Below are positions 1-39,212 of a stretch of DNA of 39,212 nucleotides, piece by piece. The DNA comes from Synergistales bacterium (GTDB lineage: Bacteria; Synergistota; Synergistia; Synergistales; Aminiphilaceae). A program made the position numbers and the translations under genes. Location of the stretch: NCBI GenBank assembly GCA_021736445.1, contig JAIPGA010000015.1, forward strand, positions 1-39,212. The letters are read 5' to 3'. Under the pieces are notes generated by a model. It was not told where the DNA came from. It did not search any database and was given only the letters and a program-made list of their open reading frames with translations. Within the stretch, counting starts at the first letter, position 1; each line of letters opens with the position of its first letter.

Positions 1-55
1 CACCGCCGACCCGAGCTGCAATATCGTCAAGCCGCCAGCCCTGTCTCTCTCTCAT
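1..55 (-). CDS. Start of a gene, probably lpxD (UDP-3-O-acylglucosamine N-acyltransferase), cut by the window edge
   Basis: Only the first 18 codons are visible, starting with ATG at 55 and preceded by a GAGG ribosome binding site three bases away. The visible peptide contains WRLDDIAARVGG, which resembles the beginning of the LpxD N-terminal domain (a hydrophobic-Leu-x-Glu/Asp-Ile-Ala-x-x-Val-Gly-Gly pattern). LpxD adds the N-linked acyl chain in lipid A synthesis, and it often lies near bamA in diderm bacteria. The gene follows the upstream reading frame by only 18 bases, so it is probably co-transcribed with bamA. The identification rests on a short peptide and on context and is tentative. 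Confidence 0.45.
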   Translation of the reverse strand, partial: MRERQGWRLDDIAARVGG

Positions 56-73
56 TGGCCTCTCTGATCCTCC

Positions 74-1318
74 CTACAGATTTCCAACCGCCCGGATACA
101 GAGGGTATCCTCGTCGCGCTCGTCGAAGTAGAGCTCGAAGGCGGTATGCTCCGATGTCCGCCAGCCCACTGCACCGTTGGCCTCGCCGTTTTCGCTGTAC
201 CGCAGCCAGAGGTAGGGCCGTCCCCGGGCTCCGTCGTACTGCACTCTGTACCAGTAGCCGCCGGGGTTGCTGGACCACTCCGCACCAAGCCAGAGACGCC
301 GCATGGGATACCACCGCAGGCCCCAGCGTGTTTCCAGGGCGAAATCGTCGAGCTCCGTCAGCCATTCCCCGTAGAGCTCGGCATCCCAGCCGGACCAGAA
401 CTGTGCCTTGTGGCCCAGATGCACCCCCACTTCGGGATAGTGTTCGTCCGTGCCGGCGAAGGCGGCTGCCCAGGCCCATATGGTGTAGCGACGGCTCTCC
501 ACCTGCACCTCCAGACGGGAAATGGTGTCTGGTTCAAAATGAGGGGTTACCTCGGACTTGGTCTTTCGCACCAGTTCTTCGGACCCCATGACAGCCCTGA
601 CCCAGGCCCCGATGTCGCTGCTGTGCCGGGTGACCCAGGGCAGCGGCAATCCCGCAAGGGGGGAGAGCCGCTCCAGCACATCGTCACGGAGCTCCTCCTG
701 GAACATCAGCGGCAACGTGGTGGAACGGAAGCGCGGCAACAGCGCCAGAAGCAACGGCGGTTCGGGGTGCAGAGCGATCCGCAGTTCCGCGGAGTGCTGC
801 TCCCGGATATGCACCGAGGGCGTGATCCCCCAGCCCGGGAACACCGTCTCGCCCGCCTCGCCGACGGCCTCCCGCAACGCCCGATCGGCCCAGCCCAGCG
901 CATCGACGGGCAGTGCCGCGACAAGCCCCCAGACGCGCCGCTTCAGTATGGCGGCATCCCTCCGGAACCAGCGGAGGACACGGTCTTCCAGTCCAGGGTT
1001 GTCCACCGACACCCACCAGGTCGGGGGCTCGGTCTCCGGCTCCAGCAGGAGGCGCAGGTTCTTCCCGTCCACAGAGACCTCGGGCACACGGTAGCCCTGA
1101 AACAGTCGGCGGCTGACCATAGCCGCCAGACGCTCTCTCCCCGATGAAGAGCTCTCCTTCCGGCGGATCTGCTGCCACACCGCCTCGGCGCTCTGCTCAA
1201 CGGAAGGCAGGAGCCATTCGGGCACCCCCTGCACCTCCACGGCGGCCTGCGCCGGCGCCGTCACAAGAAAGGCTGCGACAAGGGCCGCCGCAGCCTGGAG
1301 CGCTCCTATCCCGCGCAT
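74..1318 (-). CDS. Exported protein of unknown function, possibly an outer-membrane beta-barrel
   Basis: This 414-residue protein starts with a clear signal peptide: Met-Arg, a hydrophobic stretch of about 18 residues, then an Ala-x-Ala cleavage site (APAQA) near residue 25. I do not recognise a family. The N-terminal half is mixed and may be helical. The last 150 residues alternate aromatic and polar residues in short runs (WGLRWYP, LWLGAEW, YWYRVQYD, PYLWLRYSE), as expected for amphipathic strands of an outer-membrane barrel. It begins 13 bases after the bamA stop codon and precedes the probable lpxD start, so a role in the envelope is likely but inferred. The chosen start gives the complete signal peptide; its ribosome binding site is weak, so translational coupling to bamA is possible. 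Confidence 0.7.
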   Translation of the reverse strand: MRGIGALQAAAALVAAFLVTAPAQAAVEVQGVPEWLLPSVEQSAEAVWQQIRRKESSSSGRERLAAMVSRRLFQGYRVPEVSVDGKNLRLLLEPETEPPTWWVSVDNPGLEDRVLRWFRRDAAILKRRVWGLVAALPVDALGWADRALREAVGEAGETVFPGWGITPSVHIREQHSAELRIALHPEPPLLLALLPRFRSTTLPLMFQEELRDDVLERLSPLAGLPLPWVTRHSSDIGAWVRAVMGSEELVRKTKSEVTPHFEPDTISRLEVQVESRRYTIWAWAAAFAGTDEHYPEVGVHLGHKAQFWSGWDAELYGEWLTELDDFALETRWGLRWYPMRRLWLGAEWSSNPGGYWYRVQYDGARGRPYLWLRYSENGEANGAVGWRTSEHTAFELYFDERDEDTLCIRAVGNL

Positions 1319-1331
1319 CACACCAAAGATG

Positions 1332-3086
1332 CTAGAACATCTCGCCGAATCCAAAATGGGTCCTGGTCTCCTCATCCCCTTCGGCCACATCCAGCCGGAG
1401 GTTGCCGATGGGCGTCACCACGCGGAACCCGACGCCGAAGGCGTCCTTCAGCGTTCCCAAATCGAACTCCTTGCCCACATCGGTGTCCCAGGCCATGCCG
1501 GAGTCGTAGAAGGCGACCACCGAGAAGGCATCCTTGATGGGCAGACGGAACTCCACGTTGGCGAGGAACATCTCGTCGCCGGCGAACTCGTCGTCCCTGT
1601 AGCCCCGGAGATCGTTGTTGCCGCCCAGGAAGTACTGCTCGGCCCAGGGAACCGATCCGGAGGAAAAACCCGAACGAACCCGCGCGGCGAAGATGGGCGG
1701 GTTGTCCTCGTTCACGTCCTCCAGCTGGCCGATATCGATGTACTGCCCGAGGCCTGTCACCGGCTTGTAGTAGCGGGCGTCCAGCCAGTACTTGGTGAAG
1801 TCGAAATCGCCGCCCAGGGCCTCGAAGGCCTTCTCCACATTCAGCGACTCCTCGTCGCCGTCGGGGTAGCTCAGGTATTCGTCCAGCGTGGAGCGCTTCA
1901 GCTGGCCGGTAAGGGAGAAGGTCTTGCCGCCCAGGAGCTTCTCCCGAACGTAGTAGGGATCGAAGTCGCCGGAGGTAGCGGTGATATCCGTATCGTGCCA
2001 GTCCACCGTCACGTACCAGCTCAACTGGGGATTGCCGCGGAACTTCTTGCCGGCACCCACATACATCCCCTTCTTCTCCTCGTCGTATTCGAACTGCCAT
2101 TCGCCGTCTTCGTAGTGATTCATTTCCTCCCAGTTGCGCTGGTAGACACCGACCTTCCAGGCGTAGCGGGTCTCGTCCATGTAGGTGTCGCTGTAGCGGG
2201 CCCAGTACTCCTCCCGGTCGCCGAGCTCGAAGCCCACTCCGAGGGTGTGGCCCAGTCCCTGCCAGTTGGTGTCCTCGTAGCCCACACCACCGCTCCATCC
2301 GCTGGAGGAGCCGTGTCCCACCGAGAAGGTGACGCTGCCGGTGCGCTTCTCCTGGACGGTCAGCACCAGGGTCACCTGGCTGGGGTCTTCTCCGGGTTCG
2401 AAGCCCACATTGACATCCTCGAAGTACCCCATCTGCTGGAGTTTGTTGAGGGAGTGCCGGAGTATCTTTGAATTGAAGAGGTCCCCCGGCTCCAGCTTGA
2501 TCCGCCGCCGGATCACGTCGGTCTTGGTCTTTTTGTTGCCCTGGATGATGATCTCCTTGACCTTTGGTTCGATAATCTGGACGCTAATGATGCCGTTTTC
2601 GACCTGCACATCCCGCACCCGGACCAGAACGTAGCCCGCATCCTGGTAGTGCTCCTTGATGCGCTGCAGATCATGCTGGAAAAAGACTCTGTTGAACACC
2701 GTCCCGGGCGACGAAAAGACGATCTTCCCCAGCTCCTCGTCGGAGAACGCGTCGTTGCCCCGGAATCGGATGTCCTTGATGGTGGGGTTCTCCGTCACCT
2801 GGAAGGTCACCGTGACGCCATCCGGGGGCTGCGGCGTCAGTTTCACATCCACCACGGAAAAGTAACCGAGTTCGTAGATGGCCTCGACATCCTCTTTGAG
2901 CTGCTCCCGGTCGAGCTCCTCGCCGGCCTTGGTCTTGACGGCGCTCACGATATGGCGGGCCACGACGTTTTCGTTCCCCTCAACGTTGACCTCGGTAACG
3001 AGAGGGGCTGCCGCTGCAATGTCCGCACAAAGCAGAGCGGCGCCTATCACTACGAGTCCTACGAGTACGAGTGGTTTTTTTCTCAC
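1332..3086 (-). CDS. bamA: Outer membrane assembly factor BamA (short form with three POTRA domains)
   Basis: BamA folds and inserts beta-barrel proteins into the outer membrane. The 584-residue product has a signal peptide (GTG start, cleavage near residue 27). Three POTRA repeats follow at about 28-100, 101-177 and 178-252, marked by repeated V-x-G-N and L-x-x-GYF patterns. A C-terminal surface-antigen barrel of about 330 residues follows. Near the end is LGGNNDLRGY, the family's conserved (V/L)RG(F/Y) loop, and the chain ends in an aromatic residue (GEMF), as barrel proteins usually do. Classical BamA has five POTRA domains and about 800 residues, so this is a compact member. A TamA-like assignment is the main alternative. 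It lies in an apparent unit with an upstream membrane protein and a downstream exported protein. Confidence 0.92.
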   Translation of the reverse strand: MRKKPLVLVGLVVIGAALLCADIAAAAPLVTEVNVEGNENVVARHIVSAVKTKAGEELDREQLKEDVEAIYELGYFSVVDVKLTPQPPDGVTVTFQVTENPTIKDIRFRGNDAFSDEELGKIVFSSPGTVFNRVFFQHDLQRIKEHYQDAGYVLVRVRDVQVENGIISVQIIEPKVKEIIIQGNKKTKTDVIRRRIKLEPGDLFNSKILRHSLNKLQQMGYFEDVNVGFEPGEDPSQVTLVLTVQEKRTGSVTFSVGHGSSSGWSGGVGYEDTNWQGLGHTLGVGFELGDREEYWARYSDTYMDETRYAWKVGVYQRNWEEMNHYEDGEWQFEYDEEKKGMYVGAGKKFRGNPQLSWYVTVDWHDTDITATSGDFDPYYVREKLLGGKTFSLTGQLKRSTLDEYLSYPDGDEESLNVEKAFEALGGDFDFTKYWLDARYYKPVTGLGQYIDIGQLEDVNEDNPPIFAARVRSGFSSGSVPWAEQYFLGGNNDLRGYRDDEFAGDEMFLANVEFRLPIKDAFSVVAFYDSGMAWDTDVGKEFDLGTLKDAFGVGFRVVTPIGNLRLDVAEGDEETRTHFGFGEMF

Positions 3087-3130
3087 CCGCCACTCACCCC
3101 TTCCTCAAACTTGTCGTTTCGGCGATCCCT

Positions 3131-3811
3131 CTACGGGTTCGACTCCCGCACTACCTCCATCGCCGGCCCGCGGAGCACCCGTTCGCCGAGCTGCACCAGC
3201 GCCAGCACCTCGCCTGCCGACGGCTCATCCTGCGGGGCCGCCGGTTCGCTTTCCAGCGCCCTTCCTTCGGCCCGGAAGGTCCTTCCGCCGTCGCTCTCCG
3301 CGGAGGTTTGTCCGCCGCCCGGTCCGGCCTGGGCCGCAACCGGCGTGTTCTCCTCCTCCGCCTTCTCCTCTTGCACTGCAGAGGCGGTCTGCTGCTCCGG
3401 CGCGACCTCTCCGGAGCGGGCCGCCTGCCTGCTCAGCCCCTCGCGGATGCGCTGCAGGAGCTGCTCCTCATCCTCCGTAACAAGGACGAACCGCCTCTGT
3501 TGCGTTTCATGGCCGTCTTCGGCGGCAGGATCCCTCTCCCTGTGGCGGGTTGTTTCGGAGAGCGGAACAGCAATCGCCAGGAGCACAATCAGGGCGATCC
3601 CCGCACCGCGGAGCACCGGGCAGATTGCCGCTCTCCGGGGTTGCCCGCTCTCTCCCTCGGCGGCCGCACGGCGGGCCAGTTCGTCCCGTACTCGCTGCAT
3701 CTCTGTCCGTGCGCATTCGATCTCGGCGTAGGCCCTGGACCACGATTGATGGTGCACCGCCCGGGTACACCTGTCAAGCCACTTCCGTACCCTCTGCAGA
3801 TACCGCTCCAT
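3131..3811 (-). CDS. Single-pass membrane protein of unknown function between a sigma factor gene and bamA
   Basis: This 226-residue protein is not recognised. Residues 1-65 are basic and helical, with the start MERYLQRVRKW. One hydrophobic segment lies at about 68-86 (GAGIALIVLLAIAVPL). The rest is rich in Glu, Gln, Ala and Arg and looks disordered or coiled, with a short, more ordered end (GEVLALVQLGERVLRGP). By the positive-inside rule the N-terminus should be cytoplasmic and the long tail extracytoplasmic. It follows a sigma-70 family gene by 63 bases and precedes bamA by 44. A cytoplasmic domain tethered by one helix and encoded beside a sigma factor could be a sigma regulator, but no anti-sigma motif (such as a zinc-binding HxxxCxxC) is visible. 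The start has only a weak ribosome binding site. Confidence 0.6.
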   Translation of the reverse strand: MERYLQRVRKWLDRCTRAVHHQSWSRAYAEIECARTEMQRVRDELARRAAAEGESGQPRRAAICPVLRGAGIALIVLLAIAVPLSETTRHRERDPAAEDGHETQQRRFVLVTEDEEQLLQRIREGLSRQAARSGEVAPEQQTASAVQEEKAEEENTPVAAQAGPGGGQTSAESDGGRTFRAEGRALESEPAAPQDEPSAGEVLALVQLGERVLRGPAMEVVRESNP

Positions 3812-3836
3812 CAGCGCCCGTCACTCCCAAAACGAG

Positions 3837-3861
3837 ATTGTACAGAGTGATCCCGTACAAT
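3837..3861. promoter_or_regulatory. Perfect inverted repeat in the gap between the sigma factor and membrane protein genes
   Basis: The arms ATTGTAC (3837-3843) and GTACAAT (3855-3861) are perfect inverted copies separated by 11 bases. On the minus strand one arm contains TACAAT, a good -10 hexamer, 26 bases before the start of the membrane protein gene. The repeat could be an operator overlapping a promoter. It could instead be a weak hairpin ending the sigma gene transcript, since four T residues follow on the minus strand. No convincing -35 was found at the standard distance. Confidence 0.4.
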
Positions 3862-3874
3862 TCATTATCACACA

Positions 3875-4507
3875 CTAGCCGCCTGGAGTGGCCGAACCGG
3901 CCCCGAGGAGATGACGCAACTTGACCAGCACCCGGCGTTTGAGGCGGTGGAGATAGCTGACATCGATGCCGCACTCCCGGGCATACTCCTTTGCCTGGGC
4001 TCCCTCGAAGAAGAGCTTTCTGATGATGGCCTCCTCCCCCTCCGAAAGCGCCGCCAGACTCTCGCGCAGCGAGAGAACCCACTCATCGGGCACCTGCTCG
4101 GCACTGCGGCAGGAGGAGAGGTAGTCGCCGGCCACGGGTGTGGGTGCTCTGGCCTCCACACGCTCGAGATAGTTGAGCATCCTCCCTCTGATTCTGTGGT
4201 ACGCAAAGGTGCTGAATCGCGTCCCCCGATCGGCGTCGAAGGCGTCGACGGCACCGATCAGGGCCAGCATTCCCTCCTGGGCAAGATCCTGCCGGCAGCC
4301 GGCCGGAGCCTTGAGTTTCCCCAGAAACCAGAAGACCAGGGGACGGTACGCCACGATCAGCGTCTCCCGGGCGTCCTCGTCTCCTCTCCGGAGGGCATCC
4401 CACAACAGGGACTCCTCTACCGGCGGGGAACCGGAGGACGCACTGCTCTCCTCCGCTCCTTCATGGGCATCGCACTGCCGATGTTCCACCACGATCCCAA
4501 CCCCCAT
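3875..4507 (-). CDS. Sigma-70 family RNA polymerase sigma factor
   Basis: The 210-residue protein has the compact two-domain layout of an alternative sigma factor. Region 2 spans roughly residues 45-115, with the core-binding and -10-recognition segment DLAQEGMLALIGAVDAFD followed by RFSTFAYHRIRGRM. Region 4 is at about 155-205, with a helix-turn-helix (AKEYARECGIDVSYLHRLK). Region 1 is absent and region 3 is short or missing. It resembles the general SigF/SigB/FliA-like group rather than ECF factors, but no target can be assigned. It heads an apparent unit with a membrane protein and bamA, which hints at envelope genes as targets. The first ATG is used here, but the ribosome binding site is poor; in-frame GTG codons 5 and 6 residues downstream are alternatives. 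Confidence 0.8.
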   Translation of the reverse strand: MGVGIVVEHRQCDAHEGAEESSASSGSPPVEESLLWDALRRGDEDARETLIVAYRPLVFWFLGKLKAPAGCRQDLAQEGMLALIGAVDAFDADRGTRFSTFAYHRIRGRMLNYLERVEARAPTPVAGDYLSSCRSAEQVPDEWVLSLRESLAALSEGEEAIIRKLFFEGAQAKEYARECGIDVSYLHRLKRRVLVKLRHLLGAGSATPGG

Positions 4508-4523
4508 CCACAGTAACGATACT

Positions 4524-4532
4524 ATTGTAGCA
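4524..4532 (-). promoter_or_regulatory. Possible extended -10 promoter element of the sigma factor gene
   Basis: On the minus strand the sequence TGCTACAAT matches an extended -10 element (TG-n-TATAAT with one change in the hexamer). It lies 17 bases before the annotated sigma gene start. No good -35 hexamer is present, as is common for extended -10 promoters. The predicted transcript leader would be only about 10 bases, which makes a downstream start codon for the sigma gene more plausible. Confidence 0.4.
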
Positions 4533-4549
4533 GCATCGGAGATGAGAAG

Positions 4550-5203
4550 CTATTGGGGAATAGGGAGCTCGTGGGCTCTACTCCCCGGCACCAGCGTATG
4601 CAGCCGATCGTTCCAGAAACAGAGACGCCAGCTGCAGGGGCTCTCTTCCACTGCGGTGATGGAACAGTTGTCCAGACGCATATGCCAGACCTGAGAAGGC
4701 CGGAAGCCGATCAGCGACACCAGTGCCGCCCGGATGCTTCCCCCGTGCCCCACCAGGACGATCCGTCCCTCGGCGGAAGAGAGCAGCGGCGCGATCGCCT
4801 TGCCGACACGCCTCACCGCTTCCTCGAAGCTCTCTCCACCCGGTGCGCGGACCGAGGAGGGATCGCGCTTCCACCGCCCATGCATCTCGCCGTAGCGCCG
4901 GGTGATCTCGTCGGCGGTCAGCCCCTCCCATTCACCGAAGTCCAGCTCCTCCAACCCCGGGATCATCGCCACGGCAGGCCCCGATGCCGCCGCCCCGGCA
5001 ATGAGCTCGCCGGTGCGGGCCGCTCTGCCCAGGGCACTGCTGTAGATGGCCTGGGGATGCCACTGCGCTAACCGCGCCCCCAGCCGCCGGGCCTGCTCCT
5101 CCCCTGTCGGGGAAAGCGGTACGTCCGTTCTGCCCTGGTACCGCCGCTCGGCGTTCCATACCGTCTCTCCGTGGCGCACCAGTAGCACTGTCTTTGTCCC
5201 CAT
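4550..5203 (-). CDS. Histidine phosphatase family protein (phosphoglycerate mutase-like)
   Basis: This 217-residue protein belongs to the histidine phosphatase superfamily. The phosphoaccepting motif LVRHGET lies at residues 8-14, followed by the substrate-loop sequence W(N)AERRYQGRTDVPL. The second catalytic motif, VGHGGSIRAAL, is near residue 150. EELDFGEWEG is typical of the CobC / broad-specificity phosphatase branch. The substrate cannot be decided from sequence: alpha-ribazole phosphate, phosphoglycerate and other small phosphoesters are all possible. The ATG start has a strong GGAGGG site seven bases upstream. Its stop codon is 42 bases before the sigma gene start, and an internal promoter for the sigma gene may lie in this gap. 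Confidence 0.85.
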   Translation of the reverse strand: MGTKTVLLVRHGETVWNAERRYQGRTDVPLSPTGEEQARRLGARLAQWHPQAIYSSALGRAARTGELIAGAAASGPAVAMIPGLEELDFGEWEGLTADEITRRYGEMHGRWKRDPSSVRAPGGESFEEAVRRVGKAIAPLLSSAEGRIVLVGHGGSIRAALVSLIGFRPSQVWHMRLDNCSITAVEESPCSWRLCFWNDRLHTLVPGSRAHELPIPQ

Positions 5204-5336
5204 CTGTCATCCCTCCTCGCGGCATGGTCCTTCCCGGAGCGATCCTCCGACCTCTTCGCGCCTCTGCCGCGGGGAGAGGCGGACCAGGTCGCCCCGGGCC
5301 ACAGACACAAAGAGAATGCGGGATATGCCGCAACAT

Positions 5337-5363
5337 AAAAAAAGCCACCCCGAAAGGTGGCTT
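5337..5363 (-). terminator. Intrinsic terminator of the tRNA operon
   Basis: An 8-bp stem (5342-5349 paired with 5356-5363, AAGCCACC/GGTGGCTT) encloses a six-base loop. On the minus strand it is followed by a run of T residues (A residues 5337-5343 on the plus strand). It lies nine bases beyond the CCA end of tRNA-Thr, so it ends the Lys-Glu-Thr transcript. Confidence 0.85.
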
Positions 5364-5371
5364 GCTTCTGC

Positions 5372-5446
5372 TGGAGCCGGCAGGCGGACTTGAACCGCCG
5401 ACCTGCGCATTACGAGTGCGCTGCTCTACCACTGAGCTACACCGGC
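5372..5446 (-). tRNA. tRNA-Thr (anticodon CGT)
   Basis: The 75-base minus-strand gene folds as a standard cloverleaf. The acceptor GCCGGTG pairs with TGCCGGC (two G-T pairs), and the D arm is GCTCAGTGGTAGAGC. The anticodon stem is GCGCA/TGCGC with loop CTCGTAA, and the T loop is GTTCAAGTCC. The anticodon CGT (plus-strand bases 5412-5414) reads ACG threonine codons. The 3' CCA is encoded. Confidence 0.95.
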
Positions 5447-5454
5447 AAAAACGA

Positions 5455-5530
5455 TGGCGGTCCCAACGGGATTTGAACCCGTGTCGCAGCCTTGAAAGGG
5501 CTGTGTCCTGGACCACTGGACGATGGGACC
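5455..5530 (-). tRNA. tRNA-Glu (anticodon TTC)
   Basis: This 76-base minus-strand gene has acceptor GGTCCCA paired with TGGGACC, and anticodon stem CAGCC/GGCTG with loop CTTTCAA. The T arm contains GGTTCAAATCC, and CCA is encoded. The anticodon TTC (plus-strand bases 5494-5496) decodes GAA/GAG. It sits eight bases upstream of tRNA-Thr and is co-transcribed with it. Confidence 0.95.
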
Positions 5531-5535
5531 GCAAC

Positions 5536-5611
5536 TGGTGAGTCGTCTGGGATTCGAACCCAGGACACCCGGATTAAAAGTCCGATGCTCTGCCAGCTGA
5601 GCTAACGACTC
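5536..5611 (-). tRNA. tRNA-Lys (anticodon TTT)
   Basis: This 76-base minus-strand gene has acceptor GAGTCGT paired with ACGACTC, D arm GCTCAGCTGGCAGAGC, and anticodon stem CGGA/TCCG with loop CTTTTAA. The T arm contains GGTTCGAATCC, and CCA is encoded. The anticodon TTT is at plus-strand bases 5576-5578. It is the first gene of the three-tRNA operon. Confidence 0.95.
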
Positions 5612-5629
5612 GACTCGTGAGCGGGAATT

Positions 5630-5658
5630 ACTATAACGGGGGTTGGGAGACGTGTCAA
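5630..5658 (-). promoter_or_regulatory. Near-consensus sigma-70 promoter of the tRNA operon
   Basis: On the minus strand a perfect -35 hexamer TTGACA (5653-5658) is followed by exactly 17 bases and a -10 hexamer TATAGT (5630-5635), one mismatch from consensus. Transcription should begin near 5623, about 12 bases before tRNA-Lys. This is the best promoter match in the window, in keeping with strong constitutive tRNA expression. Confidence 0.88.
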
Positions 5659-5720
5659 GGTGGGAGGGGTAAAAAAGGCCAGGTAAGGGGAAAACAGCGT
5701 TGCGGCCCCCACAGACAACT

Positions 5721-5748
5721 GGGACAGACAGAGAGTTTGTGGTACAAA
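5721..5748 (+). promoter_or_regulatory. Possible promoter of the LpxH-like gene
   Basis: The -10 candidate TACAAA (5743-5748) is preceded by TG-G, giving an extended -10. A partial -35, GGGACA (5721-5726, four of six matches), lies 16 bases upstream. It is the best plus-strand candidate in the gap between the divergent tRNA promoter and the phosphoesterase gene. The match is moderate. Confidence 0.35.
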
Positions 5749-5751
5749 GGA

Positions 5752-5768
5752 GAGCGCCACAGGCGCTC
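5752..5768 (+). other. Hairpin in the leader of the LpxH-like gene
   Basis: GAGCGCC (5752-5758) and GGCGCTC (5762-5768) form a perfect 7-bp stem with a three-base loop, about 50 bases before the start codon. No T run follows, so it is not a terminator. If the promoter candidate just upstream is used, the hairpin would lie at the very 5' end of the transcript, where it could stabilise the mRNA. That function is inferred. Confidence 0.4.
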
Positions 5769-5819
5769 CGGGAGTCGAAGCATCCCTCCCGGATTCATCA
5801 GCCAAGAAAGGACAGTGCA

Positions 5820-6578
5820 ATGCAAACCTTCCGCTCGATCTTTCTTTCGGACACACATGTGGGAATACGCTGGAGCAAGGAGGAGATGCTCGCCGAGATG
5901 CTGGAAAGCGTCCAGTGCCGTCACCTCTACCTGCTGGGAGACATCATCGAAGGATGGCGGCTTCGGAAGAACAAGAGCCTCCCCCAGGCGGGCAACACCA
6001 TCCTGCGGCATATCCTGAAGCATTCGCGGGAGAGCAGCATCACCTACATCCCCGGCAACCACGACGAGTTCATGGATGTCTTTACGGGCTACACCTTCGG
6101 CAATATCAGCATCAGGGAACGGGACGAGCACACCACCGCCGACGGTCGCCGGTTCGTTCTTCTCCACGGAGACGAATTCGACCTCGCCGTCCGCTACGGC
6201 TACCTGCTCTCCCGATTCGGCAATGTGGCCTACAGCGGCACCCTCTGGCTCAGCGCCTTTCTCAACCGTTTCAGGTCGCTGCTCGGGATGGAGTACTGGT
6301 CGCTGGCGCAGTATCTCAAGGATCGGGTGAAAGACCGGGTCACCGCAGCCAGCGACTTCGAGAACGCCCTGGTCGCCGAAGCCCGCTACCGCGGCGCCCA
6401 GGGAATCATCTGCGGCCACATCCACCGCCCGTCACTGCGGGATATGCAGGGGCTGCGCTACGGGAACTGCGGCGACTGGATCGAACACTGCACCGTTATC
6501 GTAGAACGCGAGAACGGACATCTGGAGTTGATGCAGTGGAAGGACAGCGAAACCGGACTGGTCCCCTACCGGGATTGA
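5820..6578 (+). CDS. LpxH-like metallophosphoesterase, probable UDP-2,3-diacylglucosamine pyrophosphatase
   Basis: This 252-residue protein has the full calcineurin-type metallophosphoesterase signature in order: SDTHVG (residues 10-15, D-x-H), GDIIEGW near 40, GNHDEF near 79, HGDEFD near 115 and GHIHRP near 200. A downstream GDWIEHCT follows. This arrangement, with E after GD and the GDWxE(H/S)CT tail, is typical of the YbbF/LpxH2-like branch. LpxH enzymes cleave UDP-2,3-diacylglucosamine to lipid X and UMP at the inner membrane in lipid A synthesis. The ATG start is preceded by AAAGGA; an upstream in-frame extension lacks a site and was left out. It is the only plus-strand gene in the window, which suggests independent expression. 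Another phosphoesterase substrate remains possible. Confidence 0.82.
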   Translation: MQTFRSIFLSDTHVGIRWSKEEMLAEMLESVQCRHLYLLGDIIEGWRLRKNKSLPQAGNTILRHILKHSRESSITYIPGNHDEFMDVFTGYTFGNISIRERDEHTTADGRRFVLLHGDEFDLAVRYGYLLSRFGNVAYSGTLWLSAFLNRFRSLLGMEYWSLAQYLKDRVKDRVTAASDFENALVAEARYRGAQGIICGHIHRPSLRDMQGLRYGNCGDWIEHCTVIVERENGHLELMQWKDSETGLVPYRD

Positions 6579-6674
6579 CCCGGCAGGCCGCAATCACCTT
6601 GCCGGCGGCGTCACCCCAAAGCAACCGCGGGGAGATCCGAGCGATGCAATCCGGATACCCCCCGCGCTGTGAGA

Positions 6675-6698
6675 GCCGATCGGAGGCCTCCAATCGGC
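6675..6698. other. Hairpin between the converging LpxH-like gene and argH
   Basis: GCCGAT (6675-6680) pairs with ATCGGC (6693-6698), and the interior contains the perfect palindrome GGAGGCCTCC (6682-6691). It lies in the 145-base gap between two genes pointing at each other, where a bidirectional terminator would be expected. Neither side has a T run, so intrinsic termination is doubtful. The rest of the gap shows nothing further. Confidence 0.35.
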
Positions 6699-6723
6699 AA
6701 CCGCCCGTGATGCCGGGGAACGG

Positions 6724-8142
6724 CTAGTCCAGAGCGTTCCCCACCTGATCGCCATATTCGCGGCACTCGGCGGCATACCGCTCCAGGCGCTGCCTTGCGA
6801 CACCGGCGGAACGGCGCACCTCCCCCGGAGCGGTGCCGCCGGGAAGACTCCGCCTCGCTACAGCCGACTCGATACTCAGGATCTCCATGAGATCCTCCTC
6901 CACCTGCGGGATCAGCTTCCGCCATTCGGCAAAGGTCAGGCTGTCCACACCCTTTTCATTCTCCCGACACCAGCGGACGGCATTGCCGACCAGCTCATGG
7001 GCTCTTCTGAAGGGCACCCCCCGGTCCACCAGATACTCCGCCACATCGGTGGCCAGGGTGAAACCGCCCGCAAAACCGGCCACGGCACGCTCCCTGTCGA
7101 TGGAGATGCTCGCCACCACGCCGGGAAGGATGTCGGCCATCTCCGCGCAGTTGTCCAGCGTCCGCCAGAGCGAGCGCTTGTCTTCCTGGAGGTCGCGGTT
7201 GTAGGTCATGGGCAGCCCCTTCACCAGCATGGCAAGGTCCGCGTAGTTGGCCAGCCCCTGGGCGGACCTGCCGCGCAGCAGCTCCAGCACATCGGGGTTT
7301 TTCTTCTGGGGCATCATGCTGGAACCGGTGCAGAGCGCATCGGGAAGGTCGAGCCAGCCGAACTCTCTGGTCATGTAGATGATGAGATCCTCGGCCAGCC
7401 GGCTGACATGCACCGAGAAGAGATTGGCGAAGTGGTGGACATCGAACTGGTAATCCCGCTGGGCCACAGCGTCGAGGCTGTTCTCGGTGATCCCGGAAAA
7501 CCCCAGCTCCCCGGCTGCGTAGCTGCGGTCCAGAGGCAACGTGGAACCCGCCAGAGCCCCGGAACCGAGAGGGCACTCGTCGAGGCCTTCCAGCGCCTGC
7601 AACAGGCGGCGGAAATCCCGCAGGAAGCACTGTCCGTAGGAGAGCAGGAAGTGGCCGAAGGTGATCGGTTGCGCCTGCTGCAGATGGGTGTAGCCGGGCA
7701 CCACCGTGGTGGCCTCGGCCTCGGCCTTGTCCAGGACAGCCGTCAGCAGGAGCTCCAGCCGATCGCCCAGTCGGCAGAGCTGAGACTTGAGATAGAGGCG
7801 CACCGTCGTCGCCACCTGATCGTTCCTGCTGCGTCCGGCGTGCAGCTTGGCCCCCAGCTCGCCGCACCGCTCCGTCAAGCGCTGTTCCACGTTCATATGC
7901 ACATCCTCCAGGGATTCCCTGGGGACAAAATCGCCCCTTTCCGCTTCTTCCGCAATGGACCGCAGTGCCTCCTCAAGGGTGCGGCACTCGCCGGGCGTCA
8001 ACAGACCCACCCGGCCGAGCATCCTGACATGAGCGATGCTCACCTTGATATCCGCACCAACCATACGCCAGTCGAGATCGAGAGACTGGGTGAAGCGCTG
8101 CACCCTGGCATCGGTCTCCTCGGAAAAACAACCCTTCCACAT
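6724..8142 (-). CDS. argH: Argininosuccinate lyase
   Basis: ArgH splits argininosuccinate into arginine and fumarate, the last step of arginine synthesis. The 472-residue protein matches the usual family length. It carries the fumarase/aspartase superfamily signature GSSMMPQKKNPD near residue 280, the N-terminal DVHMNVEQRL and AGRSRNDQVATTVRLY segments, and TVVPGYTHLQQAQPITFGH around the catalytic His. Its ATG overlaps the ppx stop codon by one base (TGATG), indicating translational coupling. A GTG one codon upstream is an alternative start. No other arginine genes are visible, so it seems to be placed here separately from an arg operon. Confidence 0.97.
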   Translation of the reverse strand: MWKGCFSEETDARVQRFTQSLDLDWRMVGADIKVSIAHVRMLGRVGLLTPGECRTLEEALRSIAEEAERGDFVPRESLEDVHMNVEQRLTERCGELGAKLHAGRSRNDQVATTVRLYLKSQLCRLGDRLELLLTAVLDKAEAEATTVVPGYTHLQQAQPITFGHFLLSYGQCFLRDFRRLLQALEGLDECPLGSGALAGSTLPLDRSYAAGELGFSGITENSLDAVAQRDYQFDVHHFANLFSVHVSRLAEDLIIYMTREFGWLDLPDALCTGSSMMPQKKNPDVLELLRGRSAQGLANYADLAMLVKGLPMTYNRDLQEDKRSLWRTLDNCAEMADILPGVVASISIDRERAVAGFAGGFTLATDVAEYLVDRGVPFRRAHELVGNAVRWCRENEKGVDSLTFAEWRKLIPQVEEDLMEILSIESAVARRSLPGGTAPGEVRRSAGVARQRLERYAAECREYGDQVGNALD

Positions 8143-9071
8143 CACTGGTTCACCTCCATTTCGTTCCGCATACGAACCTGACGGACCACTCGACCCTGCC
8201 GGGCGACGAGTTCCATCACCATACCCCAGAGCAGCCCGGACTCGCTGTGTCTGAAGGACGTCTCGCCGGCCAGCGACAGCAGGCGCTCCACCACCACGAG
8301 TCCCGGCAGGATGATGTCCGCCCGCCGTGGATGCAGCCCAACGACATCCCTCCGCTCCTCCACCGTCAGGCGTCGCATCCGCTCAATCAGCGCTTCGACA
8401 CCCTGCAGGGGGATAACGGCGCCGTGGATACGCGCCGGATCGAAGTCGCGCCAGGGGATCTCCGCCAGCATCATGGCGATCGTCGACGAGGTGCCGCCCA
8501 CGCCGGCAAGCCCGCCGGGCCTGAATCCCGACGCATCCAGGGCGGCGTCGACGGTCCTCCGTATCGCCGCAAGATCCTCACCGCAATCGCCCAGGAGCCG
8601 CACCGCTCCAAGGGGCAGCGAAACGGCCTCTTCCGCTCCGGCAAGCTCCAGGCTGCCTCCGCCGAGATCGAAGACCGTCTCCACATCGCCCAGCCCAATC
8701 CGGACCGCCCTGTACCCAAACCGGGCTTCGTCCTCCCCGGAAAGGCGCTGCAGCGGTATCCCCGCGGCCTCCGCCAGCCGCTGTTCGGCAGCATCGGCAT
8801 TCTCCGCACTCCGGAGCGATTCGGTGGCGAAAAAGACCCGGTTCTCCCGGGGGACACCCTTCCGGTCGAGATGGTCCACCGCCTCCCGGAGCGCATCGAG
8901 CGTCCGCTCCAGCGCTTCGTCTCCGATACGATATGCCCTTTCGGAGAGCCCCTCGGTGATGCGGGGCGTCCACAGCCCTCCATCGACAAAGGAAAGGGTC
9001 TCCCCCTTACGGGAGAGAATCAGTGTGCGCAGTGAATTCGATCCTAGATCGATCGCTCCGTAGCGGGACAT
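8142..9071 (-). CDS. Ppx/GppA family phosphatase (exopolyphosphatase-like)
   Basis: The 309-residue protein has the ASKHA-fold phosphate-binding motifs of the Ppx/GppA family: the N-terminal AIDLGSNSLRTLI, the middle VFDLGGGSLEL, and GVGGTSSTIAMM in the second half. The catalytic Glu is expected in the segment after LRSAENADAAEQ. Family members hydrolyse polyphosphate or guanosine pentaphosphate. The length matches the short, single-module Ppx enzymes and lacks the C-terminal HD domain of E. coli Ppx. The start is fixed by the motif and by GGGGAG eight bases upstream. The upstream DUF501 frame runs 65 bases into this gene, and argH is coupled downstream. Confidence 0.9.
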   Translation of the reverse strand: MSRYGAIDLGSNSLRTLILSRKGETLSFVDGGLWTPRITEGLSERAYRIGDEALERTLDALREAVDHLDRKGVPRENRVFFATESLRSAENADAAEQRLAEAAGIPLQRLSGEDEARFGYRAVRIGLGDVETVFDLGGGSLELAGAEEAVSLPLGAVRLLGDCGEDLAAIRRTVDAALDASGFRPGGLAGVGGTSSTIAMMLAEIPWRDFDPARIHGAVIPLQGVEALIERMRRLTVEERRDVVGLHPRRADIILPGLVVVERLLSLAGETSFRHSESGLLWGMVMELVARQGRVVRQVRMRNEMEVNQ

Positions 9072-9609
9072 CGTCACTCCCCTCTTCGCTGTTCCACAGG
9101 CAGGGGAAGGCCCCCGGATCGGTGCAACAGAGGCCGCCCACCTGACTCCGAAGCCGGAACGCCGCGGGATGCCGGCCCATGCCAAGCCAGGACGCAACCT
9201 GCAGATGCAGGCATTTCACGGCGATCCCGCCCAGCCGATAGTCGATCCCTCCCACGCCCCTCCGCCGGATACCTCTGTATCTGGAGCGATCCCGTCTCTG
9301 GAGAAAGGCGCGCCGTCCTTTTTCCAGGAGCGCAAGACGCACCAGGGCATGGCAGCGGTGATAGCGCCGCCATGCAGCGGCATCGGCCGCGACCGCCCTC
9401 TCCAGCTGAGCTATGCCGCCTTCGGTCTCCAGCTCGCCGCAGCGCCTGCAGAGGTAGGGGCAGGTGAGCCAGAAGGTGGTCGGGAACGGTGTGTCGCGGT
9501 AGACCGGGGCGACAACCACCACCTGCGGCGCCCCCCATCGGCAGCGACGCGCCACACCGACCATCGGTGCCGTGTCGAAACGCTCCCGCTTCCGCTGCTG
9601 TCGTTTCAC
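9007..9609 (-). CDS. DUF501 family protein
   Basis: The protein of about 200 residues matches the DUF501 pattern as I know it. It has an RRCRWGAPQVV segment, the strongly conserved PFPTTFWLTCPYL, a middle helical part, GVGGID, and VKCLHLQVA near residue 150. The function is unknown. The conserved Cys and His residues (RC, CP, KCLH) suggest metal binding, but this is inference. DUF501 genes often adjoin ppx, as here. The frame is open back to 9717, but that extension would cross the intrinsic terminator at 9641-9667. I therefore place the start at GTG 9609, which has AGGGA upstream; ATG 9564 is an alternative. The C-terminus overlaps ppx by 65 bases. Confidence 0.82.
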   Translation of the reverse strand: MKRQQRKRERFDTAPMVGVARRCRWGAPQVVVVAPVYRDTPFPTTFWLTCPYLCRRCGELETEGGIAQLERAVAADAAAWRRYHRCHALVRLALLEKGRRAFLQRRDRSRYRGIRRRGVGGIDYRLGGIAVKCLHLQVASWLGMGRHPAAFRLRSQVGGLCCTDPGAFPCLWNSEEGSDDVPLRSDRSRIEFTAHTDSLP

Positions 9610-9640
9610 ACAGTCCCTGTCCGACAGCGAAGGCAGGGCG

Positions 9641-9667
9641 AAAAAAAGGGGGGGACACCCCCCCTTT
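9641..9667 (-). terminator. Intrinsic terminator after the S1-domain gene
   Basis: Seven G residues (9648-9654) and seven C residues (9658-9664) form a perfect stem with a three-base loop, extended by AAA/TTT pairs. On the minus strand the stem is followed by a run of T residues (A residues 9641-9647 on the plus strand). It lies 34 bases after the stop codon of the S1-domain gene, so it separates that gene from the DUF501-ppx-argH unit. Confidence 0.88.
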
Positions 9668-9700
9668 GGTACCACCGCGCCCCCCGCCAACGCAGAGGGG

Positions 9701-10105
9701 CTACTTTTTGCTGCCACGCTTCTTTGCGCCCTTACCGCTTGCCTTGCTGTTAAGCGTTGTAAACTTTTCGTCGCTGTCTTTCATGAAATTGGACAAACGC
9801 TTCTCGAAGTCATCGTCATCCCTGGGACGCTTCTTCTGGGGCTTCGGCTGCAACGCCTTGATGGACAGGTCGATACGGCCCTTCTCGTCGATCTTGATCA
9901 CGCGGGCGCGCACCTTTTGTCCCAGCTCCAGCACATCCTCCACCTTCTTGACAAATCCATGCGAAAGCTCCGAGATATGCACCATGGCCTTCTGGCCGCC
10001 AGACAGCCGCACAAAGGCGCCGTAGGGCGCCAGGTGTTCCACCGTACCTTCGACATCCGTTCCGACACTGATCTGATCCTTGGGATCGCTTTTCTCTTCA
10101 GCCAT
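9701..10105 (-). CDS. S1 domain RNA-binding protein (YabR/YugI/CvfD-like)
   Basis: The 134-residue protein has one S1 domain at about residues 12-85, with the family pattern GTVEHLAPYGAFVRL, MVHISELS and VRARVIKIDEKGRIDLSIKAL. A charged tail follows, ending in a Lys-rich stretch (GKGAKKRGSKK). Such single-S1 proteins bind RNA or ribosomes and act as translational or post-transcriptional regulators in Firmicutes (YabR, YugI, CvfD). The start MAEEKSD is chosen because the domain begins just after it. AGAGG is unusually close to the ATG, and an in-frame TTG four codons upstream sits directly behind GGAGGG, so the true start is uncertain. A strong terminator follows the gene. Confidence 0.85.
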   Translation of the reverse strand: MAEEKSDPKDQISVGTDVEGTVEHLAPYGAFVRLSGGQKAMVHISELSHGFVKKVEDVLELGQKVRARVIKIDEKGRIDLSIKALQPKPQKKRPRDDDDFEKRLSNFMKDSDEKFTTLNSKASGKGAKKRGSKK

Positions 10106-10125
10106 TTCCTCTGTCAACCCTCCAG

Positions 10126-10155
10126 ATGATAGACAGGCATTACCCCGCTTGTGCA
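10126..10155 (-). promoter_or_regulatory. Weak promoter candidate upstream of the S1-domain gene
   Basis: On the minus strand TGCACA (10150-10155, four of six -35 matches) is separated by 18 bases from TATCAT (10126-10131, five of six -10 matches). It lies in the 112-base gap between the unknown gene at 10218 and the S1 gene, the longest gap in this part of the minus-strand run. The score is moderate. Confidence 0.3.
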
Positions 10156-10217
10156 CCCTTCCCGGCATGCGCACTTCCTTTGATCGACCTGACCCGCACT
10201 CCGGCAGTACTCATCGT

Positions 10218-10859
10218 CTAGCGGCCGGAAGAACCACCCCCAGCCCTGCCCCTGGGGCGATTTTCCAGCCACTGCCAGGAGAGAGCAGGGGTTGCGCCAC
10301 CTTTGCGCAACAGCAGAAGGTGGTAGGAATCCCAGGAACTACAGTACGGATCATACCAGCAGTGCAGCGCCCCCTCTTCCTTGTTCAGTGCACTCCTGGT
10401 CACCGCCTTCCGGATCACCGGCGAGAAGATCCCCAGGAGCACGGCGTTGCGGAAAGAGGGCCTCCCGGCCAGATAGTGGATACGATTCTGCCGCCGCTGC
10501 GGCAGCCTGGAAAGCAGGCCGACAGCCTTGTGCACCACCGGCCTGCCTGACTTCAGCGCCTTCTCGCCGTGAAGCTCGGGAACAAAGGTGCCGGGCGGCC
10601 GCCCATGCACCTGAGGCACAAAGGTGGGGAATTCCTGCCGCCCCCCTTTGACACCGCTCCGCTGCTGGATCTGCAGCCCCTTTTTCCCCAGGGACCTGCT
10701 CTGTATACCCAGCTGGTTGACCACCGAGGAACGCCCCAGCCTCCGGATCATATCGGGACGCTCGGCACACTCTCCCAGCTTCCGCACCGTCACGCCACCC
10801 ATAAAGAGCCTGCGCAGGGCCTCCAGAATCTTTCGGGAGAACCGTTCGCCCTTACTCAT
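10218..10859 (-). CDS. Basic protein of unknown function at the end of the flagellar block
   Basis: This 213-residue protein is not recognised. It is strongly basic throughout, with no signal peptide or membrane helix. The N-terminus (MSKGERFSRKILEALRRLF) could be an amphipathic helix. The central part has Pro-Gly-His rich turns (QVHGRPPGTFVPELHGEKAL). The end holds a Trp/Tyr/Cys cluster (HCWYDPYCSSWDSYH) and an Arg-Gly tail. The ATG overlaps the upstream gene by eight bases, so the two are translationally coupled. It is the last gene of the run that begins with flagellar genes. Nucleic acid binding is conceivable from the charge but unsupported. Confidence 0.6.
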   Translation of the reverse strand: MSKGERFSRKILEALRRLFMGGVTVRKLGECAERPDMIRRLGRSSVVNQLGIQSRSLGKKGLQIQQRSGVKGGRQEFPTFVPQVHGRPPGTFVPELHGEKALKSGRPVVHKAVGLLSRLPQRRQNRIHYLAGRPSFRNAVLLGIFSPVIRKAVTRSALNKEEGALHCWYDPYCSSWDSYHLLLLRKGGATPALSWQWLENRPRGRAGGGSSGR

Positions 10860-11412
10860 GGCTCCCCTGCTCCTCGTAGACGATATCCATGGCCTTCCGT
10901 ATCCGTGCAAAGGGTTCGAGGAGATCCATGGTCTCCGCAGCCTCCTCCAGCAGGGGAACCACGGTATCAACCTTCCCCAGGTCGCCTTTGGGAAGCCTCA
11001 ATCTGTAGGGAGCGCTCATGGAGGTCAGCTGCACCAGATAGAGGCCGTCCTCGGGCTGTTCCATCCGGTCGCCCACGTTGTCGAGCGGTTTGTGGGTGCT
11101 CTCCTGAAGCATGGCCACCGGCTGCTGGGTCACACCCCGCAGCGGCCCCAGGAGCTCCCTGGAAGAACAGAGCCACAGCGCCGGAGCAAGCTCGATCGCT
11201 TCCACCAGATTCTTCAGGATCACCTCTTCGCGCAGGTAGACATCCAGCGCTCCGCCGTAGAGCACGCGCTCCAGCTTGGTCGGTCTGATGGGATCGGTGT
11301 AGCGGAAATCCCGGGGGATGCCCCGCAGGTCCGAGACAAGGGCTGCTCCGTGGTAGACCTCTTTATCGTCCTCTTCCAGAAAGAAACCGAGTAACTGTGA
11401 CTGTTCACGCAT
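10852..11412 (-). CDS. Conserved-looking protein of unknown function downstream of fapA
   Basis: This 186-residue acidic protein is not recognised. It starts MREQSQLLGFFLEEDD and carries distinctive segments such as FRYTDPIRPTKLERVLYGG, DVYLREEVILKNLVEAI and LWLCSSRELLGP. It ends with a helical part (VVPLLEEAAETMDLLEPFARI). No signal peptide or membrane helix is seen, so it is probably cytoplasmic. The ATG start has AGGA six bases upstream; a longer in-frame start lies 12 codons earlier. It overlaps the next gene by eight bases and lies 32 bases after a small hydrophilic gene, so the three form one transcription unit with fapA. Confidence 0.65.
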   Translation of the reverse strand: MREQSQLLGFFLEEDDKEVYHGAALVSDLRGIPRDFRYTDPIRPTKLERVLYGGALDVYLREEVILKNLVEAIELAPALWLCSSRELLGPLRGVTQQPVAMLQESTHKPLDNVGDRMEQPEDGLYLVQLTSMSAPYRLRLPKGDLGKVDTVVPLLEEAAETMDLLEPFARIRKAMDIVYEEQGSHE

Positions 11413-11444
11413 GATTCGTCCTGCCTCCGGCTCTCCCTGTGGAT

Positions 11445-11744
11445 TCACGCATAGAAATCGAGATGGCTGTCACCCTCCGCCCCTTCTTCATCCTCCCGGC
11501 CTCCGTGACCGGAACGGTTCCGGCCGCCGGCTTCCTGTCGGCCTTCCCGGTCTTTCCTGATCATGTTTTCCGAACCGGACTCGTCACCTGCCTGTACCTG
11601 TCTGGCCCGTTCACGCCGCTGTTCGTCGATCTCTTCGTCCTGTGCGGCCTGCGAAGCCATGGCAGACGGATCTCTGCTGTTCTGCTGCTGGGCAAGATCC
11701 TCCAAACGCAGAAGCGTCAGATTCCATTCAGTGGGATGCAGCAT
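11445..11744 (-). CDS. Small, highly charged hypothetical protein next to fapA
   Basis: This 99-residue protein begins with a short, possibly conserved segment, MLHPTEWNLTLLRLEDLAQQ. The remainder is almost entirely charged or small residues (Glu, Arg, Asp, Gly, Gln) with no hydrophobic core, so it is likely disordered. The ATG start is preceded by AGGGGG eight bases away; a GTG three codons upstream is also possible. It begins 24 bases after the fapA stop codon. The hydrophobic N-terminal motif may be a docking peptide, but no function is known to me. Confidence 0.6.
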   Translation of the reverse strand: MLHPTEWNLTLLRLEDLAQQQNSRDPSAMASQAAQDEEIDEQRRERARQVQAGDESGSENMIRKDREGRQEAGGRNRSGHGGREDEEGAEGDSHLDFYA

Positions 11745-11768
11745 CCCCCCCACCCCCTCACTCGTCCG

Positions 11769-13361
11769 CTACCGCAACGGCTGCGGTTTGACCTCCCCCT
11801 CATGGTAGACAAAGGAGATCGAATGCATGTCTTCTCTGACCAGGTATTTGACCCCCCGTATGGCAATGGAGGTACCGGAGTGCACCGTCCCCCGGACCTC
11901 GACCTTGCCCTCCTTGCGGGCACCCTCGATCTCCTGCTCCAACGTTTCCAGCTGCTTCGCGATGTTTTTCTGCTGCGCCTGCAGCTGGAATTTGGCGCGG
12001 GTCAGCTTGAGCATCACCTGCCGCTTCTTCTCGTCCAGCTTGCCCAGCGATTCGATCTTTTTGAGGAAGGTCAGGTTGCCGGAGATCTCCGAAAGCTTGC
12101 CTTCCACCTCCTCCTGGTTACGCTGGAGGGTTTCGTACTGCTCCTTGAGCTTGGGCGGCTGGCCCACGACAACCTCGGTCTTGGTTCCCATATCGTTGCC
12201 CAGGGTCTCGCAGCGGACACCGCGGCCGGCCTGGACCTTTCCGCCGACAATCAATCCCTTGCCGCCCTGCACGGCATCGATGGTGCCTTTGGCGCCGATA
12301 TCAGAGTGCATGATCGCTTCGGCGACAAAGATGTCCCCCTCGCTCCGAACCCAGGCCTGCCCACAGTAGGTGCAGATGATATTGCCCCTCGCCTGAATCC
12401 GCCCTCTGGACATCCCGCGGATACCGCTCTTCAGGGTCACCGTTCCCTCACAGGAGATGGTAGCTCCCTCTACGACACCGTTGACGATGATGTTGCCGCC
12501 GGCGGTGACGTCAAAGCCTTCGCGGACCGTTCCCTTGATGGTGACATCGCCGACAAACTCGATGTTTCCGGTGCTGTAGTCCACGTCGCCGGGCACCTCG
12601 TAGACCGGCGAGATATGCACCTTCCCCTCTTTCACGGAGACGTGGCCGTCCATGGCGGTGTAGAGATGCAGTCCATCCTCGGAGAGGGTGGTGTTCTTCC
12701 CCGCCGGTATGGACTTATCCTTGGTCTGGCGGGCCTTGATCGGCTTGCCCAGCACACTGGTGCCGTCTTCGGCGGGAACGTGGGGGATCTTTTCCACCAG
12801 TTCCTGTCCTTCCAGGACGTTCACGACCGTCCCGAGATTCTTCATGTCCACCCTGTTCTTGTCGATCTCCTTGGGCCTGGCCGGGTTCGTCTCCACCTTG
12901 TAGACAAACTCCGTATCCTTCCCCTCTTTCGGCGGCTGCCCCTCCGCGACGGTGACCCACTGATCCGTCAGGCGCTCATCAACAATACGCTGGAGCGCAT
13001 CCTCCTTGACGCCGAAGGTCACCCCCTGCTCCTGCAGGGCAGCCTTCAGTTCGTCTACGGTGGGCCAGGGCTTGCCAAGAGGCCGCAGCATCCTGAGCTC
13101 GGCCCGCAATCCATCCTCGCTGATGCTCACCTCGATGTTGGCGGGCCGATCCAGATCGGGCCGGCGCTCGGCGATGCGAACCGGCTCCCCGCTCCGTTCG
13201 TTCACCGCCTCCAGCAGCGCGTCGTTGTCGTAATCCTCGATCTCGCGGTCCGTGACAAAACGTATGGCATCTGTGAGCGTCAACTCTGCATCCGGAGCCA
13301 CCTGCAGGAAAACCCCTTTGTCGGTCACCGAAAGCGAAAGAGACTGATCCGCGGAACTCAT
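11769..13361 (-). CDS. fapA: FapA family protein (DUF342, flagellar assembly protein A)
   Basis: The 530-residue protein has the FapA layout. A globular N-terminal domain (to about residue 215) has charged alternating segments. A central parallel beta-solenoid (about 235-390) has repeated hydrophobic-Gly turns such as TIKGTVREGFDVTAGG, IIVNGVVEGATI, SDIGAKGTIDAVQGGKG and VGGKVQAGRG. A coiled coil follows (about 400-475), and a final small beta domain has GTVHSGTSIAIRGVKY. FapA proteins are associated with flagellar assembly or polar localisation in several phyla; the mechanism is not established. It lies 14 bases after fliA, within the flagellar run. The ATG start has AGGGGG seven bases upstream. 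Confidence 0.9.
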   Translation of the reverse strand: MSSADQSLSLSVTDKGVFLQVAPDAELTLTDAIRFVTDREIEDYDNDALLEAVNERSGEPVRIAERRPDLDRPANIEVSISEDGLRAELRMLRPLGKPWPTVDELKAALQEQGVTFGVKEDALQRIVDERLTDQWVTVAEGQPPKEGKDTEFVYKVETNPARPKEIDKNRVDMKNLGTVVNVLEGQELVEKIPHVPAEDGTSVLGKPIKARQTKDKSIPAGKNTTLSEDGLHLYTAMDGHVSVKEGKVHISPVYEVPGDVDYSTGNIEFVGDVTIKGTVREGFDVTAGGNIIVNGVVEGATISCEGTVTLKSGIRGMSRGRIQARGNIICTYCGQAWVRSEGDIFVAEAIMHSDIGAKGTIDAVQGGKGLIVGGKVQAGRGVRCETLGNDMGTKTEVVVGQPPKLKEQYETLQRNQEEVEGKLSEISGNLTFLKKIESLGKLDEKKRQVMLKLTRAKFQLQAQQKNIAKQLETLEQEIEGARKEGKVEVRGTVHSGTSIAIRGVKYLVREDMHSISFVYHEGEVKPQPLR

Positions 13362-13375
13362 GGGCGATCCCCCTA

Positions 13376-14122
13376 TCACTCAGGTTTGAGAAAAGCACGG
13401 ACAGTGGCCAGTGCTTTCCCGTGGATTTGCGACACTCTGGATTCGGTCACCCCCAGGGTGATCCCGATTTCTTTGAGGGTCAGCCCTTCCTGATAGTAGA
13501 GGGCAAGGACCAGCTGCTCACGTTCCGAGAGCCGCGTGAGTGCATCCTGCACATTGGAGAGCGCCTCGGCGTGTTCCACTCGATCCTGAGCGGAGGGCAG
13601 GTCCGACATCAGTGTATCGGCCTTGCTCACCTCGCCTTCGTCGTAGGGAACAGTCTCGTCAAGGGAGGTGATGTAGCTCCGGCTGGACACCTCGAGCAGC
13701 TCTCTAAAGGCAGTCTCGTCCATTTCAAGACGCTTCATGAGCTCCTCTTCCGAAACGGCTCCGTACTCCTGGAGGAGTTCCTCGGTCACGCGCTCCAGCC
13801 GCTGGAGTTTCTCCCGGCCGGTCCTGGAGATCCAGTCGTACTTCCGCAGTTCGTCAAGCACGGCACCGCGGATACGCGGAACCGCAAAGGTCTGGAACGA
13901 AAAGCCCCGCTCCGGTTCGAAGCGCTCGATGGCATCGAGCAGGCCAATGGCGCCGAAACTCAGCATATCCTCGTAGTCCAGGCCGGGAGGCGCCTTGACG
14001 GCCATCCGGCCGACCACAAACTTCACCAGAGGGAGATAGCGACGCACCAGCGCCTCGCGCCGCACCTCGGTCCCTTCGCTTCTATAGGCATCCCAGAGGC
14101 CTTTGTCGGGCCTGTCAGGCAT
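13376..14122 (-). CDS. fliA: Flagellar sigma factor FliA (sigma-28, WhiG family)
   Basis: The 248-residue protein is a full FliA/WhiG sigma factor. Region 2 is at about 20-95 (YLPLVKFVVGRMA, DYEDMLSFGAIGLLDAIERF, FSFQTFAVPRIRGAVLDELRK). Region 3 is at about 100-160. Region 4 is at about 185-248, with a helix-turn-helix LKEIGITLGVTESRVSQIHG. It directs polymerase to late flagellar and chemotaxis promoters. The start at 14122 is chosen because AGGAGG lies exactly six bases upstream; an ATG two codons earlier would abut that site. The upstream membrane protein stop codon overlaps this ribosome binding site. No anti-sigma factor FlgM is seen in the window. Confidence 0.96.
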   Translation of the reverse strand: MPDRPDKGLWDAYRSEGTEVRREALVRRYLPLVKFVVGRMAVKAPPGLDYEDMLSFGAIGLLDAIERFEPERGFSFQTFAVPRIRGAVLDELRKYDWISRTGREKLQRLERVTEELLQEYGAVSEEELMKRLEMDETAFRELLEVSSRSYITSLDETVPYDEGEVSKADTLMSDLPSAQDRVEHAEALSNVQDALTRLSEREQLVLALYYQEGLTLKEIGITLGVTESRVSQIHGKALATVRAFLKPE

Positions 14123-14132
14123 CGGCATCCTC

Positions 14133-15218
14133 CTAGAACAAGAATCTATAGATAACAAAAATAAGAACCGCCGAAACCGCCAGGATGACACCCAATCCGA
14201 TCAACTGGGGCGGAGGGCCCTTCTGCTGCTTCGTTTTGACCTCGCCGGCCGTCACGGTAGAAACCCGCAGATTGGGCGAGAGATTCATGACGCCGATCAC
14301 GCCTTCGGTGACCGCCAGCTCCACATACATATGTCCGGTGGCGGTCCACTCTGCAGACTGCACAGGGAAGGTAGGCCGTCTTCCCGTCCTGGAAAAGAGC
14401 CTCCCGATCATCTTCCCCAATCCGCTGGAGTTGTCAAAGGTAACCTCCACAACATCGCCCACGTTGATCTCGCTGACCGCCTTCCCCTGGACAGGATCAA
14501 GAACCGGCGCACAGACCACCCGTATATTGCCGAGCGCATCGCTGTGCTGTTTCTCCTCTTCCGCCTGCGGTTCTTCCTCCGCTTCCTCCTGCTTCATCAG
14601 CCCGGACATATCGAGACGTGTCTTGTTGAAACGCTCCAGGTGGAGATCCAGGATAACCTCCATGCGGAAGGCGTCGCTCAAGGACTGTTTGAGCTCCTCC
14701 CTGAATCTGTCGAAGGCCTCCTCATCCTGAAAGAGCATATTCACTGTCGTCGGCGCCATCTGGTGCTGGAGAATCTGCTGGATCGATTTGTAGAGAATCC
14801 TGTCGGGCATCGTCGTAATGCCGTTGATCGCCGTACGGACGGCCTCCCAGTTCGCCTTGATCGTGAAGCCCGCGGGAAACTCCGCGTAGCCCACCCAGAA
14901 GACACTGTTCAGCCACTCTCCGCTGTGTCCCTGGGCCAGGATACAGAAGGCGCCCCTCGCTTCGCCCCGCTTGCGCGGTTCGAACCGTCCTTTGATGGCG
15001 ATATAGGAGGGGGCCAGTGTCTGGAGCACCGTCGCCGCCTTTTCGGGGTCATACTTCAGCCCGTCAAGCATCGTATTGATCATGTCAGGCGATGTGTGCA
15101 GCATCTCGGAGAGGTGCCGCACCGCTTCTGCCTGGGTGCCCGCTCCCGGCTGCGTTCCCTGTTGTTCGTCCTGTCGGTTGTCCTGCGACTGTGTCGTTTC
15201 GTTATTGTCCGGTCCCAC
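14133..15218 (-). CDS. Tail-anchored membrane protein of unknown function between cheD and fliA
   Basis: The 361-residue protein has an acidic, Gln-rich disordered start, a folded middle part, a charged linker near 215-230, a small beta-rich domain (GDVVEVTFDNSSGLGKMIGR), and one C-terminal transmembrane helix (LIGLGVILAVSAVLIFVIY). Only two or three residues follow the helix. This suggests a tail-anchored protein with its bulk in the cytoplasm. It may correspond to the DUF4899 family that I associate with flagellar loci of Thermotogae and Synergistota, but I cannot confirm this. The GTG start has GGGAG seven bases upstream. Its position between chemotaxis genes and the flagellar sigma factor suggests a role in the motor, the switch or the membrane side of assembly. 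Confidence 0.75.
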   Translation of the reverse strand: MGPDNNETTQSQDNRQDEQQGTQPGAGTQAEAVRHLSEMLHTSPDMINTMLDGLKYDPEKAATVLQTLAPSYIAIKGRFEPRKRGEARGAFCILAQGHSGEWLNSVFWVGYAEFPAGFTIKANWEAVRTAINGITTMPDRILYKSIQQILQHQMAPTTVNMLFQDEEAFDRFREELKQSLSDAFRMEVILDLHLERFNKTRLDMSGLMKQEEAEEEPQAEEEKQHSDALGNIRVVCAPVLDPVQGKAVSEINVGDVVEVTFDNSSGLGKMIGRLFSRTGRRPTFPVQSAEWTATGHMYVELAVTEGVIGVMNLSPNLRVSTVTAGEVKTKQQKGPPPQLIGLGVILAVSAVLIFVIYRFLF

Positions 15219-15249
15219 TGTCCCGCTCCCGATCTCCGATTGTGTCGCT

Positions 15250-15747
15250 CTAAAACTCTTCTACGCCCATACCCAGGGTCTTGATCTTCAGCACCCAGCC
15301 GGGAAGGACAAACTCGATGCTCCTCCCCTTGCTGCCCCCTATCTGCTGCACCTCGATGTCGATTCTGTGCTGATTCAGGAGGGCGACAACAGCCTCGCCG
15401 TTCTTGGCACCCACCGCCAGCAGTCCCCCCTGCTTCCCGGGAACCTGAAACATCTGCGCACCGCCCGCCATCTTCGCCTTCAGACGGGAGCGTTTCCCCC
15501 CCAGCTGCTCCAGCTGGCGGATCAGTTCGGGAACCGCCGTATCGGCGAACTTTCCCAGCTTCGGCGGGTTCGCCATACCTCTACTGTCGGGCAGCATGAT
15601 ATGCACCAGTCCGCCCACCTTGGCCGTGGTGTCGTAGAGAGCAAGCCCGATACAGGACCCCAATCCCAATGTAACAAAGGTTGCAGGCGCCTTGGACGCC
15701 ACCAGATCACCCATACCTACGTGTACCGCCTGGGGCACGGGACTCAC
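15250..15747 (-). CDS. cheD: Chemoreceptor glutamine deamidase CheD
   Basis: The 165-residue protein carries the CheD signature VTLGLGSCIGLALYD with the catalytic Cys, HIMLPDS with the catalytic His, and the later KMAGGAQMF. CheD deamidates Gln residues of chemoreceptors, and it binds CheC and raises its CheY-P phosphatase activity. The GTG start overlaps the cheC stop codon by four bases (GTGA), so CheC and CheD are translationally coupled, fitting their complex. The C-terminus has the conserved GRSIEFVLPGW-like beta segment. Confidence 0.96.
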   Translation of the reverse strand: MSPVPQAVHVGMGDLVASKAPATFVTLGLGSCIGLALYDTTAKVGGLVHIMLPDSRGMANPPKLGKFADTAVPELIRQLEQLGGKRSRLKAKMAGGAQMFQVPGKQGGLLAVGAKNGEAVVALLNQHRIDIEVQQIGGSKGRSIEFVLPGWVLKIKTLGMGVEEF

Positions 15748-16364
15748 ACCCCCAATTTTGCCAGCAACGCCTCGAGGGAACCTGGGTCGGGAACCATTAC
15801 GACCGTCCCTTCGATCGGCTGGTCGACATCCTTGACGTGAAGGTGCGTCCGAACAAGGAGCGCGGTATCCCCCATCACACCAAACATAGCCGCAACCACA
15901 TTCATGATCGCCCCAAGCATATCGTGCGCAACCGCGGGCACAGAGGCCGGCAAGGTATAGCCGGTGAGCATGGACAGGGCGTTCAGGAAGGCTCCAAGGA
16001 TCATGTTCCCCGACTCGGAGAGCGCGCTGTCCTGCATCTGCGCCTGCTGATCCTCCGACAGATCGCCGAGATCCATCGATATGAGCAGTTCCGTCAGATT
16101 CCTGGCCTCCGCCTCGCTGGTAATGAAGATAAGATTGCAGGAAAAATCGCCTTCAACACGGATCAGCACCGCCGACGCCAGATCCTCCGGGGCGCCCAGG
16201 GTGTTCCCGATCTCGTAGATCGAGACGAGCCCGGCCACCGGCACATCCATGTCCACGGCGCGTCCCAGCATCTGGGAGAGCGCCGTAGCGGCGTTCCCGG
16301 CTCCGATATTGCCCACCTCGCGGATCGCGTCTATCTGCAGCTGCGAGAGGTCTCCCCACTCCAT
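15744..16364 (-). CDS. cheC: CheY-P phosphatase CheC
   Basis: The 206-residue protein has two intact CheC/CheX/FliY-type active sites. D12-x3-E16-x2-N19 lies within DAIREVGNIGAGNA, and S113-x3-E117-x2-N120 lies within DSALSESGN. Both Glu-Asn pairs needed for CheY-P dephosphorylation are present. The pseudo-symmetric fold and length match CheC. It lies 13 bases after cheA and overlaps cheD. Because the FliY in this operon has altered sites, CheC may be the main phosphatase encoded here. Confidence 0.95.
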   Translation of the reverse strand: MEWGDLSQLQIDAIREVGNIGAGNAATALSQMLGRAVDMDVPVAGLVSIYEIGNTLGAPEDLASAVLIRVEGDFSCNLIFITSEAEARNLTELLISMDLGDLSEDQQAQMQDSALSESGNMILGAFLNALSMLTGYTLPASVPAVAHDMLGAIMNVVAAMFGVMGDTALLVRTHLHVKDVDQPIEGTVVMVPDPGSLEALLAKLGV

Positions 16365-16377
16365 AGCCTATCGTCTC

Positions 16378-18459
16378 CTAGCCGGCTTTTCTGGTGTACA
16401 AGGACGTGGCGTCCAGGATAAGCGCCACATTTCCATCCCCCAGGATGGTGGCGCCGGAGACACCCCGCACCTTGGAAAGAAGCTTGCCCAGCGGTTTGAT
16501 CACGATTTCCTGCTGGCCGATGAGATCGTCCACGATCAGTCCCACTCGTCCCCGGCCCGCCCGGACAACCACCACAGGGAAGATGTCCTCCTCCTTCCGC
16601 ATGCTCTCCGCATTGAGAATGGTGGAGAGGTCACGCAGAGGAAGGATCTCGCCCCGGACATTGGTCACCGGTGTCCCGTGGGCATGACGCACCTCCCTGG
16701 TTTCCACGAGGAGGGTCTCCTCCACATTCTCCAGGGAGATCGCGTAGGTCTCTCCCCCCACTTCCACGAGGAGAGCCAGCACGATGGCGAGGGTGAGGGG
16801 CAGACGGATCACCACCCGGGAGCCCTTGCCCACCTCGGACTCGATCTGGAACTGGCCGCCGAGCGACTGCACCTTGCTCTGTACCGCATCCATCCCCACA
16901 CCGCGCCCGGAGAGATCGGTCACCTCGCTGGCGGTACTGAACCCCGGGAGAAATACCATTCGGATCGCCTCGTCGTCGGTCATGTTCTGTGCCTCTTCCG
17001 AGGTGACAAGGTTTTTCTCCACGGCCTTCTGTTTTACCTTTTCGGGATCGATGCCCTTGCCGTCGTCTTCCACCTCGATGATGACGCCGTTTCCTTCCTG
17101 GTACGCGGCGATGTACAGACTCCCCTCCTGGGGCTTGCCCGCCTCCTTGCGCTTCTCCGGCATCTCGATACCGTGGTCCACGGAGTTGCGGATCAGGTGG
17201 ACCAGGGGATCGCCGATCTCGTCGATCACCGTCCGGTCCAGCTCTGTTTCCTTTCCTTCCACCGTGAGCGAGACCTTCTTGCCCATGTTCTTGGAGAGGT
17301 CGCGCACCAGGCGGGGAAATTTGTCAAAGACAAAGGAAACCGGCACCATCCGCAGCTTGGTCACCAGCTCCTGGATCTCGCTGGAGATGCGACCCAGCTG
17401 CGAGAGCGGCTCCTCGAAGGCTTTGTATTCGGCCTCGATGGCCAGCCGCTCGATCCGGGCGCGGCCGATCACCAGCTCTCCCACCAGATTCATGAGTTTG
17501 TCGAGACGGCCGATATCCACCCGAACGGTCTGGCCGGTGCGCTTGACCTTCTCCTTGGCCTGTGCCTTGGCGTTGGCCGGTGTCGGCGCCTCGGCATCCT
17601 GGGGCGCCTCCCGACTGGAGGAGGCCTCTTCGCTCTGCTTTTCGCTTCCCGCGGGCTCGCCGGGCGCCTCGGGCTCCGCAGATTCCCCGCCGGCCTCCCT
17701 GGAGGCAAGCTCCTCGGGCTCTTCAACGGCAACCTCGGCGATCTCGCTGATCTTGCCGATGCTCCGCCGTACCCGTTCTTCCTGCTCGTGGGTACCGATA
17801 TAGAGCACAAAACTCCGTCCGAAGGACTCCTGCTCAAGCTCCTCCACGGGCGGCGCCGTTTTGATCAGCACCCCGAAATCGCCGGCTTTGGAGACCACCA
17901 TATAGGCGCGGGCCGCCTTGAGCATGCACTCTTCTTCCAGGGTCACCGTCACCCTGAAGACATTCATCCCCTGTTCGTGCGCCTCGGCAAGCCACTCCCG
18001 CTCCTGGGGGGTGAGCTCCTCGTGAACCGCTTCGGAATCCGCCCCGCCTCCGCTTTCCTCCTCCTCGTCTTCCTGGGAAAGCCGCTTCTTGATGGTCTCC
18101 TTGAGAGGAGCGCTGTCGTAGTCGGCGTCACTGCCCCCGCCCCGTATCCCCTCCACCATTTCCGTCAGGAGATCGAGGCACTGGAAAAGAAGCGAGATAT
18201 CGTCCTCACCCAGTGCGAGTTCGTCATTCCGGACACGGTCCAGCATATCCTCCATGGCGTGGGTCAAGGAAGACATGCGTTCGAACCCCATCGTGGCGGA
18301 CATCCCCTTGAGGGTGTGGGCAACCCGGAATATCTCCTGGATGATATCCTTACTTCCCGGTTCGTTTTCCAGATTCAGAAGCAGATCGTTCAGGCTTTGC
18401 AGCTGATCGGCAGCTTCGTCGAGAAACGCACCAAGATACTGGTCCATATCCATATTCAT
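16378..18459 (-). CDS. cheA: Chemotaxis histidine kinase CheA
   Basis: The 693-residue kinase has all five domains. P1 has the phosphorylated His48 in FRVAHTLKGMSATMGF. A P2-like domain lies at about 150-235. A disordered Glu/Pro/Ala linker runs from about 245 to 310. P3 dimerisation begins at VDIGRLDKLMNLVGELVIG. The P4 ATP-binding domain has the N box HLIRNSVDHGIE (421-432), G1 box EVEDDGKGID and G2 SGRGVGMDAV. The P5 CheW-like domain starts near residue 560. CheA reads receptor state and phosphorylates CheY and CheB. The start ATG has GAGG six bases upstream and lies two bases after the cheB stop. No separate cheW or cheR is present in the window. Confidence 0.98.
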   Translation of the reverse strand: MNMDMDQYLGAFLDEAADQLQSLNDLLLNLENEPGSKDIIQEIFRVAHTLKGMSATMGFERMSSLTHAMEDMLDRVRNDELALGEDDISLLFQCLDLLTEMVEGIRGGGSDADYDSAPLKETIKKRLSQEDEEEESGGGADSEAVHEELTPQEREWLAEAHEQGMNVFRVTVTLEEECMLKAARAYMVVSKAGDFGVLIKTAPPVEELEQESFGRSFVLYIGTHEQEERVRRSIGKISEIAEVAVEEPEELASREAGGESAEPEAPGEPAGSEKQSEEASSSREAPQDAEAPTPANAKAQAKEKVKRTGQTVRVDIGRLDKLMNLVGELVIGRARIERLAIEAEYKAFEEPLSQLGRISSEIQELVTKLRMVPVSFVFDKFPRLVRDLSKNMGKKVSLTVEGKETELDRTVIDEIGDPLVHLIRNSVDHGIEMPEKRKEAGKPQEGSLYIAAYQEGNGVIIEVEDDGKGIDPEKVKQKAVEKNLVTSEEAQNMTDDEAIRMVFLPGFSTASEVTDLSGRGVGMDAVQSKVQSLGGQFQIESEVGKGSRVVIRLPLTLAIVLALLVEVGGETYAISLENVEETLLVETREVRHAHGTPVTNVRGEILPLRDLSTILNAESMRKEEDIFPVVVVRAGRGRVGLIVDDLIGQQEIVIKPLGKLLSKVRGVSGATILGDGNVALILDATSLYTRKAG

Positions 18460-18461
18460 GA

Positions 18462-19556
18462 CTATCCTCGTCCCCCAACTTCTGAATTTTTGCCGGCCAC
18501 CCCCACAAGCTCCCGCAGTGAAGGTCCTATCTCCTGCAGAGGAAGCTGCCTGTCCGCGGCACCGGCCTCGGCGGCAGAGCGGGGCATCCCGTAGACGACA
18601 GCGGTTTCACTGGATTCGGAAAACACATACCCCCCACGCTTCCGGATGGCGAGGGCCCCCTTGGTTCCGTCCCGTCCCATCCCTGTAAGAATAACACCTA
18701 CTGTACCATCTCCGTAGACATCGGCGGCACTGACAAAGAGGATATCCGCCGCCGGTTTCACCGAATGGAGCGGCGGACCGTCGGAGAGAAGGCAACGCAT
18801 CCGCCCGCCGACGCCCCGCTCTATCATGAGATGACTGCCCCCCGGCGCGACGACGGCGGTTCCCGGCCCAACCTCCATCCCTTCTTCGGCAAGCCGCACC
18901 TGCAGCGAGCAGAGTGAATCGAGGCGTCGGGCAAAGGACACGGTGAAATCTCTGGGCATGTGCTGGACAATCGCCACCGGCACCGGGAAGTCCTCCGGCA
19001 GATCGGGGAGCACCCGCTGGAGCGCCCGGGGGCCCCCTGTGGAGGCGGCCATCACAAGCAGGGTCACCTTCCTCTTTTTGGGAACCGCCGGCGGCCGGAT
19101 CTCCGGCGGCGAAGGCTTCGGCTCCCGCACCAGCACACTGGAAAGCGTGGACACCTGGACACCGGCTGCCGCAATCACCTTGCCACGCAGCTCGTCGGCC
19201 ACCTTATTCATGTCCAGAGAGATGGTCCCCGACGGTTTGGGGACAAAATCCACAGCGCCCGCCGCCAGCGCCTTCATGGTGATATCCGCCCCTTTGTGGG
19301 TCAGGCTGCTCACCATGATCACCGGCGTGGGCCGGTCACGCATCACAGACTCCAGAACCTGCAATCCGTCCCGCTTGGGCATCTCCACGTCCAGGGTCAC
19401 CACATCGGGCCTGAGGGCCTTGATCTTTTCCAGCGCCTGCTCTCCGTCCCGCGCCTTGTCGATCACCGTGATCCGGTCATCCCCGCCGAGGATATCGCCG
19501 ATGATCTTCCGCATGAACGCCGAATCGTCGACCACAAGCACCCGAATGGGGTTCAT
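18462..19556 (-). CDS. cheB: Chemotaxis protein-glutamate methylesterase CheB
   Basis: The 364-residue protein has an N-terminal receiver domain with acidic pair D10-D11, phosphoacceptor D56 (LDVEMP) and Lys in FVPKP. A linker leads to a C-terminal methylesterase domain with the triad Ser172 (MAASTGGP), His199 (VQHMP) and Asp296 (GMGRDG). CheB removes methyl groups from chemoreceptors for adaptation. The ATG overlaps the stop codon of the PilZ gene (ATGA) and has GGGGG five bases upstream. The open frame continues far upstream of this start, but that part lies within the PilZ gene and is not used. Confidence 0.97.
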   Translation of the reverse strand: MNPIRVLVVDDSAFMRKIIGDILGGDDRITVIDKARDGEQALEKIKALRPDVVTLDVEMPKRDGLQVLESVMRDRPTPVIMVSSLTHKGADITMKALAAGAVDFVPKPSGTISLDMNKVADELRGKVIAAAGVQVSTLSSVLVREPKPSPPEIRPPAVPKKRKVTLLVMAASTGGPRALQRVLPDLPEDFPVPVAIVQHMPRDFTVSFARRLDSLCSLQVRLAEEGMEVGPGTAVVAPGGSHLMIERGVGGRMRCLLSDGPPLHSVKPAADILFVSAADVYGDGTVGVILTGMGRDGTKGALAIRKRGGYVFSESSETAVVYGMPRSAAEAGAADRQLPLQEIGPSLRELVGVAGKNSEVGGRG

Positions 19557-20248
19557 GACGACCCCCGCCCGCCTGCCAGGAGTTCCTGCTGCCGGATGTA
19601 CTGCTGCAACCTTTTGCTGACCGCCACCGGCACCACGGTAAAGGCCACGCCCACGTCCTGCATGCCTTCCTCGTTGGGCTGGGGAACCCACATGGCCCTG
19701 CCGAGCACCAGGAAGGGCGATTCCTCGATGTTCAGCGTAAAAAGACCCATCTCCTCTTTCTGGAAGATGCCGTCGGTCTTGCCGTGGCTTTTGTGCTGCA
19801 GCCGCATCCCGCCCAGGCTGATATCCAGCACCTTCCCTTCCTTCCAGCTCCCGGAAAGCGGCTTCTCGTCTTCCCTGGAGAGATTGTAGAATCGGCTTTT
19901 CATCAAACAGGGCACCCGAACAAAGGCCCGGCGCTGGTGTTTTTCCACCTCGCCCACAGGCCGTACCCACAGGAGTGGCAGATTCCCGCTCAGGTCGCTG
20001 CGCACCACCTCGGCCTTTACCCTGAGCGGAGTCGGGTCCCCCTCTACGGTGACCTCCAGGGTAACCCCCCGGTAGAGACGGAGCAGTCCCCCCTTGTACA
20101 TGGGATGGGCGAGCGCCAGGAGCCCCTCGCGGATATCTTCGAGGTCGGAGATGTACTGACCCTTGAACAGGCCGGTCTGCATCTCCAGGGTAACCTTGTT
20201 TTTGATGCGTTTCAGGAACTTGGACTCCAGATTGCCCCTTTTGGCCAC
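19553..20248 (-). CDS. Flagellar brake / c-di-GMP-binding PilZ protein (YcgR-like)
   Basis: The 231-residue protein has an N-terminal YcgR-type beta domain (about 10-100) and a PilZ domain. The c-di-GMP-binding motif is seen as R106-R107 followed by R111 in QRRAFVRVP, and D142-x-S144-x-x-G147 in DISLGGM. YcgR proteins slow or bias the motor when c-di-GMP is high. The GTG start begins four bases after the flhG stop codon, and the end overlaps cheB. Its place in the operon supports a role in motility control. Confidence 0.92.
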   Translation of the reverse strand: MAKRGNLESKFLKRIKNKVTLEMQTGLFKGQYISDLEDIREGLLALAHPMYKGGLLRLYRGVTLEVTVEGDPTPLRVKAEVVRSDLSGNLPLLWVRPVGEVEKHQRRAFVRVPCLMKSRFYNLSREDEKPLSGSWKEGKVLDISLGGMRLQHKSHGKTDGIFQKEEMGLFTLNIEESPFLVLGRAMWVPQPNEEGMQDVGVAFTVVPVAVSKRLQQYIRQQELLAGGRGSS

Positions 20249-20252
20249 GCCG

Positions 20253-21257
20253 CTATGCCCCCAATCCCAGACGTTTCGTCAGTTTGAAGAGAAAGCTCCT
20301 GATCCCCTTCGCCTCCTGCCGGTCGGCAAGGAGCGCCTCTTCCTCACCCGCTCCCTGGCCCGCGATCTGCTCGGCGATCGCATAGAACGAGCGTCCCACC
20401 GCCGTACTCTCGTAGAGCTCCACCAGGGGACGGCGCAGCTGCACCGCTTCGCGCACCTTCCTGTCCCAGGGGATATACCCGAGATAGGGGACGGGGACGC
20501 CGAGAAACTGCCGCGACGCACCCTGCATGCGTTCGGCCACCCCCCGGGCCTCCTCGTTCGACATCGCCATGTTCACCACCAGACGGATATCCACTCTCCC
20601 CCCGGACCGTTGCACCAGGCTCTTGAGCACCCCGTAGGCGTCCCGTACGGATGTCGGCTCCGGCGTCGTCAGCAGGAGGGTCATGTCGGAAGCCAGAGCA
20701 AAGGAGAGAATGCTGTTGTGGATACCGGCGCTGGTATCGATCACAATGGTATCGGCTTCGTCCTCAAGGGTCGCCAGCTCCCCGATCAGCTCGTACTGCC
20801 TGTTCTGATCCATATCGGCGAGATCCTGCATCCCCGCCCCGCCGGGGAGGACCTTGAGATTCTCGCCCAGGGAGACCAGGGTGCTCCGCACATCGGCGCT
20901 GCCGCTGATCACGCTCTTCAAGGTCTTTGTGGGCATCATGCCGAAGAGAAGATCCACATTGGCCATCCCCAGATCGGCGTCGAAGATCAGCACCCGCCGT
21001 CCCAGGCGGCTCAGGGCGATCCCGAGATTCACACAGAGGTGGGTCTTCCCGACCCCTCCTTTGCCGCTGAGTACGGCGATGCTCTGGAGCCTTCGGCCCC
21101 CGTTTTCGGGGGCCCCTGCGGAAGCCAGTTTCCGCAGGTGAGCAGCCTGGTCGCTCTGCTCTCCCCGGGATGCCGCGTCCTGCCGGCCGCGCACCACAAT
21201 CGGCGCCTCCTCCAGCTTGCCCCGCTCAGGCGCTTTCAACAGGTTCACCACCAACAA
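20253..21257 (-). CDS. flhG: Flagellar number regulator FlhG (YlxH, MinD-like ATPase)
   Basis: The 334-residue protein is a MinD-type ATPase. The deviant Walker A motif is SGKGGVGKT (residues 64-72), the switch region is FDADLGMANVD, and the later motif is IVIDTSAG. The N-terminal extension holds DQAAHLR (36-42), the DQAxxLR activator helix that stimulates FlhF GTPase. A C-terminal amphipathic helix (GIRSFLFKLTKRLGL) should be the membrane-targeting sequence. FlhG sets flagellar number and placement with FlhF. The start is uncertain: TTG at 21257 lies inside the end of flhF, and no good ribosome binding site is seen for it or for the nearby TTG and GTG codons. Confidence 0.94.
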   Translation of the reverse strand: MLVVNLLKAPERGKLEEAPIVVRGRQDAASRGEQSDQAAHLRKLASAGAPENGGRRLQSIAVLSGKGGVGKTHLCVNLGIALSRLGRRVLIFDADLGMANVDLLFGMMPTKTLKSVISGSADVRSTLVSLGENLKVLPGGAGMQDLADMDQNRQYELIGELATLEDEADTIVIDTSAGIHNSILSFALASDMTLLLTTPEPTSVRDAYGVLKSLVQRSGGRVDIRLVVNMAMSNEEARGVAERMQGASRQFLGVPVPYLGYIPWDRKVREAVQLRRPLVELYESTAVGRSFYAIAEQIAGQGAGEEEALLADRQEAKGIRSFLFKLTKRLGLGA

Positions 21258-22551
21258 GGGATTCCACTACCGTAGATGGCGAAGCCACCTCGATATCGTT
21301 GGGCACATTCTGGCCCACCGTGAAGAAGGAGAGGGGAACATTGAAGTCCATCACCACATTGAAGATATCGGCGTAGGAGCCCGTTTCATCCAGCTTGGTA
21401 AAGAGGAAGCTTGTCACCGGCACAACCGCCATCTGTTCCACCACATCCAGCATGTCGGTATACTTCATGTTGGCGGCCAGAAGCAGATGCACCGCATCGG
21501 GTTGGAAATGCTCGTAGAGCTCCCGCAGCTCCTCGAGACGCTCGCTGTTCCGGTGGCTTCTCCCTGCCGTATCCATGAGCAGGATCTCCTTGTCCTGTTG
21601 TTTTTTGAGGATCTCCTCGATATTGTGGGGCTCGTAGATAACCTCCAGCGGAACCCCCAGAATCCGCGCATAGGTCCGCAGCTGCTCCACGGCGGCAATC
21701 CGGTAGGTGTCGGCCGTCAGGAAGAGCACACTCTTCCGCTCCCAGAGGGAAAAGACCGCGGCGAGCTTGGCGATGGTGGTGGTCTTGCCCACACCGGTGG
21801 GACCGATGAACATCACCCGGTTTCCCCCGAGGGTCTGGGCGAAATCCGAGCCCAGCACCGGCACCGTAGCGTTCAGCCAGTCCGGGAAGGGGCGACTGTC
21901 GCTTTCAGCACGGAAACGCTCCACCAGGGCGCGGGCGTGCTGTTCCGCGACCCCCTGCCCAGTCAGGCGTGCCACCCTGGGGTCCACCGGTTCCGCTTCC
22001 GCAGTGGTCCCCGGATCGGCCTTCTCCGAATCCCAGGCATCGAGTCTGGTCAGCACCTCCTCCAGGGACTGCTGCAGCTCCTCCACACGGCGGGAGACAC
22101 TCTGCACCTTCTCGTCCTGTTCGGCCGCCGGCGGGGATTGCTGGGCCGCGTTCCGGGCCATCGCCTTGGCCTGCGGGGAGATCTCGAAGGTTACCCCCTC
22201 CCGGGACTCCCGCTCACCGGACGTCTCGTTCTGTCCAGAGGCTGCTCCGGCAGCCTGGGAATGTTCCCCTGCCACCTGCGGCATCGCCTCTTTGACAGCC
22301 TGCTTCACCTCCAGCAGGCGCTGGAAGGCCTTGATCCGATCCGCCGAGGCCTCCTGGTCCGGTTCGCGGTCCTCTTCGAAGATCCCGGCAGTAACCTGCA
22401 GCACCTCCTTGCGGAAGAACCCGAGAAAGCCGCCCCGCTTCACACGCTGGCTGGAGAGAATGACGGCGTCCCGGCCGAGCCGCTCTTTGGCGATGACAAG
22501 CGATTCCGCCTCATCCTTCGCTTCGTATGTGACCTGCCGTGCCAGACGCAT
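21226..22551 (-). CDS. flhF: Flagellar placement GTPase FlhF (SRP family)
   Basis: The 441-residue protein has a basic N-terminal B domain (to about residue 190) and an NG GTPase core. The P-loop is GPTGVGKTT (250-258). It is followed by the G2-type DTYRIAAVEQLRTYA, DTAGRS (G3) and TKLDET (G4). FlhF recruits early flagellar components to the assembly site and forms a GTP-dependent homodimer regulated by FlhG. The ATG directly follows the flhA stop codon (TAGATG), so coupling is likely. Its stop codon lies inside the flhG start region. Confidence 0.97.
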   Translation of the reverse strand: MRLARQVTYEAKDEAESLVIAKERLGRDAVILSSQRVKRGGFLGFFRKEVLQVTAGIFEEDREPDQEASADRIKAFQRLLEVKQAVKEAMPQVAGEHSQAAGAASGQNETSGERESREGVTFEISPQAKAMARNAAQQSPPAAEQDEKVQSVSRRVEELQQSLEEVLTRLDAWDSEKADPGTTAEAEPVDPRVARLTGQGVAEQHARALVERFRAESDSRPFPDWLNATVPVLGSDFAQTLGGNRVMFIGPTGVGKTTTIAKLAAVFSLWERKSVLFLTADTYRIAAVEQLRTYARILGVPLEVIYEPHNIEEILKKQQDKEILLMDTAGRSHRNSERLEELRELYEHFQPDAVHLLLAANMKYTDMLDVVEQMAVVPVTSFLFTKLDETGSYADIFNVVMDFNVPLSFFTVGQNVPNDIEVASPSTVVESLVGGEPVESA

Positions 22552-24669
22552 CTATTCCACCATCCCTACAGATTTCAGTTGCACACCCTGGGCGATTTCA
22601 TTATAGGATATCACGCTTACGTGAGGTAGGGTTCCCTCGATAATACGCCGGACCACCAGGCGGACCTCGGGGTGGACCAGCAGCACCGGATTCTTTCCGC
22701 TCATGCTCACCTGCTCGGCGAACTTGGAGACGGCCCCCACCAGCTGCTGCATGGCCTGGGGGTCCATATTCAGCTGCCAGCCCTGCACCAGATCCCCCGA
22801 CATGGCTTCCTGCACCCGTTTCTCCCAGTCCGGGGAGAGGGTACCCACCGTCAGCGTTCCGTCGCTCTCCTGCAACCCCAGCGTGATCACCCGGGCCAGC
22901 GACTCCCGCACCCGCTCGGTGAGGAAATCCACGCTCCGGGAAGCCCGGCCGTAGTCCGCCAGCGATTCGAAGATGGTCACCAGGTCCCTGATGGGTACCT
23001 GCTCGCGGATCAGGTTCTGCAGCACCTTCTGGATGTCGCCCAAACCGAGCGCCGAAGTGAGCTCCTCCACCACCGCCGGGTGGGACTCCTTGATCAGATC
23101 CACCAGCTTCTGGACCTCCTGGCGGGTCAGGATATCGGCCCCGTAGAGCTTGACCGTCTCGGAGATGTGGGTCGCCAGCACCGAGGGGGCGTCCACCACC
23201 GTATACCCCGACGACTCGGCCTGCTCGCGCAATTCCGGGGAGATCCACACGGCGGGCAGCCCGAAGGTGGGCTCCGTCGTGGGCACCCCGACCAAAGTCT
23301 CCTCGGAACCCGAGGTGTTCATGGCCAGGTAGTGGTCGGGGAGCAGCTCGCTGCGGCCCACCTCGCCGCCTTTGACCATGATCGTGTACTCCGTGGGCTT
23401 CAGCTGGATGTTATCACGAAGCCGGATCGGCGGCACCACCAGGCCCAGCTCCATGGCCATCTGCCGCCGGATGGTACTGATCCGCTCCAGCATGTCGCCG
23501 CCCTGGCCGGGATCCACCAGCGGGATCAGCGCGTAGCCGATCTCCACCTCCAGCGGATCGACCGTCAGAAGGGGCAGCACATTCTCCGGCTCCGGGGGAG
23601 CCTGGGGCTCTCTGCCCTCGCCCCCCGGCGCCCCTCCCTCCTCGGAGGTTCTGCCGGCGGGACCGCCGGGCTCCCCGGCGGCCTGCTCCTGCAGCTTGCC
23701 CTCCCGGTAGACCCGATAGCCCAGAAAGCCCATCAGCGACCCCAGGGTGGCGAAGGGCACCAGCGGCAACCCCGGCACGATGGCCAGCCCCAGCAACATG
23801 GCCGAACCGATCCACAGCGGTCGGTAGTAACGTGTCAGCGAGTTGATGATGTCCTCTCCGAGATTGTACTCCCCGGCCGCCCTGGTCACAATGATACCGG
23901 TGGCCGTGGAAAAGAGGATGGAAGGGATCTGCGCCACCAGACCGTCGCCGACGGTCAGCAGACTGTAGGTCCCCAGCGCCTCTACAAGGGACATGTCCTG
24001 CTGGAAGACCCCCACGCCGAGACCGCCGAGGATATTGATCGCCGTAATGATCAGACCGGCGATGGCGTCCCCCTTGACGAACTTGGAGGCCCCGTCCATG
24101 GCACCGTAGAAATCGGCCTCCTTACGGATCTCCTCCCGACGTTCCTTGGCCTGGGTCTCGTCGAGCAGACCCGCGTTGAGGTCCGCGTCGATGGCCATCT
24201 GTTTGCCCGGCATGGCATCGAGGGTGAAACGGGCGGCCACCTCGGCGACACGCTCGGCACCCTTGGTGATCACGATGAACTGGATGATCACCAGGATAAG
24301 GAACACCACGCCGCCCACCACATAGTTGCCGCCGACCACGAAGTTCCCGAAGGCAGAGATCACCTCGCCGGCGTAGGCATGGAGCAGAATCATCCGCGTG
24401 GTGGAGACATTCAAGGCAAGCCGGAAGAGCGTTGCCAGCAGCAGAATGGTGGGGAATGCGGCCATCTGGAGGACACGGTAGACATAGAAGGTGGTGAGCA
24501 GCACCACCACACCAAAGGTGATGTTCAATGACAGGAGGATATCGAGCAGCGCCGTGGGGACAGGGACAATCAGCATCCCCACAATGAGGACGATGAGCAG
24601 CGCCATGCCGATATCGGCGTATTGGATCATCGAACCGGGCTTTACGCCCTCCTGGTTGGCTCGGGCCAT
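22552..24669 (-). CDS. flhA: Flagellar type III export gate protein FlhA
   Basis: The 705-residue protein has about eight N-terminal membrane helices (20-330) and a cytoplasmic domain that forms the nonameric ring docking export substrates. The FHIPEP family signature is present as RFTLDAMPGKQMAIDADLNAGL-type sequence around 150-170, and KADFYGAMDG-type residues follow. A Gly/Pro/Glu linker at about 330-365 joins the parts. FlhA is the proton-driven export gate. Length and layout match the family. A 95-base gap separates it from flhB and holds no recognised element. Confidence 0.98.
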   Translation of the reverse strand: MARANQEGVKPGSMIQYADIGMALLIVLIVGMLIVPVPTALLDILLSLNITFGVVVLLTTFYVYRVLQMAAFPTILLLATLFRLALNVSTTRMILLHAYAGEVISAFGNFVVGGNYVVGGVVFLILVIIQFIVITKGAERVAEVAARFTLDAMPGKQMAIDADLNAGLLDETQAKERREEIRKEADFYGAMDGASKFVKGDAIAGLIITAINILGGLGVGVFQQDMSLVEALGTYSLLTVGDGLVAQIPSILFSTATGIIVTRAAGEYNLGEDIINSLTRYYRPLWIGSAMLLGLAIVPGLPLVPFATLGSLMGFLGYRVYREGKLQEQAAGEPGGPAGRTSEEGGAPGGEGREPQAPPEPENVLPLLTVDPLEVEIGYALIPLVDPGQGGDMLERISTIRRQMAMELGLVVPPIRLRDNIQLKPTEYTIMVKGGEVGRSELLPDHYLAMNTSGSEETLVGVPTTEPTFGLPAVWISPELREQAESSGYTVVDAPSVLATHISETVKLYGADILTRQEVQKLVDLIKESHPAVVEELTSALGLGDIQKVLQNLIREQVPIRDLVTIFESLADYGRASRSVDFLTERVRESLARVITLGLQESDGTLTVGTLSPDWEKRVQEAMSGDLVQGWQLNMDPQAMQQLVGAVSKFAEQVSMSGKNPVLLVHPEVRLVVRRIIEGTLPHVSVISYNEIAQGVQLKSVGMVE

Positions 24670-24764
24670 TTCCGCTGCGTCCTTCCCCGCCGGCGTCCCG
24701 CGGCGGAACTCAAGATAGTGTGCTCATCATAGCAGCCGATGACAGTTTTGCGGAACAACGGCCG

Positions 24765-25856
24765 TTACGTACCGCTTCCGGTCTTCACGCGATAGACAAA
24801 GGCGAGCACCTCCGCCACCGCCTTGTAGAGATGCTCGGGGATCTCTTCGCCGATCTCCACCATCTCGTAGAGCGACCAGGCCAGCGGCCGGTCCTCCACC
24901 ACAGGCACACCGTGCTCCTCGGCGATCTCCCTGATCTTGCGGGCCACATGCCCCCGCCCCTTTGCCACCAGCAGCGGCGCATCCATCACCGACCGGTCGT
25001 ACTGCAGCGCCACCGCCAGTGTGGTCGGGTTGGTGACCACCACATCCGCCTGCGGGACCTCCTCCATCATCCGGCTCCGGGCGAGCTCCTGCTGCTTCTG
25101 ACGGATGCGGCGCTTGACCATGGGGTCGCCTTCCATCTGCTTGTATTCGTCCTTGACCTCTTTTTTGGTCATCTTGATCTGCCGTTCGAACTCCCACCGC
25201 TGATAGACATAGTCGAAGATGGCGATCACGAAGAGCAAAAGCGCCATCTTCATGGCCAGCCACCAGATCTTGCCCATCACGGTGCTCACCCCGGCAAAGA
25301 GCGGGAAGTGCACCGTCTGGGCCATGGCGCCCAGCTCCTGCTTCAGGGCCATGAAGAGGACGATCCCCAGCAGCCCAGCCTTGACGATGGACTTGGCCAG
25401 CTCCACAAAGGAACGGATGGAGATCACCTTTTTGAGTCCCGAAATAGGGTTCATGCGGCTCGGTTTCGGGATCAGCGGCTTGGTGGTGATCTGCAGCCCC
25501 ACCTGGTAGATCTGCACAGCCAGGGCGGCGATGAGACAGAGGAAGCCGAAGGGGAGCCAGATGCTCATGAACCGCCGCAGGGCCACCCGTCCGATCCGGG
25601 AGATCCACTCCCCCTGGCCGAGCTGATCGCTCCTGATCTCCCTGGCCTGAAAGACAATGAACTCCCGGAACCCCTCCAGCCACCAGGCCGCCAGCAGAAG
25701 AATCGCCAGCAGCCCCACCAGGATGACCACCGCGGCCCCGAGATCCTGGCTGCGGGCCACCTGGCCCTCCTCACGGGATTTGCGCCGCTTCCGCGGCGTG
25801 GCGGTCTCGGTCTTTTCCTCGGCGAAGAACTGGAGATCAAATGCCCTGTATATCAT
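24765..25856 (-). CDS. flhB: Flagellar export switch protein FlhB, with NPTT in place of NPTH
   Basis: The 363-residue protein has a basic start (KTETATPRKRRKSREEGQVARS, typical of FlhB, split here by residue 20), four membrane helices between about 40 and 215, and the cytoplasmic autocleavage domain. FlhB normally cleaves itself between Asn and Pro of NPTH to switch export from hook to filament proteins. Here the motif is N276-P277-T278-T279 (VVVTNPTTLAVALQYD), read directly from codons ending ACC ACA at 25020-25025. Asn and Pro remain, but the His is replaced. The rest of the domain, such as APLLVAKGRG and VPVVEDRPLAWSLY, is canonical. It lies three bases after fliR. Confidence 0.96.
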   Translation of the reverse strand: MIYRAFDLQFFAEEKTETATPRKRRKSREEGQVARSQDLGAAVVILVGLLAILLLAAWWLEGFREFIVFQAREIRSDQLGQGEWISRIGRVALRRFMSIWLPFGFLCLIAALAVQIYQVGLQITTKPLIPKPSRMNPISGLKKVISIRSFVELAKSIVKAGLLGIVLFMALKQELGAMAQTVHFPLFAGVSTVMGKIWWLAMKMALLLFVIAIFDYVYQRWEFERQIKMTKKEVKDEYKQMEGDPMVKRRIRQKQQELARSRMMEEVPQADVVVTNPTTLAVALQYDRSVMDAPLLVAKGRGHVARKIREIAEEHGVPVVEDRPLAWSLYEMVEIGEEIPEHLYKAVAEVLAFVYRVKTGSGT

Positions 25857-25859
25857 AGC

Positions 25860-26636
25860 CTACCCCGCAATGACCGAGAGGGCAAACCGCACCGTCTCCT
25901 CGATCTCGCTCTGCATCACATCCACCATAGCCGGCAGCAGCACCATCAGCAGGAAGAGCCCCAGGGCGACCTTGATCGGCAGACCCAGAATAAAGATATT
26001 CATCTGCGGCACCGTACGGGCCACGAACCCCAGGCCCACATCGGAGAGAATCAGCGCCCCGTAGAAGGGCAGCACCAGCCGCATGGCCAGCACCATGGCC
26101 TCCTGCAGCCAGCCCGTGATCGACGGGTCGGCGATCACGGCAATAGTGGGTATGCCCAGCGGCACCAGACGGAAGGTTTCCACCAGCGCCCGGAGCAGCA
26201 ACAGATGGCCGTCCCATCTGAAGAAGTACCACATCCCCAGCACATACTTGAGCTGGCTGATGATGGAGACCTGGGACTGAGTCATGGGGTCCATGATGTT
26301 GGCCATCCCGAAGGCCATCCGCACGCCGATCACCCGGCCGGCGATCTGCAGCGCGTAGAGGGGCATGCCGCTCAGAAAACCCAGCGCCGCCCCGACCAGA
26401 AACTCCCGCACCGCCGCCACCAGAATCCCCACAGGGTCGGAGAGCGCCGCCAGATCCGGAACCGGCGCCGCCTGAGGCGTGGCGATCAGCGCCAGCATGA
26501 GAGCGATCCAGAAGCGTACCGGCACCGGAAGCGAGGGAATCATGAATACCGGCGCCACCAGAAGGAGGCCGAGGAAGCGGATACTGGACAGAAAAAGGAC
26601 AACCAGCCAGAGCAGCTCCGGTTCCGAAAGGGTCAT
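25860..26636 (-). CDS. fliR: Flagellar export gate protein FliR
   Basis: The 258-residue integral membrane protein has six hydrophobic segments and family segments such as FLGLLLVAPVF near the start and FGMANIMDPMTQSQVSII in the middle. FliR forms the export pore with FliP and FliQ. The ATG overlaps the fliQ stop codon (ATGA), showing translational coupling. The length is typical. Confidence 0.96.
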   Translation of the reverse strand: MTLSEPELLWLVVLFLSSIRFLGLLLVAPVFMIPSLPVPVRFWIALMLALIATPQAAPVPDLAALSDPVGILVAAVREFLVGAALGFLSGMPLYALQIAGRVIGVRMAFGMANIMDPMTQSQVSIISQLKYVLGMWYFFRWDGHLLLLRALVETFRLVPLGIPTIAVIADPSITGWLQEAMVLAMRLVLPFYGALILSDVGLGFVARTVPQMNIFILGLPIKVALGLFLLMVLLPAMVDVMQSEIEETVRFALSVIAG

Positions 26637-26902
26637 TGCACGAACCTGTGCAGCTGCCCCAGGATCTCCTTTGCCAGCTCGCCGACCCGACTGAAGATAA
26701 AGGAACCGAAGAAGATGGTGCTCAACAGCACCGCCACGATCTTGGGAATGAAGGCCAGGGTCTGCTCCTGGATGGAGGTGGCGGTCTGGATGATCCCCAT
26801 CATCAGGCCGATGCCCATAGCCACCAGCAGAATGGGGAGCGCCGAGACCAGCGCCGTCCAGACCGCCTGACGCAGCATATCGAAGACACTGAGCGGCTCC
26901 AC
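26633..26902 (-). CDS. fliQ: Flagellar export gate protein FliQ
   Basis: The 89-residue protein has two membrane helices (about 15-38 and 50-72) and the family pattern GIIQTATSIQEQTLAFIPKI. It sits in the export gate with FliP and FliR. It uses a GTG start with GAGG five bases upstream, and it overlaps fliR by four bases. Confidence 0.96.
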   Translation of the reverse strand: MEPLSVFDMLRQAVWTALVSALPILLVAMGIGLMMGIIQTATSIQEQTLAFIPKIVAVLLSTIFFGSFIFSRVGELAKEILGQLHRFVQ

Positions 26903-26926
26903 GGCAACCTCACCTCCCGAGTGGGC

Positions 26927-27694
26927 CTAAAAGCTGCTCACGAGGCTGGAAACCACCAGGTTCCAGCCGTCGGACATGACAAAGAGCAGCACCTTGAAGG
27001 GCAGCGAGATCATCATCGGCGGCAGCATGATCATTCCCATGCTCATCAGCACACTGGCCACAATCATGTCCACCACGATAAAGGGGACAAAGATCAGCAC
27101 GCCCATCTGGAAGGCCGTCTTCAGTTCGCTGAGCATGAAGGCGGGCGCCAGTGCTCTGAAGGGCACGTCATCGGGCCCCTGGGGCCTCGGCAGACCGGCC
27201 AGGCTCATCATCAGCGACAGCTCCTTCTCCCTGGTCTGCTCCAGCATGAAGGTCCGCACCGGCTGCACCGCCGTCTGCAGCGCCTCGACGCTGGTGATCT
27301 CCTCGGCCAGGTAGGGCTGCAGGGCGTCGTCGTAGATGGCCTGCCAGACAGGGGTCATGGTAAAGAGCGTCAGAAAGAGCGCCAGCGTCACCAGCACCTG
27401 ATTCGGCGGCGTCTGCTGCAGCGCCAGGGCATGCCGGACAAAACCCAGCACCACCAGTATCCTGACGAAGCTTGTCATCATCAGGACGATCGCCGGAGCC
27501 AGCGTGAGGATCGTGAGCAGCGCCAGGATCTGGAGCGTCACGGCGATATCCTCCGGCGATTCCGCCGCACTGAGCCCCATCTCCAGCGCCGGCAAGGGTA
27601 TCTGCGGCGCCTCCGGCTGGGCCCACACGCCGGAAGCGAGGCACAGCATCAGGGCGAAGGCAGCCAGAAAGGATACTACGACTCTTGTCGGCAT
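26927..27694 (-). CDS. fliP: Flagellar export gate protein FliP
   Basis: The 255-residue protein has an N-terminal signal peptide ending near SGVWAQ, then four membrane helices. Family segments include MTSFVRILVVLGFVRHAL and PFIVVDMIVASVLMSMGM. Five FliP subunits form the core of the export gate. The ATG has GGAGG four bases upstream; a longer in-frame reading into fliO is rejected. The start overlaps the end of fliO by 19 bases, a common arrangement. Confidence 0.97.
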   Translation of the reverse strand: MPTRVVVSFLAAFALMLCLASGVWAQPEAPQIPLPALEMGLSAAESPEDIAVTLQILALLTILTLAPAIVLMMTSFVRILVVLGFVRHALALQQTPPNQVLVTLALFLTLFTMTPVWQAIYDDALQPYLAEEITSVEALQTAVQPVRTFMLEQTREKELSLMMSLAGLPRPQGPDDVPFRALAPAFMLSELKTAFQMGVLIFVPFIVVDMIVASVLMSMGMIMLPPMMISLPFKVLLFVMSDGWNLVVSSLVSSF

Positions 27695-28086
27695 GAGGCC
27701 TCCCACTCTTCCCGGGACCAGCGCCCGATCACCACCGTGCCGGACCGCGACGACAGCAGGGCGATCACCTCGGGACCGCAGGCGACCACCCGCACCGTGT
27801 CCTTCCCGACCGGCACGGCCGCCAGCAGCGAGACACCCCGGGCCGACTGTCCCTTTGTCCGGGGATACCAGCGGCTCGCCATCCACCCAACCACTCCCAG
27901 CGCGGCGATGGCGAACACCATACGGATCATGTACCCCGAGAAATCGGGCTCCGTACCGCCATCACCCATATCGGACCAGGCGCAGACCACCGGCAGCAAC
28001 ATGTAAAAAAGAAGGGCGAACCCTACAGTACAGCATAGGCTTCGCCCCCCGGTGTTTCGGGATGTTGTATTCGGAGAGTAGTTCAT
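27676..28086 (-). CDS. fliO: Flagellar export gate assembly protein FliO
   Basis: The 136-residue protein has a hydrophobic N-terminal segment that may be a signal peptide, a second membrane helix (YMIRMVFAIAALGVVGWMAS), and a small cytoplasmic beta domain with VSLLAAVPVGKDTVRVVACG and the terminal RWSREEW. FliO is a scaffold for FliP assembly. Family conservation is weak, so the assignment also rests on its position immediately before fliP. Confidence 0.85.
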   Translation of the reverse strand: MNYSPNTTSRNTGGRSLCCTVGFALLFYMLLPVVCAWSDMGDGGTEPDFSGYMIRMVFAIAALGVVGWMASRWYPRTKGQSARGVSLLAAVPVGKDTVRVVACGPEVIALLSSRSGTVVIGRWSREEWEASCRQES

Positions 28087-28094
28087 TACGCCTG

Positions 28095-28457
28095 TCAGGA
28101 GAGTGCTTCGTTCAGAGCCTCGAGTACCCGGTCCGGCTGAAAGGGTTTGACGATAAAGTCCTTCGCTCCCGCCTGGATGGCCTCGATCACCATCGCCTGC
28201 TGCCCCATGGCGCTGACCATGACAATCCTCGCATCGGGATTCGCCTTTTTGATCTCCTTGACAGCACTGATCCCGTCCATTTCAGGCATGGTGATATCCA
28301 TGGTGATGACATCGGGGCTGTTCTCCTCGGCCATCGACACGGCAACCTTGCCGTTTTCGGCTTCGCCGACCACCTCAAAACCGTTTTTGACCAGGATATC
28401 TTTAAGCATCATTCGCATAAAGGCTGCGTCATCGACTACGAGTACCTTTGCTCCCAT
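28095..28457 (-). CDS. cheY: Chemotaxis response regulator CheY
   Basis: The 120-residue receiver domain has acidic pair D9-D10, phosphoacceptor D54 in ITMDITMPEMDG, a conserved Ser in VMVSAMG, and Lys104 in DFIVKPF. It closely resembles Bacillus subtilis CheY (for example DDAAFMRMM and GAKDFIVKPFQ). CheY-P binds the switch proteins FliM and FliY to change rotation. A GTG two codons upstream is an alternative start. Placement between fliY and fliO is the Firmicutes-type order. Confidence 0.96.
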   Translation of the reverse strand: MGAKVLVVDDAAFMRMMLKDILVKNGFEVVGEAENGKVAVSMAEENSPDVITMDITMPEMDGISAVKEIKKANPDARIVMVSAMGQQAMVIEAIQAGAKDFIVKPFQPDRVLEALNEALS

Positions 28458-28483
28458 TTCCACCTTTCCCCCCTGCGTCCGGT

Positions 28484-29650
28484 CTAGATCCCCGCTGAAC
28501 GTATCCGTTCGGTCCGGCTGACTATCTCAGTGAGGCGAACACCGAAATTCTCATCTATGACGACGATCTCTCCCCGGGCGATCAGCTTGCCGTTGACGAG
28601 AAGGTCAACGGGTTCGCCAGCCATCTTTTCCAATTCTATCACAGAGCCCGGCGCCATATTGAGCACTTCTCCGATTGTTTTGCGAGTCCTGCCTAATTCA
28701 ACCGTCAACCGCACCGGTATGTCAAGGATCAGATCCAGATTTCCCGGCGCTTCACCCTGTTCTCCCTGATCGAGGGGCACAAACTCCGCAGGCCGCACAT
28801 CCACCTGCTGACCGCCGGCGGGCTGCCGGGCCGCTCCTCCGGCCGGGGCGCCTCCCGAGGGAGGCTGCTGTTGCTGTTTCTTCTGAGCCTGCTGCTGCGG
28901 TTGTTGCTGCTGTTGCTGCTGCTTTTGCTGTTGCGGCTGTTGCTGCTGTTGCGGCGCAGGCTCCTCCTGCTTCGGCGCCACGGCCTCCTGGATCCGACCG
29001 GCCAGGTCGGTGGCCTGGTCGAGGGGCAGCACAAACCACAGCGGCATCTCGCCGACCTCGCTGATGTTGAGTGTCCCACGCACAGCCCAGATCTGGGTGG
29101 ATGGATCAAGGGACTCCAGCGGCAGCCAGTCACCCTCCTGCAGACCCGCCGAGGCCTCGCCCTGGGCCAGGCGCTGTCCCTTGAGCAGTCCGCTGATGTT
29201 GGTGAAGGCCGCCCCCACCACCTGACTGAGCCCCTCCTGGGCAGCACTGAGGTAGAGATCGTTGGCCTCCTCGGGCAGCTCCACACCGTCGCCGCCCATC
29301 ATCAGATCCGCAACGGTGAGCGCCCCCTTTTCGTCCAGCACGAAGGCCGTGGGAGCGTCGTCAAGGCCGTCGCACTTCATGGCATAGCGGAAGAAGCGTC
29401 CCTCCCCCGCCCTGCCGGGAAACTCGTTCTGGGCCACCACAAAGGTCTCGTCGATGGAGGAGGTGATCTCCCGTCCCGCCAGCATACCGATCACATTGCT
29501 GCCGGCGTTGGCCACCAGGGACGCAACCTCGTTGAGGATATCCTCCTGCTCCTTGTCGAGACCGCCTCCCTCCCCTTCGGAGGAAGAGGAATCCGGCGCA
29601 CTGTTCAACAGCGCATCGATCTCTTCCTGGCTCAACAGCTCGTCAGACAA
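28484..29650 (-). CDS. fliY: Flagellar switch protein FliY (FliN C-terminal domain) with altered phosphatase sites
   Basis: The 388-residue protein has an N-terminal CheY-P-binding peptide (LSQEEIDALL), a CheC-like domain (about 35-225), a Gln-rich linker (about 230-262), and a C-terminal FliN/SpoA domain (about 305-388; IPVRLTVELGRT, VLNMAPGSVIELEK). At both expected phosphatase sites the Glu is kept but the Asn is Ser: E41-x2-S44 and E139-x2-S142. FliY builds the C ring, and in Bacillus it also removes phosphate from CheY-P. Here the second function is doubtful. The TTG start has a strong AGGAGGT site seven bases upstream. The gene lies just after fliM. Confidence 0.94.
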   Translation of the reverse strand: MSDELLSQEEIDALLNSAPDSSSSEGEGGGLDKEQEDILNEVASLVANAGSNVIGMLAGREITSSIDETFVVAQNEFPGRAGEGRFFRYAMKCDGLDDAPTAFVLDEKGALTVADLMMGGDGVELPEEANDLYLSAAQEGLSQVVGAAFTNISGLLKGQRLAQGEASAGLQEGDWLPLESLDPSTQIWAVRGTLNISEVGEMPLWFVLPLDQATDLAGRIQEAVAPKQEEPAPQQQQQPQQQKQQQQQQQPQQQAQKKQQQQPPSGGAPAGGAARQPAGGQQVDVRPAEFVPLDQGEQGEAPGNLDLILDIPVRLTVELGRTRKTIGEVLNMAPGSVIELEKMAGEPVDLLVNGKLIARGEIVVIDENFGVRLTEIVSRTERIRSAGI

Positions 29651-29653
29651 CGG

Positions 29654-30661
29654 TCACACCTCCTCGCGTTCCGTACACTCTTCCTGCGTCAGCACCCGGT
29701 CGACACGCACCGCGTTGTTCCCCTTGCGCGTGCCCGGCGTACCGACAAACTTCACCTCTGCGCCCACCCGGACACAGACCTGGTCGTTGGTCGCCGCGTC
29801 GAGCCGCACCACATCGCCCACCTGGAGCTGCAGCACATCCTGCAGGGCCAGCGACGTACTCCCCAGTTCCGCGCTGAGGGGCACGCGGATGCGCCCCACA
29901 TTCTCCTTGAGGCGATCCTTCACGTCTTCGGTGACCTTCCTTGCCGTGGAGGCGAACCAGTGCTGGGAGCTCAGCTTGTCCACCATGGGTTCCATGACGA
30001 TATGGGGGATACAGAGATTCACCAGCCCCTCCGTATCGCCCAGCGTCACCTTCAGCGTCACCAGCAGCACCATGTCCGAACCCGGACAGATCTGCACGAA
30101 GAAGGGATTGCTCTCCATGCTCTCGAAGCGGAAGCGGATGTCCACGACGGTGCTCCAGCTCTCCTCCAGCAACTCGAGAAAACGCATGACCACCCGCTCG
30201 GTAACGGTCTGTTCGATCTCGGTGAGCTCCCTGGGTTTGCGAAGCGGCTCCCCCTTGCCGCCCAGCATCCGGTCGAGGATGGAGAAGACAAGCTGCGGGT
30301 TTACCTCCATGATGGCGTTTCCCGAAAGGGGATACATCTCCAGCACGGCGATGGTGGTGGGATGCACCAGCGAACGGACCACCTCGTCGTAGGTCAGCTG
30401 ATCCACGGAGACCACCTCGGTGGAGACCATGGAGCGCACCATCGTAGAGAGCATGGTGGTCAGCTGCCGCGCAAAGGACTCGTGGATCATCTGGATGGCG
30501 CGCAGCTGATCCTTGCTGAACTTGTCAGGCCGCCTGAAGTCGTAGATCTTGACCTTATCTTCTTCCTCTTCCGTGCCGATATCATCAATGTCGACACTGC
30601 CGCTGCTCACGGCCTGCAATAACGAGTCGATCTCTTCCTGCGAAAGCACCTCAGGCACCAC
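29654..30661 (-). CDS. fliM: Flagellar motor switch protein FliM
   Basis: The 335-residue protein has the N-terminal CheY-P-binding peptide LSQEEIDSLL, a middle CheC-like domain with the conserved GGKGEP turn (LDRMLGGKGEP), and a C-terminal SpoA domain (residues about 255-325). FliM forms the C ring and transmits CheY-P binding to the motor. Two adjacent GTG codons can start it; the first has AGGAGGT eight bases upstream. The stop codon is three bases before the fliY start. Confidence 0.97.
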   Translation of the reverse strand: MVPEVLSQEEIDSLLQAVSSGSVDIDDIGTEEEEDKVKIYDFRRPDKFSKDQLRAIQMIHESFARQLTTMLSTMVRSMVSTEVVSVDQLTYDEVVRSLVHPTTIAVLEMYPLSGNAIMEVNPQLVFSILDRMLGGKGEPLRKPRELTEIEQTVTERVVMRFLELLEESWSTVVDIRFRFESMESNPFFVQICPGSDMVLLVTLKVTLGDTEGLVNLCIPHIVMEPMVDKLSSQHWFASTARKVTEDVKDRLKENVGRIRVPLSAELGSTSLALQDVLQLQVGDVVRLDAATNDQVCVRVGAEVKFVGTPGTRKGNNAVRVDRVLTQEECTEREEV

Positions 30662-30692
30662 GGGAACTCACCTCCTTCCCCACACCACTATT

Positions 30693-31139
30693 CTACTGCA
30701 GGATAAAATTCTCGAAAAGCACCCGCGACACCGGCGGTTTCTGCTTCACCAGCGGGAGCAGCGCGTTGAGCCGGTGCTTGATCTCGTGGCCCAGCTCCAA
30801 CACCCCCTCGCCGCTGCGCATATCGTTCAAACGCTTGTTCTTGACCGTCAGGATCGTTTCGTGCCGCAGGCGGCTCTTCCAGCCCTCGGCGGAGACCAGC
30901 TCCACCGCCTCCGGGGAGGTCACCTCCAGCACAATGGTCAAACGGGCCACATGGGGTTCCTTGTCGGCGAGGTTGACCGTGAACTCCCCCAGCGGCACCG
31001 TCGGTCCGGGAGCCTGCCCGCCCTGGCCGCCCACATCGTTCGGCTGGCCGAAGAACTTCATCCCCATAAAGATACCGCCGCCCACACCCAGTATGAGGGC
31101 AAGAAGCCCGACAACGGCGAAAATCAACAGACGCTTCAT
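30693..31139 (-). CDS. fliL: Flagellar basal body-associated protein FliL
   Basis: The 148-residue protein has one N-terminal membrane helix (LLIFAVVGLLALILGVGGGIF), a Gly/Pro linker, and a periplasmic domain with FTVNLAD, RLTIVLEV and the terminal VLFENFILQ, all typical of FliL. FliL supports the stator units at the motor. The gene follows motB by 13 bases and precedes fliM. Confidence 0.94.
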   Translation of the reverse strand: MKRLLIFAVVGLLALILGVGGGIFMGMKFFGQPNDVGGQGGQAPGPTVPLGEFTVNLADKEPHVARLTIVLEVTSPEAVELVSAEGWKSRLRHETILTVKNKRLNDMRSGEGVLELGHEIKHRLNALLPLVKQKPPVSRVLFENFILQ

Positions 31140-31152
31140 AGAATCCTCCCCC

Positions 31153-31872
31153 TCATTCCAGGGCGTACTCGGAAAGCAGCACGATGTCGACCCGCCGGTT
31201 CAGCGCCCTGTGTTCCCGGGTATCGTTGGGCACAATCGGACGGTACTGGCCGAAGCCCACCGCCTCCATCCTCCTGGGACGCACCCCGGCTCTCTGCAGA
31301 TAGGTGACCACCGCCACCGCCCGGGAGGCCGAGAGCTCCCAGTTGTTCCGGAAATCATCGCCCCGGAAGGGCAGGTTGTCGGTGTGTCCCTCCACGGACA
31401 TGGGTACCGAGGTGCGCTGCAGCAGCTCGGCCAGCTTGGCGAGAATGCGCTTGCCCGGCGGCAGCAGCGTGGCGCTGCCCAGCTCGAAAAGCAGCTGGTC
31501 CGTCATGGAGATGGTCACGCCCCGCTGGTCCACCCGGACGGAGACCTCGTCTTCCAGGCCCTCCTCGCGGATCAGCGTCTGCACCTGACGGGCCACGTCG
31601 AGGATCTCCTGGGTCTGCTTCCGGGCCTCGCCTGCGTCGACACCGGTTTCGCCCTGGAAGACCTTGTCGGACTCCTGGGTGGTCTCGCCGCCCGGCATCA
31701 CGCCGATGGCGCCCTGGAAGGACATGATCATCTTCTGGAACTTCTGGACATCAATGGTGGAAAAGGCAAAGAGAAAGACAAAGAAGACAAGCAGGAGGGT
31801 CATCATATCGCCGTAGGTCATCAGCCATCCTGCGCCGCCTTCTTCATCCCTGGAACGGCGCTTCCTCGCCAT
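31153..31872 (-). CDS. motB: Flagellar stator protein MotB
   Basis: The 239-residue protein has a basic N-terminus and one membrane helix carrying the essential ion-binding Asp22 (LMTYGDMMTLLLVFFVFLFA). A plug and linker follow, then a C-terminal OmpA-like peptidoglycan-binding domain with SVEGHTDNLPF, NNWELSASRAVAVV and NRRVDIVL. With MotA it forms the torque-generating ion channel anchored to the wall. Proton or sodium use cannot be decided from the sequence. Confidence 0.97.
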   Translation of the reverse strand: MARKRRSRDEEGGAGWLMTYGDMMTLLLVFFVFLFAFSTIDVQKFQKMIMSFQGAIGVMPGGETTQESDKVFQGETGVDAGEARKQTQEILDVARQVQTLIREEGLEDEVSVRVDQRGVTISMTDQLLFELGSATLLPPGKRILAKLAELLQRTSVPMSVEGHTDNLPFRGDDFRNNWELSASRAVAVVTYLQRAGVRPRRMEAVGFGQYRPIVPNDTREHRALNRRVDIVLLSEYALE

Positions 31873-31927
31873 GGGCTCTCCTTCCCGAATCGAGATCCTC
31901 TACGACCCGCAGGCACAGACGCGGCGA

Positions 31928-32716
31928 CTACTCCTCCCCGCCGGTGTTCTTCTGTTCCTCAAGCACCTGCCGCTGCACCGGGGGCAGGAAGACCTTGAGC
32001 TTCTCCTCCACAATCCTGGGGTTCTCCCCCGCCTGGATCGCCAGAACGCCTTCCACCATCAGCTCCCGGGAGAGCACCTCTTCGGAGGTGCGGGCTCCCA
32101 GTTTGCGGGCCAGGGGAATCGCAAAGGCGTTGGCGAGGAAGGAACCGTAGAAGGTGGTGATCAGAGCGACCGCCATCCCCGGCCCCAGGGCATCGGGATC
32201 CTCGAGATTGCGCAGCATCTGGATCAGACCGATCAGCGTCCCCAGCATTCCGAAGGCCGGCGCCAGCTCGCCCAGGGAATCGAAGATCTTCTTGTTCTGG
32301 ACGTGCCGCTCCTCCAGCAGACCGATCTCCGTATCGAGGATCGACTTCACCAGCTCGGGATCCGTGCCGTCCACCACCAGCTGGATGGACTTGCCCAGAA
32401 AGACATCGTCCAGTTCGGCGGCGTCGTCTTCCAGCGCCAGGAGCCCCTCGCGCCGGGCCTTCTCGGCAAAGCTCACCATGGTCTGCACCAGCCCGATCAG
32501 ATCGGGGCTGCTTGCGAAGAAGGCCCGCCGGACCACCTTCCCGATGTTGAGGATGCGCTCCAGCGGATTGCTGATGATTGTGGCGCCCATACTGCCGCCG
32601 ATGACGATCAGCAAAGCAGGAAAGTTGACAAAGGCCCCTGCGTCGCCCCCGGCGACGATCCCCCCCACGACGAGGATGAAGGCCAGAGATATGCCGATAA
32701 CGGTTGCCAGATCCAC
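31928..32716 (-). CDS. motA: Flagellar stator protein MotA
   Basis: The 262-residue protein has four membrane helices (about 5-22, 32-50, 150-170 and 182-205) and a large cytoplasmic loop. Conserved segments include GLLALEDDA in the loop and PAFGMLGTLIGLIQML in helix 3. The GTG start has GGAGGT six bases upstream. A 55-base gap separates it from motB. A 92-base gap with no clear element separates it from flbD. Confidence 0.97.
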   Translation of the reverse strand: MDLATVIGISLAFILVVGGIVAGGDAGAFVNFPALLIVIGGSMGATIISNPLERILNIGKVVRRAFFASSPDLIGLVQTMVSFAEKARREGLLALEDDAAELDDVFLGKSIQLVVDGTDPELVKSILDTEIGLLEERHVQNKKIFDSLGELAPAFGMLGTLIGLIQMLRNLEDPDALGPGMAVALITTFYGSFLANAFAIPLARKLGARTSEEVLSRELMVEGVLAIQAGENPRIVEEKLKVFLPPVQRQVLEEQKNTGGEE

Positions 32717-32808
32717 AACGCCACCTCCAGAGAACAGTCAGAAGCACCGCGCTCATCCCAAACGGGGAGGACCACTCTGCATCGTATAGCTACATAGTAA
32801 AGCTCCCG

Positions 32809-33009
32809 TCACGAACCGTCAAAGGCCCCGCGGAATCTGGCGTCTTTGGCGGTACGGATGCGGTCCACCACCACACGCATCTGTTCGCGGACCACATAGC
32901 GGTGGCCGTTGGAGAGCAGGATCACCGTATCGGGCGTCGCTTCCACCGTCTCCACCAGGTCGACGTTGAGATAGAAGGTGCTGCCGTCGAACCGGGTTAC
33001 CTCGATCAT
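32809..33009 (-). CDS. flbD: FlbD family protein
   Basis: The 66-residue protein matches the small FlbD family found after flgE in many flagellar operons. It begins MIEVTRFDGSTFYLN, continues VETVEATPDTVILLSNGHRYVV and ends with a charged helix (RIRTAKDAR). The function is unknown. Its position 22 bases after the second hook gene supports the call. Confidence 0.9.
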   Translation of the reverse strand: MIEVTRFDGSTFYLNVDLVETVEATPDTVILLSNGHRYVVREQMRVVVDRIRTAKDARFRGAFDGS

Positions 33010-33031
33010 AGCGCCTCCATTGCGTCACAGG

Positions 33032-34936
33032 TTACCGTTTAAGGTTCACCGTCTCCTCCATCACCTCGTCGCTGGTGGTAATGATCCGGGCGTTGGCCTG
33101 GTAGCCCCGCTGGCCCCGGATGAGGTTGGTGAACTCCTGGGCGATATCCACGTTGGATGTCTCCAGGCTCATGCTCATCAGCTTGCCGGCCCGGCCCTCC
33201 GAAGGATTGCCCAGCTCGATGATCCCCGTGTTCGGTCCCTCCACGTAGACATTCTCGCCGGCCTTGCTGAGTCCGCCGGGGTTGTTGGCCAGCGCCAGCG
33301 GAATCCGGTAGAGCGGCACCGTCTGGCCGTTGTCGTAGATGCCCGAGACCCTGCCGTCCTGGCCGATCTGGTAGCTGGTCATCACGCCCATCCCGTGGCC
33401 GTCCTGGTAGTAGCCCTTGGTCGTGGAGGGAGAGGCGTACTGGGTAACCCCCTCGATGGGTTCCTTGTCGAAGTTGTCACCGTTGAAATCGAAGGTCACA
33501 CGGGTGGTCTCGGCTCCACCGGAACCGAAACCGATGCTCACAATGGGGTTCTCGGAGGTGATCGACCCCTGGCCGTCGAACGCCACCTCCCCGGTAGGCG
33601 GTTCGATGTTGAGTCCATCCTCGTCGGGGAAAGAAGCCCGCCACTGCCACCGGTCGGCGCCGATCTTCTCCCAGCGCATCTCCATGGTGTGAGCTGTCCC
33701 CAGCGAGTCGTAGACCTGTGTCTGGCTGACATGGACACCGGTATCCCGCTGGGTGATCCGGGCCACCTCGCCTTCCTCATCGTGGGGCAGATTCTGGTCG
33801 CTGTTGAAGACCACCGATCTGCCGTCCTCTGAGATAGTCGCCGTCAGATCACCTTCGGGGGTGGTGATGGTCCCCTCATAGTTCGTTCCGAAGCTCCCGT
33901 CCGGATTGAGCGGGATCTCCTCGGGAAAGGCATAGACATTCCCCTCGTGATCCCAGAGTGTCAATGTAGCGGCGTCACCATCGGCATTGAGACTGAAATC
34001 GGCGAGGAAGCTCCTTGTAGCCTGATTCTCGTAGGAGACCGAGAGACTCTTGTAATCCATGGCGTCGCTGAGATTCATCTTGATGTCGTGACCTTCACCG
34101 GCGCCATCGATATCGGGGATCGTCAGCATACCTGTCTCGCTGTCGAAGGTGAAATCGGCTCCCGAGAGTTCCGGCAGGCCTGTCTCGGTATTCACCCCGT
34201 CAAACTGGGCCTTCAGATTGGACTGCTGTTCGTTGCCGTCCGCATCGGTCCAGCTAACATCAAAGGTAACAAAATCGTCGGTAGTATCCCCTTCAAGAAG
34301 ATCAATTTCGTAGGTGGTTCCATCCACTGTATCCTGGAGTGTCACGTCCTCACCCACTCCAAGGGGCAGGTACATATCCAGCCGGCTGTCCAGATTGCAG
34401 CGGAAGCCCACCAGCGAGGTCTCCTCGCCGGGCTGCTTGGACCCCAGGGGCATACTGATGCTGGAGAGCTGCCCCGTGGAGATATAGCTCCCCGGGTTCT
34501 GGCTGTCCTCCTCCATGGCATAGCCCTGAAGGGTATGGCCCGTTCCCGCCTGGACCATGGTGTTGTTGGCGTCCAGCGTGAAATTGCCGGCCCGGGTGTA
34601 GAGGGAACGGCCGTCGCCATCCCTGAGCATATAGTAGCCGTCGCCCTGGATGGCGATCTCGTTGGGGTTGCCGGTGTACTCCACATTCCCCTGGCTGTAG
34701 ACCGTCTCGATGGCGCCCACCCGGGAGCCCATCCCGATCTGCATGGGGTTCACGCCGCCGCGGCTCCCGCTGGGGGCGTGGCCGCCGTGGGTGGTCTGGT
34801 AGAAGATCTCCTGGAAGCTCACCTCGTGCCGCTTGTAGCCAAGGGTCTCCACATTGGCCACATTGTTGCCGATCGTATCAAGGAAGGTCTGGTAGCTCTT
34901 GAGCCCCATGACCCCCGAAAGCAGGGATCGCTGCAT
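33032..34936 (-). CDS. flgE: Flagellar hook protein FlgE, second copy (634 residues)
   Basis: The protein has the rod/hook N-terminal signature (LDTIGNNVANVETLGYKR), the flanking TRAGNFTLDANN segment, a long variable middle part (about 200-400), and the C-terminal helix SNVDIAQEFTNLIRGQRGYQANARI. Its only Cys (C180) sits in RCNLDS, exactly 13 residues after K167, with N181 next. As I recall, this spacing matches the lysinoalanine crosslink residues of spirochaete hook protein. The ATG at 34936 has AGGAG nine bases upstream; a GTG two codons earlier is less likely. It follows flgD and precedes flbD, the usual position of the main hook gene. Confidence 0.94.
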   Translation of the reverse strand: MQRSLLSGVMGLKSYQTFLDTIGNNVANVETLGYKRHEVSFQEIFYQTTHGGHAPSGSRGGVNPMQIGMGSRVGAIETVYSQGNVEYTGNPNEIAIQGDGYYMLRDGDGRSLYTRAGNFTLDANNTMVQAGTGHTLQGYAMEEDSQNPGSYISTGQLSSISMPLGSKQPGEETSLVGFRCNLDSRLDMYLPLGVGEDVTLQDTVDGTTYEIDLLEGDTTDDFVTFDVSWTDADGNEQQSNLKAQFDGVNTETGLPELSGADFTFDSETGMLTIPDIDGAGEGHDIKMNLSDAMDYKSLSVSYENQATRSFLADFSLNADGDAATLTLWDHEGNVYAFPEEIPLNPDGSFGTNYEGTITTPEGDLTATISEDGRSVVFNSDQNLPHDEEGEVARITQRDTGVHVSQTQVYDSLGTAHTMEMRWEKIGADRWQWRASFPDEDGLNIEPPTGEVAFDGQGSITSENPIVSIGFGSGGAETTRVTFDFNGDNFDKEPIEGVTQYASPSTTKGYYQDGHGMGVMTSYQIGQDGRVSGIYDNGQTVPLYRIPLALANNPGGLSKAGENVYVEGPNTGIIELGNPSEGRAGKLMSMSLETSNVDIAQEFTNLIRGQRGYQANARIITTSDEVMEETVNLKR

Positions 34937-34980
34937 GGTCACTCACTCCTTGTCGTCCGCGCTCTGCCGTCTCCGTCCCC

Positions 34981-35400
34981 TCAGGAGACAGAGACGATGT
35001 TGTCCAGGACGGTGCTGTTTTCCTCACCCACATCGAGGATCACCTGGCCCTGGTCGAAGCGGATGCCCGTCACCTCGCCGGAGACCCGTTCGCCCTCGCC
35101 GTCGATGTACTCCACTGTCCGCCCCAGGTACCCCACCGAGGAGGAGAGGGAGACCCTGGTCAGGTTGTCCAGGCTTTCGCTCATGTTGGTGATCTGCTCC
35201 AGTTCGCTGAACTGGGCCATCTGGGAGATGAACTCCTTGTCCTTCATGGGGTCCATGGGGTCCTGGTTGGTCAGCTGGGTGATCAGGATCTCCAGAAAGT
35301 CGTCCTTCCCCAGACTGGAGTTCCCCGTAGTGGACTGCTGCTCTCCACCGGTGCCGTTGCTCATCATCTCGGCGCCGTTGACGCCTGTGCTCTGGATCAT
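34981..35400 (-). CDS. flgD: Flagellar hook-capping protein FlgD
   Basis: The 139-residue protein is a short FlgD. The conserved N-terminal half holds DFLEILITQLTNQDPMDPM, EFISQMAQFSELEQI and a helix leading to the YLGRTVEYIDGEG beta segment. It caps the growing hook and guides FlgE assembly. The large C-terminal FnIII/tudor domains of enteric FlgD are reduced, as in many Firmicutes. The ATG has AGGGG eight bases upstream. It lies between two hook genes, which is unusual. Confidence 0.93.
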   Translation of the reverse strand: MIQSTGVNGAEMMSNGTGGEQQSTTGNSSLGKDDFLEILITQLTNQDPMDPMKDKEFISQMAQFSELEQITNMSESLDNLTRVSLSSSVGYLGRTVEYIDGEGERVSGEVTGIRFDQGQVILDVGEENSTVLDNIVSVS

Positions 35401-35472
35401 GCCACTCACCCCTTATACTCAGGTGTCTGCTGCTCTATTCGGGAGCGCGCCCCGAAAGGGCCGCCGATCTGT

Positions 35473-37806
35473 TTACCGCTTGAGGTTCACCAGCTCCTCC
35501 AGGACACTGTCGGAGGTGGTCACCACCCGGGCGTTGGCCTGGAAGCCCCGCTGCCCCTTGATGAGACTGGTGAACTGCTGGGAGAGATCCACGTTGGACA
35601 TCTCCAGCGACTGGCCGGCGATCTTGCCGGAACCGCCCTGGGTGGCCGGCACATCCTGGGGCACGCCGGAGTTGGAGGTCTTCATGAAGGTGGTGTCGCC
35701 CACCTTCTGCAGCCCCTGTGGATTGGTGAAGAGCGCCAGGGCCATCCGGTAGAGCGCCTTGTTCTCGCCGTTGTCGTAGACACCGGTGATGGTGCCGTCC
35801 TGGCTGATGGAGAAGTCCTCCAGCACGCCCATGCTGTAGCCGTCCTGGTAGTACCCCTTGGTGGTGAACTCCGATCCGTACTGGGTGACACCCTCGATCT
35901 CGTCTTCATTGAAGGATTCCCCGGTGAAGTCCAGGGTGATCTCCTCGTCCTCGGCGCCCAGGGAGGCGAAGTTCGCCGTGATCGGCCCGGGGTTGCTCTC
36001 GGAGGTGATCAGACCGTCGGCGTTGAACTCGATGATGCCGGTGTTGCTGGACAGCGCGATGCTCTCGTCGGGAAACCAGGCCCGCCACCGCCACTGGTTG
36101 TTGTCGATCTTCTCGAAGCTCGTCTCCAGTACGTGGGCGTTGCCCTGGCTGTCGTAGATGTCGATCTTCGTGGCGTGGACGCTGGCGATCCGCTGGGAGA
36201 CCGACGCCAGCTGCTCGTCCTCGGCGTTGTTCGTGATATTGATTGATTTGTAGTCGGAGGAGAGGGTGAGATGGCAGGCACTCCCACTCGCTGTAACCGG
36301 AACCCCTTCTTCTCCTAGAAATATAGTACTGGTCGCCGTGTTCCCCGCGCAAAATGTATACGTTCCATCAATCTCAAAGGTTCCATCATCTTTGGTTTCA
36401 ATCGCTACAGGACTGCCGGAGTCATCTGAGGCATAATACTGCGTCCCCTCTTCTGACCAGAGGATCATTCCACGATCGCTTTTATCACCGCTCAAATCAA
36501 CACTCGTATCATCAGAGAGAGTTCCGTTGTCACCTGTTACTGTATCGCTAGTTCCCCCAAAAGCAGTTAATATCGTTGATGTATCGCTATTAGTGTTAAC
36601 CAAAGCCTCGACATCCGCACCAGTTGAAGTTATACTACTTACAGAATCAGTGCCCAAAGCAATATCGATTGTTTTGGTAAGATTATTTACTGATGTGACT
36701 TCTAAATCCTGATCTGCTCCGACAGGATCATTCAGCTTAACAGTCCACTCTCCAGCTGCACCAGAAATGTTTGATACAAAGTTAACTTCCGTGAGTTCAA
36801 GTTCAGAATAAAGCTCCAGGCTTTCCTGGTCCCCCTGGATTGTTTGCGCAAGAAACTTCTTATCTCCAATAGTCACGCTATCGAAATCAAGAATTTGGGC
36901 TATATTAAAGGACCACTTCTCGAATGTCGCCCCTCCACCGGTTTCCTCTATCGTTATTTCACCTGTTTCTGCATTGTAGCTGACTTCTCCTGAACCTATA
37001 TCATCGAAAATGCCATCACCCTGAGAAACCACGGAATCGTAGCTCAGTTCAGGCAACCCTGAGGTGGAATTGATGCCATCAAAGGAGAGATTCAGTTTCC
37101 CATGCTCTCCTCCCTCACCCGCGTTGATCGTAATAAAGCTGTCGCTTGTCAAACTACTGGAAAAGTTCAGGGAGTAGCTTGTCCCATCCACCGTCGCCGT
37201 AGATGTCACGTCGTTCTCATCGAGTCCCATGGGGAGATAGTCCTCCACGCGGCTGTCGAGGTTGCAGCGGTAGCCCACGGTGGTGGTCTCCTGGGCCTCC
37301 ATCTTCTGCCCCACGGGGATGTTGATGTTGTCCAGGGAGCTGCTGAGGACCAGCGAGGTGTCGGTCTCCGAGGCCTGCTCGTAGGCGTAGCCCTGGAGCA
37401 TGTACCCGGTGCCGGACTGGACGAGGTTGCCGCCGGCGTCCTTGACGAAGTTGCCCGCCCGGGTGTACATGCTGGCCTGGCCGTTTTTGACGACAAAGTA
37501 GCCGTCGCCGTCGATGGCCATGTCGGTGGAGTTGCCGGTGTACTCCAGATTCCCCTGGGTGTGGATGGTCTCGATGGCGGCGGTCTTGGCGCCCATGCCG
37601 ACCTGCTTGGGGTCGATCCCGCCGGTACCCGCGTCCTCGTCGGGCGCCACGGCGCCCCCCATGTCCTGATAGAGCATGTCCGCGAAGTTGGTGATGGATT
37701 TCTTGAATCCCACGGAGTTGACGTTGGCGATGTTGTTGCCCACCACGTCAAGGTAGGTTGTGTGTGTCCTGATGCCGCTCACGCCTGCCATCAATGAACG
37801 TAGCAT
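35473..37806 (-). CDS. flgE: Flagellar hook protein FlgE, first copy (777 residues), with an AT-rich interior
   Basis: The protein has the hook N-terminal signature (LDVVGNNIANVNSVGFKK), TRAGNFVKDAGG, and the C-terminal SNVDLSQQFTSLIKGQRGFQANARV. The centre is much longer than in typical FlgE. Residues about 226-499 are encoded by AT-rich DNA unlike the flanks, yet the frame stays open. K168, C181 and N182 repeat the K-x12-C-N arrangement of the other copy. Two further Cys residues, C486 and C511, lie at or just beyond the edge of the AT-rich part. The ATG has AGGAGG nine bases upstream. It follows fliK by 112 bases and precedes flgD. It could be a second hook or a distal hook component. Confidence 0.92.
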   Translation of the reverse strand: MLRSLMAGVSGIRTHTTYLDVVGNNIANVNSVGFKKSITNFADMLYQDMGGAVAPDEDAGTGGIDPKQVGMGAKTAAIETIHTQGNLEYTGNSTDMAIDGDGYFVVKNGQASMYTRAGNFVKDAGGNLVQSGTGYMLQGYAYEQASETDTSLVLSSSLDNINIPVGQKMEAQETTTVGYRCNLDSRVEDYLPMGLDENDVTSTATVDGTSYSLNFSSSLTSDSFITINAGEGGEHGKLNLSFDGINSTSGLPELSYDSVVSQGDGIFDDIGSGEVSYNAETGEITIEETGGGATFEKWSFNIAQILDFDSVTIGDKKFLAQTIQGDQESLELYSELELTEVNFVSNISGAAGEWTVKLNDPVGADQDLEVTSVNNLTKTIDIALGTDSVSSITSTGADVEALVNTNSDTSTILTAFGGTSDTVTGDNGTLSDDTSVDLSGDKSDRGMILWSEEGTQYYASDDSGSPVAIETKDDGTFEIDGTYTFCAGNTATSTIFLGEEGVPVTASGSACHLTLSSDYKSINITNNAEDEQLASVSQRIASVHATKIDIYDSQGNAHVLETSFEKIDNNQWRWRAWFPDESIALSSNTGIIEFNADGLITSESNPGPITANFASLGAEDEEITLDFTGESFNEDEIEGVTQYGSEFTTKGYYQDGYSMGVLEDFSISQDGTITGVYDNGENKALYRMALALFTNPQGLQKVGDTTFMKTSNSGVPQDVPATQGGSGKIAGQSLEMSNVDLSQQFTSLIKGQRGFQANARVVTTSDSVLEELVNLKR
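36310..37130 (-). other. AT-rich segment inside the first hook gene
   Basis: Base composition changes sharply within the gene. Hand counts give 23 of 60 G+C for 36541-36600 and 20 of 60 for 36661-36720, against 39 of 60 for 37501-37560 in the same gene. The segment encodes a Ser/Thr/Asp-rich part of the exposed hook domain. The boundaries are approximate. The change suggests that this domain was acquired or exchanged by recombination. Confidence 0.75.
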
Positions 37807-37918
37807 GCGAATCTCCCTCCTGTTGTCGTGTCGTTATCCGCAGGCATTCCGTTGCGCTCGCGCCTATTTGCACATCCATCCGTGGACATGCTGCCCCTCT
37901 CTGTGCTGCTCTCTATCG

Positions 37919-39212
37919 CTAGGCCACCCAGTGGAGGACGCCGCGTTCCAGATCGAGCTGCGCCTCCAGGGCGGTTTCGTCCTCTTCGGTCTCGTCGCCG
38001 TCGCGCCGGAAGGCGCCGTTTTTGCCTCTCTGCCCCTTGCCTGTGCCCGCACCGTTCTGCTGGTAGGGGCTCTGGTGCTCCTCCTGCTGGCGGACGTCCA
38101 CGGAGAGCTCCGAGATCTCCACGCCCTGCTGCTGCAGGGTGTTGCGCAGCTCGCCGAGCTGGCCCTGCACGGCCTGTTTCAGCGCCTCGGAGTCTACACG
38201 CAGGGTGGCCTCGATGCCGCCCTGGGTGGAACGCAGGCTCACATCCACACGGCCCAGGGCGGGCGGCTCCACGACGATCCGGGCGCGGTGGCCGTCGGCG
38301 GTGGAGACAAATCGGACCACCCGGGCCACGCCCTGGTTGAAGGCGGCCATACCGCGCCCGGGGAGCGGGATGCTCTGCTGCCGCGGAGCGGCGGAGCGTT
38401 CGGGTGCGCTGTGGTTCCGGCTCTCGGCGGTCTGCGTGCCCTCCCTGGCAGTCTGCTGTTGCGCTGTCTGCTGTTCGCCCTGTTCGCGGGCGAGGGTGCC
38501 GTCGAAGCCCCGGGGGGCAGCGCGCTCGCCGCCGGTCTGCTCCTGGTCCGGCATGCTCTGCTGCCGGTCGCTCATCTGGGCGTCGGCGCTGTTCTGTCGG
38601 GTTCCCCTGTCACCGGTCCCCTGGGTGTGGGCCCCTTCTGTCTGCTGTTCCTGCCCGGCGGCCCGGACCTGTGCAGGCTCCGCCGCGCTCCGCTGTCGGT
38701 CGGTCACCGTTTTGGTGGCTGTTGCCTCCGTGGTCGCCGCGTCGGCCCCTGGCTGCCCTGTGGTCTGTTTCTCGGGCGCAGTGCCCTGGATCGTTTGCGG
38801 TTGCGGTGCATTGGGTTGCGGCCGGGCGGCAGCCTCGCTAGGCCCTGTGGCCTGTCTCGCGGCCGCTTCCGTCACGGTGCCGCCAACCGGCTCTGTCTGT
38901 ACGGTCGTCGGCTGCTGCCGGGCCTGATCGGTCTTCGCGTCGTTTGGCGTGGTCTCCGCGGCGGTCTGGGGTGTCCCCTGCCGCACCGTTGCGGGCCGTT
39001 CCGCGGCTGTCCTGTTTTCTGCGGTCTGGGCCGCGCCGTTCCCTGCAGCCTGCGAAGCGACCGGACGTACCGGCTGTCCGCTGCTGCGGAGAGAAGGCCG
39101 GGCCTGATCGGTCTTCGCGTCGTTTGGCGTGGTCTCCGCGGCGGTCTGGGGTGTCCCCTGCCGCACCGTTGCGGGCCGTTCCGCGGCTGTCCTGTTTTCT
39201 GCGGTCTGGGCC
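37919..39212 (-). CDS. fliK: Flagellar hook-length control protein FliK (5' end outside the window)
   Basis: At least 430 residues are visible. The N-terminal part is low-complexity and disordered, rich in Gln, Thr, Ala, Pro and Glu, as expected for the FliK ruler. The C-terminal Flg_hook domain (last 150 residues) holds GRVDVSLRSTQGGIEATLRV and LGELRNTLQQQGVEISELSV, followed by a charged tail ending VLHWVA. FliK measures hook length and, through FlhB, switches export to filament substrates. The visible ruler contains a 60-residue repeat encoded by identical DNA. The start lies beyond 39212. A gap of 112 bases separates it from the first flgE. Confidence 0.92.
   Translation of the reverse strand, partial: AQTAENRTAAERPATVRQGTPQTAAETTPNDAKTDQARPSLRSSGQPVRPVASQAAGNGAAQTAENRTAAERPATVRQGTPQTAAETTPNDAKTDQARQQPTTVQTEPVGGTVTEAAARQATGPSEAAARPQPNAPQPQTIQGTAPEKQTTGQPGADAATTEATATKTVTDRQRSAAEPAQVRAAGQEQQTEGAHTQGTGDRGTRQNSADAQMSDRQQSMPDQEQTGGERAAPRGFDGTLAREQGEQQTAQQQTAREGTQTAESRNHSAPERSAAPRQQSIPLPGRGMAAFNQGVARVVRFVSTADGHRARIVVEPPALGRVDVSLRSTQGGIEATLRVDSEALKQAVQGQLGELRNTLQQQGVEISELSVDVRQQEEHQSPYQQNGAGTGKGQRGKNGAFRRDGDETEEDETALEAQLDLERGVLHWVA
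38917..39032 (-). repeat. Direct repeat copy 1 within fliK (180-bp period)
   Basis: This stretch is identical, base for base, to 39097-39212, with an exact offset of 180 bases (60 codons), so the reading frame is preserved. It encodes the segment with RQGTPQTAAETTPNDAK and TDQAR. The intervening 64 bases (39033-39096) have no second copy on the other side. Confidence 0.95.
39097..39212 (-). repeat. Direct repeat copy 2 within fliK, cut by the window edge
   Basis: This is the second copy of the 180-base-period repeat. It runs to the last base of the window without a mismatch, so the full unit and the copy number cannot be seen. The absence of any difference indicates a recent duplication or ongoing homogenisation. 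Confidence 0.95.

Follow-up and report, generated by a model that had tools for sequence, protein, structure and literature searches.

The window, i.e. the whole stretch of 39,212 nucleotides analysed in this work, carries on its minus strand a flagellar gene cluster in the order fliK, flgE1, flgD, flgE2, motA, motB, fliL, fliM and fliN, followed by export genes; the window features described below are on this strand. The gene of the hook length control protein FliK (37919-39211; PF02120, 2e-16) is interrupted at the window end, and at this end of the contig it contains a perfect 116-nt direct repeat (38917-39032 and 39097-39212, spacing 180), which is either a genuine repeat or an assembly effect. 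The FliN homologue (28484-29650) has a long Gln-rich low-complexity stretch ahead of its C-ring domain. The gene of the hook cap, flgD (34981-35409; PF03963, 4.1e-24), sits between two genes coding for hook proteins, flgE1 (35473-37806; 777 amino acids, Pfam and NCBIfam matches) and flgE2 (33032-34942). FlgE2 has 636 amino acids if translated from GTG 34942 and 634 if translated from the likelier start ATG 34936, whose position in the alignment agrees with where FlgE1 and Treponema denticola FlgE begin. We number FlgE2 from this ATG; residues 167, 180 and 181 become 169, 182 and 183 in the longer ORF. FlgE2 contains the Pfam domains Flg_bb_rod, LlgE_F_G_D1, FlgE_D2 and Flg_bbr_C, and matches TIGR03506 with 269 bits. 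Both proteins are identified as the flagellar hook protein FlgE by their domains (rod N-terminal, D1, FlgE_D2, rod C-terminal) and by the hook-operon context, with fliK and flgD adjoining the pair. A relative (G001, contig C112) also has two flgE-type matches, ordered as in the window, and the duplication of flgE around flgD seems to be common to the family.

The first-pass annotation of this DNA drew attention to FlgE2, in which it noticed a Lys and a Cys resembling the residues that form the lysinoalanine cross-link between the hook subunits of T. denticola. We compared the window proteins with T. denticola FlgE (L278, near-identical to PDB 6NDX chain B), taking the roles of the residues from PMC10691653 and PMC9254593. 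In the spirochaete protein K165 of domain D1 reacts with C178 of domain D2 in the neighbouring subunit (PMC9254593); roles are assigned to K165, C178 and N179, and T334 and K336 are also marked in the published alignment (PMC10691653). Counted from the first Met, the L278 sequence has K165, C178 and, within STTKAYEQDG, T334-T335-K336, thus the positions given in the first-pass annotation for Lys165 and Cys178, 13 residues apart, were right.

The description of FlgE2 was likewise accurate. Lys167 (codon AAG, 34436-34438) is the counterpart of the amine donor K165, Cys180 (TGC, 34397-34399), which is the sole Cys of the protein, corresponds to the dehydroalanine precursor C178, and Asn181 (AAT, 34394-34396) corresponds to N179; the minus-strand codons place Lys and Cys exactly 13 residues apart. 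The alignment with T. denticola FlgE, which had been proposed as a check, is ungapped over the motif and pairs K167, C180 and N181 with K165, C178 and N179. It also reveals counterparts of the other two marked residues: TTKGYYQDG of FlgE2 aligns with TTKAYEQDG, making Thr505 (33422-33424) the equivalent of T334 and Lys507 (33416-33418) that of K336, a position occupied by Ala in the T. denticola FlgE chain 6ndv_B. The motif had been presented as a feature of the second hook protein. It is present there, but it is not peculiar to FlgE2, since FlgE1 has the same triad, Lys168 (37303-37305), Cys181 (37264-37266) and Asn182 (37261-37263), and also the TTK sequence with Thr648 (35863-35865) and Lys650 (35857-35859) at the T334 and K336 positions. 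Over 27 residues the FlgE1 motif NINIPVGQKMEAQETTTVGYRCNLDSR aligns with T. denticola FlgE without gaps, and of the two window proteins it is the closer one to T. denticola in this segment. FlgE2 is only 42% identical to FlgE1 and has a longer end branch in the tree (0.76 vs 0.32), yet it has retained all five residues. The genome also encodes, close to fliI and fliJ on contig C96, a third FlgE-like protein (L398:3658-5097), in which Cys-Asn is kept, Thr occupies the Lys site, and the second Lys is absent (T.R type).

An AF2 monomer model of FlgE2 (31-row alignment, mean pLDDT 77.9, approximately 90 around the site) places C180 inside the strand formed by residues 175-183 and K167 immediately before this strand, a predicted arrangement that agrees with the location of Lys at the end of D1 and of Cys in D2. 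A Foldseek search with the model returned hook proteins, among them two T. denticola structures: 6NDX, a dimer joined by lysinoalanine, and 6NDT, the form with dehydroalanine. The TM-scores over the whole chain were modest, as expected for a protein in which domains are extra or differently placed.

To see how widespread the site is in Synergistota, the phylum to which the window's genome belongs, we surveyed 188 genomes without using a pattern; 118 were readable at the site and one further genome was masked. A Lys-x12-Cys-Asn FlgE was found in 111 of the 118 genomes, three (G152, G156, G160) had Lys/Ser in place of Lys/Cys, and four (G106, G110, G112, G114) had lost both Lys and Cys. At the level of sequences, the motif occupied homologous sites in 129 of the 146 FlgE rows, which, together with the reversed-pattern control (0/188 genomes, compared with 63/188 matched by the strict DNA pattern), shows that its occurrence is beyond chance. 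In the N-terminal alignment 139 of the 146 rows (95%) have Cys at this site, and no other column contains more than 19 Cys. Among the 99 triad rows that were read at both ends, 92 have T.K and two have S.K at the T334/K336 positions.

In four rows the Cys is replaced by Asn or Gly, and each of these rows also lacks the Lys. They occupy at least two or three places on the tree, with relatives having the Lys-Cys pair in between, which points to at least two or three events of joint loss; a phylogenetically independent test of this co-loss, based on two to three pairs, pointed mostly in the same direction and did not reach significance. Ten paralogous rows, on the other hand, keep the Cys and have Val, Thr, Ser or Glu at the Lys site. 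Several genomes with two FlgE proteins combine a copy that keeps the Cys but carries Val or Ser instead of the Lys with a copy having the Lys: L190/L237 (G150), L208/L234 (G154), L205/L236 (G159), L210/L233 (G155) and L219 with L232 (G160). The two proteins of G160 are complementary, one being Lys/Ser and the other Val/Cys.

The DNA pattern P-x-G-Q-K-x12-C-N-L-D, scanned over 84,980 species, gave 73 stretches, which were read individually. These comprised 46 Synergistota and 16 Spirochaetota FlgEs, two from one Zixibacteria-like phylum, one each from Cloacimonadota, KSB1 and a 'Dehalococcoidia' contig, and six that were not FlgE; matches in Bacteroidales, Ruminiclostridium, Rhodobacteraceae and a proteobacterium were discarded on reading for this reason. 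The 'Dehalococcoidia' contig (AUK305; L054, L249) was also rejected as an additional phylum: in the tree its FlgE falls next to that of a Synergistota genome, and the contig is therefore probably misbinned.

Other phyla were sampled as far as they could be reached from the loci in hand. Spirochaetota rows have K-C-N in 43 and K-S-N in three of 46 cases. K-C-N was found in both Zixibacteria and both Cloacimonadota rows, and in five of 29 KSB1 rows, the rest of which have K-G-N (15) or other combinations (9). None of the 32 sampled Bacillota rows has Cys at the site, and no K-C-N was seen in the phylum sampled around an uncultured proteobacterium (G198). When the C-terminal half was added, K-C-N proved to be accompanied by T.K or S.K in most rows of Synergistota (94 of 99) and of Spirochaetota (34 of 37); the K336 site is mostly Val or Ile in KSB1, Zixibacteria and Cloacimonadota, and the pair of Thr and second Lys was not seen in the sampled Bacillota or KSB1. 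Among the phyla sampled, the full five-residue set was found only in Synergistota and Spirochaetota. The Asn matters less in this comparison, because Asn at the N179 site is near-universal among FlgEs and its match adds little. Many KSB1 FlgEs (loci L365-L389) retain the lysine of GQK although Gly stands where the Cys would be, thus the Lys may have preceded the Cys in evolution.

The genome from which the window derives encodes FlgH (6.6e-47) and FlgI (2e-136), i.e. the L- and P-rings, thus its flagella are external and the organism is a diderm with flagella crossing the outer membrane, not one in which, as in spirochaetes, the L-ring is missing and the flagellum stays within the periplasm. 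FlgH was found in 124 of the 188 Synergistota genomes, and lateral flagella have been described for Thermanaerovibrio and Dethiosulfovibrio, two members of the phylum (PMC3035242, PMC3035263). In the FlgE tree the Spirochaetota sequences are united in one clade (99) and those of Synergistales in another (96). The window proteins group with Synergistales and do not nest inside the spirochaete clade, and a recent transfer from spirochaetes is not supported by these separate clades. The deepest Synergistota family sampled has K-C-N, although in a quick tree with weak deep branches it lies apart from the other Synergistota. The five-residue site may go back to common ancestry, to an old transfer or to convergence, alternatives between which the backbone of the tree is too weak to choose.

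How should the conservation of these residues be explained? A Lys at a given offset from a single Cys is not uncommon in one protein, which would speak for a compositional coincidence. The motif recurs, however, at equivalent sites of the protein in 111 of 118 genomes and in the two paralogues of the window, and outside six chance matches the strict pattern picked out FlgEs of a few groups from 84,980 species; conservation across the phylum rules out a chance match, and we give this explanation practically no weight. A more serious alternative is a packing role, in which Cys and Lys would be kept for their contacts at the D1-D2 linker or at the subunit interface (a hydrogen bond, a salt bridge or, at times, a disulfide) and lysinoalanine would not be formed. 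The 15 KSB1 rows with Gly at the Cys site imply that in this phylum the Lys is of use even when the Cys is absent, and some Synergistota paralogues have retained the Cys but not the Lys; it follows that neither residue is conserved just for this pair, an observation that also counts against cross-linking, as does the small number of independent events behind the co-loss of Lys and Cys. Packing would nevertheless have to account for a Cys which is 95% conserved, always stands beside Asn, is nearly always accompanied by T.K, and corresponds, residue for residue, to the reactive site of T. denticola. It would also have to account for the replacement of Cys by Ser in one group with retention of the Lys, as in Leptospira, and for the finding that Cys changes to Asn or Gly solely together with loss of the Lys. 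The disulfide version has the additional difficulty that two Cys must meet, whereas the site has one conserved Cys and the organisms are strict anaerobes. On balance we regard packing as unlikely.

It could also be imagined that dehydroalanine is formed at the Cys but that the links are mainly heterotypic, with Lys-only and Cys-only paralogues complementing each other. The Lys/Ser and Val/Cys proteins of G160 would suit such an arrangement, and so would the three FlgE-like proteins encoded by the window's genome, of which two carry all five residues and the third has Cys-Asn and Thr at the Lys site. Most genomes, however, have a FlgE with both residues, which would be sufficient alone, and we consider predominantly heterotypic linkage very improbable.

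We think that FlgE1 and FlgE2 self-catalyse covalent inter-subunit cross-links like those of spirochaete FlgE, and put the probability of this reading at roughly 0.77; the chemistry is suggested by homology and conservation. The substitution of Cys by Ser with the Lys kept and the retention of all five residues in the strongly diverged FlgE2 both argue for it. By analogy with T. denticola, C180 in D2 would lose H2S by beta-elimination after hook assembly and become dehydroalanine, to which the amine of K167, at the end of D1 in the adjacent subunit, would add to yield lysinoalanine, with N181, T505 and K507 shaping the reactive site. Both reaction steps, elimination and addition, are what we infer for these proteins, together with a mechanical role: the hook would become a single covalent tube on an external flagellum. 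The suggestion of the first-pass annotation that lysinoalanine-type hooks exist outside spirochaetes, in a diderm without periplasmic flagella, has thus gained support from the ungapped alignment, the T334 and K336 counterparts, the conservation of the site across Synergistota and the presence of L- and P-rings, the bond itself being predicted from homology. We know of no cross-link or mass spectrum reported for any Synergistota hook. Our literature search, outside which lay most subscription papers and all preprints, found no paper connecting lysinoalanine or FlgE cross-linking with Synergistota.

Lysinoalanine cross-linking has been treated as a spirochaete trait linked to periplasmic flagella (PMC10691653), its absence from external flagella has been raised explicitly as a question (PMC4032328), and the reaction has been proposed as a spirochaete-specific drug target. 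In a 2023 survey FlgE sequences were collected from all bacteria, but the analysis was confined to spirochaetes. The covalent weld of the hook, thought to be restricted to spirochaetes, is probably more widespread; what appears to be new here is the predicted site of a known mechanism in a new phylum and in a new cellular context, that of external flagella. The Synergistota site challenges the view of the weld as an adaptation to the periplasmic flagellum, and a full reactive site across an externally flagellated anaerobic phylum would alter the explanation of its purpose. Synergistota would supply culturable organisms for comparison, and inhibitors of cross-linking would then not be spirochaete-specific. 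More tentatively, and with rather less than even confidence, we can imagine that welded hooks were not invented by spirochaetes for periplasmic flagella but are ancient in several diderm phyla, that the ancestor of Synergistota already had them, as perhaps did those of Spirochaetota and some FCB-group lineages, and that they serve the external flagella of Synergistota partly via heterotypic links between duplicated hook proteins.

It is worth setting the window proteins beside the known hook proteins. With the FlgEs of Campylobacter jejuni and Salmonella (5JXL, 6JZT) they share the family and the fold; the C. jejuni protein, however, has Ala at the Cys site and, according to the alignment, no Lys at -13. 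The Lys-x12-Cys-Asn motif is shared with some KSB1 FlgEs and with all four Zixibacteria and Cloacimonadota rows, but these groups mostly have Val or Ile at the K336 site. In Leptospira FlgE Ser replaces Cys and lysinoalanine still forms (PMC10691653), a situation resembling the three Lys-x12-Ser-Asn genomes of Synergistota and differing from the window proteins, which have Cys. The closest parallel is T. denticola FlgE, which is homologous, has the five residues at aligned positions and shows the same Lys-Cys spacing of 13. The cross-link has been demonstrated in Treponema, whereas the window FlgEs are likened to it by sequence. They are longer (636 and 777 vs 463 amino acids), with extra outer-domain sequence, and their gene, unlike that of T. 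denticola, is duplicated around flgD. Finally, the T. denticola hook is periplasmic, whereas the hooks encoded in the window belong to a flagellum with L- and P-rings.
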